From positions 1 through 56,508 of the forward strand of contig JAIULZ010000007.1 in the NCBI GenBank assembly GCA_022565805.1: a stretch of DNA of 56,508 nucleotides, in the 5' to 3' direction. This DNA comes from Balneolales bacterium. GTDB lineage: Bacteria; Bacteroidota; Rhodothermia; Balneolales; Cyclonatronaceae. The position numbers and the translations under genes are program-made. This document shows, piece after piece, positions 1 to 56,508 of the stretch. How positions within the stretch are numbered: the first letter of the stretch is position 1; each line of letters starts with the position of its first letter. A model generated the notes under the pieces. That model was not told the origin of the DNA, made no database searches, and saw nothing but the letters and a program-made list of their open reading frames with translations.

Positions 1-97
1 CAGGTAACAGGTAACAGGTAACAGGTAACAGGTAACAGGTAACAGGTAACAGGTATCAGGTATCAGGTATCAAGTATCAAGTATCAAGTATCAAGTA
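1..97. repeat. Degenerate heptamer tandem repeat
   Basis: A 7-bp unit is repeated almost 14 times in head-to-tail order: seven CAGGTAA, three CAGGTAT, three CAAGTAT and a final partial CAAGTA. The variants are sorted in blocks, so each change arose once and was then duplicated. The array begins at the first base and probably continues outside the window. It lies in non-coding DNA downstream of the minus-strand RpiR gene. No function is evident; slippage expansion explains the pattern. Confidence 0.95.
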
Positions 98-308
98 GCG
101 AATCTACTCATCGTTTCTTCGGTCCCCCGTCATTTCGTCCAGCGAATTAATGCGAATTCTGGAAGTTTTTTCCTGGCAGTTTTAAATGGCCAAGCAATAA
201 ACTAATTCCTAAACAAATTGTTAATTGTTAATTGCCCTTCAAACCAATTCAAAAACGATCATCATAAACCCGGCCAAAAGAACAACTCAGGTAGAAAAAC
301 GAATAGTT
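98..308. other. Intergenic stretch, no gene seen
   Basis: No convincing reading frame is present between the heptamer array and the end of the RpiR gene. The only recognisable element is a short AT-rich direct repeat at about 219-234 (two overlapping TTGTTAATTG units). The same word, as its complement, recurs at about 30818-30833 and 54199-54213. Confidence 0.5.
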
Positions 309-1178
309 TCAATCATAAAAGTGCCCGTTGTCTTTCATCATTTCGTTTATTTTGTACATGAATTTGAGCGTATTAGACTCGTCGCGCCGGGCAATTTCTG
401 TGATTAGTGCGTTTATTACCATCGATATGGCGGCTATGCTGTTTGTGAAAAGAAGATTTTCGCTCCGTACTGTTAAGAACTCATCGCACTGTTCAACAAT
501 TGGCGATGCCGGACTGTCTGTAATACCCACTACATTTACGCCCTGCTTTTTTGCCAGTTTTGCCAACGATATGGTTTCAACCGAATAGGGCGGAAAAGAA
601 AAACAAACGAGCACGTCTTTCGGACTCATAAACGCGAGCTGTTCTTCGGCGCTAAGCTGTAAACTGAGCATAGAAAAAGACCGCTTGGCTACCTGACCCA
701 AAGAATACGCCATAATCTGCCCCATCAGTGCAGATATGCCGAGTCCGAAGGTGTAAATGGTTTCTGCACCGGATAATAGGCTCACCACTTTATCAAAGCC
801 GGTCGGCGACAAATGCTCAATCGTTTTATTAATATTGGCAACATCTTGCCGTGCAACGCGGTGCAGCGAGCTCTCTTTCAAATCGTTTAGCAGCTTGTAA
901 TGTTCTACGTTTGCATACTGCTGCTGTAAGGCCTGCTGCAGAGCACCTTTAAAGTTTAGGTAGCCATCGAAGCCGAGACTTTGAGTAAAGCGAACAATTG
1001 TGGCCTTGGAAACACCCATTATTTGCTCCATTTCCGTAACCGACATAAAAGCGGCTTCCTTTAAATTAGCGCTTACAAAATCCGCAATTTTCTTTTGATT
1101 TTTGGGCAGATTCTCCCCTTCAGACGAAATCAGTTTCAGAATCTGATCTATACTATACACGCTGTTCGAGGAGTTCAT
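309..1178 (-). CDS. MurR/RpiR-family transcriptional regulator
   Basis: This 289-residue protein has the two-domain layout of RpiR regulators. The N-terminal helix-turn-helix domain covers roughly residues 1-85, with the recognition region near residues 47-73 (MGVSKATIVRFTQSLGF). A SIS sugar-phosphate-binding domain covers roughly residues 125-265 and includes the FGLGISA and FSFPPYS segments. Members usually respond to phosphosugars or amino-sugar phosphates; the ligand here cannot be told. The length is normal and the ATG start fits the family. It is the last gene of a minus-strand run after a peptidase T-like enzyme and an S51 hydrolase, with a 60-bp gap to the latter. No sugar catabolic gene is adjacent, so its target is unknown. 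Confidence 0.9.
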   Translation of the reverse strand: MNSSNSVYSIDQILKLISSEGENLPKNQKKIADFVSANLKEAAFMSVTEMEQIMGVSKATIVRFTQSLGFDGYLNFKGALQQALQQQYANVEHYKLLNDLKESSLHRVARQDVANINKTIEHLSPTGFDKVVSLLSGAETIYTFGLGISALMGQIMAYSLGQVAKRSFSMLSLQLSAEEQLAFMSPKDVLVCFSFPPYSVETISLAKLAKKQGVNVVGITDSPASPIVEQCDEFLTVRSENLLFTNSIAAISMVINALITEIARRDESNTLKFMYKINEMMKDNGHFYD

Positions 1179-1238
1179 TATATTTTTTTTGGTGATTGAT
1201 GTCTGCTGGATTACTCGATTTCTACGCTTGAAAGTCGT

Positions 1239-2168
1239 TTAATTATTTGAAACCGGCAGATAGATATCCGACATAATTTCTCCCTGCAGGCGAAACCGGC
1301 TGCCTGTTGGTAAAACATGCAATACTAAACCGGTAATTCCAAGGTATCTGTCTGGGTAAACGGCAGAAAAAGCTTCGGAGCCATCAATCAGCATAACCTG
1401 ACTCTCGCCAATTACTTCTGCCAATCCGTCGGGTTTAATCCACAAAGCGGTGGCTTCATCAATACCGGCAGCAAATGGAATCTGTTCATCCACCATCACA
1501 TTTATGAGGCGGTTTAGCCGGCTTCTGCGAATAAAATGCTGATCTACAATTAAATTGCTAACCAAGCCAAGACCCTCGCTCGTAATTACATTTTCGTGGC
1601 GAATTTGCCCGAATGCCTGCCGGAAGCCGTGTGCCTCATCACCTGTTATCATTCGCTTGCTTTGTACCGCCGTGCCTGCGCTTGTTCCCGCAATTACGGC
1701 TCCGTTATCGTATGCATGCCGAACCGCTGCCTTCATTTCTTCTGTGCCAAAATAATGCATAAGCTGCCGCTGATCCCCACCACTAAACCAGATACCCGAT
1801 GCATTCCGAATCTGCTCCAGAATTTCTGGACGGTTAATATCATTATCGGTAAGCATCATAATTCGGGCTTCTTTAGCTCCGTAACTAAGCAGCATATCTC
1901 TGTGCTCCCAGCCAATTGTGTCTGCAATTTCAGACGCCATGGGCACTACGATAAAGGTAGAATCCGGGCTAAGTGAAACTATTTTCTCCATGATGGATGC
2001 CGGCCGCGGACCGCCGCCAATCATAACCAGATTTCCACGGTTCAGACCGGAGTTAAGTCCAAAGTCTGTTTCGCCATCCATACGGCTATCGCAACCATAT
2101 CCTGACATAGCGAAAATACAAATCATGGTGAACAAGTAAATATATCTGAAAAATGAAAAACGGAGCAT
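1239..2168 (-). CDS. Cyanophycinase-like S51 peptidase lipoprotein
   Basis: The protein belongs to the S51 (peptidase E / cyanophycinase) fold. It shows the IGGGPRP opening, the IWFSGGDQRQL segment and the nucleophile elbow GTSAGTAV, whose serine is the expected catalytic residue. The frame is open to 2231, but that start would overlap the upstream peptidase. The ATG at 2168 starts directly at a signal sequence (MLRFSFFRYIYLF) ending in SGYGC, a plausible lipobox, so I prefer it. It would therefore be a lipid-anchored envelope hydrolase acting on peptides with beta-aspartyl or aspartyl bonds. It follows the M20 peptidase by 43 bp, so the two are probably co-transcribed in peptide degradation. 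True cyanophycin as a substrate is not implied. Confidence 0.85.
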   Translation of the reverse strand: MLRFSFFRYIYLFTMICIFAMSGYGCDSRMDGETDFGLNSGLNRGNLVMIGGGPRPASIMEKIVSLSPDSTFIVVPMASEIADTIGWEHRDMLLSYGAKEARIMMLTDNDINRPEILEQIRNASGIWFSGGDQRQLMHYFGTEEMKAAVRHAYDNGAVIAGTSAGTAVQSKRMITGDEAHGFRQAFGQIRHENVITSEGLGLVSNLIVDQHFIRRSRLNRLINVMVDEQIPFAAGIDEATALWIKPDGLAEVIGESQVMLIDGSEAFSAVYPDRYLGITGLVLHVLPTGSRFRLQGEIMSDIYLPVSNN

Positions 2169-2211
2169 TGTTGAGACTAAGGTTGAGGTTGAGCGGGGAA
2201 GTTTTTTTTTT

Positions 2212-3414
2212 TTATTGCCCGCTTTTTTCACTTTGTTCGGGCATTAATACAGCGCTGTTGGCAGACTCCATTTCTTTAAGCTCATCGTAAAAAGCGGAAA
2301 TCATATTTAGGCAAGAGCGCACATCCTCAATCAATACAAACTCGTTATCTGAGTGTGGATTTTGTGCTCCCACTCCCAAGTTTACGGCCGGAATTCCCGC
2401 TATATTCAGAACATTTGCATCGCTGCCGCCCGAATATACTGCCCCATTTGGCTTAAGGCCGGCGCGCTCCAGAATAGATTCGGTAAAAGAAATGAGCTCG
2501 GGCCATTTTTCCAGTGAATAAGGCTCAAAATCAACTTCTACCGAGAACCGAACCTTCCCTCCTCTTTCGGCAGCCTTTGTTGAAGCTATCTCAGAAAATT
2601 GTTGTGCAAGATTACGTATATCATCCTGATTAAACCCTCGTATCTCGCCGTTTATAGTGCAGGAATCCGGAATTAAGTTAGTCGCAGATCCACCGCTGAT
2701 ACTACCTATATTGCTTATAATTCCATTTGTTACGGGAAACATTTCCATTTCCGTTAGTACTTTGGCCGCCATTAAAATAGCGCTTATTCCACTCTTTGGG
2801 TCTACGGCGCTGTGGGCTGCTTTCCCAGAAAAATGGCATTCAAAAAGAGACATGCCGGCACAATTTTTAATATAGCTGCCGGGTCGCAATGCCGAATCAA
2901 AAATTATGGCCTTTTCTGGTCGGCATATTGAAAAGTCGAGGCTTTTGGCGCCCAGCATGCCGGCTTCTTCAGCAACTGTACAGATTCCAATAATATTTGG
3001 AGGATTTTCATCGTCGTTTAAACATATATCCAAAATATTTAAAAGCATGGATAAACCCCAGCGGTTATCTGCTCCAAGCTGCGCAGGAACAGAAGAAAAA
3101 ATCTTTTCATCATTTATATCAAAGACCGACTGCGACGTATCCCGCACCGTATCCATATGCGCCACAAAAGCGGTAACCGGCTTTGATAAATCGGTGGAGT
3201 TTGGAATCAGCCATAGATTCCCCTGATTTCCGCCCGTTTTAATGCGCGCATCATCCTCTTTTATTTTCATTGAAGCCTTATCAAAAAAGGAGCGAATAAA
3301 CCCGGCAACCCGATGTTCCCTTCCGGAAACGCCGGATATCCTGCTCAGCTCTTTAAAAAGACCGATCAGATTTTGCTGATTAATTTTATGCTTAATGTTT
3401 TGCGTTTGGGTCAT
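2212..3414 (-). CDS. Peptidase T-like M20 metallopeptidase
   Basis: This 400-residue protein is a two-zinc M20 aminopeptidase of the PepT/PepT2 type. Visible active-site elements are AHMDTV (His86, Asp88), LGADNRWG with the bridging aspartate at 116, TVAEEAGMLG with the Glu-Glu pair, and a C-terminal SGGSDANVL followed by NPHSDNEF, which carries the last histidine ligand. A lid/dimerisation domain lies between. There is no signal peptide, so it is cytoplasmic and would trim short peptides to amino acids. It is the first gene before the S51 lipoprotein and RpiR genes on the same strand. The residue after the bridging aspartate is Asn where classical PepT has Asp. Confidence 0.9.
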   Translation of the reverse strand: MTQTQNIKHKINQQNLIGLFKELSRISGVSGREHRVAGFIRSFFDKASMKIKEDDARIKTGGNQGNLWLIPNSTDLSKPVTAFVAHMDTVRDTSQSVFDINDEKIFSSVPAQLGADNRWGLSMLLNILDICLNDDENPPNIIGICTVAEEAGMLGAKSLDFSICRPEKAIIFDSALRPGSYIKNCAGMSLFECHFSGKAAHSAVDPKSGISAILMAAKVLTEMEMFPVTNGIISNIGSISGGSATNLIPDSCTINGEIRGFNQDDIRNLAQQFSEIASTKAAERGGKVRFSVEVDFEPYSLEKWPELISFTESILERAGLKPNGAVYSGGSDANVLNIAGIPAVNLGVGAQNPHSDNEFVLIEDVRSCLNMISAFYDELKEMESANSAVLMPEQSEKSGQ

Positions 3415-3511
3415 AAAAGTGCACTACGGCCGGAACTAATTTTCCGGAATAGCAAACGGTTAAAGATTTAGGATGAGATCTGAGTCATGCTTAATGACAA
3501 GCTATCGCAAA

Positions 3512-4558
3512 TCAGAAGCTTAGTGATACGCTTAGTCTTCGAATGCCGGGCAGAAATTCGTGCTCCGACCAAGAATAGTCGACCAGCACATCATAGCCGC
3601 TTAAATCGATAAGTAAGCCTCCCCCTACCGACCATTTCTGATCCGGATTGTTAAAGGTATACCCACCTCGTGCAAACACGCTGGCAAAGTCCATTTTGAT
3701 TTCGGCTTCCGAGCCCAGACTTAACATTTCGTAATTATCACTGGGATTCTTTAGATCTGCGGCCACAATCCAGCGTAGATAAGAAGTATTTACTGCATCA
3801 ATCACAGCGCCTACCTGAAAGTGTAGCGGCAGCGGGAAGCCCAGCGTTTCAAGATTGGTTAAAGGTCTGCGCGAAGGCGGCTCAGACGGATCGTTCGATG
3901 GAGGAATAAATCGTGCAAGGTCGGAGCCTTCGAAGCGCATATCGGCGCCAAAATTATGCACTGCCATACCCAGCGTGAGATTTCTGAAACCGAAATTATA
4001 CTGAGTACCGATGTCGAATGCGAGTCCGGAAGCGCGTTCATTCCAGATGCGCTGCGTTACATATTTTGCGGTAATTCCAACAGAAAATTGAGGCAGCAAA
4101 TGGCGGGCATAGGAAACGCCAATCATAAGATCGCCGGCGTCAAAAAAGCGTCCGGTGCCATCAGGCTGATCTACGGTTCTTATTTCCTGCTCCGGAACCG
4201 AAAGCGCCATCACGCTAACACCAAAGGTGCCGATTCCTTCGAAAGAAACAGCACCTGCAAATTGATTTACTTCGATATCTGCCCACCAGGGAATATTGGT
4301 AAACATGACTGAAGCCTGATTAATATGCGCTATTCCGGCAGGGTTCCAGAACATGGCCAGCGCATCGTCGGTTATACCAACAAACGCTCCTCCCATAGCC
4401 TCGGCCCGTGCCCCGGCATTAATTTTTAAAAACTGAGCTGTACTCGTGCCCACATTTGTAGACTGAGCCTGCACCTTAGCGCTTTTCCCGGAGTAAAACC
4501 CTGAGCTTAGAAGTATCAGTGTGGCTGCAAGTAAAGAATTGCGTAGTAATTTTAACAT
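3512..4558 (-). CDS. PorV/PorQ-family outer-membrane protein
   Basis: The 348-residue protein has an N-terminal signal peptide and then the hallmark opening of the PorV/UPF0164 family (FLKINAGARAEAMGGAFVG, then ALAMFWNPAGIA). It ends in an amphipathic strand with a terminal Phe (LSVSLSF), as expected for a beta-barrel assembled by BamA. PorV proteins are FadL-like barrels that shuttle T9SS cargo or form part of the secretion machinery. It is the third gene of a tight minus-strand set, 11 bp after a large T9SS-tailed protein and downstream of a TonB receptor. This suggests a dedicated receptor, cargo and barrel unit. Whether it is the general PorV or a specialised paralogue cannot be settled from this window. 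Confidence 0.88.
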   Translation of the reverse strand: MLKLLRNSLLAATLILLSSGFYSGKSAKVQAQSTNVGTSTAQFLKINAGARAEAMGGAFVGITDDALAMFWNPAGIAHINQASVMFTNIPWWADIEVNQFAGAVSFEGIGTFGVSVMALSVPEQEIRTVDQPDGTGRFFDAGDLMIGVSYARHLLPQFSVGITAKYVTQRIWNERASGLAFDIGTQYNFGFRNLTLGMAVHNFGADMRFEGSDLARFIPPSNDPSEPPSRRPLTNLETLGFPLPLHFQVGAVIDAVNTSYLRWIVAADLKNPSDNYEMLSLGSEAEIKMDFASVFARGGYTFNNPDQKWSVGGGLLIDLSGYDVLVDYSWSEHEFLPGIRRLSVSLSF

Positions 4559-4569
4559 ATATCCACTCC

Positions 4570-7377
4570 TTATTTAATTACAGCAAAACGACTGATGAAA
4601 TCACCCAAGTCGGATTTTACCATATAGATATAAATCCCGGGCGCGATTTCTCTTCCGCTTTCGGTTCGTAAATCCCAGCCAATTGTATCGGATGAGTCAT
4701 TTTTATGAATTGATTTCACCCTTTCACCTACCAGCGTAAAAATGTGGATGGTACATTCTGCGGGTAGGTTTCTGAAACGAAGAACACGTTCCGGCTCTCT
4801 CCTTTGCAGACTTATATCGGGCTCCCAGGCATTCGCCACCAAATACGGGTTGGGCACAACATGAATACGCGAAAGCACATCATCCTCGGGCTGAGTTGTT
4901 ATAAATCCGCTGTCTTTTTCGTAGCGGTAAATATCAAACTCGGTGGGAAAACGTACCATGCTTGTGGTGATGGCAAATGTGCTGTTTACGAGGTCTCCGG
5001 CCGTAATTCCATCCAGATTTAGCGTAAGACTAAAGCTGAATCTGGCAAGACTTATTTCGCCCCCGTTTACAATCGTATGATTAGTTTGTGAGCCATTCGA
5101 CTGCCGGGTTATCTGCACCTGAATGCTATCGGCCTGCGTTCCCGTAATTCTGCCGCTGTAGGTTTCGGCTATGAGCGCATCAAAATTGGCCTGCTCTATA
5201 TTTACAGAAATTCTGCTTGAGCTTCGTTCAATAGAAAATGGATTGTGTTTCAGCTTCACTGCCACGCCATCGGTGGTTATAAACTCTGTATCGCGCTGAT
5301 AAAATCTTTTAGGAAGAACAGCATCACCCGTTATTAAACTTATAACCTCTACCGAAGGAACAATCCGAAGCTCATCGCCAGCCTGAGGCCTTAAATCGGC
5401 GTCTTCTGATCCCTCGAAAAATGTAAATGCGATAAAATCTTCTTCTATTTCATAGCGCTGACCAGGAATGTATGCTTCATTTCTTATTCGGTTTCGGCCG
5501 GCTGCATCGTTTCTTACAGAAAATACGTCGGGTTCGCTCCAGGTTACCGTAAAACTTGTCGCGGGCGTTTTGGAAGCATCTATAGCTTCGCTTGTAACCG
5601 TGGTAAGAATATTGGTTACCGGCCTTGCCATTCTGCTGAAACGCACTTCATATTCTCCGAAATCGGTATCCAGCGGATTTAGCACCCGCAGAAAAACGGA
5701 GTCTGTAGAAATTCCTCTTGCGTGGTCGGCCAGACGCACCTGCGAACTCATCCAGTTTGTGGCATTTCCTTGTGGGGTAACTACGGCGATATTAATTTCG
5801 TCTTCGCTGTTTCCAATAGGCGATTCCAGCGAGCCAATGCCGGGTAAACCGCTGTCGTAGGCCGTAAGACTGTACCAGTATGTAAATCCTTCGCGTACGG
5901 TATCGTCGGTAAAACTGTACTGAATTCCGTCTTCATCTTTATCAAAAACTGCAATAGGCACCGGATCTGCGCCTACATTCGGGTTTCGGTTTCGATCGAT
6001 CTGATCCCAGCTTCGTCCGTTATCGATCGAGCGATACAGCCGGTATCCCTGAAAATCGAACTCGCCCGTAAATGGATCAGGCTCGGTTTCGCTGCGATTA
6101 TCCCAGGCAAGCGTTATGGCGTCGTTTGTTGCATACGCGCGCAATTCTGGCCTTGGTGGAGCCGAAGGTAGCACCCAATTATTTTGATACGCCTGATGAA
6201 TATTCTCTACCGTTTCGCGAATTCCCGGATAGTCGGGGCCGGCAACTACGGCAATAACAAAGCTAAGCGTATCTCCTGGCGCAAATGTATACGGTCCCGA
6301 AGCTGAATTATTTACCAGATCGATTCCTGTTGCAGGAATAGTGCTAAGGTCGTCTATTCTTCTTCCTGGCTCTACCGGATGGAAAAAAGATGGCCAAAGC
6401 TCCTCCGGTACCATATCGTAATTGGAAGTATACACCCCGTAAAACCAGTTCGGATCTTCGTCGAGTAATGGAGTATCCTGCCATAGATTATAGTGTAAAT
6501 CGGTCATTCCAAGCTGTTCTCCATTAATCTCGGGCGTGGAAACCCAACTGAGGCCAAAATGACCGGTTGGCCCGCCCCAGTCTGGCGAAAATCCATTATC
6601 GAAATAGTAGAAAAAATCGAGATCCTCATCCAGCTTCATACGATCATTCAAATATCCTGCATAATCTGTACCGGGACGATTGCCAATATCGAAGTCGCTG
6701 TACATTCCAAAATACATGTCTTCATAGGTATTTTGTGAATGATTTACTACGTCGAAAGTAAAAATAACCGCATCTCTGATAAGCGGAAAGGCAAAAGAGT
6801 AACCAGTTTGATAAATGCTGATGTTCAGAATCTCTTCGCGGTTCAGGCTGTCGTTATACGCCGCATACGTATCCTGATCAGAAATAATAATAGGGTTTCC
6901 GTCGGCATCCTGCACCGGCCAGCCGCGGGACGGCCATGTTGTGGGGTCTGTAGAAGTTGCCACCCGAACCGACTCTGGATTGTTAAAACCAAATTCGGCT
7001 TCCCACTCTTCGTTAGAAGTATTGCGGCCCTGAATTACGTTTCCCGGTATTAACACCACCGGATTAAGCTGAAAAATATACTCCTGCTCAGAATTAATCG
7101 GATATTCCCCGGATACGCCAATAGCGTTAGAGCGTGCATATAGTTTACCCCTGTTTTCGATAAACATGCCGATATTACTGCGGTTATGGGTAGTAAAACC
7201 CCGGTCTTGTATGCCAAGCAAGCCAGCCTCCCCGTCGCCGGGAATAACCACTTTCTCTTTTGAACGGGCTCTTTCATCGGGAGAACTGCTCCCGCTTTGT
7301 TGCGCAAAAACAAATGTTCCTGATGCGAACAGAAGCAGAACAAAGGTAATAAACAGACGTACGGCTGATTTTATCAT
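4570..7377 (-). CDS. Large secreted protein with T9SS C-terminal sorting domain
   Basis: The frame is open from 7449, but the ATG at 7377 starts a clean signal peptide (MIKSAVRLFITFVLLLFASG, cut near FAQQ). It also leaves only 2 bp after the stop of the upstream TonB receptor, so it is preferred; the protein is then about 935 residues. A fibronectin type III-like segment lies near the middle (EFDFQGYRLYRSIDNGRSW onward). The C-terminus is a FlgD-like type A sorting domain: VVPNPYLVANAWEP, then a core ending in GIYIYMVKSDLG. It is exported by the Sec system and then T9SS and is probably surface-exposed. The N-terminal two thirds match no enzyme I recognise. Close coupling to the TonB receptor and the PorV-like protein suggests one envelope complex. 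Confidence 0.82.
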   Translation of the reverse strand: MIKSAVRLFITFVLLLFASGTFVFAQQSGSSSPDERARSKEKVVIPGDGEAGLLGIQDRGFTTHNRSNIGMFIENRGKLYARSNAIGVSGEYPINSEQEYIFQLNPVVLIPGNVIQGRNTSNEEWEAEFGFNNPESVRVATSTDPTTWPSRGWPVQDADGNPIIISDQDTYAAYNDSLNREEILNISIYQTGYSFAFPLIRDAVIFTFDVVNHSQNTYEDMYFGMYSDFDIGNRPGTDYAGYLNDRMKLDEDLDFFYYFDNGFSPDWGGPTGHFGLSWVSTPEINGEQLGMTDLHYNLWQDTPLLDEDPNWFYGVYTSNYDMVPEELWPSFFHPVEPGRRIDDLSTIPATGIDLVNNSASGPYTFAPGDTLSFVIAVVAGPDYPGIRETVENIHQAYQNNWVLPSAPPRPELRAYATNDAITLAWDNRSETEPDPFTGEFDFQGYRLYRSIDNGRSWDQIDRNRNPNVGADPVPIAVFDKDEDGIQYSFTDDTVREGFTYWYSLTAYDSGLPGIGSLESPIGNSEDEINIAVVTPQGNATNWMSSQVRLADHARGISTDSVFLRVLNPLDTDFGEYEVRFSRMARPVTNILTTVTSEAIDASKTPATSFTVTWSEPDVFSVRNDAAGRNRIRNEAYIPGQRYEIEEDFIAFTFFEGSEDADLRPQAGDELRIVPSVEVISLITGDAVLPKRFYQRDTEFITTDGVAVKLKHNPFSIERSSSRISVNIEQANFDALIAETYSGRITGTQADSIQVQITRQSNGSQTNHTIVNGGEISLARFSFSLTLNLDGITAGDLVNSTFAITTSMVRFPTEFDIYRYEKDSGFITTQPEDDVLSRIHVVPNPYLVANAWEPDISLQRREPERVLRFRNLPAECTIHIFTLVGERVKSIHKNDSSDTIGWDLRTESGREIAPGIYIYMVKSDLGDFISRFAVIK

Positions 7378-7379
7378 AA

Positions 7380-9878
7380 TTAGAAAGTATATCGGATGCC
7401 AAAGTTGACGGTGCGGGGAGGAAACCAGTTCGATGGATTCAGAATCCATTCCTCAGACTGTGGCCGGAGAGTAAATTCATCCGGACGACCAGTGTCGGTA
7501 TAAATATTCCGCACGTTTCTGCGGTTGGTCAAATTGGTGATGTTCGTAAAAATGCTCATTTGCTGTCTGCCGCTAATCGTAAAGGAACGGCTGGCAAAAA
7601 CATCTACCGTATACGTTATCGGATAGCGCTCGCTGTTTCGGTCAACGAAACCGATATCGCGTCCGGTTGGTGTGTACGGATAGCCCGATGAACCGCTTAT
7701 CACAATGCCCATTATTGAATTGGCGAAAGGCCGGATATTAAAAAACTGCGGACCATCGCTCTCGCCCATATTAAGCGTAGCGCGAATATTAAGAAGATGC
7801 CGCTTGTCGAAATCCAGGAAATAAAGGCGGGATGATGGCAGCCTTCGCGGGAAACCCTCCAGCTCCGAACTCGCGCTTCCTTTTGCGATGCTGTAGGTAT
7901 AGGAGCCAATTACATCCAGATTTCGGGTTAGCCTCAGATCGGTGCTTAGCTCGAAACCGCGCACATTCGCATAGGCTTCGTTCACAAATACCGAATACGA
8001 GGTAAATGCGGGCCTGTCGTTTACCAAAGCTCCCTGCGGAATATATTCGGTACCGATTAACCCCCTGATATCTTTGTAATACGCCGATAAAGTAACCGCG
8101 GCGCGCTCAGAAAACTGATGAATTAGTCCGAATTCGTAGGCCGTTGTGCGCTGCGCATCAAGGTCTGGTGAACCAAAGAGAGGCTCGCGGGTACCGAATT
8201 CGTAGAAATTATTTTCGTAGATATAGCGAAAATCAGGATTCTGGAAGAAACGACCGTAGCTAAAACGCAAAATGGAGTTGGCGGAAATCGGATGAGAAAT
8301 TCCGATTCTGGGACTAAACTGATATATGGGCTCTGAGCTCACTTCTGTTTCTTCCCGCAACGGGTCTGCGCGGAAATTTGAGCGCTGATTCGCAAAATCG
8401 AAGCGAAGACCAATATTTAGCACAAAATTGTCTTGCTCTATTTTGTCCTGAACATAAATGGCACCTTCGTACGGGCGCTGCCCTCTAACATCGGTAATGT
8501 AGGGCTGTACAGCCTGTATATTTATGATTTCGAACCAGTCTATATTAAACTGCTGGAACTGCACACCGGCCTTTATTTCATGAGTGTTATTCGGTGCCCA
8601 AATAAGGTCTGCGCGGGCATTTATGGTAGATGTTGTGGTTTCTTCCCGCGAAGTAGGATTTGCCGAAGCATAAAACTCTCCGACAAATTCCGGGTTTCTG
8701 AAGGTTACCGACTGCAGATAATCTTCTACCGGCTTATCCAAACCACGGAAATAATCTTGCCAGAAATAGCTTACCGTTGCATTTAATGCCATTCTTGAAG
8801 TAAGGCTCTGCGTGAGCTGTATCATACCCTGAAAACTTTCAGCTTCCTGAAAATTCCAGCTATCGGGTATGTATTTGTACGAATGGTTGTAGGTCTGATA
8901 ATTTTCCTGAGAATAGCGGCCGGAGAAATTTAGCTTGGTGCCGGGTCTTGGTCTTAGCGTAAACTTGGCGAAAGCATTGTAGCCATTATCGTAGCCAAAT
9001 GGCGTAAACGGATTTTCATCATAATGCTCTGCAGAAATAAGAAAGCTAAGCCGGTCGCGAATAATTGGTCCGTCGAGTCGGAAAGCGTATAAATTACTGG
9101 CCGGTCTGCCAAAAAGCGTATCAGATTGCTCATTTATAAATCCAAACGACTGATTTACCTCAGCTAAGCCACGGTAAGTATTGCCACCTTCGCGAGTGGT
9201 AATATTAACCACACCCGACATTGCGTTTCCATATTCAGCGTTAAATGTACCTGATAAAAGCGTAAGCTCTTCTATCATGTCGTTGCCGATATTGGTTGCA
9301 GCCGTGCCGCTTACCGGGTCGCGAACCATAATTCCATCAACCATAAAAGCAACTTCATTCGAGCGCCCACCACGCACGTTAAAAGATCGCCGGCCTGCCG
9401 AAACTACGCCACTTTGCAGGCTTACCACATCCGCAAAGTTTTGCACCGGCAGCGATTTAATCTGATCTCCAGAAATGGTCTGCCGTGTAGCTGTTTCATC
9501 TTTTCGAATAAGTGGCTGCTCGGCAATTACCACAACCTCGTCTCCGCTGAGCGCAGGGTCGGTTTGCATGGCTACATCTATTCGTGTGGTTAAATCGGTG
9601 CGAACAACCACATTCTCGATGCGCTGTGTTTGGTAGCCCACATAGGTTATGCGTAGCGTGTATGTTCCGGGCCCTACATTAAGGATAATGTACTCTCCAT
9701 CCAGATTTGTGGATGCGCCCTGCCCTGTTTCCAGGATAAAGACGTTTGCCCCGATCAGTTCTTCTCCGGTTCGCGCATCTGTAATTCGCCCCGCAATTAT
9801 GTCTGCCAAAGCAGTTTCAGTAATCCCCTGACCAAAAACCAACAGTGCCAGGACGAAAAATGAACGTAGTTTCCCCAT
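7380..9878 (-). CDS. TonB-dependent outer-membrane receptor
   Basis: The ATG at 9878 gives a signal peptide (MGKLRSFFVLALLVFGQG); the longer frame to 9965 adds non-signal sequence. In order: a carboxypeptidase regulatory-like domain (IAGRITDARTGEELIGANV, then GEYIILNVGPGTYTLRITYVGYQ), a plug domain (DQIKSLPVQNFADVVSLQSG, VRGGRSNEVAFMVDGI), and a 22-strand-type barrel ending in the beta-signal NFGIRYTF. It is a SusC-like or siderophore-type importer without an adjacent SusD. The next gene begins 2 bp after its stop and encodes a T9SS cargo protein, followed by a PorV-like barrel, so the three are almost certainly one transcript. The substrate is unknown. Confidence 0.9.
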   Translation of the reverse strand: MGKLRSFFVLALLVFGQGITETALADIIAGRITDARTGEELIGANVFILETGQGASTNLDGEYIILNVGPGTYTLRITYVGYQTQRIENVVVRTDLTTRIDVAMQTDPALSGDEVVVIAEQPLIRKDETATRQTISGDQIKSLPVQNFADVVSLQSGVVSAGRRSFNVRGGRSNEVAFMVDGIMVRDPVSGTAATNIGNDMIEELTLLSGTFNAEYGNAMSGVVNITTREGGNTYRGLAEVNQSFGFINEQSDTLFGRPASNLYAFRLDGPIIRDRLSFLISAEHYDENPFTPFGYDNGYNAFAKFTLRPRPGTKLNFSGRYSQENYQTYNHSYKYIPDSWNFQEAESFQGMIQLTQSLTSRMALNATVSYFWQDYFRGLDKPVEDYLQSVTFRNPEFVGEFYASANPTSREETTTSTINARADLIWAPNNTHEIKAGVQFQQFNIDWFEIINIQAVQPYITDVRGQRPYEGAIYVQDKIEQDNFVLNIGLRFDFANQRSNFRADPLREETEVSSEPIYQFSPRIGISHPISANSILRFSYGRFFQNPDFRYIYENNFYEFGTREPLFGSPDLDAQRTTAYEFGLIHQFSERAAVTLSAYYKDIRGLIGTEYIPQGALVNDRPAFTSYSVFVNEAYANVRGFELSTDLRLTRNLDVIGSYTYSIAKGSASSELEGFPRRLPSSRLYFLDFDKRHLLNIRATLNMGESDGPQFFNIRPFANSIMGIVISGSSGYPYTPTGRDIGFVDRNSERYPITYTVDVFASRSFTISGRQQMSIFTNITNLTNRRNVRNIYTDTGRPDEFTLRPQSEEWILNPSNWFPPRTVNFGIRYTF

Positions 9879-9996
9879 TATTCTATCCAGTATACAGTTA
9901 AAAGTGCGGCATGAATAAGCAGCGGTGATCAAATAAACATGCTTTGAACAGAAGCGATAAGGCAACTAAGCATGATTTTATTAAGGTTGAGCACCG

Positions 9997-10023
9997 CCGC
10001 CGGATCCTGTGAAAATCCGGCGG
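9997..10023. other. GC-rich hairpin between two envelope genes
   Basis: Perfect 9-bp inverted repeat, CCGCCGGAT and ATCCGGCGG, with a 9-base loop. It lies between a T9SS-tailed protein gene and the downstream TonB receptor gene on the minus strand. No T-run follows on either strand, so it is not a canonical intrinsic terminator. It could be a processing or stabilising hairpin, or part of a factor-dependent terminator. Confidence 0.5.
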
Positions 10024-10084
10024 GCGCTACTCTTATTTCATTTCTCAACAGCAGGAACTGAAGCCATCCTGCTTAGATCAGGCT

Positions 10085-11278
10085 CTATTTTATGAGCGTC
10101 ATCATACGGGTAACCACTTCCCCGGCAGACTGCAGTCGGTACATATAGGTACCCGATGCGAGTGAGGAAGCATCAAACTGAATACTGTGCGTACCGGCAG
10201 ACATATGCTGATTAAGCACCGTAGCCACACGTCGTCCGTTCACATCAAATACATCCAGAGTAACCTCGCCCGATGCAGGCAGGTCGAAACGGATCATGGT
10301 ACTTGGGTTAAACGGATTTGGATAGTTTTGCTCTAAAGATAGTTTGTTGGGAAGATCCAGTCCAGGCTCGGTAGATACAGGTGGCTCGGTTTCAATAATC
10401 CCCAGCTCTTCTGCTTTTTCAACCGCAAGATCGAGCATATCATCCACATCATCCAGATCAGATCCGTGGGTGAAGGCAAGCCATACGTAGGCGGTATCTC
10501 CGGTAGCAATCTGGCTAATATTACCAAAATTCATAAACGCCCATCCGCCATCGGGTCCGGCTGTAATAGATGATGCCGGAAATCCTTCCTGCTCAACAAT
10601 ATCCCAACGGGCAAAATCGCGTGCATTGTCGCGAAGCGGGTCTGTAGAATCATACTCATCAAAATCGAGCAAAACCACGCCTACTGGATCGTGAGTTAAC
10701 GACTGCAACCCTATAGAGCCATCGTTATTAAAGATGTAAAGACGCTCGGTATTAGCATCCCATTCGAGAGTTTCGCCACCAAACTGCTCAAAAATCTTGC
10801 CTCTTAAAAGAGCTGTAAACTTAAATTCCTCATCCTCGAGTCTTATCACTCCCAGTCGAGCAAGGCCGTAGCGCTGCTCTTTAAACATTCTTACCAAAGT
10901 ATGAACTTCGAGATCGACCGGCGGATTAGAACGGAATGAGTTATCCATGAGAAGCTCGCGAACGTATTCAAGCGAGTCGGCTCCGGTGTAGTAAACCGTA
11001 TCTACAAGTGCGAAATCATCAGGATCGTCGTTTGGATTCCAAACGTAGGAGTCGTTTAAACCAACCAGCTGATAAAAGCGGTCAATCATTTTATCCTCTA
11101 CGGAATCGTAGCGGCCATCTGCACCATCATATGTTTGTATTCTGCCGAAAGCATTTGTAGTTGATACAAATGAAAAAGTAGTGTCGTTATGCGGAAAAAA
11201 CTGAGCCTCGGCTTCTTCTGCTTCTAAAAGCAAAAGACCGGCAAGAATCAGCGTTCCGGTTAGTAGCAAACGTTTCAT
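10085..11278 (-). CDS. Secreted protein with canonical T9SS type A sorting domain
   Basis: Start chosen at the ATG at 11278, which opens a signal peptide (MKRLLLTGTLILAGLLLLEA, cut near AEAQ); the frame is open to 11326 but the extra residues do not fit. The final 80 residues are a textbook type A sorting tail: LEQNYPNPFNPSTMIRFDLP, then VFDVNGRRVATVL and a last strand MYRLQSAGEVVTRMMTLIK. The preceding 300 residues are acidic and rich in Asp and Tyr and match no family I know. It is exported by Sec and T9SS and either anchored to the surface or released. It sits between the pullulanase gene and the TonB receptor on the same strand, with its own intergenic regions on both sides. Confidence 0.85.
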   Translation of the reverse strand: MKRLLLTGTLILAGLLLLEAEEAEAQFFPHNDTTFSFVSTTNAFGRIQTYDGADGRYDSVEDKMIDRFYQLVGLNDSYVWNPNDDPDDFALVDTVYYTGADSLEYVRELLMDNSFRSNPPVDLEVHTLVRMFKEQRYGLARLGVIRLEDEEFKFTALLRGKIFEQFGGETLEWDANTERLYIFNNDGSIGLQSLTHDPVGVVLLDFDEYDSTDPLRDNARDFARWDIVEQEGFPASSITAGPDGGWAFMNFGNISQIATGDTAYVWLAFTHGSDLDDVDDMLDLAVEKAEELGIIETEPPVSTEPGLDLPNKLSLEQNYPNPFNPSTMIRFDLPASGEVTLDVFDVNGRRVATVLNQHMSAGTHSIQFDASSLASGTYMYRLQSAGEVVTRMMTLIK

Positions 11279-11502
11279 AAGCAATATTCCCCGGTTGTAG
11301 TTTATGATATAAGCAGATTTCATCAATCTGTACAGCTTAGATTAGATTTTTGTAAAACCAGCTTTTTTTGATTTCAGATTTTATTCCGGACATTTTGAAG
11401 CCTGAACACTACTTATTAATCTGACTGTAGACTTGGCTCTGAAATATCCGGTTTTTAACAATTACTTAATGAAGTAAAGAAAAATATTTTTCATAATCAA
11501 AC

Positions 11503-11528
11503 ATAAATGAAAAATTTGTTTCATTTAT
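11503..11528. promoter_or_regulatory. Perfect 10-bp inverted repeat, candidate operator
   Basis: ATAAATGAAA and TTTCATTTAT flank a 6-base spacer. The repeat lies about 225 bp upstream of the T9SS-tailed protein gene and just beyond the pullulanase terminator. It could be a protein-binding site or an AT-rich hairpin; no known consensus is claimed. Confidence 0.4.
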
Positions 11529-11532
11529 TAGC

Positions 11533-11570
11533 AAAAAAAATACCCTCCGGATTTCTCCATCGGGTATTTT
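11533..11570 (-). terminator. Intrinsic terminator of the pullulanase gene
   Basis: Read on the minus strand, AAAATACCC and GGGTATTTT form a stem that runs into an uninterrupted T-tract. It lies about 50 bp beyond the pullulanase stop codon and separates that transcript from the next minus-strand gene. The rest of the 340-bp gap between the two genes holds only the inverted repeat at 11503-11528. Confidence 0.85.
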
Positions 11571-11619
11571 ATCTAATCAATTGCAGTTCAGTTGGCTAAA
11601 GCTATTTATTCATCATCAG

Positions 11620-14475
11620 TCAGAGTTCATTACAAACAAAAGCTCCTTGTCTGCCCTGCCGGGGTTGCACCAGTACTGCTGCCGTAAGTGCAGGAATAGT
11701 TACATCACCCTGAGACGAAACCACCGTGCCTTTTACAATTTCATCTGCGCCGTTCTGCTGTATATGATGTAGCCTCAAACCTTCTATTCCGGTGGAGAAA
11801 TTCTGGCTTTCCAGCGCTGCGTTAAAAATAATTACGAGACCGTTATAGCGCGAATCAAGCTCACGACCGGCACATCTACCATCCGAAACCGACATTACAA
11901 TAAGACCAGGAACTTGATCCGGTCCTGTATTATGAAATGCCACTCGCTTCATTACATCTTCGGGATCGAGCAGGCGAAGCAAACCTGTGCTGTAACGAAT
12001 ACGAAGCTGATCTTTAAAGATTTCATGGGCAAGACGCATGTGTTCTTCAGCCGGTAGGCTAAGCTCGTTTTTCAGGAAAACCTCCTGCTGCTCCCATCGG
12101 TCTCTGTTATCCCAGGCCGGTGGTAATCCTTTGCCCCAATTGTGGGTTTGCATGGTAAAATCTACCCTGTTGAACCAGTCGCCAGAGTCGAAGCTGTTTC
12201 TATCCAGAGATTTAGATCTTAAAATATCGCTTCCCATTTGGTGAAACGGCACGCCCTGACCAAAATTAATCATCGCAAGGCTTAGCATGTGAACTCGCAC
12301 TCGGTCTTCGGTGCTCATATCGAGCGGAAGCTTGGTTTGCGTATTATCCCAAAGCGTTTCATTATCGTGCTTATCGATATAGTTAATGGTTTCCTGCGGC
12401 ATATCCGTAAAGCCAATCATATCGTTAAAGCCGGTTACGATATCGCCGGAGCTGTTTTGATATCTGTAGGCGCGCATATTTCCCGCCAATCCCACACGAA
12501 TACGATCGCCCTGCGATAATAGCTCTCTGCGCTGCGCATCAGCATCGTCGCCGGCATCTTCATTCGGGAACAAAAACTGACCGCTCGTAAAGCCCTGAAA
12601 GCGTCCGCTATCGGTGAAATTACGACCTCTTATACCATCTCTTTTGCGGTCGTTGAAATTTCCGATACCGGTTCCGTTGGTCATGAACTGCGTAGCCTGA
12701 TCGAAAATGCGATTATCAGCGACTTCACCAAAATTCCAGCCCTCACCATAAATATAAATATTAGCACCATCAACACCGTGCTCTTCCAGCGTTAGCAGCT
12801 CAAGCTCATCCTGCAACCGCTTCATGGTTTCAAGTGAATGATGCCCCATCAAATCGAAGCGAAAAGAGTCTATTTTGTAATGCTTAGCCCAGAAAACAAC
12901 CGAATCGATCAGCAGTCTTTCCATCATAAAATGTTCCGACGCGGTATTTGGGCAGCAGGTAGAGGTTTCGATATTTCCGGAAAAAACATCGTAACGCTGA
13001 TAATAACCGGGAACCACTCGATCTAAAACTGATCTTCTTGTGAGTCCGTGAGCCGACGTATGGTTGTAAACCACGTCTACCACAACTTTAAATCCAATTT
13101 CGTGTAGCGCTTTCACCATTTCACGAAACTCTATAATTCGCTGAACGCCTTCCGGGTCGGTAGAGTAGCTACCCTCGATGGCGTTAAAGTGAAACGGGTC
13201 GTAGCCCCAGTTAAACCCATCCATAAAAGCCAGCGAATTGTAGCGACCGCGCAAACTGTATGGCAGCTGTATACTTTTGGTTACAGGGTTTTCGGCCGCA
13301 AGTTGCTCGAAAGCTTCGATAATAGGCATATCCCCAAAACGCTCGCAATAAGGCTTAAGCTCTTCGGAATTAGCCATTTCTTCGCAAATTTTGCTGTATG
13401 GATCGGCTATATCGATACGATTTTCCCGATTTTCGATTACCGTTGTTATATCAAAAACGGGAAGCAGGTGAATGTGCGTAAGGCCGGCATCGCGCAAAGC
13501 TTTAAGATGAGCCATTCCATTAGAAAGCGCCCTGCTGTTTCTCCCATTATATGTAAAAGCCATAAATGTGCCACGGTCCTGCTCTTCAACCGATTCATCC
13601 AATGCGCTAAAATCGCGAACATGCACTTCGTATAGGGTGATGTCGGTCGGGCGAGGAAGCTGCTTCCGGATTGAATCCCATCCATCGGGCTTTAGCTCGG
13701 GATCACCGGCAATATTTGCGAACTGCGAGTAGTAGCTGTCTGTAGACAAGCTTACTGAGTACGGGTCTGTAACTTCATACGTATTGATCTGCGAGTTCTC
13801 ATGATGAAATACCGTCATGTTAAAACGGTAGAATGCGCGATCCCACTCTGATACCGGTCCTGAAAAATGCCACACCCCGGTTGAAGCGTCAAACCGATCG
13901 GCTTCCACTCTCGATACTTCCTCTTTCTGATTGGAATACAGCACCAGTTCGACATTTTGAGCGGTTGGGGCCCAAAGCCGCAAATGCAATGTATTTCCAT
14001 CATAAATCGGACCAAGCATACCTTCAAAAGCAAAAAGCTCATCAATAACGCCGGGAAACTGTACCCGTGTTGCTTCAATAACGTTTCCTGAAGCATCCAA
14101 AGCTACGGCAACAAGCTGACCTGTAATCGCATCATATATTTCTTCTGAACCTGCTGAAAGCGAGAAAACCGGCCAGTCCTGAATATGTCTGTATTTATTT
14201 GCTGTCTCGGCATCCAGTTCTCCTTCTCTGCTCAGCAGAATTCTGCCATCTGCGTTCTGGTTCCCGGCCGAAAGATCTAGCTCAGCGTTACGGCTATATA
14301 TAAGGGCAAATTGATCTGCATCGGCCTGTGTGTACCAAAGCAACTGACTACTGGAAATCCAATGAGCGGAAGCATTTTCTATTTCTGGTGATTCCTTGGA
14401 ACAGGCACTTAGAATAAAAATGAAAAAAACGAGGGGAAAAAGATAATTTCCCAAGTTAAAATGAGTTGAGCACAT
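11620..14475 (-). CDS. pulA: Type I pullulanase (GH13), lipoprotein
   Basis: This 951-residue enzyme would cleave alpha-1,6 branch bonds of pullulan, limit dextrins or glycogen. The N-terminus is a lipoprotein signal with lipobox LSAC, so the enzyme is anchored in the envelope. A CBM48-like domain (FEGMLGPIYDGNTLHLRLWA) precedes the GH13 barrel. Conserved regions are VVVDVVYNHT, SFRFDLMGHH (nucleophile Asp), YGEGWNFGEV (acid/base Glu) and YIDKHDNETL. The pullulanase-specific signature appears as FNWGYDP in place of the usual YNWGYDP. It is a single-gene unit with its own terminator and a LacI/cre-like operator about 205 bp upstream, which fits control by a maltose or glucan regulator. The regulator gene is not in the window. 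Confidence 0.93.
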   Translation of the reverse strand: MCSTHFNLGNYLFPLVFFIFILSACSKESPEIENASAHWISSSQLLWYTQADADQFALIYSRNAELDLSAGNQNADGRILLSREGELDAETANKYRHIQDWPVFSLSAGSEEIYDAITGQLVAVALDASGNVIEATRVQFPGVIDELFAFEGMLGPIYDGNTLHLRLWAPTAQNVELVLYSNQKEEVSRVEADRFDASTGVWHFSGPVSEWDRAFYRFNMTVFHHENSQINTYEVTDPYSVSLSTDSYYSQFANIAGDPELKPDGWDSIRKQLPRPTDITLYEVHVRDFSALDESVEEQDRGTFMAFTYNGRNSRALSNGMAHLKALRDAGLTHIHLLPVFDITTVIENRENRIDIADPYSKICEEMANSEELKPYCERFGDMPIIEAFEQLAAENPVTKSIQLPYSLRGRYNSLAFMDGFNWGYDPFHFNAIEGSYSTDPEGVQRIIEFREMVKALHEIGFKVVVDVVYNHTSAHGLTRRSVLDRVVPGYYQRYDVFSGNIETSTCCPNTASEHFMMERLLIDSVVFWAKHYKIDSFRFDLMGHHSLETMKRLQDELELLTLEEHGVDGANIYIYGEGWNFGEVADNRIFDQATQFMTNGTGIGNFNDRKRDGIRGRNFTDSGRFQGFTSGQFLFPNEDAGDDADAQRRELLSQGDRIRVGLAGNMRAYRYQNSSGDIVTGFNDMIGFTDMPQETINYIDKHDNETLWDNTQTKLPLDMSTEDRVRVHMLSLAMINFGQGVPFHQMGSDILRSKSLDRNSFDSGDWFNRVDFTMQTHNWGKGLPPAWDNRDRWEQQEVFLKNELSLPAEEHMRLAHEIFKDQLRIRYSTGLLRLLDPEDVMKRVAFHNTGPDQVPGLIVMSVSDGRCAGRELDSRYNGLVIIFNAALESQNFSTGIEGLRLHHIQQNGADEIVKGTVVSSQGDVTIPALTAAVLVQPRQGRQGAFVCNEL

Positions 14476-15126
14476 AATCTGTATACATTTATAGTTTGTT
14501 TGATTTAGGTGATTTATACCTTGGTTATGGTCAGAATCCAGTCATAAAAGTGCGTAATACGATCCTAATAATTTGGTATAAATGCTGTTAAATCCGGGTG
14601 GCGGATTTACTGTAAAAACGTCTTATCACGCAAAGACCGAAAATGGCCAGACAAATTTCGGGAATAATACGGCAAGGAAAATGTAAACGCTTACAACCCT
14701 AAATAAATGAAATGGGATGCGTTTGATAGCCCAAAACTGCCCTGTAAATATAGAAGAAATTGCGTTGTAAAACTGTACTAAAACTTCAGATTATCACAGA
14801 TAAGGTTTTGTGGTCATAGCCGGATTTCAAATTACCCGCAAACCGTTTTCCGGATGTTGTCGAATTGCAACAAATAGATAGGTCAAAAATCTTTTTAAGA
14901 GAATATTCCATTTGGGCAAAATAGCCCGAGAATCGATACTAAGCATGTATCATATCAAATTTGCCATTTAATAGGCATATTAAATGTAGAATTTTACAAT
15001 AAAGTCGACTTTAGCCTGGCTTATTATTTCCATAGCAGAACAAATTGCTTCTTAACTGTGGAAATATGATCTTAACCCTTTCTCATAAAACCTGAATTTC
15101 ATTTTTTTCGCCATTCCGGCAAATGC
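14476..15126. other. Divergent intergenic region pulA/tdk with several inverted repeats
   Basis: This 651-bp region separates divergently transcribed pulA and tdk and holds no gene that I can support. Besides the LacI-like operator it contains a perfect inverted repeat, CATTTAAT-N6-ATTAAATG, at 14965-14986. There is also a long-arm pair, TATTTCCA and TGGAAATA, at 15025-15032 and 15059-15066, on the tdk side. These may be operators or mRNA hairpins. I could not assign a clear promoter. Confidence 0.5.
14682..14695. promoter_or_regulatory. LacI-family / cre-like operator upstream of pulA
   Basis: TGTAAACGCTTACA is an inverted repeat around a central CG and matches the CcpA cre consensus TGWAANCGNTNWCA at every position. 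That consensus is shared in form by many LacI-family sugar regulators. It lies in the divergent region between pulA (minus) and tdk (plus), about 205 bp from pulA. A role in controlling pulA is inferred from the glucan substrate. It could also affect tdk, 430 bp away, but less plausibly. Confidence 0.65.
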
Positions 15127-15792
15127 ATGTTTACAGAACCAACAATTTTAAATCGTAGGGTTGGATGGATTGAAGTTATTTGTGGGGGAATGTTCAGCGG
15201 TAAAACCGAGGAGCTTATCCGCAGGGCCCGCAGAGCGCAAATAGCTGGTCAGCGGGTGGTAATTGTAAAGCCTGCAATCGATAAGCGATATTCCGAAGAA
15301 ATGATAGTATCCCACAACTCCACCTCATTACCCGGCATCATCGCCTCTACGGCTGATCAGATTGTTCTTATGACGGGAAACGCTGAGGTTGTTTGTATAG
15401 ACGAGGCACAGTTTTTCGACAACAGGCTGGTAGACGTGGCCAATACCTTAGCCAACGACGGTAAAAGAGTAATTTTAGCTGGTCTGGATATGGACTACCT
15501 TGGCAGGCCGTTCGAGCCTATGCCTCACTTGCTTGCCATAGCCGAATATGTAACAAAATTGCATGCTATTTGCGCAGAAAGCGGGCATATTGCCAATTTC
15601 TCTCAACGAATTACGCAAAGCGGCGATCGGATTCTAGTTGGCGAAAAAGACGCCTATGAACCACGGGCAAGGCATTGTTTCCGGCCACCTGTAGATCAGA
15701 AAAAAGGCAGAGAAATTATTCCATTCGACAATGGCGGAGTAAAAGCCGGTACAGACGGTAACAATTTAAAGTCTTCGGATTCCGACGCGTAA
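15127..15792 (+). CDS. tdk: Thymidine kinase (type 2)
   Basis: Phosphorylates thymidine with ATP in pyrimidine salvage. The 221-residue protein shows the Walker A loop GGMFSGKTEE near residues 19-28, the Walker B-like VVCIDEAQFF with the catalytic Glu, and the substrate loop region (AGLDMDYLGRPFEPMPHLL). The structural zinc site of most type 2 kinases is degenerate: where a CxxC pair is usual the sequence reads AICAESGH, and the later CxxC/H is RHCF. Zn-free variants are, to my knowledge, common in Bacteroidota-type kinases. A polar tail after residue 200 is extra. nupC follows 37 bp downstream, making an uptake and phosphorylation unit. Confidence 0.93.
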   Translation: MFTEPTILNRRVGWIEVICGGMFSGKTEELIRRARRAQIAGQRVVIVKPAIDKRYSEEMIVSHNSTSLPGIIASTADQIVLMTGNAEVVCIDEAQFFDNRLVDVANTLANDGKRVILAGLDMDYLGRPFEPMPHLLAIAEYVTKLHAICAESGHIANFSQRITQSGDRILVGEKDAYEPRARHCFRPPVDQKKGREIIPFDNGGVKAGTDGNNLKSSDSDA

Positions 15793-15829
15793 CAAACATA
15801 GCTCACTTCCTTCTTTATAACTTATATAT

Positions 15830-17176
15830 ATGGACTTAATTCGCGGGATTATTGGCATCGCCATTATACTGGGCATTGCACTTGCCCTTAGCAACAACAG
15901 AAAGGCGGTTAACTGGAGGCTGGTTGGTATTGGTATTTCCATACAAATTACGCTGGCCGTTTTTATTCTTAAAGGTGCTGCTATGGCAGAATTTTTTGCA
16001 CCTTTAGGCTATCCCAAGCTCTTCTTCAGCTTTGTTTCTTCCTTTTTTGTGGCAGTATTGGATTTTACCACCGAAGGAGCAACATTTATCTTCGGCGATT
16101 TAGCCAAAGGTCCGGGAATGGAGGGAAGCCTGGGTTTCTTTTTTGCTTTTCAAGTATTACCCACCATTGTTTTCTTTGCGTCTATTACCACCTTACTCTA
16201 CCATTACGGCATATTGCAGTTCATAGTTAAGATTATGGCAAGCGGCATGCAAAAACTAATGGGGACCTCCGGAGCCGAATCTCTGTCTGTAGTTGCCAAT
16301 ATATTTGTAGGGCAAACCGAAGCGCCACTTGTAGTAAAGCCGTATATCGAGAAAATGACCAAATCGGAGCTTTTAGCCGTAATGACCGGAGGCATGGCTA
16401 CAATTGCCGGCGGTATTATGGCCGCTTATATTCAAATGCTCGGCGATTCGTATGCTCAGGCTAATGACCTGGCTCTTGCTGTTGGCCGGCAGCTATTTGC
16501 AGAGCAATTACTAGGCGCAAGTCTCATGGCTGCTCCAGCAGCTCTGGTAATTGCCAAAATACTTTACCCGGAAACCGAAGAGCCTGTAACCAGAGGAGAT
16601 GTAAAGCTCGAGGTAGAAAAAATAGATGCAAATGGTATAGAGGCTGCTTCCTCCGGAGCTTCGGAAGGTCTAAAACTTTCCCTTAACGTAGGTGCCATGC
16701 TACTCGCTTTTATTGCGCTTCTGGCACTTATTAATAGCTTCCTTGGTTTTGCCGGAACTTTGCCAAATTCAATAGGTGAATTTGTTGGTCTGGATATACC
16801 CATTTTTGAGGTAACCATTCAGGGAATTCTGGGCTACATTTTCGCACCACTCGCTTTTCTTATTGGTGTTCCCTGGCACGATTCTGTAGCTGTTGGCTCC
16901 ATGATAGGCACCAAAATAGTACTTACCGAGTTCATTGCCTTCTTAGATTTGTCGCAATTTGTACTCGAAGGTACTTTAGATGAGAGAACTGTTTTTATGG
17001 CAACCTTTGCTTTATGCGGTTTTGCTAACTTTTCTTCCATTGCGATACAAATCGGTGGAATTGGCGGACTCGCGCCCGGTCGAAAATCCGATTTGGCCAG
17101 ATTTGGTCTGCTTGCCGTAATGGCTGGCACTCTTGCCAATATGATGACAGCAACTCTGGCGGGAGTATTATTTTAG
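15830..17176 (+). CDS. nupC: NupC-family concentrative nucleoside transporter
   Basis: This 448-residue polytopic inner-membrane protein belongs to the CNT family, which imports nucleosides with H+ or Na+. Visible features are the VFVGQTEAPLVVKPYI-like re-entrant segment, the GGMATIAGGIMAAYI motif and the C-terminal GTKIVLTEFIAF. The last corresponds to the family signature GxKxxxNEFVA, with Thr in place of Asn. A charged cytoplasmic loop around residues 245-275 is typical. It lies 37 bp after tdk on the same strand, so the two are probably one operon for thymidine and other pyrimidine nucleoside salvage. Confidence 0.92.
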   Translation: MDLIRGIIGIAIILGIALALSNNRKAVNWRLVGIGISIQITLAVFILKGAAMAEFFAPLGYPKLFFSFVSSFFVAVLDFTTEGATFIFGDLAKGPGMEGSLGFFFAFQVLPTIVFFASITTLLYHYGILQFIVKIMASGMQKLMGTSGAESLSVVANIFVGQTEAPLVVKPYIEKMTKSELLAVMTGGMATIAGGIMAAYIQMLGDSYAQANDLALAVGRQLFAEQLLGASLMAAPAALVIAKILYPETEEPVTRGDVKLEVEKIDANGIEAASSGASEGLKLSLNVGAMLLAFIALLALINSFLGFAGTLPNSIGEFVGLDIPIFEVTIQGILGYIFAPLAFLIGVPWHDSVAVGSMIGTKIVLTEFIAFLDLSQFVLEGTLDERTVFMATFALCGFANFSSIAIQIGGIGGLAPGRKSDLARFGLLAVMAGTLANMMTATLAGVLF

Positions 17177-17689
17177 CCGGTACACCGTAGTTACCACCCA
17201 ATCTTTTCCATATCTAAACAAACCTTCCTTAAGGAAACGTTATTCAGAACATAAACAGCCTCCAAACAGGAAAAACTGTAGTGACCTGCCTAAGTGAACA
17301 ATTTCAAATAAATAAGCAGTAAAGTAAGCGAGCATTTCGTATCGGTTTGCTTAAAAGGTTAATCCTTACTTTGTTCATTTTTTTAGTTATTTTGGCATGT
17401 CATTTCACCTGTAAAACAGCTGGTCTTTTATAATAACTTCAGAATTTATCCGTTTTTCAACGATTAAATTAATTACATGCTTTACCATATGCTGTTCTTA
17501 CAACAGAGTCTGGTAAAGCAATTACAGATAGTGGCTCCTCGCTAGAGCAGCCATCATAAAGCACCAAAACAGACTCGCTACATTAAGAAGCAAAAACCAT
17601 TACACAAGCAGGATGTCGCGAATACAATCATTGTTTCTTCCCTCCTGCCAACAATCTCAAACAAACGATCACTAACTTTTTATATAACT
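17177..17689. other. Intergenic region, nothing recognised
   Basis: 513 bp between nupC and the first PPIase gene, both on the plus strand. I see no reading frame, RNA gene or strong terminator. A promoter for the chaperone cluster must lie here or just upstream but cannot be assigned from a motif. Confidence 0.4.
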
Positions 17690-19672
17690 ATGCAGACTGA
17701 AAGTTTGTCCAAAAATGCGATCATACTTTCATTAATACTGTTGCTTAGCGGCTGCAGTTTTTTTTATTCCGGCAAAAAAGATTATAACAAGACGGTTGTC
17801 GGAAATGTTAATGGTAATGATATCACTTTTAAAGAGCTAAGAGCCAGCTTTTATGCTTCACCTTTGCTCGAAGACGAATCTGACGAGGTAGTTAAACAAG
17901 AAATGATGGATTTTCTTGATTTATACCTTATATATGTGGCAAAAACGATAGATGCCCGGGAGAATGGCTATTTCGACGATGAAGAAATATTATCTGAGCT
18001 ACAAAGCTATCAGATGCAGTCTGTATTTCCCTACTGGCTAGAAATGCGCTTCCGTGAAGAACTGCTTGACGAGCTCGTTGACAGGTCTAAAAAAGAAGTA
18101 GGCACAATGCATATTCTGGTAAGCACCAGAGAAGACGCTACTCCGGCAGATACCACCCGCGCATACGAAACACTACTCGAGGCCCGCCATGAATTTCTGA
18201 GCGCCGGCGAAGAAGGCGATTTTCTCGCCTTATCGGAGAAATACTCTTCCAGACAGAGAGGCCAAAGTATGGGAGGAGATCTCGGTTTTATATCGGCTGG
18301 CTGGGCAGTAAAGCCCTTCGAAGACGTTGCATACAGCCTGCAGCCGGGTGAAGTATCCATGCCTTTCCGTACAAGCTTTGGCTACCACCTTGTATACGTT
18401 TATGATGTGCGCGACAAGCAGCCAGACAGAAACTACTCCCACATATTCTTCCAAAGCCGCGGACCAAATGTAAGTGTGGAAGCTGCTATGGTGAGAGCCG
18501 ACTCTGCATTTGCGCAGCTATCGGAAGGTGCAAATTGGGCCGATGTTGTAAATACATTTACCGAAGACGGAGATACCCGCGCAAATGCCGGAGATATCGG
18601 GTGGATTCAGCCAGCGCGTTACCAGCCTATTTTTATAGAGAATATCAGTAAAATTGAAGAGCCCGGCGAATTTACAAATCCGTTTGAAAGTGAATATGGT
18701 GTGCACATTGTTCGTCTGGATTCTGTTCGCACATTCGAAAGCGAGCAGCACCTAAGAGACGAGTTGTATACTTTGCTCAGAAATCTACCCCGATATCGCG
18801 AAAATAGAACATTTACGCTGCAAAATGTGCGTAAAGCCGGCAATGAAAGCTGGCATCAGGATACTTTCGATCAGTTTATTGCGGTTCACACAGAAAATCA
18901 TGCCACATCTGTTGGCGAATTACCATTTTCTGAGGAACAACTCAACAAACCCATCTACACAATTGATGGCAGAGACTTTGATCTTTCTGATTTTAAAGCC
19001 TTCGTAAGTGAACGAGCTTCCGGCACACCTGCACGTTTCAGCTACAATATGATTGAGCAATACAAAAACAGCCGTGCAGAAAAAGTAATTGTAAACATTA
19101 CAAAACGCGAGTTTCCGGATTTTGCAGATCTTAGTGAGCGCTACCACGAAGGACTCGCGGTGTTTAAATTAACTGAACATCAGGTATGGAATTATGCGGC
19201 TCAAGACACCAGCAGGCTTCGTCAAATATTTGAAGCAGACCGCGACCGGTATCGTTTTGGCACGCGCTACCGTTATTTCAGGTTAAGCGCCGACTCCGAC
19301 TCGACACTAAATGCGGCAGCAGACAAAATTAATTCCGGAGTACCGGTGGAAGAAATCCGAGAGCACATTTCCGGCATCATTCTGAGAACCGATACTATAA
19401 ATAATTTGATCGATTTCCCCTTCGACCATCTTGAAGGGCTTCAGGAAAATGAATTTACTTCAGTTTTTGAATTCAGAAACCGTCCCACAAAGCTGTATCT
19501 TGCAGAGATTCTTGAACCCCGACAAATGACGTTCGATGAAGCCTTTAACCGAGTTGTTGCAGATTTTCAACCCATTCGCGATCAAGAATGGAACGATGAA
19601 CTGAGAGCTCAGTATCAGATCGTGGCTTTTCCCGAACGTTTAGAACAAATACTCAACAACATTGAGCTTTAA
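17690..19672 (+). CDS. Parvulin-type peptidyl-prolyl isomerase lipoprotein with two PpiC domains
   Basis: This 660-residue protein has a lipoprotein signal (LLLSGC lipobox near residue 22), a SurA-like N-terminal helical region, and two rotamase domains in series. The first runs near residues 138-245 (MHILVSTRE, GGDLGFISAGWAVKPFEDVAY, FGYHLVYV); the second near 252-355 (YSHIFFQSRG, AGDIGWI, SEYGVHIVRLD). A long helical C-terminal region follows. Such proteins act in the periplasm as foldases and chaperones for outer-membrane and secreted proteins. It is the first of three consecutive isomerase-like genes, and the next overlaps its 3' end by 11 nt, implying translational coupling. Confidence 0.9.
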   Translation: MQTESLSKNAIILSLILLLSGCSFFYSGKKDYNKTVVGNVNGNDITFKELRASFYASPLLEDESDEVVKQEMMDFLDLYLIYVAKTIDARENGYFDDEEILSELQSYQMQSVFPYWLEMRFREELLDELVDRSKKEVGTMHILVSTREDATPADTTRAYETLLEARHEFLSAGEEGDFLALSEKYSSRQRGQSMGGDLGFISAGWAVKPFEDVAYSLQPGEVSMPFRTSFGYHLVYVYDVRDKQPDRNYSHIFFQSRGPNVSVEAAMVRADSAFAQLSEGANWADVVNTFTEDGDTRANAGDIGWIQPARYQPIFIENISKIEEPGEFTNPFESEYGVHIVRLDSVRTFESEQHLRDELYTLLRNLPRYRENRTFTLQNVRKAGNESWHQDTFDQFIAVHTENHATSVGELPFSEEQLNKPIYTIDGRDFDLSDFKAFVSERASGTPARFSYNMIEQYKNSRAEKVIVNITKREFPDFADLSERYHEGLAVFKLTEHQVWNYAAQDTSRLRQIFEADRDRYRFGTRYRYFRLSADSDSTLNAAADKINSGVPVEEIREHISGIILRTDTINNLIDFPFDHLEGLQENEFTSVFEFRNRPTKLYLAEILEPRQMTFDEAFNRVVADFQPIRDQEWNDELRAQYQIVAFPERLEQILNNIEL

Positions 19673-20567
19673 GAAAACGCAACATTGTATAGAAACTAAA
19701 TATGCCGGATGGTCTGCTACAGGCCTTCCCGGCATTTTATTTTTGCTTTTATGGCTTATAGCGGCCATGCCAGCCTGTACCCTGTCTACAACAGCCGAAG
19801 ATGAGATAATTCTTGCCGAAGTCGGTACCGAGCGTTTAAGCTTAAACCAGGCAATATTACGAATTCCTGCACTTCAGCTCATGTCTGATAGCGCTGGCGC
19901 AGTACATAAGTACCGCGATCAGTGGATTCGGGAGCAAGTACTTGTAAATGAGGCAAAACGAAGAAATCTGCAGGAAACAGAGGCATTTAAGACAGCAAAA
20001 AAACAATTTGAGCGCCAGCTTTTGCAGCAGTTATTGATGGATCAGCAGCTGCATAATGCAGAGACAGCTTCTGTAAGTCGTGAAGAGGCTATGCGTTTTT
20101 ACGAACAGCATCGCGATCGTTTTGTCTTACAGGAAAGGCATGTACGCTTTCATCATATGATTGCCCCAACTATGGCTGAGGCAACCCGTGCAAGAAATGA
20201 TCTTATGCGGGGCGTAGAATGGAATACAATTGCAGAGAACTACAGCACACAGCCAGAGTACAGCATAAGAAATTCTACGCTTTTTCATCCGCTAAGTGAA
20301 GCTCTTAGCGAATTAACGCAGCTGGCACAATTTTTAAACGTTATTGGAGTTACCGAAGTAAGCCCGATACGCGTTATTGATGGTAACTACCATTTTGTTC
20401 AGCTACTTGAAAATCAGGATGAGGGTACTGTTCCTGAATTAGACTGGACCCTTAGCCAAATTCAGGACTGGCTGGCCATCACTCACAGAAATAACCAGCT
20501 CAACGCCTTTAAACAAAATCTGATACGTCAAGCCGAAGCAAACCGGCAGATTCGTCAGTTTCAATAG
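19662..20567 (+). CDS. SurA/PpiC-like periplasmic chaperone lipoprotein without clear active site
   Basis: 301 residues beginning at a TTG codon that overlaps the previous gene by 11 nt; no in-frame ATG precedes the signal region. A hydrophobic stretch (GILFLLLWLIAA) ends in MPAC, a likely lipobox. A SurA-N-like helical segment (KYRDQWIREQVLVNEAKRR) is followed by a diverged parvulin-like segment (RHVRFHHMIAPTMAEATRARN). The usual GGDLG glycine-rich motif is missing, so isomerase activity is doubtful and a chaperone role is more likely. It sits between two clear PpiC/SurA proteins, suggesting joint handling of envelope clients. Confidence 0.72.
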   Translation: MSFKKTQHCIETKYAGWSATGLPGILFLLLWLIAAMPACTLSTTAEDEIILAEVGTERLSLNQAILRIPALQLMSDSAGAVHKYRDQWIREQVLVNEAKRRNLQETEAFKTAKKQFERQLLQQLLMDQQLHNAETASVSREEAMRFYEQHRDRFVLQERHVRFHHMIAPTMAEATRARNDLMRGVEWNTIAENYSTQPEYSIRNSTLFHPLSEALSELTQLAQFLNVIGVTEVSPIRVIDGNYHFVQLLENQDEGTVPELDWTLSQIQDWLAITHRNNQLNAFKQNLIRQAEANRQIRQFQ

Positions 20568-20668
20568 CAGCTTTTCAATCATTTTTACAACCAAAAATAA
20601 CTGGTTTTAAAAGTATTCGCATTATCCATTTATATACCGAACACGTAAAGAAGCCGACCAACCTATCT

Positions 20669-22021
20669 ATGAAATATTTCCTCCGTTTATTACCGCTTTT
20701 CCTTGTTATTTGCGGAATTTCGACCCAGCAATCAGAAGCACAGCAAAGGCAGGTATTAGACAAAATTGTTGCCGTTGTAAACGATCAAATTATACTAAAA
20801 TCTGATATCGACGCCCGGGTTACAGAATTTTTATCCATGCGTCGCGGCATTGAATTTAGCGAAGAGCTTTGGTTTGATGTGCTGGAAAACGTGATCGACA
20901 ATAATGTTTTATATGAGCAGGCACGCTTAGACTCCGTAATTGTTAGTGAAGATCAGGTGAGTCGTGCCATGGATGAACGAATAAGACAGCTTATTGCACA
21001 AGTGGGCTCAGAAAGAGCACTCGAAGAAGCTCTGGGACAAAGCCTGGTACAGGTTAGAAATGATTTCCGGGATCAGTTTCGCAGGGAAATGAAAATTCAG
21101 CAGCGACGTGAAATGAAAGAACGCTCTATTCGTATTACAAGACCCGAAGTCGAGGCCTTTTTTAATCGAATACCACAAGACTCCCTTCCAGTAATTCCAG
21201 AAACCGTAGAATTATCTCAGATTATCATTTTCCCTCCACAGCGTGGAGAAGCAGAAAGAATTGCAAGACAAAAAGCTGAAGCACTCAGAGACTCAGTATT
21301 AAATCATGATGTACCTTTCGAAGATATTGCAAGACGCCACTCTCAGGGTGCCGGAGCAAACAGGGGCGGACTCATTCCCCTTATGCCTATAAATGATCTG
21401 GTAGCAGAATATGCTGCTGCTGCATCGGCGCTTCAGCCTGGCGGAATTTCCGAAGTTGTTAGAACAAGAGCTGGTTTTCATGTTATTAGACTTAACAGAA
21501 GAGCCGGTGATCAAATTGAAACCAGCCAGATTTTGATTACCGTTGACGAGGAACAGCTCGATGAAGATTTTGCTATTAACAAACTAACCGCCATTCGAGA
21601 TTCTGTACTTACACATGAAGTTCGTTTTTCTGACTTGGCACGCAGACACTCCGACGACAGAAACTCGGCTGTAACTGGTGGTCGTATTATAAATCAACAG
21701 ACTGGTCAGAGGCGTTTGGCTGTCGAAGAACTGGAGCCGTCTCTTTACCGAGCTATAATTAACCTGCAAGATACCGGTGATATTACAGAACCTGCCCGAT
21801 TTACCTTTAGAGACGGCAACCAAAGCAGACCGGCCTTCAGGATTATTAGAATGAATAGTCGTATTGAAGAACACACCGCAAATCTGGAAATGGATTTTGA
21901 TATAATCCGCAATATTGCGCTGCAGGAAAAAAGAATGAACACGATGATGGACTGGATACAAGAGCTGCGTCGTGAAATGTATATCGAATACAGAATACAC
22001 AGCCCGTATGCAAGTAATTAA
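20669..22021 (+). CDS. surA: SurA-type peptidyl-prolyl isomerase / outer-membrane protein chaperone
   Basis: 450 residues with a cleavable signal peptide (cut near SEAQQ). The SurA N-terminal domain begins LDKIVAVVNDQIILKSDIDAR. Two parvulin-like repeats follow, the first with VELSQIIIFPP, GANRGGLIPLM and RAGFHVIRLN and the second with IETSQILITV and TGGRII. SurA escorts unfolded outer-membrane proteins through the periplasm to the Bam machinery. It is the third member of the chaperone cluster, 101 bp after the second, and MoxR follows. The order PPIase, SurA, MoxR is, from memory, conserved in Bacteroidota. Confidence 0.9.
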   Translation: MKYFLRLLPLFLVICGISTQQSEAQQRQVLDKIVAVVNDQIILKSDIDARVTEFLSMRRGIEFSEELWFDVLENVIDNNVLYEQARLDSVIVSEDQVSRAMDERIRQLIAQVGSERALEEALGQSLVQVRNDFRDQFRREMKIQQRREMKERSIRITRPEVEAFFNRIPQDSLPVIPETVELSQIIIFPPQRGEAERIARQKAEALRDSVLNHDVPFEDIARRHSQGAGANRGGLIPLMPINDLVAEYAAAASALQPGGISEVVRTRAGFHVIRLNRRAGDQIETSQILITVDEEQLDEDFAINKLTAIRDSVLTHEVRFSDLARRHSDDRNSAVTGGRIINQQTGQRRLAVEELEPSLYRAIINLQDTGDITEPARFTFRDGNQSRPAFRIIRMNSRIEEHTANLEMDFDIIRNIALQEKRMNTMMDWIQELRREMYIEYRIHSPYASN

Positions 22022-22059
22022 ATTAGGCTGATCCTTATTTTCGAATGAATTATCCTGCA

Positions 22060-22110
22060 CCAAATCACGGTTATGGCTATATTTCTCCCCAAGCCGTGAT
22101 AATGGTTTGG
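22060..22110. other. Hairpin between surA and the moxR-like gene
   Basis: The arms ATCACGG (22064-22070) and CCGTGAT (22094-22100) are perfect complements. They can be extended by CCAAA and TTTGG across a small bulge. No T-run follows, so this is a structured spacer or weak terminator rather than a canonical one. It lies 40-90 bp after the surA stop and before the GTG start of the MoxR gene. Confidence 0.45.
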
Positions 22111-22203
22111 GAACAACAAATTTGATATACCGCCAGAAGACTAAATAACCAAAACAAGCGGTCCTGCATATTTTAGACCGAACATCTTAAAATAAATTCA
22201 TCT

Positions 22204-23190
22204 GTGACTGAAGAGCAAAAACTGGAAAAAGCCAAGAAATTCCATCAGGTTTTTAACGAACTTAGAAGTGAAATCGGCAAAATAGTAGTCGGTCAGCAAC
22301 ATACAGTAGACAACCTGCTAATCAGCCTTTTTTCACGTGGTCATTGCGTCTTAATTGGTGTACCAGGATTGGCTAAGACGCTATTAATCAGCACGCTTTC
22401 CGATACGCTGAATCTTAGCTTCAATCGTATTCAGTTCACACCAGATTTGATGCCCGGCGACATTACGGGCACCGAAATTATAGACTCAGACGCAGCAACC
22501 GGGAAAAAAGAATTCAAGTTTTACAAAGGGCCTATATTTTCCAATATTATTTTGGCCGATGAGATTAACCGAACCCCGCCTAAAACACAGGCTGCTTTAC
22601 TCGAAGCCATGCAAGAATATCACGTAACAGCCTCCGGCACTACCTACGAGCTCGACAAGCCCTTTTTTGTACTGGCGACGCAAAATCCTATTGAGCAGGA
22701 AGGTACCTACCCTCTTCCCGAAGCTCAGTTAGATCGTTTTATGTTTAATCTTTGGCTCGATTATCCTTCTTTCGAAGAAGAAATGGAAATCGTAAACCGC
22801 ACTACCTCAGGCAAAAGCGCTAATGTTAAGCCCTTGCTTTCAGCTAAAGAGATTACAGAATTTCAGCAGCTAACCCGGGAAGTTCCTGTACCCGACAGCG
22901 TAATGCATTATGCTGTAAAGGTAGTAAGCATGACTCGCCCGGGCACAAAGCTGGCGCCCGATTTTGTAAACCAGTACATGTCGTGGGGGGCTGGTCCAAG
23001 AGCTTCTCAATATCTTATACTTGGCGGCAAAACCCGCGCATTGTCTCAGGGTAGATTCAATGTAACAGAAGAAGATATAAAGGCAATTGCAATTCCAGTG
23101 CTTCGTCACAGAATAGTAACTAACTATGCCGCCGAAGCCGAAGGCATTAAGATCGATCAATTAATCACCCGCATTTTAAGCGAAGCCTGA
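22204..23190 (+). CDS. MoxR-family AAA+ ATPase
   Basis: 328 residues starting at GTG. It shows Walker A GVPGLAKT (residues 52-59), the MoxR signature around TPDLMPGDITGTEI, Walker B FSNIILADEINRTPPKTQAALLEAMQE, sensor-1 ATQNPIEQEGTYPLPEAQLDRF and the C-terminal lid. MoxR ATPases act as chaperones with VWA-domain partners, assembling metallo- or membrane complexes. The start of a large VWA-like membrane protein lies 13 bp downstream, which fits that partnership. The DUF58 protein usually encoded next to moxR is not present here. Confidence 0.93.
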   Translation: MTEEQKLEKAKKFHQVFNELRSEIGKIVVGQQHTVDNLLISLFSRGHCVLIGVPGLAKTLLISTLSDTLNLSFNRIQFTPDLMPGDITGTEIIDSDAATGKKEFKFYKGPIFSNIILADEINRTPPKTQAALLEAMQEYHVTASGTTYELDKPFFVLATQNPIEQEGTYPLPEAQLDRFMFNLWLDYPSFEEEMEIVNRTTSGKSANVKPLLSAKEITEFQQLTREVPVPDSVMHYAVKVVSMTRPGTKLAPDFVNQYMSWGAGPRASQYLILGGKTRALSQGRFNVTEEDIKAIAIPVLRHRIVTNYAAEAEGIKIDQLITRILSEA

Positions 23191-23203
23191 TACCCGGTTC
23201 TAC

Positions 23204-25330
23204 ATGATTACAGGATTCGAGTCGGATTATACCATACTGCTGGTAGCTGCCGCCATTTTATTTTCAGCATTTATTGGTTGGTGGACATATTCCGGCAATA
23301 AGCGACTATCCGGTACAACGAGATGGCTTGTAACCAGCTTACGTACTCTGGCGCTAATAATTCTGTTTTTTCTGCTTTTCAACCCTGTTTTTGAGTTTTC
23401 TGACAGTCGCACCATTCGCAATAATATTGCTATTCTTATAGACAATACGCGAAGTGTTACTATCGAAAAAGGCAGCTGGCAAGGAGAACAATCTATGCGG
23501 GAACTTCTCGCTAACATGGATTTAACTGATACAAGCGCCACACGATATCATTTATTCGGGTTCGATGGCACCCTCTATGAAATGCAGCAACAAGAAGAAT
23601 TCAGGTTTGATGGCAGCGTAACCGATATTAACAATGCTATAAACCAACTCTCACAGCAATCAACCGGATTCGATGCAGTTGTATTGGTTACCGATGGCAT
23701 TTTTAACCGGGGGCTGGATCCATCACGATCTGCGGAACGACTTGGTGCTCCTTTTTTTACTGTTGCGGTTGGAGACACATCCCGGGTGCGTGATGTACTC
23801 GTTCGAGACGTTATTTATAACCCCAACGCATTCGTTAATTCATCTGCAGATATAGAAGCCGAAATTGTAAATGAAGGCTTTGCAAATCGCTCTATAGAAG
23901 TTCAGCTTATAAGAGAAGGGCAAATTGAGGAAGTCAAAACCATACAGACAACCGAAGAGCGCTCGGTGCATAATGTTTCTTTCAGCGTAAATTTTACTGA
24001 AGAAGGAACAGAATCGTTTCGGGTACAGATACCAGAGCTTGAAGATGAATGGAATGTAGCCAATAACCGTTTTTCATTTAGCATAGACGTGCAGGACGTT
24101 CAACTCAGGATTATACATGTAGCTTTCGAGATTCATCCCGATGCTGGGGTTTTAAGAAACCTACTGGCTACAGATGAAGGCATTATTCCCGGTTTCAGGA
24201 ACTGGATTGGCGGCTCTAACTTTACAGGTGGCGAACCATTAACAATAGCAGCAGCTGATACTCTCGACTTGCTTATTTTACATGGATTTCCGCATCAAAC
24301 AACACCAGAAAGTGTGCGTCAGGAAATTGCTGAGATTGCGCTTCAAACAAATGTAATGCTCTTAAGTTTGCCTGGAACAGACATCGAAGCTCTGGAAAGA
24401 CTTCTTCAAAACAGTACGCCCATGCGCAAGACGGCACAAAGTCCCGTTGGTTCCGTGCTGCCACTTATCAATAGGCAGGAACAAGATCATCCAATTTTCG
24501 ATTTCGACCGGGACAGCGCCTTACGCGGACCAGAACTTCGGGGGCCGGCACGCAACATATCGAGTGCCTCGACCGCAAGAGAACTGCTTCGTACGCAGTT
24601 CCGTAATGATGACACCGGATCTTCCATGTTATCGGTACAACAAATGGGCAACACACGCATTTCACAAGTATCCAGCTGGCAATGGCACCGCTGGCAACAG
24701 TCACCCGATGAATCGAACCGGTCTTATTACAGAAATCTTTTTGACAATATCATAAAGTGGACTGCAGCCGGAGTTACAGATGGCCTACTAAATTTCTCAC
24801 CTACCCGAAACAGCTTTAATGAAGGTGAGCCGATTACATTTAGGGCAATCGTACAAACCGAAACCGGATTACCTGATAACGAAGCCCGAGTTTCTGTAGA
24901 GATTACTGGTGATGATACCGAAACCGGAAATCTGCTCATGAGAAACCTTGGCAACGGCAGATTTAGCCTCGAGTCGAGAGCCCTGCCTCCAGGTAGCTAT
25001 CAATACCGTGCTACTGCATTTAGAGGTACTACAGAAATTGAGCAGGTAACCGGTTCTTTCACGGTGAATGAGAGCATAATTGAGTTTTTAGATACCATAA
25101 GGCGTGATGCTTTACTTCAGTTTATAGCCGAAAATACGGAAGGCCGCTTCTTTACACACGAAGAAATTTCTGATCTTAAGCCTGAATTCAGAAACCGCGG
25201 TTTACTCGAGCGAAGAACCGAGTTTTTTACAACTACAAAGCGTGCACACCATAGCCCATGGTGGTTTTTGCTCGTTATTCTTCTTGTGTCTGCCGAATGG
25301 GGCGTGAGAAAATGGCACGATATGGCGTAA
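23204..25330 (+). CDS. Large membrane protein with VWA-like domain, MoxR partner
   Basis: 708 residues. Two transmembrane helices lie near residues 8-25 and 38-58, followed by a VWA-like fold that begins NIAILIDNTRSVT and includes VVLVTDGIFNRG. A long periplasmic region with Ig-like beta segments follows (for example YNPNAFVNSSADIEAEIVNEG and AIVQTETGLPDNEARVSVEI), and a last membrane helix (SPWWFLLVILLVSAEW) ends the chain. The MIDAS-like DNTRS has Asn and Thr in place of the classical DxSxS spacing, so metal binding is uncertain. The architecture resembles the uncharacterised Bacteroidota/Planctomycete VWA proteins that accompany MoxR and DUF58. The exact role is unknown. Confidence 0.8.
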   Translation: MITGFESDYTILLVAAAILFSAFIGWWTYSGNKRLSGTTRWLVTSLRTLALIILFFLLFNPVFEFSDSRTIRNNIAILIDNTRSVTIEKGSWQGEQSMRELLANMDLTDTSATRYHLFGFDGTLYEMQQQEEFRFDGSVTDINNAINQLSQQSTGFDAVVLVTDGIFNRGLDPSRSAERLGAPFFTVAVGDTSRVRDVLVRDVIYNPNAFVNSSADIEAEIVNEGFANRSIEVQLIREGQIEEVKTIQTTEERSVHNVSFSVNFTEEGTESFRVQIPELEDEWNVANNRFSFSIDVQDVQLRIIHVAFEIHPDAGVLRNLLATDEGIIPGFRNWIGGSNFTGGEPLTIAAADTLDLLILHGFPHQTTPESVRQEIAEIALQTNVMLLSLPGTDIEALERLLQNSTPMRKTAQSPVGSVLPLINRQEQDHPIFDFDRDSALRGPELRGPARNISSASTARELLRTQFRNDDTGSSMLSVQQMGNTRISQVSSWQWHRWQQSPDESNRSYYRNLFDNIIKWTAAGVTDGLLNFSPTRNSFNEGEPITFRAIVQTETGLPDNEARVSVEITGDDTETGNLLMRNLGNGRFSLESRALPPGSYQYRATAFRGTTEIEQVTGSFTVNESIIEFLDTIRRDALLQFIAENTEGRFFTHEEISDLKPEFRNRGLLERRTEFFTTTKRAHHSPWWFLLVILLVSAEWGVRKWHDMA

Positions 25331-25512
25331 CCCGGCCCGAAGGTTATATTTCACTTGGCTTAACAGATCTTTCCTTAGACGATAATTTTTTATAGCATAT
25401 CACACTGCTAGCCGCACGCACCCTGCCTTTATACCAACAACTCGCTTTGCCTTCGGTCATTAATCTGCTGTTCCTTACTTTTTTACCGACATTTATAAAC
25501 TCAGCAATTCTT

Positions 25513-27009
25513 TTAAGAATACATTTCAAGGAGTTGCTGTAAAGACTGTGCGGCTTTTTTCTGATGTTGAATTTTATCAAATATTAATGGTGGTGCTACC
25601 CTGTCTCTACAGTCCATTATACCACATCGCTCACAGGTCTTATTAACAATAAGCAGCTTAATTCGATCGTCGCTCCAAAAACGAACACGGCGCTTAAATT
25701 TTTCGGTCATTACAAATCCAAGCGTTACACAAGAGCCGGTATCGCTTTGTAAGACCAGGGGTCTTGCTACCGAAATACAAAAGTACTCGTTGTCTGTTTT
25801 GTGAAACTGAGATTTCTGTACCCCAACAATCGGATAGTTAGAATCTCCCCGCTGATACATAGCCGCAAGCTCTTTAAGTAAAATAAGAGTAATCCACCTG
25901 CGGCAGTAATGCTCGTTTAGACCGATACCATGTGGCTGGTGTAATCTGGAAAAATGAAGTTCTTTGGTAAGTCTGAAATGATTCGTTGGTAAATGATGGT
26001 GAAATCGCAGAAAATAAAGCTGATCGATGTCGAAATACTTTGGAAGAATTTGAGTGAGCCTGTGAAAAAACATTTCAGGAGTGGCCCTAAAATCATCCAT
26101 AATGGCCAAAAAGGCTTTCCCATCCCATTGGCTCATTTTAAAAAATTCTTTCAAACGGCTAACAAGCTCGCCACGCTGCAGTAGCAAGGCACCCGCAAAA
26201 TAAGACGCCTTAAAATTATGTAGTAATTCGTCGAATGTTTCTGCATGCGTAACATTAAGGCTAGGTGCCCGCTCGCTCAATCCCAAAATGCTGTAGCCAA
26301 TTTCCTTGCAAAGAATAAACGATTTCTGAGATGAAATAAGCCGCTGATTAAGAATTATTTTAGGCTTTTTCCCATCCACGTAAACAGATCTTACCCCATC
26401 TAAGCCGTCGTGTTCGGTAAAGTCTTTCTCTACAATTTCGTAGTTCAGTTTCTGGCTTACATAATCGCGAATAAGATGTAAACCAACCTGCTCGCCTTTA
26501 AAAGATGGATTCTTCCGTATAAAGCTTTCAACCTGCAGTTCCAGATCCTCGAAATAATTATTATTCATCTCTTGATACGAACGCATAGCAGCAAAAAGAA
26601 GATGCTCTACACGCATATCGTAATTCCTGGCAATTTTTGAAAAGGTATCGAGTAAAGCCGAAAATTTCATAGGCGCGTTCGACATCAGCTCCATAATATC
26701 GGAAGGCTCCAATCCGAAAAGCTCAAAAGGAATATCCTGTAATGTTCCACTTTTTAAAAGATCGCTTAAGGGATTAAGCTCGGCCTGTAGCTTTAATGAA
26801 ACAAGCTCGTCGTATGGCGTATCGAGCGCCTGCGCAATTGCAACAATCTTATCGGCTTTTGGATATTTCTTGCCCTTCTCAATTTCATTTAAATAGGAAG
26901 CCGATATTCCTGATACAGCTGATAACTCCTTCAGGGAAAGCTCTTTTTTCTGCCTTAGCTGACTAAGCTTCAGACCGAAAATAAACTTCAGGTTTTGTTC
27001 ATTCATCAT
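25513..27009 (-). CDS. RamB/ScfR-type XRE regulator (HTH, degenerate IrrE-like, Cys-rich tail)
   Basis: This 498-residue regulator starts with an XRE helix-turn-helix (about residues 10-68, SLKELSAVSGISASYLNEIEKG). The middle is IrrE/ImmA-like, and the C-terminal domain carries the ScfR/RamB cysteine motif CERCGIMDC. Where an active ImmA metalloprotease has HExxH, this protein has KEIGY (residues 235-239), so the domain is probably a non-catalytic sensor. RamB controls isocitrate lyase and malate synthase in actinobacteria, and ScfR proteins respond to short-chain acyl-CoAs. Here the gene is divergent from aceB-aceA, so control of the glyoxylate shunt is the obvious inference. A second ATG, one codon in, is an alternative start. 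Confidence 0.88.
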   Translation of the reverse strand: MMNEQNLKFIFGLKLSQLRQKKELSLKELSAVSGISASYLNEIEKGKKYPKADKIVAIAQALDTPYDELVSLKLQAELNPLSDLLKSGTLQDIPFELFGLEPSDIMELMSNAPMKFSALLDTFSKIARNYDMRVEHLLFAAMRSYQEMNNNYFEDLELQVESFIRKNPSFKGEQVGLHLIRDYVSQKLNYEIVEKDFTEHDGLDGVRSVYVDGKKPKIILNQRLISSQKSFILCKEIGYSILGLSERAPSLNVTHAETFDELLHNFKASYFAGALLLQRGELVSRLKEFFKMSQWDGKAFLAIMDDFRATPEMFFHRLTQILPKYFDIDQLYFLRFHHHLPTNHFRLTKELHFSRLHQPHGIGLNEHYCRRWITLILLKELAAMYQRGDSNYPIVGVQKSQFHKTDNEYFCISVARPLVLQSDTGSCVTLGFVMTEKFKRRVRFWSDDRIKLLIVNKTCERCGIMDCRDRVAPPLIFDKIQHQKKAAQSLQQLLEMYS

Positions 27010-27300
27010 GATGGTAAAATCTACAGGTATAAGAAAAAGAGCGTCGCAAAGTTTTTTTTACGGTTATAGCCAGAAAACACAATTTCAATATCAATAGGCT
27101 TCAAAAAGCAGCTCATGTTGGTCATATGCAACTCCCGAACAAAAATAAAATTACATCTATAGGTTAAATGTTAGCGGCACATTTCATCTTTTGAAACCAG
27201 ACAGAAGAGAAGTAAAAAAAGGTTCACTAAATCGCCTTCCGTTCTAAAAGTGAAGCAGCCGGTAAAACTTCACTATGCGAAATAAATTCATTGAAATAAT

Positions 27301-27350
27301 TAAGCCGCTAGCGGGTAACACAGCCCGGTATAAAGTTCATTTATTACATC
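27301..27350. repeat. Second copy of the dispersed element
   Basis: GCGGGTAACACAGCCCGGTA at 27311-27330 differs at 2 of 20 positions from the copy at 35556-35575, and the flanks are similar (AAGCC-GC before, CATTTAT after). It lies in the divergent region between the RamB/ScfR-type regulator and aceB, upstream of the GCGAAT sites. Confidence 0.5.
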
Positions 27351-27432
27351 CCCCAAACAGCTATAGCCAAGAAAAAGAGTAGGTCTGATCTTTATAATTA
27401 TTGTACAAATCAGGGAGATTAGAATGAACGTT

Positions 27433-27451
27433 TATTCGCTATTGGCGAATA
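27433..27451. promoter_or_regulatory. Inverted repeat, candidate operator for the divergent RamB/ScfR-type regulator
   Basis: TATTCGC-TATTG-GCGAATA is a perfect 7-bp inverted repeat with a 5-base spacer. It lies in the 590-bp divergent region between the regulator gene and aceB, about 150 bp before the aceB start. The same half-site recurs at 27501-27506 and 27518-27529. The GCGAA/TTCGC core is close to the TTTGC core reported for RamB sites, but this similarity is from memory and loose. Confidence 0.6.
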
Positions 27452-27493
27452 TAACAAAATTTAAGAAGAAATTAATCATCTTGAGAAGAATAT

Positions 27494-27501
27494 TAATTTT
27501 G
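27494..27501 (+). promoter_or_regulatory. Candidate aceB promoter -7 element
   Basis: TAATTTTG fits the Bacteroidota sigma -7 pattern TAnnTTTG. No good TTTG -33 partner is visible. A start about 100 bp upstream of the aceB codon would place the GCGAAT sites at 27501-27529 directly over the transcription start, suiting a repressor. Confidence 0.35.
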
Positions 27502-27530
27502 CGAATTAAAATAATTAGCGAATATTCGCT
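27501..27530. promoter_or_regulatory. GCGAAT half-site plus perfect palindrome GCGAATATTCGC
   Basis: A half-site, GCGAATTAAA, at 27501-27510 is followed by the 12-bp perfect palindrome GCGAATATTCGC at 27518-27529; the two GCGAAT words start 17 bp apart. Together with the spaced repeat at 27433-27451 they form a cluster of sites immediately before aceB. They are the best candidates for binding by the divergently encoded regulator. Confidence 0.6.
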
Positions 27531-27601
27531 TGTTGATTCATATTCGTTTTACTATCTTGAATATAGAGTTTGGAAATACTTATTCAATAATGCGATTAGA
27601 C

Positions 27602-29251
27602 ATGGAACAAGATCTCAAAGAAATCAATACCTTAAACCTGCCAAAAGGCCTTCATATCACCGATAGGGCACTGTCGAGCAAAGCTAAGAGGATCTTTACA
27701 TCAGAAAATTTAAGACAACTCGTTAGCCTTCATCATACTTTTAAAGAGCCGCGTCGCGAGCTTTTACTTGCCAGAAAAGAAAGACAGCAAGCATTCGACA
27801 ACGGTGCTATTCCGGAATATCTGCCAGCCGGCACCGAAGCTGCATCGGGTAATTGGATTGTTAACCCGATTCCTGCCGACCTGCGGAAACGCAGAGTCGA
27901 AATTACAGGACCGGTTAACTCCGCGAAAATGGTAATCAATATGTTATCCCGAAACGAAGAGGGCTATCGTGCAGATATGGCGATGCTCGATTTTGAGGAT
28001 TCCATGAAACCTTCCTGGGATAATGTGCTCGATGGTATTCTAAACGTTAAAGGCGCAAGCGAGGGCAACCTTTCTTTTCAGGATCCAGGCAAGCCCGATA
28101 AAGTTTACCGGCTCGATCCGGATGATATGGCCGGAGTAATGGTTCGGGTTCGCGGGCTTCACCTTGAGGAATCGAATATTCTAATTGATGGAGAGCCTGT
28201 TTCTGCTGGTCTTTTCGACATCTGGATGAGCAGCTGGGTAATGGTGCGTCAGCAAATTAAAAGGGGGAAAACACCAAAGTTTTATGTACCAAAGTGCGAG
28301 CATTATCTCGAAGCAAGATGGTGGAATCAGCTTTTATCGGCAATTGAAGACTATTTCAAGCTCAGCCCGGGTACAATTAAGACGACCTTCCTTATCGAAA
28401 CATTAACCGCAGCCTTTCAAATTGAAGAAATTTTATTTGAACTAAGGGAGCGTGCCGCGGGTCTTAATGTAGGTCGCTGGGACAAAATTTTCAGCGATAT
28501 TAAAGTGCTCAAAACCCATCGGGACAGAATTATGGAAGATCGTGCTACCATAAACATGCATAAATTCTGGATGGATAATTACGCCAAAAGACTCATTAAA
28601 ATTTGCCATTCGAGAGGAGCATTTGCAATTGGCGGCATGAGCGCATTTACTCCTGGAAAAACAGAGGAGATTCGTAAAGATCAAACATCCCGTGTAATTG
28701 CAGACAAAGGCTACGAAGCCGCAATAGGCCATGATGGATGCTGGGTTTCTCATCCTTACTTTATTGGCTATGCCTTAAAAGAGTTTACGAACGACAACCA
28801 GTTAAGTCGCACGCTGGATGAGTTCGATAAATACCCCGATTTAATACCCGATTCTAATGGTGCCTGTACTATAAAAGGACTTAAAACAAACATACGGGTC
28901 GGTATAGCCTATATACAGGGCTGGAATAAAGACATAGGCTGCGTTGCATGGGATGGGCTCATGGAAGATCTTGCCACACTCGAGATTTCCCGCGCACAAA
29001 CCTGGCAGTGGATGCACCATAAAATCGTTCTGGACGATGAAACTCCTGTTACGCCTCAGCTTATAAAAAGCCTTTTCGAAGAAGAGCTGCAGAAAATAAT
29101 TCTTGAAATCAAAGACGAATACGAGAAATCTAATCCGGAATTATGCAAAAAACTTATTAACGAGTTTTCTGTGGCTGCAGCTGATGCCGAGCGCATTTTT
29201 ACCGCCAAAGAACTCGCAGATTTTCTTACTACCACCTCAGACCTTGTATGA
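27602..29251 (+). CDS. aceB: Malate synthase (isoform A type)
   Basis: Condenses glyoxylate with acetyl-CoA to malate, the second step of the glyoxylate shunt. Family motifs visible are MLDFEDSMKPSWDNV, GVMVRVRGLHL, YVPKCEHYLEARWWN, TFLIETLTAAFQIEEIL and CHSRGAFAIGGMSAFTPG. The frame is open from 27530, but the ATG at 27602 (MEQDLKEINTLNLPKG) matches the family's N-terminus; 27590 is the other option. The product of about 549 residues has the usual length for isoform A. aceA follows 191 bp downstream on the same strand, so cells with this pair can grow on acetate or fatty acids. The divergent regulator and its palindromes are directly upstream. Confidence 0.94.
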   Translation: MEQDLKEINTLNLPKGLHITDRALSSKAKRIFTSENLRQLVSLHHTFKEPRRELLLARKERQQAFDNGAIPEYLPAGTEAASGNWIVNPIPADLRKRRVEITGPVNSAKMVINMLSRNEEGYRADMAMLDFEDSMKPSWDNVLDGILNVKGASEGNLSFQDPGKPDKVYRLDPDDMAGVMVRVRGLHLEESNILIDGEPVSAGLFDIWMSSWVMVRQQIKRGKTPKFYVPKCEHYLEARWWNQLLSAIEDYFKLSPGTIKTTFLIETLTAAFQIEEILFELRERAAGLNVGRWDKIFSDIKVLKTHRDRIMEDRATINMHKFWMDNYAKRLIKICHSRGAFAIGGMSAFTPGKTEEIRKDQTSRVIADKGYEAAIGHDGCWVSHPYFIGYALKEFTNDNQLSRTLDEFDKYPDLIPDSNGACTIKGLKTNIRVGIAYIQGWNKDIGCVAWDGLMEDLATLEISRAQTWQWMHHKIVLDDETPVTPQLIKSLFEEELQKIILEIKDEYEKSNPELCKKLINEFSVAAADAERIFTAKELADFLTTTSDLV

Positions 29252-29442
29252 ATCACAAGCCGGTTTTACCGTGCTGACTACCAATAGTTTGCCCGTAATA
29301 TGGAAAATACATACACGAAGCAAACATCAGAAGGCTTTGAAAAACCTTCCTGCAACTAAAGAAATCATCGCCTGTATCGTATCCTTCTTTCAGGCTATTT
29401 GAGTACAACTGTAAAAAATATTATTAAACAAAGGACATCATT

Positions 29443-30708
29443 ATGTACAATGCTCAGGAAATCGAAAAAAGCTGGAATAACGACACCCGCTGGAAAAATA
29501 TTAAGCGCAATTATACAGCAGACGAAGTTGTAAAGCTACGTGGCAGCCTTAAAATAGACTACACTTTGGCAACTGTTGGAGCCGAAAAGCTCTGGAAAAT
29601 GCTCCATGAAGAACCGTTTATAAATGCTTTGGGAGCACTTACCGGCAACCAGGCCATGCAACAGGTAAAAGCAGGTCTCAAAGCCATATACTTAAGCGGT
29701 TGGCAGGTTGCCGCCGATGCTAATAATGCCGGCCAAATGTATCCGGATCAAAGCCTTTACCCGGCAAGCAGCGTACCCGATGTGGTGCGTAAAATTAATC
29801 AGTCTCTCATGAGAGCCGATCAGATTCATCACTCCGAAGGAGACTCGTCTATAGACTGGTTTGCCCCTATCGTTGCAGATGCTGAAGCAGGATTTGGCGG
29901 GCCGCTAAACGCATACGAGCTTATGAAGGGCATGATTGAAGCAGGTGCAGCCGGCGTTCATTACGAAGATCAGCTTGCATCGGAGAAAAAATGCGGCCAT
30001 ATGGGCGGAAAAGTACTTGTGCCAACTTCACAATTCATTCGTACCCTTACCGCTGCGCGCCTTGCTTCAGATGTTTGCGGAGTCCCCACAGTACTGGTCG
30101 CACGTACCGATGCAAATGGCGCTTTTTTACAAACATCCGATATTGATCCGTATGATGAGCCTTTTATAACCGGCGAGCGTACCACTGAAGGATTCTTTAA
30201 AATAAAAGGCGGTTTAGATTCTGCAATTTCACGAGGACTCGCCTACGCTCCATACGCCGATTTGGTTTGGTGCGAAACCTCTAAGCCGGATGTTGGCGAG
30301 GCAAGAGCATTTGCCGAAGCTATTCACGAAAAGTTTCCTGGCAAACTACTGGCTTACAACTGTTCGCCATCCTTTAACTGGAAAAAGCATCTTGATGAAA
30401 AAACAATTGCTTCATTTCAAAAAGACCTTGGCGCAATGGGCTATAAATTCCAGTTTATAACACTTGCTGGTTTCCACGCGTTAAATTACAGCATGTTTAC
30501 TCTGGCTAACGCATACCGCGATTATGGTATGTCTGCCTACTCCGAGCTGCAGGACAAAGAATTTGCTGCCGAGCCTATTGGCTATACCGCCACCCGGCAT
30601 CAGCGCGAAGTTGGTACCGGTTATTTCGATTTAGTAAGCAATACCATTACCGGCGGACTCTCCTCTACTTTAGCCCTTAAAGGCTCTACAGAAGAAGAGC
30701 AGTTCTAA
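29443..30708 (+). CDS. aceA: Isocitrate lyase
   Basis: Splits isocitrate into glyoxylate and succinate, the first step of the glyoxylate shunt. The 421-residue length is that of the short bacterial form. The catalytic loop KKCGHMGGK is at residues 182-190 with Cys184. Other family segments are [39 protein letters not shown] and [13 protein letters not shown]. An AAAGGA sequence about 10 bases before the ATG is one of the few Shine-Dalgarno-like sites in the window. It is probably co-transcribed with aceB and controlled by the upstream RamB/ScfR-type protein. Confidence 0.96.
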
Positions 30709-31080
30709 TATTTATCTGTAGCACAAGCGGTGTCTGGTGTAGGGTGATGGCATTTTCGCCCTCACCGACATCTCTTGACAGATAGGTTTAAACCTGATCT
30801 AATTTCAGGATTACTAATTAACAATTAACAATAAGTTGAGTAATTAGTCCCGTACTAAATTCAATTTCATTTTTTTGGACAACCCTACTCTGTGAAACTC
30901 CCATACCTTTGTGGTGAGGAGCTACTGAGTTCTAATTAACTCGGAAATCCAGAATCCACACCATGCCCCATCAAAACAAAGAATATTCGCTAAATCCTCC
31001 GAATAGTCGGGGGCGGCAGGCTGGGGGGGCGGCGCGTTAATTCGCTCGATAAAAGATATTATTGCAATTTACTTCCGAAA
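30709..31080. other. Intergenic region downstream of aceA with hairpin and G-rich tract
   Basis: No gene is supported. A stem around 30731-30773 pairs GTG-AGGG with CCCT-CAC about 25-65 bp after the aceA stop, without a T-run. At 31009-31031 the plus strand has runs of five, two, two, seven and two G residues (GGGGGCGGCAGGCTGGGGG and on). This could form a two-layer G-quadruplex and looks like a dispersed intergenic element. A GAATATTCGC word at 30981-30990 resembles the regulator half-sites before aceB. Confidence 0.4.
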
Positions 31081-31111
31081 CTAAAAAGGGTTCTTTTCGA
31101 ACCCTTTTTAG
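31081..31111. terminator. Bidirectional intrinsic terminator
   Basis: A perfect 13-bp stem, CTAAAAAGGGTTC with GAACCCTTTTTAG, surrounds a 5-base loop. It lies between convergent aceA (plus) and ychF (minus), 9 bp beyond the ychF stop. T-rich arms on both strands suit termination from either side. Confidence 0.85.
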
Positions 31112-31120
31112 TTTTAGTAT

Positions 31121-32224
31121 CTAAACATTAAATCGGAAATGCAGTACATCTCCATCCTGCACGATATATTCTTTGCCTTCGCTGCGCAGTTTGCCGGCTT
31201 CTTTGGCCGCACTTTCGGAGCCCAGGCTCGAAAAATCTGCAAAGGCAATGGTTTCGGCACGAATAAAACCGCGCTCAAAATCGGAGTGGATAACGCCCGC
31301 TGCCTGCGGTGCTTTAAATCCGCGCCGAATGGTCCATGCGCGAACTTCTTTTTCGCCGGCTGTAAAGTAGGTAATAAGCCCAAGCTCTTTGTAAGCCGCC
31401 TGTATAAGCTGATCGAGTCCGGCGCTTTCAATATTCAGGTCTTTCAGAAATTCAGCCTTTTCATCTTCATCCAGTTCGGCGATTTCAGCCTCAATTTGGG
31501 CACATACTACCACTACATCCGAACCGCGCTCTTCTGCCAGCGTGCGAACTTCTTTTACGTATTCGTTATTCATGCCGCCATCTGCGATATCAGTATCGGA
31601 GACATTGCATACAAACAAAACGGGTTTTTCTGTAAGTAAAAACAGATCTTTGTAGGCTTCACGTAATTCGGGGCTAACTTCAAAAGTACGTACGGGCTCT
31701 CCGTTTTCGATATGATCTTTTAGCCACTCTACAGTTTCGAGCTGCGCTTTAACCACTTTATCACCCGATTTAACCCCTTTTTTTAGTCGGTCGATACGTT
31801 TTTCAACGCTTTCGAGATCTTTAAAAAGAAGTTCACTATCAATAATCTGAATATCACGAACGGGGTTTACGCCACCTTCGACATGAATTACATCATCATC
31901 ATTAAAACAGCGAACTACGTGTACAATAATATCTACATCACGAATATGAGAAAGAAATGCATTGCCTTTTCCTTTACCTTCAGACGCTCCTTTTACCAAA
32001 CCCGCGATATCTACGAACTCGATAGTAGTTGGGATGGTTTTCTTGGGATTTACCAGCTCGGTTAACCTGCTCAGGCGTTTATCCGGTACCGATACAATAC
32101 CAATATTTGGATCGATAGTACAAAAAGGGAAGTTAGCGGCTTCTGCGCCTGCATTCGATAATGCATTAAATAAACTTGACTTCCCCACATTGGGAAGTCC
32201 TACGATTCCGCATTGCAGACTCAT
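31121..32224 (-). CDS. ychF: Redox-regulated ATPase YchF/OLA1
   Basis: This 367-residue Obg-family P-loop protein has G1 GLPNVGKSS near residues 8-16, G3 region FVDIAGLVKGASEGKGKGN, a non-canonical G4 (FVCNVSDTD rather than NKxD) that explains its ATP preference, and a C-terminal TGS domain (ITYFTAGEKEVRAWTIRRG). YchF binds ribosomes and influences stress responses; its precise role is debated. It is the last gene of a minus-strand group after nusB and a phosphatase (24-bp gap), and it is followed directly by a strong terminator. Confidence 0.96.
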   Translation of the reverse strand: MSLQCGIVGLPNVGKSSLFNALSNAGAEAANFPFCTIDPNIGIVSVPDKRLSRLTELVNPKKTIPTTIEFVDIAGLVKGASEGKGKGNAFLSHIRDVDIIVHVVRCFNDDDVIHVEGGVNPVRDIQIIDSELLFKDLESVEKRIDRLKKGVKSGDKVVKAQLETVEWLKDHIENGEPVRTFEVSPELREAYKDLFLLTEKPVLFVCNVSDTDIADGGMNNEYVKEVRTLAEERGSDVVVVCAQIEAEIAELDEDEKAEFLKDLNIESAGLDQLIQAAYKELGLITYFTAGEKEVRAWTIRRGFKAPQAAGVIHSDFERGFIRAETIAFADFSSLGSESAAKEAGKLRSEGKEYIVQDGDVLHFRFNV

Positions 32225-32248
32225 TTTTCACGATTTAATAGGTTCATA

Positions 32249-32950
32249 TTATTCAGAATATTCTTGTTGCACAAAAGTGCGCTCAGGAAGCACAACAGCG
32301 GTGAGTTTACCCAAACCCGGGTGATTTTTATACACACATCCGGTATCGATGCCAATCTTTTTTTCTTCGCTCAGTACTTCTCTAACCGGAGTATGGCCAA
32401 ATACAACAGGTTTTTCCCATACAGGGTTATTGAAATGAATATGACTTCGCTGCCATAAAAAGCTCTGGTGCTCGGCCTCGTCCAGGTTTTGTTCGATGGT
32501 TAGAGATGGATTTAACCCACCGTGGGTAAAAAAAAAGTCTTTAGATTCGTAGTACATTCTTGTACTCTCAAAAAAGGAGAAATAAAAAGAATTTTTAAAC
32601 TCAGTAGATGAAACTTCACCAAAAGACTTCTTAGTTTCTGCGCCGCCATTCATCACCCAGAGTTTAAAGTTATTAGAATCATAGGCATCAAGAAGTAATT
32701 GCTCATGATTTCCCCTCAAAAAAACGCACTCTTCCCTACCTGCAAATTTGCGTATTACATCAATTACGCCCTTGCTGTCTGGTCCACGGTCTATATAATC
32801 CCCAATAAACACAAATTCTGCACCGGTATACGATTTAGAGAGTGTATTAAGGAGTTTAATTAGCGTTTTAGCGCAACCGTGGATGTCTCCAATTGCAATA
32901 ATATTTTCTTGAGGTGAAAAAATGGGTTCGAATTTTGGTACAAAATTTTT
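32249..32950 (-). CDS. PPP-family metallophosphatase (5' end disrupted or unusual start)
   Basis: The open frame encodes a calcineurin-like Ser/Thr or ApaH-type phosphatase with GDIHG, GDYIDRGPDS, RGNHE, THGG and GHTP motifs, covering all metal ligands. A start at the GTG at 32812 (VFIGDYIDRG) would cut off GDIHG and destroy the active site. The full motif set needs sequence up to 32950, where no ATG, GTG or TTG occurs. The only in-frame ATG, at 32962, reads ATG CCT CTT TAA, a stop at codon 4 beside a run of seven A. So either one substitution or homopolymer error breaks the gene, or a rare start such as ATT is used. It lies between nusB and ychF. Confidence 0.8.
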   Translation of the reverse strand, partial: KNFVPKFEPIFSPQENIIAIGDIHGCAKTLIKLLNTLSKSYTGAEFVFIGDYIDRGPDSKGVIDVIRKFAGREECVFLRGNHEQLLLDAYDSNNFKLWVMNGGAETKKSFGEVSSTEFKNSFYFSFFESTRMYYESKDFFFTHGGLNPSLTIEQNLDEAEHQSFLWQRSHIHFNNPVWEKPVVFGHTPVREVLSEEKKIGIDTGCVYKNHPGLGKLTAVVLPERTFVQQEYSE

Positions 32951-33016
32951 TTAAAGAGGCATAATGCCCTAAGATCACGAAACCATTGTTAAGGTGCGGC
33001 ACGTAAAACAATACCT

Positions 33017-33484
33017 TTACTTTGGCATGCTTTGCTGAATTAACCCGGCTCCGCTTTTTCGAAGCAAACCATCGGCTTCCAGCTTTTTTGATACAGAATC
33101 TAAAATACCGTTTATAAACTGACCTGACTTGTGCGTTGAAAACTTTTTAACGATTTCTATTCCTTCGTTAATTGTTACTTTTACAGGAATATCTTCGAAA
33201 TGAAGCATTTCTGTTATACACATCCTGAGAGTACATCGGTCTATAATAGCAATACGCTTGACATCCCAGTTCTTAACGAATTCTGAAATAAGCTCATCCG
33301 CTTTTTTCTTCTCTGATATGGTGGTCAAAAAAAGCTTTTCTGCAAAATCCAGGAGTTTGGCGTCGCCTTTTAACTTACTATGAATCTGCTGAGATAGAAC
33401 AAGCTCAACCCTGTCGTCGCTTAGCTCAATAGCATATAAGGCAATCATCACGGTTTCGCGGGCAGTTCTGCGGTTTAAAGACAT
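33017..33484 (-). CDS. nusB: Transcription antitermination factor NusB
   Basis: This 155-residue all-helical protein begins SLNRRTARETVMIALYAIE and contains the NusB core VKRIAIIDRCTLRMCITEMLHFEDIPVKV (in parts) and INEGIEIVKKFSTHKSGQFINGILD. With NusA, NusE and NusG it binds boxA RNA to prevent premature termination of rRNA transcripts. It is the second gene of the minus-strand group EVE protein, nusB, phosphatase, ychF, with short gaps of about 55-110 bp. Confidence 0.95.
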   Translation of the reverse strand: MSLNRRTARETVMIALYAIELSDDRVELVLSQQIHSKLKGDAKLLDFAEKLFLTTISEKKKADELISEFVKNWDVKRIAIIDRCTLRMCITEMLHFEDIPVKVTINEGIEIVKKFSTHKSGQFINGILDSVSKKLEADGLLRKSGAGLIQQSMPK

Positions 33485-33592
33485 GATTTGTGTCGAGGAT
33501 TCATTATTTTGATTAGCCGTATAATTTACGGAAACTGATAAAGAATAACCTGCCTTTTTTATTTTTTCGCAAAAGAAACAATTCGGGTGTTA

Positions 33593-34072
33593 TTATGGTT
33601 TTTCGCCTGCCATTTCGTGCACCTTTCGCCATTCCTGAGCAGTAACCGGCTGGATGGAAAGTCTTGAACCCTTTTTTAACAACAGCATTTCTGCCAGTTC
33701 ATCCACATCCTTCATATCGTCGCGAAGTACAGGCTTTTCGAACTTACGAATAAGCCTTACATCCACTAAAAACCATCGTGGCTTCTCTTCTGTTGCTTTT
33801 TCATCAAAATACTTCGATGAAGGATCGAACTGACTTGGGTCGGGGTACGGTTCGCTTGCCACTTCCATTGTACCGACAATTGCCAGCGGATTTGCTCTTG
33901 AATGATAAAAGAAGACCTTGTGACCCGGCTTCATATCATCCCGCATAAAATTTCTGGCCTGATAGTTTCTGATTCCTTCCCAGTAGGTAGTCTGATTTTC
34001 TCTTGATGCAAGATCGTCGATACCAAATTCGTCGGGCTCGGATTTCATAAGCCAGTATTTTGTTTCTGCCAT
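33593..34072 (-). CDS. EVE domain-containing protein (THYN1-like)
   Basis: The 159-residue protein is a single EVE (PUA-like) domain: YWLMKSEPDEFGIDDL at the start, YWEGIRNYQARNFMRDDMKPGHKVFFYHS, then GTMEVASEPYPDPSQFD. EVE domains bind modified bases in DNA or RNA; stand-alone bacterial members are widespread and mostly uncharacterised. It lies 108 bp upstream of nusB on the same strand. The length and motif order are normal for the family. Confidence 0.93.
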   Translation of the reverse strand: MAETKYWLMKSEPDEFGIDDLASRENQTTYWEGIRNYQARNFMRDDMKPGHKVFFYHSRANPLAIVGTMEVASEPYPDPSQFDPSSKYFDEKATEEKPRWFLVDVRLIRKFEKPVLRDDMKDVDELAEMLLLKKGSRLSIQPVTAQEWRKVHEMAGEKP

Positions 34073-34343
34073 AAACTCGTTACTTAGTTAGTACTTTTTA
34101 TTAGAATTAATCTATGGGATGTTGCCTTTTAAATGATTATAAGGCAAAATAAGTATGCTTTAAAAACGCGATTTGAATATACCCAGCAGAGACAAGCTTT
34201 TAAAACCCATACGAGCTTGTTTTACGAACTATAACTCGTGTGTTTCGAAGGTTTTGCAAAATCAAATTTGGGTCTGCTTTTGTCTTATTGGAAATATTTA
34301 AATACATCATATTAGATGTTGCTATAATGCCACTAAAATAAAA
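34073..34343. other. Intergenic stretch, nothing recognised
   Basis: AT-rich sequence upstream of the EVE gene and downstream of the SafE-like gene's terminator. It presumably carries the promoter of the EVE-nusB-ychF group, but no motif stands out. Confidence 0.4.
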
Positions 34344-34371
34344 AGCCCGAAAACAGTATCGTTCCCGGGCT
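34344..34371 (-). terminator. Intrinsic terminator of the SafE-like gene
   Basis: On the minus strand AGCCCG and CGGGCT form a GC-rich stem with a 16-base loop, followed by TTTTTATTTT. It begins about 30 bp after the stop of the minus-strand membrane-protein gene. Confidence 0.8.
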
Positions 34372-34399
34372 CCCCCCTATTCTCAATTTTTTAGATATC

Positions 34400-35119
34400 T
34401 CAATGACACATCATTTCATCAATTAATTCCGGATTTGAAACTACATCTACTAAAACTGGGCTAATATATGGAATGCCAAGGGATAAACCCCGCAAAATAA
34501 AAAGGGCACCCAAGCCGATGGCCACATAAGGAATAGCTTTCTGCATTCGCTGCCTGAAACTAATGCTCATTAATTTTCCGGAAGCCGAAAGAGCAAACAT
34601 CATCGGGAAGGTGCCGAGTCCAAACATGAGCATGTATATCATCCCCTGCATCACGGAACCACTCACAAGTGCACCGGCCAAAGCAATATAGACAAAACCG
34701 CAGGGCAAAAGTCCGTTTATAAGACCCACACCAAACATGCTGCCAACCGATCCCTGCTTCAAAAACCTGCTAAGTCCTTTTTTGATTAAACCAGAAGGAA
34801 TCCACACGGGTTTGATATGAAGCCAGTTGAGTTTACCAGAAAAAAGCGAAAACAAACCTATTAAAACAATAATAATACCGCCGGCAATAGAAACCCAGCT
34901 TTGAAATCCAGCCAAATAAATCCCTAAGCCCGCGAGTCCAAGAATACCGCCCATAAGCATATAGGTTATACTACGACCTGTATTATAGGCTACTCTACCC
35001 ATCCAAAAAGTTGAAGATGAAGGATGTCCAGGTAATGCCAGCGCAATAGGCCCGCACATACCGGCGCAGTGCATGCTGCCAGCGAGGCCAAAAATAAAGC
35101 CGGCGAGATATAATTCCAT
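34400..35119 (-). CDS. SafE/TauE-like (UreH_2) membrane protein
   Basis: This 239-residue inner-membrane protein has about six hydrophobic segments and the N-terminal signature GLAGSMHCAGMCGPIALALPG. The duplicated counterpart near residue 130 is GSMFGVGLINGLLPCGFVYIALAGAL. The conserved Cys and His of SMHCAGMCGP and the LPCG motif suggest metal (copper) or sulfur handling. Relatives are often encoded beside cbb3 oxidase maturation genes, but none is present here. It is a single-gene unit with its own terminator. Confidence 0.85.
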   Translation of the reverse strand: MELYLAGFIFGLAGSMHCAGMCGPIALALPGHPSSSTFWMGRVAYNTGRSITYMLMGGILGLAGLGIYLAGFQSWVSIAGGIIIVLIGLFSLFSGKLNWLHIKPVWIPSGLIKKGLSRFLKQGSVGSMFGVGLINGLLPCGFVYIALAGALVSGSVMQGMIYMLMFGLGTFPMMFALSASGKLMSISFRQRMQKAIPYVAIGLGALFILRGLSLGIPYISPVLVDVVSNPELIDEMMCH

Positions 35120-35246
35120 AAAATAGGTAAAATTGAATATTCACAAGTGCTATATTCTAATATATGGATTGCATTATTCTGTGGCAAGGACCCTAGCTTA
35201 TTTTTAAGGTATGTCTGGGGAATCGGTTATGGATTATGCACCGGAA

Positions 35247-35459
35247 CTAATCTTTTAGTTTTTTTAATTCTTTATCACGAAATATTATGGAAGTATGAAA
35301 TTGCACCTTGAGCGCAAAACCGGTTACTAAGTCGTACCTACAGTTTTCTGTTAACCACGTTTCCAGTATCTTTTCTTTATACTGATTGATCGATAAAGAT
35401 AGATTCCATTTAGTGATATTTACTGTTCGCATTCCATCCTCATTATTTTCCTTACGCAA
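35247..35459 (-). CDS. Small hypothetical protein (70 aa)
   Basis: A 70-residue frame of basic, mixed composition (INQYKEKILETWLTENCRYD, then FHTSIIFRDKELKKLKD). I do not recognise it. It has no signal peptide or membrane segment. It lies alone between the SafE-like gene and a dispersed repeat element, and could be a fragment of a mobile-element protein or a chance frame. Confidence 0.3.
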   Translation of the reverse strand: MRKENNEDGMRTVNITKWNLSLSINQYKEKILETWLTENCRYDLVTGFALKVQFHTSIIFRDKELKKLKD

Positions 35460-35540
35460 AAGCAGATAACCGTTCCTCTTTTTCCAGCTGTGATGTATTC
35501 ACAAATACAACATAATAATAATCGCCATATTCATAGATCA

Positions 35541-35760
35541 AAAGCCTGCCGCGAAGCGGATAACACAGTCCGGTACGCAATTAACATTTATCCTGCATTA
35601 TTCAACAAGAAATTTGGTTTTGAACAAGGCGTCTGAGAAATGGTGGCGGAAACGTAACTGAGTACGTTCAGCAAACCATTTAACAGACAACGCAGTCCAA
35701 AGGTAAATTTCACTTCGTGGGAATCGCTTCGCTCGGTGCGCTGTGTAAAACAATATTTTA
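35541..35760. repeat. Probable dispersed intergenic element
   Basis: The segment contains GCGGATAACACAGTCCGGTA (35556-35575), which matches 18 of 20 bases of 27311-27330, and CTGCATTATTCA (35593-35604), which recurs at 38669-38680. The adjoining 110 bases read like the dispersed non-coding repeats common in this group, and the frame inside them is not convincing as a gene. The element lies in the 375-bp gap before a TPR lipoprotein gene. Confidence 0.5.
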
Positions 35761-35834
35761 AACTTAAGCTAATCCTATATAATTGAAGCACAGGGTGATA
35801 CATTCAATTATAAATTATTTGTGAGTAATGCAGG

Positions 35835-36467
35835 TTATGGAGATGATTCAAAATCACTAAAAAAGTTATTGATTATCACCTTATATCCTTTAGCGAGTTC
35901 CGAGTCCGGATAAGCTGTGATCACTTCTTGAATTTCACGAATTGCCCGATCTAATGAGTCTGTAAATAGGTAGGTAAATGCAATTTCTGATCTTATGAGA
36001 TCTACTTTTTCAGGGCGATTCCCTTGATCTATTATTTCATTATATCGATTCCGCGCCATTTCAAACGCAAGCTGCGTCTCATCTGTAATTCCTTCTAATG
36101 TGAACAGATATAACCCTTTTGAGAAGTAAAGTGATGCTGTTTCGGGTGAGTCAATTTTGTCTATGGCTACATCTAAAACTTGAATAGATTTTTCAGTCTT
36201 ATCTTGCCAATTATAATACATGGCAAGATTACTGTAAGCATCGGCATTAAGGCTATCAAGTTTAATCGCTTCATAAACTAATTCGAACGCATACTCGACA
36301 TTAATCTCATCCTGAAAGCGATTGAAAAAAAATTCAGCTGACTGATTATTTTTTTCAATTGACAACAAAAGGCTATTGGGTTTAGTCTCCCTATTACAGC
36401 CTGAACAAATAAGAAATACGCCCAAAATAATCGCAAACAATATTTGACCGTTTCTGAACTTGATCAT
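35835..36467 (-). CDS. TPR-containing lipoprotein
   Basis: 210 residues with a lipoprotein signal (FAIILGVFLICSGC lipobox) and a helical repeat region. Segments such as NADAYSNLAMYYNWQDKTEKSI, ASLYFSKGLYLF and EIAFTYLFTDSLDRAIREIQ are typical of tetratricopeptide repeats (about residues 55-200). It is probably an envelope scaffold for protein-protein contacts. It has no close neighbours and no specific function can be assigned. Confidence 0.78.
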   Translation of the reverse strand: MIKFRNGQILFAIILGVFLICSGCNRETKPNSLLLSIEKNNQSAEFFFNRFQDEINVEYAFELVYEAIKLDSLNADAYSNLAMYYNWQDKTEKSIQVLDVAIDKIDSPETASLYFSKGLYLFTLEGITDETQLAFEMARNRYNEIIDQGNRPEKVDLIRSEIAFTYLFTDSLDRAIREIQEVITAYPDSELAKGYKVIINNFFSDFESSP

Positions 36468-36783
36468 TAATACCAGATTTATAATACCAGATTTCTACGA
36501 GGGCTTTCGATTTGATTGAAAAAAACGTGATGTAATCTAATGGCTTTCCATGTAGCATTGAAAAAAAGAGCAATAAATGCTCTTAAAAATAGATGAGCCT
36601 CATTCTTCCCGCACCAAGAAAATCAGAATATAGGCTATCTATTCGAGGATTGTATTTTCTTCAAAGAAAAAAGACGGGCAAAAGAGTGGTCTCGCAAAGC
36701 CTTCTTATGGTAAAGGTATTCATTTACAGCACTTAAATGAAAGATTAATTAGCCAATTTAATTAAAACGGCGTAAGTAAACTT
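36468..36783. other. Intergenic stretch, nothing recognised
   Basis: Region between the TPR lipoprotein and the acyl-CoA carboxylase terminator. It holds AT-rich sequence with no supported reading frame or RNA gene. Confidence 0.4.
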
Positions 36784-36850
36784 AAAAGCCAAAGGCAAGC
36801 ATTCATACATTTCAAGCAGGTATGCTTTGCTCTTGCCTTTGGCTTTTTTA
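36784..36850. terminator. Long hairpin terminator
   Basis: AAAAGCCAAAGGCAAG and CTTGCCTTTGGCTTTT are exact complements, giving a 16-bp stem. A nested AGCAT/ATGCT pair extends it inward. It starts about 25 bp beyond the acyl-CoA carboxylase stop. A T-run follows on the plus strand and a shorter one on the minus strand, so it can act in both directions. Confidence 0.8.
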
Positions 36851-36875
36851 AGAATCCGCTTCAAAAAAGTTCGCT

Positions 36876-38492
36876 CTATGTTTGCAGCACTCCGGATTTG
36901 AATTCCGGGATATCCGGATTGTGGTTTGCAGCCTCGAGCGCGCGGGATATTCGGGCACGGGTTTCATCGGGACGAATTATTTCATCTACCCAAAGCCTTG
37001 CGGCGGCGTATTCCACTCTCGTTTGTGCATCGTACCGTTCGGTTATTTCCTGAAGAAACGTATTTTTTTCTTCTTCGGTTAGCTTCTGCCCTCTTTTCTC
37101 CATTGCCGAAACTTCTATTTGCATAAGCGTTTTGGCCGCCTGTGCGCCGCCCATTACCGCGATTTTTGCCGATGGCCATGCATAAATAAAGCGGGGATCG
37201 TATGCTTTCCCGCACATGGCATAATTGCCGGCCCCATAGCTGTTGCCCACAACTATAGAGATTTTGGGGACTACCGAATTACTTACGGCATTTACCATTT
37301 TGGCGCCATCTTTTATTATACCACCGTGTTCGCTTCGCTTGCCAACCATGAATCCGCTTACATCATGCAAAAATAGTAGGGGAATTCTCTTCTGATTACA
37401 GTTCATAATAAATCGCGCGGCTTTATCGGCGCTGTCTGAGTAAATTACCCCGCCAATCTGCATCTCTCCAGATTTGGAGCGCACTACTTTTCGCTGATTT
37501 GCCACAATTCCGATGCTCCACCCGTCAATTCTGGCATAGCCCGTAATAAGCGTTTGACCATACCCTTTTTTATACTCGGTGAAGGAATCTGCGTCGATAA
37601 GACATTCAATCAGCTTCATCATATCGTAAGGTCGCGCTCTGTCGGCGGGCAGAACTTCGTTCAGATCTTCTGTACTGCCTGAAGGCGCAGTCGGTTCGGA
37701 GCGATTAAACCCGGCTTTTTGGAACGGACCCATTTTATCAACCAAATCGCGGATGGTGTTCAGGCAGGTATCATCATCGGGCATTTTATAATCGGTTACG
37801 CCGCTAATTTCGGTATGCGTTGTTGCCCCTCCAAGGGTTTCATTATCTACATTTTCGCCAATTGCGGCCTTCACCAAATAACTGCCGGCCAGAAAAACAC
37901 TTCCGGTGCCTTCAACAATAAGAGCCTCATCGCTCATTATAGGAAGATAGGCGCCACCCGCTACGCAGGAACCCATTATTGCCGCAATTTGAGGAATTCC
38001 CTTTGCGCTCATCACCGCATTGTTGCGGAAAATTCTGCCAAAATGTTCTTTATCCGGAAAGATTTCGTCTTGCATAGGTAAATACACACCGGCAGAGTCT
38101 ACGAGATAAATGATGGGCAAATGGTTTTCAATGGCGATTTCCTGAGCTCTAAGGTTTTTCTTACAGGTCATCGGAAACCAAGCACCGGCTTTTACGGTAG
38201 CGTCGTTGGCAACAATCATGCAGAGTCGGCCAGAAACATAGCCCATGCCAATTACTACACCTGCAGCAGGACACCCGCCCGCTTCTTCATACATATTATA
38301 GGCTGCCCAAAGACCTATTTCCTGAAAATCGGTATCGGAATCTATTAGATGATTAATTCTTTCTCTGGCTGTTTTTTTGCCTTTACTGTGCTCTTTATCA
38401 ATTCTTTTTTGCCCGCCCCCAAGCCGTATTTTGCCGGCAATTGCTTCCAGTTCCTCAATTTTAATGGTGTTTGAATTCAAAGTATCTTTCAT
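36876..38492 (-). CDS. Acyl-CoA carboxylase carboxyltransferase (beta) subunit, MccB/PccB-like
   Basis: This 538-residue biotin-dependent carboxyltransferase transfers CO2 from biotin to an acyl-CoA. It shows the crotonase-like N-half with IIYLVDSAGVYLPMQDEIFPDKEHFGRIFRN, which is characteristic of methylcrotonyl-CoA carboxylase beta. It also has VAGGAYLPIMSDEALIVEG and a C-half with SGFMVGKRSEHGGIIKDGAKM and WPSAKIAVMGGAQAAKTLM. The DSAGVYLPMQ and GAYLPIMSDE pattern favours methylcrotonyl-CoA (leucine degradation) over propionyl-CoA, but the substrate is inferred. No biotin carboxylase subunit is adjacent. Confidence 0.9.
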   Translation of the reverse strand: MKDTLNSNTIKIEELEAIAGKIRLGGGQKRIDKEHSKGKKTARERINHLIDSDTDFQEIGLWAAYNMYEEAGGCPAAGVVIGMGYVSGRLCMIVANDATVKAGAWFPMTCKKNLRAQEIAIENHLPIIYLVDSAGVYLPMQDEIFPDKEHFGRIFRNNAVMSAKGIPQIAAIMGSCVAGGAYLPIMSDEALIVEGTGSVFLAGSYLVKAAIGENVDNETLGGATTHTEISGVTDYKMPDDDTCLNTIRDLVDKMGPFQKAGFNRSEPTAPSGSTEDLNEVLPADRARPYDMMKLIECLIDADSFTEYKKGYGQTLITGYARIDGWSIGIVANQRKVVRSKSGEMQIGGVIYSDSADKAARFIMNCNQKRIPLLFLHDVSGFMVGKRSEHGGIIKDGAKMVNAVSNSVVPKISIVVGNSYGAGNYAMCGKAYDPRFIYAWPSAKIAVMGGAQAAKTLMQIEVSAMEKRGQKLTEEEKNTFLQEITERYDAQTRVEYAAARLWVDEIIRPDETRARISRALEAANHNPDIPEFKSGVLQT

Positions 38493-39244
38493 TTTTTAAG
38501 TAAGAATGGAGTGAAATAGAATAATATTTAGTAGAATTTTGTGCAATTATGGTATTCTAAACCCGGGGTTTGGTCGAATCAAACTCCGGTGCTATAATAT
38601 GGATTAATACGTAGAAGCGCTTCCAGCAATCTTTGCTGCTACATCTTTTTGCAGAGTTAGTTTTTAGTCTGCATTATTCACCAATAATACAGACTAAGAT
38701 GATAAGATATGAACTCGATTTCCGAAGTTCAAAATCAGGCTTTTTGTAGGTTGTTGAGGTATTAATTAGCTTCTTCATCGTACCTTAAATCTGCCGCCTT
38801 CTTTCATCCCTCAAAATTGGCAGTTTATAATTTGAGCCCCCTTCTGGCCTTGCAATAAAATGGCGTTAAGAACCGCAACGTAAGTAAAAGTGCAGCGAAT
38901 TTACATGATTATGCTGCACAAATTTTAGCCTCCAGGCCGAATTACACTAAAGCATTTTTCAACCCGTTGTATGGAAGCGTTTTATTTTCAGATTAAAATA
39001 AATGCGTCTGATACTCAATTAAATTCACATTAAGAACTACCGGACTGAACTCATTATATTCTTACGGAGTTAAACAAACTGAGCTATCTAAATCGGCAAT
39101 GTTTCACATTTACGCAAGCATATGTATTTTGACACATCCAAATTATTGATTTGCAGTGCGATACGATTCTGACTCTGATTTTTATTTTGCTTTCCTTTCT
39201 GTTTTTTTCTTTCATTTAAAAACTACGCGAAGATCACTTTATTT
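38493..39244. other. Divergent intergenic region, 752 bp
   Basis: Lies between divergent acyl-CoA carboxylase and GWxTD genes. Apart from the palindrome at 38666-38695 I see no reading frame, RNA gene or recognisable promoter. It is unusually long for this window and AT-rich near 39180-39240. Confidence 0.4.
38666..38695. promoter_or_regulatory. 13-bp near-perfect hairpin/palindrome
   Basis: AGTCTG-C-ATTATT, loop CACC, AATAAT-A-CAGACT: twelve paired bases per arm and a single C/A mismatch. It lies 174 bp upstream of the minus-strand acyl-CoA carboxylase and well upstream of the plus-strand GWxTD gene. It includes the CTGCATTATTCA word shared with the dispersed element at 35.6 kb. It could be an operator or a small mobile palindrome. 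Confidence 0.45.
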
Positions 39245-40690
39245 ATGATTCAATTTAAACCTCTGCGCGCTTCATCGCTCCCCGGCGTAATTCTTGTTTT
39301 TTCAGCTTTACTTTTTGTTTTTGCGGATTCCGTTCTGGCTCAGCGTGGGGTTACCTATCAGCAGTTGCGCGCCCAAAACGCTGCTCCTGGTTTATATCTC
39401 GATCATAATGTTTTGCTACCGACTGAAGGCAAGACCTCAGAAGTATGGTTCAATTTCCGGTTTGGTTATGATGTCCTCAATTTCCGGCAAATACCCAGCT
39501 CTGCGCGAACCGAACAGATGCCCGAAGATGCTCGTTTTCAGGCAAGAGCAGAGCTTTCGATGCAAATTTTTAAGGCAGACTCTTCGTTTAATCCCGAGCA
39601 GCCAGAGCGTAGCAACGCAATTCTTACCCTTCCCTGGAGAGGTACTGCATTCTCGACCGATTTCGATCAAACCCAAAAAGCTACTTTGTTTTTAGATGGC
39701 AGCCTGCAAACCGAGCTCGAACCCGGTAGATACGCCTATCAGCCGCGCATCACCCTTGATGGCAGAAGCGTGCCATTGCGCAGAAATATTCGATATTTCA
39801 CGGTACCCGATCCGTCCGAAGCTTTTTCCAAAACACTACCCGTTTATTTTATTGAATCCGAAGAACGAGAACTTTCTGCAACAGATCCAAACGACTTTAA
39901 ATTGATGAACTACGGGAGATCTGTTTTATATGGACAAAATTTTTCGGTACTGTTTCCAGTTCCCAATGCCGACAAAAACATTCGTGTAGTGGTAGATCAG
40001 CTAAATGTACAAAGCTCGGATACTACTTTTAGAAGAAATGTATTTTCAGAAGAATTAGACCGTAATTCTCATTTTCTTACTGGTAGCAGACTTAGTCTAA
40101 GGCAGACAAATGATGACATCCCTTATTTTCGCTTACAGCCTGCATCAGAAGGCGGGCAGCATTTTGGTTACATCACCATTCCTAACAGAAAGTTTGAAAA
40201 CAGCTCTTTCCGCCTTCGCATAATTGAAGATGACAAAATAATTGGCGAAAGATTTTTCAGGAGTCTTTGGATCGACATACCGACAAGCTTGCTAAATATT
40301 GATGTAGCCATTTCGATGATGAACATTATTCTGGAAAGAGATCAGCTTAGAGAGCTGAGACGAGGCAATGAGCAGGAACGTATCAGAAAATTTCGCGAAT
40401 TCTGGTCCGAACGTGACCCGGAGCCGGAAACCGAGTATAACCCGCTTATGGTTGAGTTTTTCCGGAGAGTTGATATTGCTTTCGATCGTTTTACAACCCC
40501 TAATTTCGCAGGTTATACCACCGATCAGGGTAAAGCACTCATCAGAAATGGCGAACCCGATCGGGTTACGCGCAGACTGCCTGCCGGTAGTCCCGCTATA
40601 GAAATCTGGGTATATGCCGATCGCGAGTTTATTTTTGAAGCTACGAGTGGCTTTGGCGAATACAGATTAATTGCATCAAATCCCAGATAG
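39245..40690 (+). CDS. GWxTD domain-containing secreted protein
   Basis: 481 residues with a signal peptide cut near VLAQRG. The C-terminal 120 residues form the GWxTD domain found in Bacteroidota, Rhodothermota and Acidobacteriota (FREFWSERDPEPETEYNPLM, then YTTDQGKALIRNGEPDRV, then IEIWVYADREFIFEATSGFGEYRLI). The diagnostic GWxTD is present as GYTTD. The N-terminal 300 residues are beta-rich. The family's function is not established; an envelope role is likely. It stands alone between long intergenic regions. Confidence 0.88.
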   Translation: MIQFKPLRASSLPGVILVFSALLFVFADSVLAQRGVTYQQLRAQNAAPGLYLDHNVLLPTEGKTSEVWFNFRFGYDVLNFRQIPSSARTEQMPEDARFQARAELSMQIFKADSSFNPEQPERSNAILTLPWRGTAFSTDFDQTQKATLFLDGSLQTELEPGRYAYQPRITLDGRSVPLRRNIRYFTVPDPSEAFSKTLPVYFIESEERELSATDPNDFKLMNYGRSVLYGQNFSVLFPVPNADKNIRVVVDQLNVQSSDTTFRRNVFSEELDRNSHFLTGSRLSLRQTNDDIPYFRLQPASEGGQHFGYITIPNRKFENSSFRLRIIEDDKIIGERFFRSLWIDIPTSLLNIDVAISMMNIILERDQLRELRRGNEQERIRKFREFWSERDPEPETEYNPLMVEFFRRVDIAFDRFTTPNFAGYTTDQGKALIRNGEPDRVTRRLPAGSPAIEIWVYADREFIFEATSGFGEYRLIASNPR

Positions 40691-41136
40691 AAAAACTCTG
40701 TTAAATCAGGTGTTTGTTGAAGAAATCATTTTTACTATTATCTAACATAGTGGTTGTCTGTTTCTTTACAGAAATTTTAAAATTGAGGCGACTCCGATTA
40801 ATCTCTTATTCGAAATGTATGTCTACAAGCGTAAAATCTTGTGTCATAAAAGCAGTTACTTACCATCGTGAAACTTCGAGTCTTCGTGACCTTGTGTTTC
40901 AAACTTGACTTTTCGGAGCAGGCTCAAAATTAATTATTAAAAATTTATTTGCAGTTGCAAACTAATCCATTAAGGTTTTTTGCATATTATTTATCGCCAA
41001 TGCGCTAAATAAAGTATTAAACTACTGCAACGCACAAAAAGCCATAAACAACAAACTATTTTTCATTTTCTGAGCCATTTAGATTCTCAAATTAATTATA
41101 ATAAACCCAACCTATTGATCGAATTTTCTACCATAA
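40691..41136. other. Intergenic region with a dispersed-repeat-like segment
   Basis: 446 bp with no supported gene. Positions 40871-40898 (CTTCGAGTCTTCGTGACC and on) resemble the low-complexity sequences seen scattered in Bacteroidota intergenic DNA. A TTG-initiated 64-residue frame across it is not convincing. Confidence 0.4.
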
Positions 41137-42147
41137 ATGTCAGCTTCTGACCCTATAAAAGTTTTAATTACGCCTGGCGATATAAATGGGATTGGTCCCG
41201 AAGTCGTTTTGCGCTCTTTGCTTCAACTAACCGGCCACTCCAATTCTGCGCTCATTTTATGCGGGCCATTATCAGTTTGGGAAACCTACACCCAAATGCT
41301 CGGTGTAGAGATGCCAACTGTAACTGAAGTTGCCGACTTTGGCCAAATCAAGCTACCCGGCATTCATTCTATGAATCCTTGCGAAGCTAAAACTGTTGAG
41401 CCAAAACCGGGACAATTCACCCGTGAATCGGGTCTTATTAGCATGCAGTGCATCAAGTTTGCTGCCGAATCCTGCAGGATGAAGCTGGCTCAAGCTATGG
41501 TTACGGCACCCATCAGCAAAGAAGCAGTAAATCTTGCAGGTTACCAAATACCCGGTCATACCGAGTATCTTCAGGAAATTGATAAAGCTTCTGATGTTGC
41601 GATGATGCTCGTGAGCGGCAACCTGAGAGTGGTTCCGCTTAGTACTCACATTCCTCTTTCTGCTGTGCCGAAAGCGGTAACCAAAAGTTCAATTAGCCTG
41701 AAAACTTCTATCATTAGCGGTTCTCTAAGGCGCGACTTCGGCATTTCCAAACCGCGAATAGCTGTGTTGGGATTAAATCCACACGCAGGCGACGGGGGTG
41801 TAATTGGTATGGAAGAAATTGAAACCATAGTCCCGGCGATAGCTGAGGCCAAAAAAAACGGGATAGATGTACATGGCCCCTTCCCCGCCGATGGATTCTT
41901 CGCAACGGGAGCCTACACCAACTACGACGTCATTTTATCCATGTATCATGATCAGGGACTGATTCCTTTTAAAACCCTCACATTTAATAAAGGAGTAAAC
42001 CTTACGGCCGGGCTTTCGTTTATTCGAACCTCGCCCGATCATGGAACAGCCTTTGGAATAGCCGGTAAAGGTTTGGCAAACCCGGCTTCCTGCACTCAAG
42101 CGATAAACATGGCGATACGACTTGCAGAAAACAGAATTAATGAATAA
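41137..42147 (+). CDS. pdxA: 4-hydroxythreonine-4-phosphate dehydrogenase
   Basis: Oxidises 4-phosphohydroxy-L-threonine in the DXP-dependent route to pyridoxal phosphate. The 336-residue protein has the family's opening VLITPGDINGIGPEVVL, the metal-site histidines in GHTEYL, STHIPLSAVP and YHDQGLIPFK, and the motif LGLNPHAGDGGVIGMEE near residue 213. The C-terminal TSPDHGTAFGIAGKG is also conserved. Start and length are normal. Other pdx genes are not in the window; the methyltransferase gene 254 bp downstream seems unrelated. Confidence 0.95.
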   Translation: MSASDPIKVLITPGDINGIGPEVVLRSLLQLTGHSNSALILCGPLSVWETYTQMLGVEMPTVTEVADFGQIKLPGIHSMNPCEAKTVEPKPGQFTRESGLISMQCIKFAAESCRMKLAQAMVTAPISKEAVNLAGYQIPGHTEYLQEIDKASDVAMMLVSGNLRVVPLSTHIPLSAVPKAVTKSSISLKTSIISGSLRRDFGISKPRIAVLGLNPHAGDGGVIGMEEIETIVPAIAEAKKNGIDVHGPFPADGFFATGAYTNYDVILSMYHDQGLIPFKTLTFNKGVNLTAGLSFIRTSPDHGTAFGIAGKGLANPASCTQAINMAIRLAENRINE

Positions 42148-42401
42148 CGATTTAATTACACTTGAGAGATATTCATGCAAGTTTGAACTTTACTTTATAA
42201 TTTAAATCGTGATAGAAAGAAAGCCTTAGAAAACCACTCTAAAAGAGATAAATAAGAATTCGTCAATATATTTTCATTTTAAAACAGTTCGTATTAAACT
42301 ACGCGCTGCACATATAAACCGGCCTTACAAAGAAATTCCAAGAAAAAAGAGTCTGCGTAAGATCGTCACATCTAACCCTATATAGCGTACATTTACACAT
42401 A

Positions 42402-43184
42402 ATGAGCCAGAGCAAAAGCAGCATTTATACTACAATCGCGCCAATTTATAACGAAATAATGCGGGATGTAGACTATGAAGACTGGGCTGATTTTATTGAT
42501 GCCATTATTCAGGAGCATCGCCCCGATACCGTTTCCATACTTGAGCTGGCATGCGGTACCGGTAAAATTGCCATGTTTTTAGACGAGCTGGAGTGCTACG
42601 AAATTACAGCCACTGATCTTTCTGCCGAAATGATCGAAATTGGTAAGACCATGGCCGAGTTTCGGGACATGTCGATTCAGTGGGATCAGCAGGATTTTTA
42701 TAACATAACCCTTGAAGAGCAATATGATGCTGTTCTGGCTCTCTTCGACAGCATAAACTATATTTTGAAAGAAGAAGAAATGCTAAAGATGCTCTCAAGC
42801 GTTGCCCGGGTTATGCATGAAGACTCTATTTTTATCTTCGATTTTACCACTCCTGCGCATAGTGAATTTGTTGCCGACAAGCTGAATGATGAAGGCGTTA
42901 CACCCGATAACATCCGTTTTGAGCGGAGAAACTTTTATATACCAAGCGAAAAAATTCATGTAAATGAATTTGAGCTTGAGTTTCTCGATAAAGATAAGGT
43001 AACCGTTTTACGCAGGGCCAAAGAAACCCACAGGCAACGAATTTACGACTACAAAGAAATGAAACAAATTATAGCCAAATCTGATTTTGATATTCTGGCT
43101 GCGTATGAAGATTTTGATTTTGTGGATGCCACCAATAAAAGTGAACGCATAACCCTTGTACTTAAGTGTCGGAAAAACCAGTAA
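42402..43184 (+). CDS. Class I SAM-dependent methyltransferase
   Basis: 260 residues with a Rossmann methyltransferase fold: an N-terminal YTTIAPIYNEIMRDVDYEDWADF, motif I ILELACGTGKIAMFL, then TATDLSAEMIEIG, and LALFDSINYIL. The substrate is not evident. A GTG-initiated ABC ATPase overlaps its last 19 bases, so the two are translationally coupled. The link to FtsE in function is unclear. Confidence 0.85.
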   Translation: MSQSKSSIYTTIAPIYNEIMRDVDYEDWADFIDAIIQEHRPDTVSILELACGTGKIAMFLDELECYEITATDLSAEMIEIGKTMAEFRDMSIQWDQQDFYNITLEEQYDAVLALFDSINYILKEEEMLKMLSSVARVMHEDSIFIFDFTTPAHSEFVADKLNDEGVTPDNIRFERRNFYIPSEKIHVNEFELEFLDKDKVTVLRRAKETHRQRIYDYKEMKQIIAKSDFDILAAYEDFDFVDATNKSERITLVLKCRKNQ

Positions 43185-43852
43185 TTGAATTCAGAAATGT
43201 AACGGTCGAGTTTGGCGGAAAAAGTGTTCTCGACGATATCGACTTCACCCTGCATAATGGTGAGTTTTGCTATCTTATCGGGTCTACCGGAACGGGCAAA
43301 AGTTCGCTTTTAAAGCTTATTTATCGCGATTTGTTGCCGAATTACGGCGAGGTAATTGTTGCAGAGCACGCCGTACCGCGTCTACGGGATAAAGAAGTGC
43401 CGCACTTGCGGCGCCGGCTTGGTATTGTATTTCAGGATTTCCAGCTGCTGCCCGACCGTAATGTCTATGAAAATGTGGCTTTTGCGCTGGAAGTTACCGG
43501 TAACAAGCGTAGTTTTATAAAGCAGCGGGTGCTCGAATGCCTTTCTATGGTGGGGCTTTCTCATAAGCACAGCAATATGCCAAAAGATTTGTCGGGTGGC
43601 GAACAACAGCGGGTGGTTATTGCCCGAAGTCTTGCAAATGAACCACGAATTATGCTCGCAGATGAGCCAACCGGAAATCTTGATCCTGATGCTTCGCGCA
43701 CGATTATGGATCTGCTTGAGCAAATTAACAACCGGGGGATGGCTATTCTTATGGTTACCCATAATTACGATTTAGTTCGCAGTTACCCCCACCGTACAAT
43801 TAAACTGGTAGACGGTAAAATCAAGGAAGTAAACCCCGCGCTTTTAGCTTAA
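43166..43852 (+). CDS. ftsE: FtsE-like ABC transporter ATP-binding protein
   Basis: 228 residues starting at GTG inside the methyltransferase gene. It has Walker [18 protein letters not shown], the FtsE-type [23 protein letters not shown], signature [19 protein letters not shown] and Walker [15 protein letters not shown]. FtsE with FtsX forms the divisome ABC complex that activates peptidoglycan hydrolases. No ftsX follows; the next genes are convergent trp genes. The lone ATPase is either paired with a distant FtsX or serves a related transporter. The symbol rests on sequence style and is not certain. Confidence 0.82.
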
Positions 43853-43901
43853 TTTGCATGAGATAAAGCTTTCATTCCAGCTTTGAGAACGATACGGTAA
43901 T

Positions 43902-44567
43902 TCAGGCCAGCTCCTGTTCGTCCCATATTTCCCGCATTTCTTCCATCAACTCATCAAGCAGTTCGAAATCTTTTACGCCGGGGGATTCTTCTACGCTGCT
44001 CGAAAGGTCTACAGCATAGGGTTGCAGCTGATGTATTGCCCGCCTCACATTCTCTTTACTAAGTCCGCCAGCTAAGAAAAAGGGATAATCTTCGGGTAAC
44101 TCGCGCAGCACGTTCCAGTTAAAGGTTTTGCCAGTGCCACCGGCCATTTTCGGATCGTAGCTGTCGAAAAGAAAATATTCTACATGGTCGCGATAAGGCT
44201 TAATCATTTCCATTAAGCTGTCCCGATCCATATCTGCCTTAATTCGAAATGCCTTTATAACGGGGAACTGAATTTCAGCACAATATTCGGGGCTTTCTTC
44301 TCCATGAAGCTGTACAAGGTGAACGCCGCTTTCCAGCGCCATTGCATTAACTTTGGGAGCAGGCAAATTCCGGAAAACGCCCACACATTTGGGACCTTCT
44401 ACCCAGTTAATGAGTTCTGCTGCTTTTTCGGGTTCTATATATCGGGGTGATGACTCCACAAAAATAAATCCCAAATAATCGACCAGCGCTCCGCTTGCAA
44501 AACGGCAGTCTTCCAGCCGAGTGAGTCCGCAGATTTTTATTCGTGTTCGTTTGTCTTCTAAATACAT
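43902..44567 (-). CDS. trpF: Phosphoribosylanthranilate isomerase
   Basis: Amadori rearrangement step of tryptophan synthesis. The 221-residue TIM-barrel starts RIKICGLTRLEDCRFA, with the catalytic Cys in KICG. It has VQLHGEE, the phosphate-binding FFLAGGLSKENV and VDLSSSVEESPGVKD with the catalytic Asp. It is the last gene of the trp operon in this window, 100 bp after trpC. trpB and trpA do not follow; convergent ftsE comes next. Confidence 0.95.
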   Translation of the reverse strand: MYLEDKRTRIKICGLTRLEDCRFASGALVDYLGFIFVESSPRYIEPEKAAELINWVEGPKCVGVFRNLPAPKVNAMALESGVHLVQLHGEESPEYCAEIQFPVIKAFRIKADMDRDSLMEMIKPYRDHVEYFLFDSYDPKMAGGTGKTFNWNVLRELPEDYPFFLAGGLSKENVRRAIHQLQPYAVDLSSSVEESPGVKDFELLDELMEEMREIWDEQELA

Positions 44568-44667
44568 GAATTTATTACTGTTCTAAAATGAATTGAAACC
44601 GATTGAGGTTTAATAAGCCATCACCCTACAAAGAAAAAATAAGCCAGCTAAAATTATATGCAAGTAT

Positions 44668-45477
44668 TTATTCTTCTCTTTGCAGAAGCTCATGTAAATC
44701 ATCAAGCATTTTGTTAAGAGCCTCGCCCGGCGAGTTCTGCCTCATAAAATGTTCTCCAATCAGGGCGGCATCACAACCATATTGCTTTATGAGACGAAGA
44801 TCTTCGGCGGTACTTAGTCCGCTTTCAGAAACTTTAGCTACCTGCTCCGGTGCCTGCGACAAAAGCGAGAGCCCGCGGTGTACATCAACTTCGAAGGTTT
44901 TCAGGTCGCGGTTGTTCACCCCTGCAATTTTCACGATTTCGAAATTTAGCGATCTGAATTCTTCTTCGGAATAGGATTCTACCAGGCAGCAGAGTCCGGC
45001 TTCGGTTGCGGCATGGTGAAGCTCCTCGAGCTGACTCCCGTCTGTAATGCCGGCAATTAGCAGAATGGCATCTGCGCCAAATGCACGGGCTTCTTCAATC
45101 TGATAAAAATCTACAATGAAATCTTTCCTGAGCAGAGGAACTCCCACTTCCGGACGAATTTCTGCCAGAAATTCCGGCGCACCTTTAAAATAAAAGGGTT
45201 CTGTGAGAACCGAAATTGCTGCCGCACCCGCTTCTGCATAATCGTTGGCAAACGCAACAGGCTTGAAATCCTCCCGAATTATGCCTTTGCTGGGCGATGC
45301 CTTTTTTACCTCTGCTATGATGCGCACCTGATGCTCATTCGAACGAAGCGCATCGTACAGACTCCTGCGCTTCTCTTCATAAAGCGGGAAAGACTTGAAA
45401 TCTGAAATCTGAAGCTTTTTTTTTCGCTTTGTGAGTTCTTCTCTCGTGGTCTCAACAATTTTATCCAGAATATTCAT
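44668..45477 (-). CDS. trpC: Indole-3-glycerol-phosphate synthase
   Basis: Closes the indole ring from CdRP. The 269-residue TIM-barrel carries IIAEVKKASPSKGII (catalytic Lys), the VLTEPFYFKGAPEFLAEIR region, LLRKDFIVDFYQIEEARAFGADAILL, AGVNNRDLKTFEVD and SESGLSTAEDL. The length is normal for a single-function enzyme. It lies between trpD (121-bp gap) and trpF (100-bp gap), all on the minus strand. Confidence 0.96.
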   Translation of the reverse strand: MNILDKIVETTREELTKRKKKLQISDFKSFPLYEEKRRSLYDALRSNEHQVRIIAEVKKASPSKGIIREDFKPVAFANDYAEAGAAAISVLTEPFYFKGAPEFLAEIRPEVGVPLLRKDFIVDFYQIEEARAFGADAILLIAGITDGSQLEELHHAATEAGLCCLVESYSEEEFRSLNFEIVKIAGVNNRDLKTFEVDVHRGLSLLSQAPEQVAKVSESGLSTAEDLRLIKQYGCDAALIGEHFMRQNSPGEALNKMLDDLHELLQREE

Positions 45478-45598
45478 ACCTGCAATAGAAATAGAAATAA
45501 TTCACGGTTGATTTGAAATTCATCACCGTTAGTAAGTAGATTTAATTAGAGTCGATTGTACCGCAAAGCACCTGCAATTCCCGATTTTCCCTGATTTG

Positions 45599-46633
45599 CT
45601 ATGCCGACAGGCTACTGCTTGTTTCAGCGTATTTGTCGAGAGAACGCAGTGCGGATCCGGAAAGCACCGACTCCCGCGCCCTGCTGATGCCATCGGCCAT
45701 GCTTTGGGATCGTCCGGCTACGACAAGCGCTGCAGCGGCGTTTAACACAACCACATCCTGCTGTTCCCTGGTTGATGCACCTTCTAAAACTGAGCGAATA
45801 ATTTTTGCGTTTGCGGCCGCATCCCCACCCTTGAGCGATTCCGGCTTGGCTTTTTTTATCCCAAAAAGCTCCGGATTAAACGGCATGCAAGCGATCTCCT
45901 GGTCCGGACCGCTCGTAAACATCACGGAATCGGAGGTCGTGCTGAACTCATCCATACCGTCGGAAGCGTGCACTGTTATGAACTTTTCGGTGCCTGTATT
46001 CATTAAAATTCGGGCACAAATTTCAGCCGTTTTTTCGTCGTAGGCTCCCACAACCTGACGCTTCACTCCTGCCGGATTTAGGATGGGTCCCAGAATATTG
46101 AAAAAGGTTCGCATACCCAGAGATTTGCGTCCGGGCATAACGTGTTTCATAGCCGGATGAAAAAGCGGTGCAAACATGAAGGTTATCCCGCATTTTTCGA
46201 AACAAACCGCAGCTTTATCCGGCGGTAGCGCTGGATAACAGCCAAGTGCCTCAAGCACATCGTAGCTGCCGCTACGGCTTGAAATACTCCGATTTCCGTG
46301 TTTTAAGACGGGCACTCCGCAACCTGCAGTTACAAACATGGCGGCCGTTGAAATATTAAACGTTCCGGAATGATCGCCACCGGTACCGCAAACATCAACT
46401 GCTCCTGATGTATTTACAGGCAACGGTATGGCAGCGGCGCGCATGGCGTTTGTAAAACCCGTAAGCTCATCAACTGTTTCTCCTTTTTGCCTCATCCCGA
46501 ATAAAAAAGCGGCCGACCTTGCTTCATTTACTTCACCCCTTACAATAAAATTGAGGGCCGATTCGGCCTCTTCTCGGGTAAAGCTTTCGTTGTCTGCCAG
46601 TTTTTCGAGAACTTCAGTAAAAGTGTTGAACAT
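45599..46633 (-). CDS. trpD: Anthranilate phosphoribosyltransferase
   Basis: Joins anthranilate to PRPP. The 344-residue protein shows the PRPP-binding VDVCGTGGDHSGTFNISTAAM and the anthranilate-side motif VLKHGNRSISSRSGSYDVLE, plus FMFAPLFHPAMKHV. It is not fused to a glutamine amidotransferase, unlike the enterobacterial enzyme. It lies 97 bp after trpG in the operon. Confidence 0.96.
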   Translation of the reverse strand: MFNTFTEVLEKLADNESFTREEAESALNFIVRGEVNEARSAAFLFGMRQKGETVDELTGFTNAMRAAAIPLPVNTSGAVDVCGTGGDHSGTFNISTAAMFVTAGCGVPVLKHGNRSISSRSGSYDVLEALGCYPALPPDKAAVCFEKCGITFMFAPLFHPAMKHVMPGRKSLGMRTFFNILGPILNPAGVKRQVVGAYDEKTAEICARILMNTGTEKFITVHASDGMDEFSTTSDSVMFTSGPDQEIACMPFNPELFGIKKAKPESLKGGDAAANAKIIRSVLEGASTREQQDVVVLNAAAALVVAGRSQSMADGISRARESVLSGSALRSLDKYAETSSSLSA

Positions 46634-46730
46634 TATGATGAAATTAGAATGAGTGTATGTTTGGCCGGAAAGTAATTCGGAGATCTATTTTCCGCTTAAA
46701 ATACTTTGCCTGAGTGTTGAATTTTCAGAA

Positions 46731-47309
46731 TTATGCTGGTTTTAGCTGTTGATTCAGCCAGTTTTTAACTAATCGTGGTCCTTCTGTAGTAAGAATACTT
46801 TCGGGATGAAATTGGATACCCTCAATGGGGAACTGCTTATGTCTTACGCCCATAATTACTCCATCGGGCGTACGGCAGGTTATTTCGAGCACATCAGGAA
46901 CCGATTCGGGCCTCAGAACCAGCGAGTGATATCGGGTTGCGGTAAAATGCTGCGGAACATCGTGGTAAATTCCGGTTCCATTATGCTCAATGATGGAGGT
47001 TTTGCCGTGCATTAAAGAAGGCGCATGCACTACGTCTGCCCCGTAAACATTCCCGATTGCCTGATGCCCCAGACAAATCCCCAATATCGGCACCTTAGGC
47101 CCGCATTCCTGAATAAGCTCCTGCGTAATTCCCGCATTTTCGGGCCGCCCGGGCCCCGGGGAAATCAGTATGGAAGAAGGCGACATTTTCTTCACCTCAT
47201 CTACCGATAAGGCATCATTACGGAAAACCTTGTAATCTGAGGTTTCCTCAGCGATAATATGTACCAGATTGTAGGTAAACGAGTCGTAGTTGTCTAAAAT
47301 CAGAACCAT
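46731..47309 (-). CDS. trpG: Anthranilate synthase component II (glutamine amidotransferase)
   Basis: Supplies ammonia from glutamine to TrpE. The ATG at 47309 begins the class I amidotransferase domain (MVLILDNYDSFTYNLVH); the longer frame to 47366 adds unrelated residues, so I reject it. SPGPGRPENAG, the nucleophile loop GICLGHQAIG and the His-Glu pair in FHPESILT are all present. The protein of about 192 residues is a free-standing subunit. It lies between trpS (74-bp gap) and trpD. Confidence 0.94.
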   Translation of the reverse strand: MVLILDNYDSFTYNLVHIIAEETSDYKVFRNDALSVDEVKKMSPSSILISPGPGRPENAGITQELIQECGPKVPILGICLGHQAIGNVYGADVVHAPSLMHGKTSIIEHNGTGIYHDVPQHFTATRYHSLVLRPESVPDVLEITCRTPDGVIMGVRHKQFPIEGIQFHPESILTTEGPRLVKNWLNQQLKPA

Positions 47310-47383
47310 GAACTTGCTGTTGAGGTAATTAAATTCGATAGATTGAAAAGAGGTTGAAGTCTGCAATAGAATCCTTAAAAGTA

Positions 47384-48379
47384 CTAATGCGTTCGCACAA
47401 TACCGGTAACTTCGCGAATAGGCTCCATTATGGTACGCGCTCTGTTTCGGGCTTTTTTGCCGCCATCGCTGAGAATATCCAAAACCATATCGGTATTATT
47501 CTGCAGCTCCCGCCTGCGCTCCCTTGCCGGGGCAAAATAGGCATCCATTAGGCCGAGCAGCTCTTTTTTGGCATGACCGTACCCATAGCCGCCCTTTAGA
47601 TAGGCCTCCCGAATTTCGGCTGCTTTGTCGTTTTCTGCGAAAAGCTTAATTAGGGCAAAAACATTGCAGGAATCCGGGTCTTTCGGATCTTCCAGAGCGG
47701 TGGCATCGGTTTGGATAGACATCACCTTTTTCTTTAAATCCTTGCCTTCATCAAAAATAAAGATATGATTGTTGTAAGATTTACTCATTTTTCTGCCGTC
47801 TATACCGGGCACAATGGCGACATCCTTAACAATGTAAGGCTCCGGAATCACCAGAAAATCGCCCTCAAACATATTGTTAAACTTCTGCGCGAGGTCGCGG
47901 CTGATCTCCAGATTTTGCTTTTGATCGGCACCCACCGGAACAATATTCGATCCATAGATTAAAATATCCGCTGCCTGCAAAATGGGATAGGTAAACAGAC
48001 CAATATTCGGAGCGAGTCCCTGAGCGACTTTATCTTTATAAGCCACGCCTTTTTCCATAAGGCTAACCGGACAAAGAGTTCCCAAAATCCAGGCCAGTTC
48101 GGTAACCTCGGGAACATCACTTTGTGCAAAAAAAGTACACTTTTGGGGATCAAGGCCGAGCGCCAGGTAATCTATGGCAACATCGAGAGTGTACTGCCGG
48201 AGGCGTTCACCATCCCGTAAAGATGTAAGGGCATGGTAGTTGGCGATAAAATAGAATGCATCCCCTTTGGAAATAAAGTCTAAATGCTGACGCATAGCTC
48301 CGAAATAATTACCAATATGCAGTCTGCCCGAGGGCGTAATGCCCGATAAAATAGTTGTAGCTTTTTCTGAAGTATTCAC
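47384..48379 (-). CDS. trpS: Tryptophanyl-tRNA synthetase
   Basis: Charges tRNA-Trp. The 331-residue class I synthetase starts at GTG (NTSEKATTILSGITPSGRLHIGNYFGAM), with HIGN as the HIGH motif and GRKMSKSYNN as the KMSKS loop. AQSDVPEVTELAWILGTLC and VPVGADQKQNLEISRDLA are also conserved. It is inserted between trpE (67-bp gap) and trpG, so it should share the operon's leader and attenuator. This is not the usual genomic place for trpS, and it makes tRNA charging part of the regulatory loop. Confidence 0.95.
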   Translation of the reverse strand: MNTSEKATTILSGITPSGRLHIGNYFGAMRQHLDFISKGDAFYFIANYHALTSLRDGERLRQYTLDVAIDYLALGLDPQKCTFFAQSDVPEVTELAWILGTLCPVSLMEKGVAYKDKVAQGLAPNIGLFTYPILQAADILIYGSNIVPVGADQKQNLEISRDLAQKFNNMFEGDFLVIPEPYIVKDVAIVPGIDGRKMSKSYNNHIFIFDEGKDLKKKVMSIQTDATALEDPKDPDSCNVFALIKLFAENDKAAEIREAYLKGGYGYGHAKKELLGLMDAYFAPARERRRELQNNTDMVLDILSDGGKKARNRARTIMEPIREVTGIVRTH

Positions 48380-48446
48380 TTTAATAGATTTCGTATTTAA
48401 CAGTAATGTGCAGTTTAGTGGGATTGCAAAGCTAACAATAAATCAA

Positions 48447-49919
48447 TCAATTTTGGAGCTTTATAGCCAGTTTAAGCGCTTCGAACAGTGCTTTTGCCTT
48501 GTTGCGGGTTTCTTCAAACTCGTTAACGGCAACACTATCTGCCACAATACCGGCGCCGGCCTGTATGTACACATCGCTTTCTGTGGCAACCATCGTTCGG
48601 ATGGCAATACAGGTATCCATATTTCCGGAATAATCGAAATAGCCCACGGCACCGGCGTAGGGCCCGCGTTTAACCGGCTCGAGCTCATCTATAATTTCCA
48701 TTGCCCGCACCTTTGGGGCTCCGCTAACCGTACCGGCAGGAAAACAGTGCTGCAGGGCGTCTACGTGCACAGACGGGTGAGCCAGCCTACCGGTAACTTC
48801 ACTTACGATATGCATTACGTGTGAATAGCGCTCAATTACCCGGTCGCGGGTAACTTTGACGGTTCCAGCCTCAGAAACTCTCGAAAGGTCGTTCCGGCCC
48901 AAATCTACCAGCATAACATGCTCGGCAATTTCTTTGGTGTCGGCCGCCAGCTCCTGCGCCAAATGATTATCCTGCTCTTCGGTAGAACCACGAGGGCGCG
49001 TACCGGCAATCGGCAGCACTTTTACCACATTTTGTTCTACAGAAACGAGTACCTCAGGAGACGAGCCAATTAGAGAAAAAGCGCCAAAATCCAGGTAAAA
49101 AAGATAGGGTGATGGGTTTACCATTCGTAAGGCGCGATAGAGCATAAAACGATCTCCCTTATACTGGCTTCGGAAGCGCTGAGAAAGCACAACCTGAAAA
49201 ATATCACCCTCAAAAATATAGGATTTCGCTTTTTCGACCATCTCATAAAACCGCTCGCGGCTCAAATTACTTTCCATTTCCTGCTGTAATAAGCTAAGCG
49301 GAGTTTGATGACGCGTTTCTTTATGCAACTCATTCTCCATGAGCGACAAAGACTCCTGAGCGGCATCGTATGCCGACCTCAACTCTTCGTCTGTCTTTAA
49401 ATCTGTAGTGAATACTGTTTTGATGAGCACAATTCTATGCTTTACGTGATCGAAGGCATAGATTTCATCATAAAAAGACCAGATTGCTTCCGGCAAATTA
49501 AGATCATCGGGCGGGGTGTTGGTAAGGTTTTCTGTTTGGCGGATAGTATCATAGGCCGAAAAGCCAACGGCGCCACCGGTAAGCCGGGGCAAATCAGGCA
49601 ATGATGGTTCGGTATGGCTACCCAGCAGTTTTTGGAGATTTTCGTAGTAACCGCCTTTCAGCTCGGTAGTTTCCTCATTTTTTTGGAGAGAACACAAATT
49701 ATTCTTGAACGAAAACACCTGATATGGATTTTTACCCAAAAAAGAATAGCGCGCAAGCTGCTCGCCCCCTTCTACCGACTCAAACAAAAAAGGATAGGAA
49801 GCAGCATCCCGAATTTTCATAAAAACGGAAACCGGCGTAAGCATATCGGCCATAGCAACTCTGTGAACCGAAACTGCCGAATAAGAGCCCGCAAGTTCAC
49901 AAAACGAATCAAAAGTCAT
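48447..49919 (-). CDS. trpE: Anthranilate synthase component I
   Basis: Converts chorismate to anthranilate with ammonia from TrpG. The 490-residue protein has the tryptophan feedback segment YPFLFESVEGGEQLARYSFLG near the N-terminus, consistent with allosteric inhibition. The catalytic half contains IAGTRPRG, ELAADTKEIAEHVMLVDLGRNDL, FPAGTVSGAPKVRAMEII and GAVGYFDYSG. It is the first structural gene of the minus-strand trp operon. The 180 bp upstream encode the Trp-rich leader peptide and attenuator. Confidence 0.96.
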   Translation of the reverse strand: MTFDSFCELAGSYSAVSVHRVAMADMLTPVSVFMKIRDAASYPFLFESVEGGEQLARYSFLGKNPYQVFSFKNNLCSLQKNEETTELKGGYYENLQKLLGSHTEPSLPDLPRLTGGAVGFSAYDTIRQTENLTNTPPDDLNLPEAIWSFYDEIYAFDHVKHRIVLIKTVFTTDLKTDEELRSAYDAAQESLSLMENELHKETRHQTPLSLLQQEMESNLSRERFYEMVEKAKSYIFEGDIFQVVLSQRFRSQYKGDRFMLYRALRMVNPSPYLFYLDFGAFSLIGSSPEVLVSVEQNVVKVLPIAGTRPRGSTEEQDNHLAQELAADTKEIAEHVMLVDLGRNDLSRVSEAGTVKVTRDRVIERYSHVMHIVSEVTGRLAHPSVHVDALQHCFPAGTVSGAPKVRAMEIIDELEPVKRGPYAGAVGYFDYSGNMDTCIAIRTMVATESDVYIQAGAGIVADSVAVNEFEETRNKAKALFEALKLAIKLQN

Positions 49920-50015
49920 AAAAAAAAGTTTAAATAATCAAGCAAAATGGATGTGAAACGTAGAAATGGAAACAAAAGCTTTTTGGCTTTATTACTGCAA
50001 CGAGGAAAATCTCAG

Positions 50016-50054
50016 AAAATAAAAAACCCGCAATCGTAGAAACGAAGCGGGTTT
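50016..50054 (-). terminator. trp attenuator terminator (regions 3 and 4)
   Basis: On the minus strand AAACCCGC (50054-50047) and GCGGGTTT (50031-50024) form a perfect 8-bp stem. An inner TCGT/ACGA pair narrows the loop, and TTTTTTATTTT follows. This intrinsic terminator lies between the Trp-rich leader and trpE, so it must be bypassed for the operon to be expressed. The segment CCGCTT at 50050-50045 can instead pair with GAGCGG at 50100-50095, giving an antiterminator. Confidence 0.85.
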
Positions 50055-50089
50055 GGAAAAACTGGTACAAAAAAACAGCATGCAGTAGT

Positions 50090-50110
50090 CCGTTCCGCTC
50101 ACGCGTACGG
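50090..50110 (-). promoter_or_regulatory. trp leader pause/antiterminator control hairpin (regions 1 and 2)
   Basis: CCGT (50110-50107) pairs with ACGG (50093-50090), with an inner CGC/GCG stem and a GTGA loop that contains part of the leader stop codon. Its 3' arm overlaps GAGCGG (50100-50095), the sequence able to pair with the terminator's 5' arm. The two structures are mutually exclusive, as in classical trp attenuation. Pairings were found by eye, not by energy calculation. Confidence 0.6.
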
Positions 50111-50149
50111 CCACCACCATAAAGTTTTATTTGAGAGTATTAATTTCAT
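50099..50149 (-). CDS. trpL: trp operon leader peptide, MKLILSNKTLWWWPYA
   Basis: A 16-codon reading frame opens with ATG at 50149 and ends with TGA at 50099-50101. It contains three consecutive TGG codons (50119-50111) six codons before its stop. It lies 180 bp upstream of trpE on the same strand, between a TTGACA/TAAATT promoter-like pair and a T-tailed terminator. When charged tRNA-Trp is scarce, ribosomes would stall at the Trp run and favour the 2:3 pairing, so transcription continues into trpE. Three tandem Trp codons in a 16-codon frame at exactly this position are very unlikely to be chance. It is too short for routine gene finders. Confidence 0.88.
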   Translation of the reverse strand: MKLILSNKTLWWWPYA

Positions 50150-50155
50150 TCTTAG

Positions 50156-50184
50156 AATTTAAATGCCCGCAACCGGAATGTCAA
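50156..50184 (-). promoter_or_regulatory. Candidate trp operon promoter
   Basis: On the minus strand TTGACA (50184-50179), a 17-base spacer and TAAATT (50161-50156) fit a sigma-70 promoter. A start 6-7 bases downstream falls at or next to the ATG of the leader peptide, implying a leaderless or nearly leaderless leader mRNA. The Bacteroidota -7 motif TAnnTTTG is not seen here. Confidence 0.5.
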
Positions 50185-50411
50185 CCTGCATATAGGGCAA
50201 AATAAAGGAAATTTTCGGGCAGACCCAGAATATGAAGATGCCATATAAAACCGTATTTTTAGTATGATATTTTCTGGCAGGCAAGACTCGACCGGGTAAC
50301 TCCAGATCAAGGGAACTATCCCCTGCATCACTATACTTTAGACACAAAAGATTGTCGATTTCAAAACGAAATCTTTTTGACATTTGGTGATATATACACT
50401 TTAAAGAAGAA

Positions 50412-50436
50412 GCAAACTACTTGCAACTGAATTGCA
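50412..50436. promoter_or_regulatory. TTGCA repeat array, candidate operator of the Fur-family gene
   Basis: Three half-sites, GCAA (50412), TTGCAA (50421-50426) and TTGCA (50432-50436), are separated by 5-base spacers, giving two overlapping inverted repeats GCAA-N5-TTGC and TGCAA-N5-TTGCA. The TTGCA words are 11 bp apart, one helical turn. The array ends 18 bp before the ATG of the Fur-family regulator, which suggests autoregulation. It does not match a consensus I can name with certainty. Confidence 0.55.
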
Positions 50437-50454
50437 TTAATCGTAAATTGAATT

Positions 50455-50901
50455 ATGAGCGAACAATTTTATTCTGAAATCCTGAGAGAACATGGTCTGA
50501 AGGCAACAGTAACAAGGCTACGTATTTTGGAGCTGCTTTCCGAGTCGAAAGTAGCCATGTCTCACTCAGAAATCTCGGATTGTTTTGACAATGAAAAAAT
50601 AGACAAAGTAACCCTTTACCGAACCCTTAATGCATTTGTCGAATGCGGAATTGCGCACAAAGTTGCAAACGAAGATCGCAATTGGCTATATGCCATTTTC
50701 GACAAAGATATTAAACCAAACGGTACCGAAGGGAGTGAACATAAGCATGAACACGCCCATTTTATCTGTAGTGCATGCGACAAAATCTACTGTTTCCCGG
50801 TTGTTGAGGAAATGAAGTTTAATAAGCTAAAAGATTTAATGGGATTCAAAATTGACCAGCACGAAATTCGTTTACACGGCACTTGCCCGGTTTGCCAATA
50901 A
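50455..50901 (+). CDS. Fur-family metal-dependent transcriptional regulator
   Basis: 148 residues with the Fur winged helix (LKATVTRLRILELLSESKVAMSHSEI in part, DKVTLYRTLNAFVECGI). The metal-rich dimerisation domain follows: a His cluster (EHKHEHAHFICSACDKIYC) and a last CPVC pair, the structural zinc site of Zur/Fur/PerR proteins. It would repress metal-handling genes when the metal is plentiful. A MerC-like membrane protein begins 8 bp after its stop, so they form an operon. Zur is my first guess because of the partner and His-rich loop, but Fur cannot be excluded. Confidence 0.88.
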   Translation: MSEQFYSEILREHGLKATVTRLRILELLSESKVAMSHSEISDCFDNEKIDKVTLYRTLNAFVECGIAHKVANEDRNWLYAIFDKDIKPNGTEGSEHKHEHAHFICSACDKIYCFPVVEEMKFNKLKDLMGFKIDQHEIRLHGTCPVCQ

Positions 50902-50909
50902 TACAAAGC

Positions 50910-51347
50910 ATGAATAAAACATCTATATCCAGCTATTCTTCCAGATTTTCAATTTTTTTGTCATCACTTTGTGTTGTACACTGTCTATCTGTGCCTGTAA
51001 TTGTTTTTTTGCTGCCTACGGTTTCTTTTCTTTTTAACCCGCTAATTGAGCTGGTACTTATTTTATCTGTAGTTCCACTAAGCTTTATCGGGTTCTATCC
51101 AACCTGGAAAAAGCATCAAAATAAGCAGCTAATGATTCTCTACGTTTCTAGTTTAGCTATGCTTCTTATAAGCCAATTTGCTTTTGGTATGTTTCATTCG
51201 CACGGCACCGATGCAGCTAATACAGCTTCTTTAGGCTATCTAGCGGAAACTCTTCTTCTTATTTTCGGTGCATCAGGTCTTGGTCTTGCTATCTACAAAA
51301 ACAACAAGCATACTCATGTTTGCTCGAATCCACACCACAAGCACTAA
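50910..51347 (+). CDS. MerC-family membrane protein
   Basis: The ATG at 50910 (MNKTSISSYSSRF) is preferred; the longer frame from a TTG at 50883 overlaps the Fur-family gene. The protein of about 145 residues has four hydrophobic segments and the MerC signature CVVHCLSVPVI with its Cys pair, plus a His-rich C-terminus (HTHVCSNPHHKH). MerC proteins import mercury in mer operons; here no merA or merR is present. Coupling to a Fur-family regulator suggests transport of zinc or another essential metal. That is inference. Confidence 0.82.
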   Translation: MNKTSISSYSSRFSIFLSSLCVVHCLSVPVIVFLLPTVSFLFNPLIELVLILSVVPLSFIGFYPTWKKHQNKQLMILYVSSLAMLLISQFAFGMFHSHGTDAANTASLGYLAETLLLIFGASGLGLAIYKNNKHTHVCSNPHHKH

Positions 51348-51918
51348 TTGCAAATATAATAGCGACTTGCACCCCTTTATGCAATCGTAACAGTTGTGAA
51401 AACAAGAGCCTTACAAATAATCGTTGACAAATAAGCCCCCCCCTATACGGGCAGTTTATTATAACTATTCTGCTTTTTTATTAGATAAATCGCTTTTGCC
51501 CGATATGTGTGTTATTTTATGGTCTTGAGATTTGTCTTAAGAAGGCGTAGCTCAATCCATTAATATGATCATGAAAATGGATTAAAAAAAAGCTTAGAAC
51601 AAGCTTTGATATTGTTCGTAGTTGACACCGGAGCCCCCGAGTCTTAGGATTTAAAGACCGAAGACTGGTTTAGCGAAGCTTTCTGCAATATTTTTAGGAA
51701 GTTTTTTTACCCATAATCTCAATAGCTATGTGATTAAAAAAGGATAGATATACCGGCTTAACTACGGGCTAAAATAAGGCTTTGCCATAATCCGTAATCT
51801 TCAAGAGACCATTTATCGTATGGGAATATTAAAAATATAACGACAGACTCTATACTAAAGCTGGTTCTATAGCCGTAACTTGCATCATTCGGGCTTACTA
51901 CTTCAATAAACAAGCAAG
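51348..51918. other. Intergenic region with two hairpins
   Basis: 571 bp without a supported protein gene. AATCCATT (51554-51561) and AATGGATT (51576-51583) form one perfect hairpin. AAAGCTT (51589-51595) and AAGCTTT (51601-51607) form another that reads as an intrinsic terminator on the minus strand, because eight T follow there. A short minus-strand transcript between about 51608 and 51750 would end at it. Confidence 0.5.
51582..51607 (-). terminator. Orphan minus-strand intrinsic terminator
   Basis: Read on the minus strand: AAAGCTT, loop GTTCT, AAGCTTT, then a run of T. No minus-strand gene of any size lies upstream of it, since MerC and the amidase on both sides are on the plus strand. 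Confidence 0.6.
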
Positions 51919-53376
51919 ATGTTCTACTCACGAAGTTCATTATATATACTCAACTTCTTCACCTTTCTGCTTTTTTCTGCTGTGCTTTTTTCCAGTAAAG
52001 ATACACTGGCTAAACAGCCGGGTGTTACTTTACTTGCAGAGAATACTTTAGAGCGAATCTCTACGGCCACCCGTTCAGATGGTTTGGGCTATGTGATCAG
52101 ATTTCATTTTACAGCTGCACCCGACTCATTCCGTATTTATCAGGCAGAGCCCGGGTTAATACAAGCCGTATTTTACGATTCCCGAATGCAAATTCGAAAA
52201 GATAACTTTTCCTACCATGAGCCCATTATGGAGATTACGAGTCACGAAATTCCTGGTGGAACGGGTTTTAACATTCGACTTGCCGAAAATGCCTACTATC
52301 GAAGCCGTATTTACCCCGACCGAAACCAAAGGCACTTACTTATCGGGTTAACAGAAGCATCCCCAACAGAGCTTCAGATGCTAACCGAAGGATTTTTCCC
52401 GATTAACTGGCAGGAGTTAAACAGTGCCACAGTTGTAGAAAATCCATCATCTGATAATGCTCAATCAGATCAACAAAATACTCCATCCTCCACTAATCAG
52501 GAAGCCGTTACTAACGAAACACAATCTGAACAATCAGATAATGGAGATGCCACAAACACAAACGCTGCCACAGTTGAGCCCGAAACGCCCTCACTTCAAG
52601 GAACCAATGAGGATGACTTTTCAGATTCTTTCAACTCTATTTTCGAGGTAAACCGCTCCGGTGTAGAGTTCACAACTATTGTGCTGGATCCGGGCCATGG
52701 CGGACGCGACCCGGGTGCGATTGGCTTTTCAGGATCGTACGAGAAAGACATAGCACTTTCGGTTGCGAAGCGAGTAGGCGCTTACATTAATGAATATATG
52801 CCTGATATGAGAGTTGTTTACACACGCGATGACGACACCTTTGTGGGTCTTGCCGAAAGAGGTCGGATTGCAAATCGATATATGGGGCATCTGTTCGTTT
52901 CTATACACACCAATTCTCATACCGGCCGGCAAGCCAACGGTGCCGAAGTTTATTTTTTAGGTATCGGCAGAACCTCCTCTGCATTAGAAGTAATGAAACG
53001 AGAGAATGCGGTGATACAGCTTGAGGATGAAAGTGACCGAACACAGGAGCTTTCAAGAGATCAGCTTATGATCTATGAAATTGCAAATATTGGAAATCAG
53101 CGGGAGAGTGAAAGATTCGGTCAGCTCGTTATGGATCAATTTTCGAACCGTGCACAAAGAAGGTCTAGAGGCGTAAAACAGGCCGGACTACAGGTGCTAT
53201 TTGAAGCGGCCATGCCCGGAGTTCTAATCGAACTTGGATTTATCTCCAATCCCGAGGAAGAGCGTTTTATGAAAAGTGAATATGGACAAAATATACTTGC
53301 CTCGGCTATTTTCCGGGCAATTCGGGACTATAAAGAAATACGGGAACAGCGCTTTAATACCAGAATAACCGATTAA
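51919..53376 (+). CDS. N-acetylmuramoyl-L-alanine amidase (AmiC-type, Amidase_3)
   Basis: 485 residues: a signal peptide, an AMIN-like beta domain (about 40-150), a long Asn/Gln/Ser/Thr-rich linker (about 172-232), and a zinc amidase domain. Zinc and catalytic positions visible are LDPGHGG (His260), GSYEKD (Glu275), SIHTNSH and IELGFISNPEEE. It cleaves the stem peptide from peptidoglycan glycan strands, probably at division or during cell-wall turnover. The linker is unusually rich in tandem Q/N/T residues and probably disordered. An FtsE-like protein, whose family activates such amidases, is encoded 8 kb away. Confidence 0.93.
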   Translation: MFYSRSSLYILNFFTFLLFSAVLFSSKDTLAKQPGVTLLAENTLERISTATRSDGLGYVIRFHFTAAPDSFRIYQAEPGLIQAVFYDSRMQIRKDNFSYHEPIMEITSHEIPGGTGFNIRLAENAYYRSRIYPDRNQRHLLIGLTEASPTELQMLTEGFFPINWQELNSATVVENPSSDNAQSDQQNTPSSTNQEAVTNETQSEQSDNGDATNTNAATVEPETPSLQGTNEDDFSDSFNSIFEVNRSGVEFTTIVLDPGHGGRDPGAIGFSGSYEKDIALSVAKRVGAYINEYMPDMRVVYTRDDDTFVGLAERGRIANRYMGHLFVSIHTNSHTGRQANGAEVYFLGIGRTSSALEVMKRENAVIQLEDESDRTQELSRDQLMIYEIANIGNQRESERFGQLVMDQFSNRAQRRSRGVKQAGLQVLFEAAMPGVLIELGFISNPEEERFMKSEYGQNILASAIFRAIRDYKEIREQRFNTRITD

Positions 53377-53492
53377 GCTTTTAAGTATATTAAAAAATAG
53401 ATGGGATAAATTTATTTTGATGCCATTTTTTTAAAATTCATTGCCGGATCGTAAATTCTGCCCACACTTTCCAAAGAAAATAATACTTATTT

Positions 53493-54173
53493 ATGAAACC
53501 CTTCGTAATTGGAGTTGCAGGCGGCAGCGGATCAGGAAAAACCACTGTTGTGAGTCATATCATTGAGGCAGTTGGAAACGAGAACCTGGTTTTATTACAG
53601 CATGATTCCTACTACCGCGATTTAAAGCATATTCCTTTCGAGGAGCGAGTAAAACAGAATTACGATCATCCCTCCGCACTTGAAAGTGAACTGATGATTC
53701 GGCACGTAAATGCACTACTAAACGGCTATAGCATTAAGGTTCCTATTTATGATTTCAACAATCATGTGCGGTCTGATGTATATAACGAGTATACTCCCAT
53801 GCCGATCATCCTGCTCGATGGAATTCTGATTTTCTATGAAAAAGAGCTTCGGGATCTAATGGATATTAAAATATTTGTCGATACCGACGATGACTTAAGA
53901 TTGCTAAGACGTCTGAAAAGAGACATTCAGGAAAGAAACCGATCTGTTGACAGCGTTTTGAATCAGTATGAAAAATTTGTGCGTCCCATGCACCTCGAAT
54001 TTGTTGAGCCGACCAAGCGTTATGCCGATATCATCATACCACATGGTGGGCAAAATAAAGCTGCTCTCGAAATCGTCAACTCTTTTATAACCGAGAAGGT
54101 ATCGCACATCAGCACCAATCTGAATGTGCAGAAAAAAACCGAAGTAGCCACAGATGTTCCAAAAAAGATGTAA
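53493..54173 (+). CDS. udk: Uridine kinase
   Basis: Phosphorylates uridine and cytidine in pyrimidine salvage. The 226-residue protein shows Walker A GVAGGSGSGKTTV (residues 7-19), then LVLLQHDSYYRDL, the NYDHPSALESELM nucleoside-binding segment and IPIYDFNNHVRS-like region, IILLDGILIFYEKELRDLMD and DDDLRLLRRLKRDIQERNRS. It is about 15 residues longer than usual, with a polar tail. It follows the amidase by 116 bp. Together with tdk and nupC it indicates active nucleoside scavenging. Confidence 0.95.
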   Translation: MKPFVIGVAGGSGSGKTTVVSHIIEAVGNENLVLLQHDSYYRDLKHIPFEERVKQNYDHPSALESELMIRHVNALLNGYSIKVPIYDFNNHVRSDVYNEYTPMPIILLDGILIFYEKELRDLMDIKIFVDTDDDLRLLRRLKRDIQERNRSVDSVLNQYEKFVRPMHLEFVEPTKRYADIIIPHGGQNKAALEIVNSFITEKVSHISTNLNVQKKTEVATDVPKKM

Positions 54174-54192
54174 TCCAGCATTTAGTGATCAG

Positions 54193-54218
54193 AAACTAAC
54201 AATTAACAATGTTAGTTT
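54193..54218. terminator. Hairpin downstream of udk
   Basis: AAACTAAC and GTTAGTTT form a perfect 8-bp stem about 20 bp after the udk stop, followed by only a weak T-run (TTTTGC). The loop contains the AATTAACAAT word seen also near 220 and 30820. Confidence 0.5.
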
Positions 54219-54541
54219 TGCAAGGTCTCGTTTTAAATAGTCTAAACAACTCTACCTAAGGACTCCACGACGGTTCGGTCAGCATTTGCAAAATTGTGCA
54301 ATCCTGCGCCATACTTTGCGAAACACTGCGGTGTGAAATCATGTAATGAATTAAGGCCCAATACTTTGTAAAGTAGTAAAAAATATTTTTAAACAGTATT
54401 CAGAAGCCATAATCAGAATTGGTGACCTATAAACGGCTAATCATCCTAAATAATGACTTCTTTATACTAAAGTACCCAAAAGAGTAGTTTGCAACCATGG
54501 TATAGGGAAGCCTGAAATGCCCACTACAAGCTATAACAAAA
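54219..54541. other. Intergenic stretch, nothing recognised
   Basis: Between convergent udk and the repeat-protein gene. No supported gene, RNA or strong terminator for the minus-strand gene was seen. Confidence 0.4.
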
Positions 54542-55798
54542 CTAGAAGTTTATAATCGGCAGGACCTTACCGAGACCGGATTTATTCCCCGCAATATTTA
54601 TGAGTCCGAACTGTACACCCCGAAGTTCTCTTGAGTAATTTAACAGACCGATTGACAAGCCGTTTTGAGTACCCCGATTATAATTTACCAAAGATACAAC
54701 GCCCCCATTTTGGTTACCCCCGGGCTTTACATGCGAATAAATAGCCGGGATATGAATTCCACGCAGAGCATTGGTTTCAATTACTAAACCAACAGATGCC
54801 CCCCTTTGTGATCCTGAAACGGCTACCGGAGTAAATGTAAGGCCATTTATTTCGTTCGCTGCGATTACCGCACCCGATATTTGAAGACCACTAAATTCTC
54901 CGCCAGCCGTTACGATTCCGCTTAGTGTTAAGCCACGAACAGATTCTGCTGCCACAAACAAGCCACCGAATATACTGCCCGTAAAACTACCGCCTGAAAC
55001 TGTTGCAAACAAACTATTCGCAGAGCCAAAGCCATCCCCGCCCGTAACGGTAGCAAGTCCGGAAAAAGAAATTCCTCTCATTCCCTCTCCTGACACAGCC
55101 GCCAAACCACCGAATTGAAAGCCTTGCATTTTGTCGCCTGCCACTGCGGCTAAACCACTTGCTTGCAATCCGTTTACATTTTCTCCGGTTACGGCTGCCA
55201 GCAGACCGATCTGTCCCCCCCGCATATTTTCACCAGCTACAGCAGCCATTCCCCCGAACTGTAAGCCACGTAAATTTTCTCCGGTAACAGCAGCAAAACC
55301 ACCCAATTGCAGACCTCTCAGGTCTTCCCCTGCTACAGAAGCCAGGCCTCCAAACTGAAGACCGCCGGATTGCTCGGCAGATACCGCAGCAATTCCACCC
55401 AGCTGAAAACCAGTAAATCCACTCGAAACCGAGGCAATCCCACCAAGAGTAAATCCATTTGTTCTATCTTCAAACACAGTTGCCACCGGGGCAATACTAA
55501 TACCAAATAAGCTACGGCCACCTGTTGATACAAGCCCCACAGACAACCCCCTTATTTTGGAATTGAAATCATCGTTTGGGTTCTGTAGCAGTGTTATGTT
55601 TAAACCATTCATTTCTCTGAGCCGGCGGTCTCTGTAGTTGAATCTTATACCAGTTGTCTTCTCTGTATCGCCAAATGCTATTCCATAGGTCTGAGAAGGA
55701 ATGCTAAATGACTGCTGTGCTGTAACACTAGATAGCCCGCTTAGAAAGCAGATTAAAAGAAACGCCGAAGAAAAAGCGAGTGCGTAGCTATAGTTCAT
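54542..55798 (-). CDS. Secreted protein with 16-residue tandem repeats
   Basis: 418 residues with a signal peptide (cut near VTAQQ). From about residue 112 to 258 it is made of 16-residue units of the form xxGLQxGGxAAVxGEN, at least nine copies (for example LRGLQLGGFAAVTGEN, MRGGQIGLLAAVTGEN). More diverged units run on to about residue 405 (RGVQFGLINIAG at the end). The Gly-hydrophobic-Gly periodicity suggests a beta-solenoid or a repeat barrel on the cell surface. It resembles the surface repeat proteins with GLQIGLxN motifs in Leptospira and Bacteroidota. No enzymatic motif is seen, and function is unknown. Confidence 0.8.
   Translation of the reverse strand: MNYSYALAFSSAFLLICFLSGLSSVTAQQSFSIPSQTYGIAFGDTEKTTGIRFNYRDRRLREMNGLNITLLQNPNDDFNSKIRGLSVGLVSTGGRSLFGISIAPVATVFEDRTNGFTLGGIASVSSGFTGFQLGGIAAVSAEQSGGLQFGGLASVAGEDLRGLQLGGFAAVTGENLRGLQFGGMAAVAGENMRGGQIGLLAAVTGENVNGLQASGLAAVAGDKMQGFQFGGLAAVSGEGMRGISFSGLATVTGGDGFGSANSLFATVSGGSFTGSIFGGLFVAAESVRGLTLSGIVTAGGEFSGLQISGAVIAANEINGLTFTPVAVSGSQRGASVGLVIETNALRGIHIPAIYSHVKPGGNQNGGVVSLVNYNRGTQNGLSIGLLNYSRELRGVQFGLINIAGNKSGLGKVLPIINF
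55025..55465 (-). repeat. 48-bp coding tandem repeats
   Basis: Nine or so consecutive 48-bp units encode the 16-residue repeats at residues 112-258 of the secreted protein. The units are diverged at DNA level, so this is an old expansion kept by selection on the protein rather than recent slippage. Confidence 0.8.
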
Positions 55799-56038
55799 AT
55801 AGGTAATTTTAAATATGTTTAGTGGAGAATAAATACTAATCCCATAAATCGGTTAGCAGAATAATGAAAGCTATATTCATGAATAGAGTCTTTAGAAAAG
55901 CATAAACTACCTGTATTCTGTTTTCTTTAAAGACAAAAAAATACAAGATTTAACTCATTGATAATGAGTAAGGTATATGTATACAACCAAGTCTTCTTTT
56001 TAATCAAAATCTTATAGTATGTTGTAAGAGTCAGAGTT

Positions 56039-56326
56039 ATGCTTATTCTCAGATTTTCATATTCTAAGATTAGCTTAAAAAAGTCTGATTGTAATGCGAA
56101 AGTATTACGAGACCTTTTTCCGAAAGTTGCAATATCTCAGCTCTTTAACCTCTCTTTTAAAGCACCTGTTTGGTCTATACCATCTTTAGCGGAGCTTCAA
56201 CATCTCCTTCAAAAAATAATAGTTCATAAACGACGATTGGATTTAACCTTAAGAAAGGAACTAAATACCGTGTTCAATACAAGGCAAAAGGCGCTTGCGA
56301 AGAGATTTATTATTTTTTTAAGCTAA
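56039..56326 (+). CDS. Small hypothetical protein (95 aa)
   Basis: A basic 95-residue frame, Leu- and Lys-rich, with a likely helical C-half (AELQHLLQKIIVHKRRLDLT). I do not recognise it. It stands alone near the end of the window and may be a fragment of a transposase or a chance frame. The remaining 180 bases to the window end hold nothing I can identify. Confidence 0.25.
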   Translation: MLILRFSYSKISLKKSDCNAKVLRDLFPKVAISQLFNLSFKAPVWSIPSLAELQHLLQKIIVHKRRLDLTLRKELNTVFNTRQKALAKRFIIFLS

Positions 56327-56508
56327 GCCTTAGGCAACCATAAACTATTTCAGCTTCGGAATTTTGGCCTTAGATTTTTTAGTGATTAGCTCAACTGTCG
56401 CAGTTCGAATAGTGGGATCGGCAAAAGTGATTTAGACCTACAATTTGATAACGTATAATTTGGTTATGGGTGACATAATCATGTGAGATTATCACTTTGA
56501 TGTGTTTA

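Follow-up and report, generated by a model that had tools for sequence, protein, structure and literature searches.

A candidate trp operon attenuator with a probably leaderless leader peptide in Balneolales

The trp operon and its leader in the window

The analysed stretch of DNA, hereafter the window, comprises 56,508 nt from a Balneolales bacterium (GCA_022565805.1, contig JAIULZ010000007.1, positions 1 to 56,508). On its minus strand it carries a trp operon and its leader, with the gene order trpE-trpS-trpG-trpD-trpC-trpF. The first structural gene, trpE (48447-49919), and the gene for tryptophanyl-tRNA synthetase, trpS (47384-48379), were assigned by matches above cut-off to TIGR00564 and TIGR00233, respectively, and family matches identified the remaining operon genes of the window as trpG, trpD, trpC and trpF (43902-47366). 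Among the Balneolales loci that were examined (the window and L004-L033), trpS directly follows trpE and is in most cases followed by trpG, which does not hold true for the Ignavibacteriales-type loci examined. Since trpS lies within the operon, a switch upstream of trpE would also control the charging of tRNA-Trp. On the plus strand, the segment 50455-51347 of the window holds a divergent Fur/Zur-like regulator, with weak family matches below cut-off, and behind it a 154-aa ORF that showed no NCBIfam match.

Upstream of trpE, a minus-strand ORF of 16 codons (MKLILSNKTLWWWPYA*, 50099-50149) runs from an ATG at 50149 to a TGA at 50101-50099 and comprises three tandem Trp codons (TGG, 50111-50119), the putative sensor. 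This frame is present just as the original prediction had described it. Among the 2327 short start-to-stop frames of 8-40 codons in the whole window, it is the only one containing WWW. The statement that everything lies within 180 bp of trpE has to be corrected, as the leader ORF is located 180-230 nt upstream of the trpE ATG.

In the MFE fold of the leader, a 1:2 hairpin is formed (50079-50121, minus strand); its 5' arm includes the Trp codons and its apical loop holds the stop codon, in agreement with the proposed hairpin over the stop codon. This hairpin would act as anti-antiterminator, or protector. Further downstream, the intrinsic terminator hairpin (3:4; 50024-50054, minus strand) has an 8-bp base stem, AAACCCGC...GCGGGTTT, and can also be written as AAACCCGCTTCG...GCGGGTTT, then TTTATTTT. 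It is directly followed by a T-tract at 50016-50023 (assigned as 50016-50026 for the U-tract of the RNA), so that the 8-bp terminator with its T-tract was likewise recovered. The RNA from the leader stop codon to the terminator was more stable than 200 out of 200 dinucleotide shuffles (z -3.6).

The antiterminator would be formed by the 5' arm GAGCGG (region 2, 50095-50100) and the 3' arm CCGCTT (region 3, 50045-50050), the latter being part of the terminator 5' arm. While both pairing segments named in the original prediction could be located, the resulting 6-bp helix, judged from the window sequence alone, was equalled by 15.5% of the shuffles and is therefore not above chance. The support for this candidate helix comes from the relatives described below and not from the window's own sequence. 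When the full leader was folded at equilibrium, the terminator prevailed in nearly every state, and accordingly the switch must be kinetic. The same holds true for the regulation by trp attenuation in E. coli.

Conservation, promoter layout and covariation

A search for relatives of the leader at the DNA level gave almost no matches. Hence, the trpE protein was used as query to fetch the upstream regions of relatives, which resulted in 105 loci of the same order, one per genome. A leader frame with at least two tandem TGG codons was present in 97 of these loci (three codons in 84, two in 10 and four in 3), and two further loci (L036 and L050) showed W-x-W leaders. In all 105 loci, a terminator with a T-tract lies between the leader and trpE. 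The finder was directed at tandem TGG codons no farther than 420 nt from trpE and thus favours the detection of such frames; the shared position, the promoter spacing and the covarying arms, however, cannot be explained by this criterion. Both the run of Trp codons and the stem are conserved in the relatives, and the lack of conservation that the original prediction had named as the contrary outcome was not seen.

In the window, a -35 element TTGACA (50179-50184, minus strand) and a -10/-7 element TAAATT(C) (50156-50161), separated by a 17-nt spacer, precede the leader, with 6 nt between the -10 element and the ATG. This pair is conserved in the order. A promoter was detected for 94 of the order leaders; the spacer amounts to 17 nt in 86 of them, and in 92 the leader start codon is 5-10 nt away, counted from the end of the -10 hexamer. 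At control ATGs, the promoter motif was found in 11% of the cases with a flat distribution of distances. As the leader start codons were picked by their distance to the Trp codons and not by the promoter, the result for the spacing is not circular. In Flavobacterium psychrophilum, the sigma-A box is located at -12 to -5 (PMC9723704). Based on this position and the gap between promoter and AUG, a 5' UTR of about 0-4 nt is predicted for nearly all leaders of the order and of 0 nt for the window, where the predicted transcription start coincides with the A of the leader ATG (50149, minus strand) within an uncertainty of a few nt.

Upstream of the leader start codon, an SD-like 4-mer (GGAG, GAGG or AGGA) was found in none of the 97 leaders. 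Together with the promoter adjacent to the AUG, this indicates that translation of the leader probably initiates in a leaderless or nearly leaderless manner. The original prediction had stated that ribosome loading on this leader would work differently, given the weak Shine-Dalgarno sites of the lineage; this is supported and can now be worded more sharply, with a predicted start within a few bases of the AUG.

A different origin of the transcript would be a promoter farther upstream, which would give the leader a conventional 5' UTR and make the system an ordinary attenuator. At 50358-50330, another promoter-like match (TCGACA-17-TATAGT) is indeed present, and there is room for it, the divergent gene starting only at 50455. 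It is, however, the TTGACA/TAAATT pair (50184-50156) that occurs at a fixed distance from the leader throughout the order and in most outgroup leaders of the class, and the complete lack of SD-like 4-mers does not fit a conventional 5' UTR either. We therefore regard a distal promoter as unlikely, though it is the strongest competitor of a start at the leader AUG.

The strict pattern TTGACN16-19TANNTTCN3-8ATG has a single match in the 4.47-Mb genome, which is the trp leader. Genus-wide, the same promoter-to-ATG layout gave 1-3 matches per genome, a number not above the control with the reversed pattern. Accordingly, the layout is no general habit that could be detected by a strict consensus.

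The arms 2, 3 and 4 of the leader covary. In 52-53 genomes, CCCAC in the terminator 5' arm is accompanied by GTGG in segment 2 and GTGGG in segment 4, while a second set of 30 genomes combines CCCGC with GCGG in segment 2 and GCGGG or GTGGG in segment 4. The mean score of the 2:3 pairing was 20.5 compared to 12.3 for shuffles, with a strong signal in two families (f3 and f4); when the window's own family was considered one by one, no 2:3 pairing above shuffles was found. RNAalifold returned a hairpin of the 1:2 type in each group, with double changes at 4 pairs for the families f1 and f2 taken together. In f4, segment 2 usually lies within the coding frame, but the frame in which it is read varies, an indication of selection on the RNA rather than on the peptide.

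Segment 2 also keeps its place with respect to the ribosome. In nearly all genomes it starts 7-21 nt past the last Trp codon. The footprint of a ribosome that has stalled at the first Trp codon leaves this start uncovered in 93 of 97 leaders, and that of a ribosome on the stop codon covers it in 95 of 97. The parts of the leader, their conservation, the covariation of three strands and these positions are direct computational results. For the ribosome-mask folding, the nucleotides under the ribosome were forced to be unpaired and the probability of the 2:3 pairing, p(2:3), was taken for an RNA not yet extended to segment 4. For a ribosome whose A site holds the first Trp codon, p(2:3) amounted to 0.85-0.97 depending on the family, whereas it was about 0 with the ribosome at the stop codon. 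Without a ribosome, it was 0.06 in the window's family and 0.35-0.40 in f3 and f4, and in several genera segment 2 was left free in this state. According to these folds, the protector hairpin is predicted to be strong in the window's family and not equally so in every genus.

An outer helix between the early leader codons and a segment behind the stop codon was also observed (L005-L108). It was significant at 0.05 in 45% of the relatives and covaries between genera, with -11.5 kcal/mol for the own pairing compared to -8.1 kcal/mol for swaps within a genus. In the window it was not significant (p = 0.56), and it was left out of the parts assigned there.

Proposed mechanism and lineages without the Trp-codon sensor

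Altogether, the data argue for a four-segment ribosome-mediated attenuator of the trp operon, whose leader peptide would be translated from an RNA that is leaderless or nearly so; we assign this reading a probability of roughly 0.87. Ribosome-mediated attenuation had already been proposed in the original prediction, and the fact that Trp codons, terminator and mutually exclusive pairings are all conserved speaks in its favour. The start of transcription, the leaderless initiation, the actual termination and the response to Trp are what we infer, and the steps would be as follows. Transcription would begin at the leader AUG or no more than a few bases from it, and translation would be initiated by a ribosome on this 5'-terminal AUG. 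If Trp-tRNA is scarce, the ribosome would stall on WWW and cover segment 1, leaving segment 2 free to pair with segment 3, and the polymerase would read through. With ample Trp-tRNA, the ribosome would proceed to the stop codon and cover segment 2, whereupon the 3:4 terminator could form. In case no ribosome has loaded, the 1:2 hairpin would hide segment 2 in the window's genus and termination would be favoured.

Not all lineages of the order possess the sensor. In the genus g29 (L069, L084, L085, L087, L088 and L145-L148), a promoter and a terminator are present upstream of trpE, but neither a leader ORF nor Trp codons; the conserved leader segments CTCYAAAG and CTGTYACTAGTGTTTACCCAC are kept. 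Possibly, another sensor acts in the leader of g29, or the switch has degenerated. The genus belongs to the same lineage as two named records (L164 and L165, 'uncultured Balneola sp.'). A comparable case is L010 (G006), in which the terminator upstream of trpE is kept while the tandem Trp codons are absent and a short frame with two Tyr codons, MDKSYYPLTEATN, occupies the place of the leader ORF. Both cases indicate that the terminator can exist without a Trp-codon sensor.

The persistence of promoter, terminator and conserved segments in g29 without a Trp-codon ORF is also what would be expected if termination depended directly on Trp or on a protein, in the manner of a riboswitch or of TRAP, with the short ORF being irrelevant; another sensor of this type could act in that genus. 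Elsewhere, however, the Trp codons, the reading frame and the position of segment 2 relative to the Trp and stop codons are all kept, and no Rfam riboswitch or T-box matched the window at gathering score, nor did a T-box or riboswitch family appear for the leader in the low-threshold Rfam list. Direct termination of this kind is thus improbable as a general explanation. That a chance ORF merely lies beside the constitutive terminator of an unrelated small RNA, as the non-significant antiterminator helix of the window taken alone might suggest, can practically be dismissed, given that the leader is conserved in 97 of 105 genomes, that its arms covary and that WWW occurs in a single one of the 2327 frames.

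Relation to known systems and wider distribution

The trp attenuator of E. coli comprises four alternating segments, a leader peptide with Trp codons and a terminator with a U-tract upstream of trpE. The candidate attenuator of the window shares the four segments, the Trp codons and the U-tract terminator before trpE, but its leader lacks an SD sequence and the usual 5' UTR, and the stop codon is located in the apical loop of the 1:2 hairpin and overlaps segment 2. The testable features of a classical trp attenuator, namely a conserved Trp-codon ORF, a terminator, a covarying antiterminator and a protector hairpin, are all found for the predicted leader, the antiterminator being weak when the window sequence is taken alone. 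In searches at gathering and low thresholds, no Rfam family was accepted for it. The Trp_leader family (RF00513) reached 20.6 bits in the window and 24.1 bits in L013 compared to a gathering score of 41, and membership was rejected on account of these low scores. The leaders described here thus extend trp attenuators beyond the reach of this model.

In Sinorhizobium meliloti, the transcript of trpL (peTrpL) upstream of trpE(G) starts at the trpL AUG and is therefore leaderless (PMC7298713). This system resembles the one in the window by its leader peptide with Trp codons and its intrinsic terminator; the transcript start at the AUG, predicted in our case, would be a further likeness. It differs in that it belongs to an unrelated phylum, while the layout of the window is found throughout the order and elsewhere in the phylum, with trpS being part of the operon. 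Corynebacterium and Streptomyces possess trp attenuators with two or three tandem UGG codons and a complementary antiterminator/terminator triple, and in Streptomyces an attenuator is also found upstream of a trpS gene (PMC1262725); in Corynebacterium diphtheriae, a leaderless ilvB leader was mapped (PMC5784534). Tandem Trp codons and a complementary triple of arms are common to these systems and the window, whereas the phylum, the arm sequences and the promoter differ and the trpS of the window lies within the same operon.

Within the Bacteroidota, attenuation by leader peptides was inferred upstream of amino-acid operons in F. psychrophilum, which is the likeness to our case; the main text of that study does not contain 'trp' and names no trp leader (PMC9723704). 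According to a survey from 2010, leader-peptide systems had by then been shown only in Proteobacteria and Actinobacteria (PMC2965389). In the open-access literature, no description of this trp leader in Balneolota, Rhodothermota or Ignavibacteria was found. Altogether, the kind of attenuator and a leaderless trpL (S. meliloti) are already known, while the conserved near-leaderless layout and the trpS within the operon are distinctive.

Attenuation needs quick and reproducible loading of ribosomes behind the RNA polymerase. Bacteroidota mostly do without Shine-Dalgarno sequences and have few leaderless mRNAs: 5.5% in F. psychrophilum (PMC9723704), while in B. thetaiotaomicron about 3.7% of the 5' UTRs are shorter than 10 nt (PMC7366714). 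A trp switch with a 5'-terminal AUG throughout a whole lineage would be one solution, and the trp leader could readily serve as a reporter of leaderless initiation in these bacteria.

Leaders of the same kind were found in the class outgroups, whose families probably comprise Rhodothermus- and Salinibacter-like groups, and in several families elsewhere in the phylum, among them f27 and f45. Most leaders of the class outgroups as well as those of f27 and f45 also showed the near-leaderless layout. Trp leaders are present in named records of Ignavibacteriales/Melioribacter, while none was found in f22, f25, f28, f35, f41 and the four genomes of f42. It is fairly likely that attenuation by leaderless translation is old and stable in the phylum. 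The trp leader RNA would then start with its AUG in Balneolales, other Rhodothermia families and more distant ones, and the regulatory ribosome would load on a 5'-terminal AUG in organisms independent of Shine-Dalgarno sites, in Balneolales acting on an operon with trpS.

In the window's genome, leaders for His, Leu, Ile, Val, Thr and Phe at hisG, ilvB and leuA gave nothing clear. In relatives of the genus (L283, L284 and L285), short His-rich frames (e.g. HHLHHHAHPHH and HLHHWHHHAHH) precede the hisG match by about 300-400 nt, which suggests a his attenuator.
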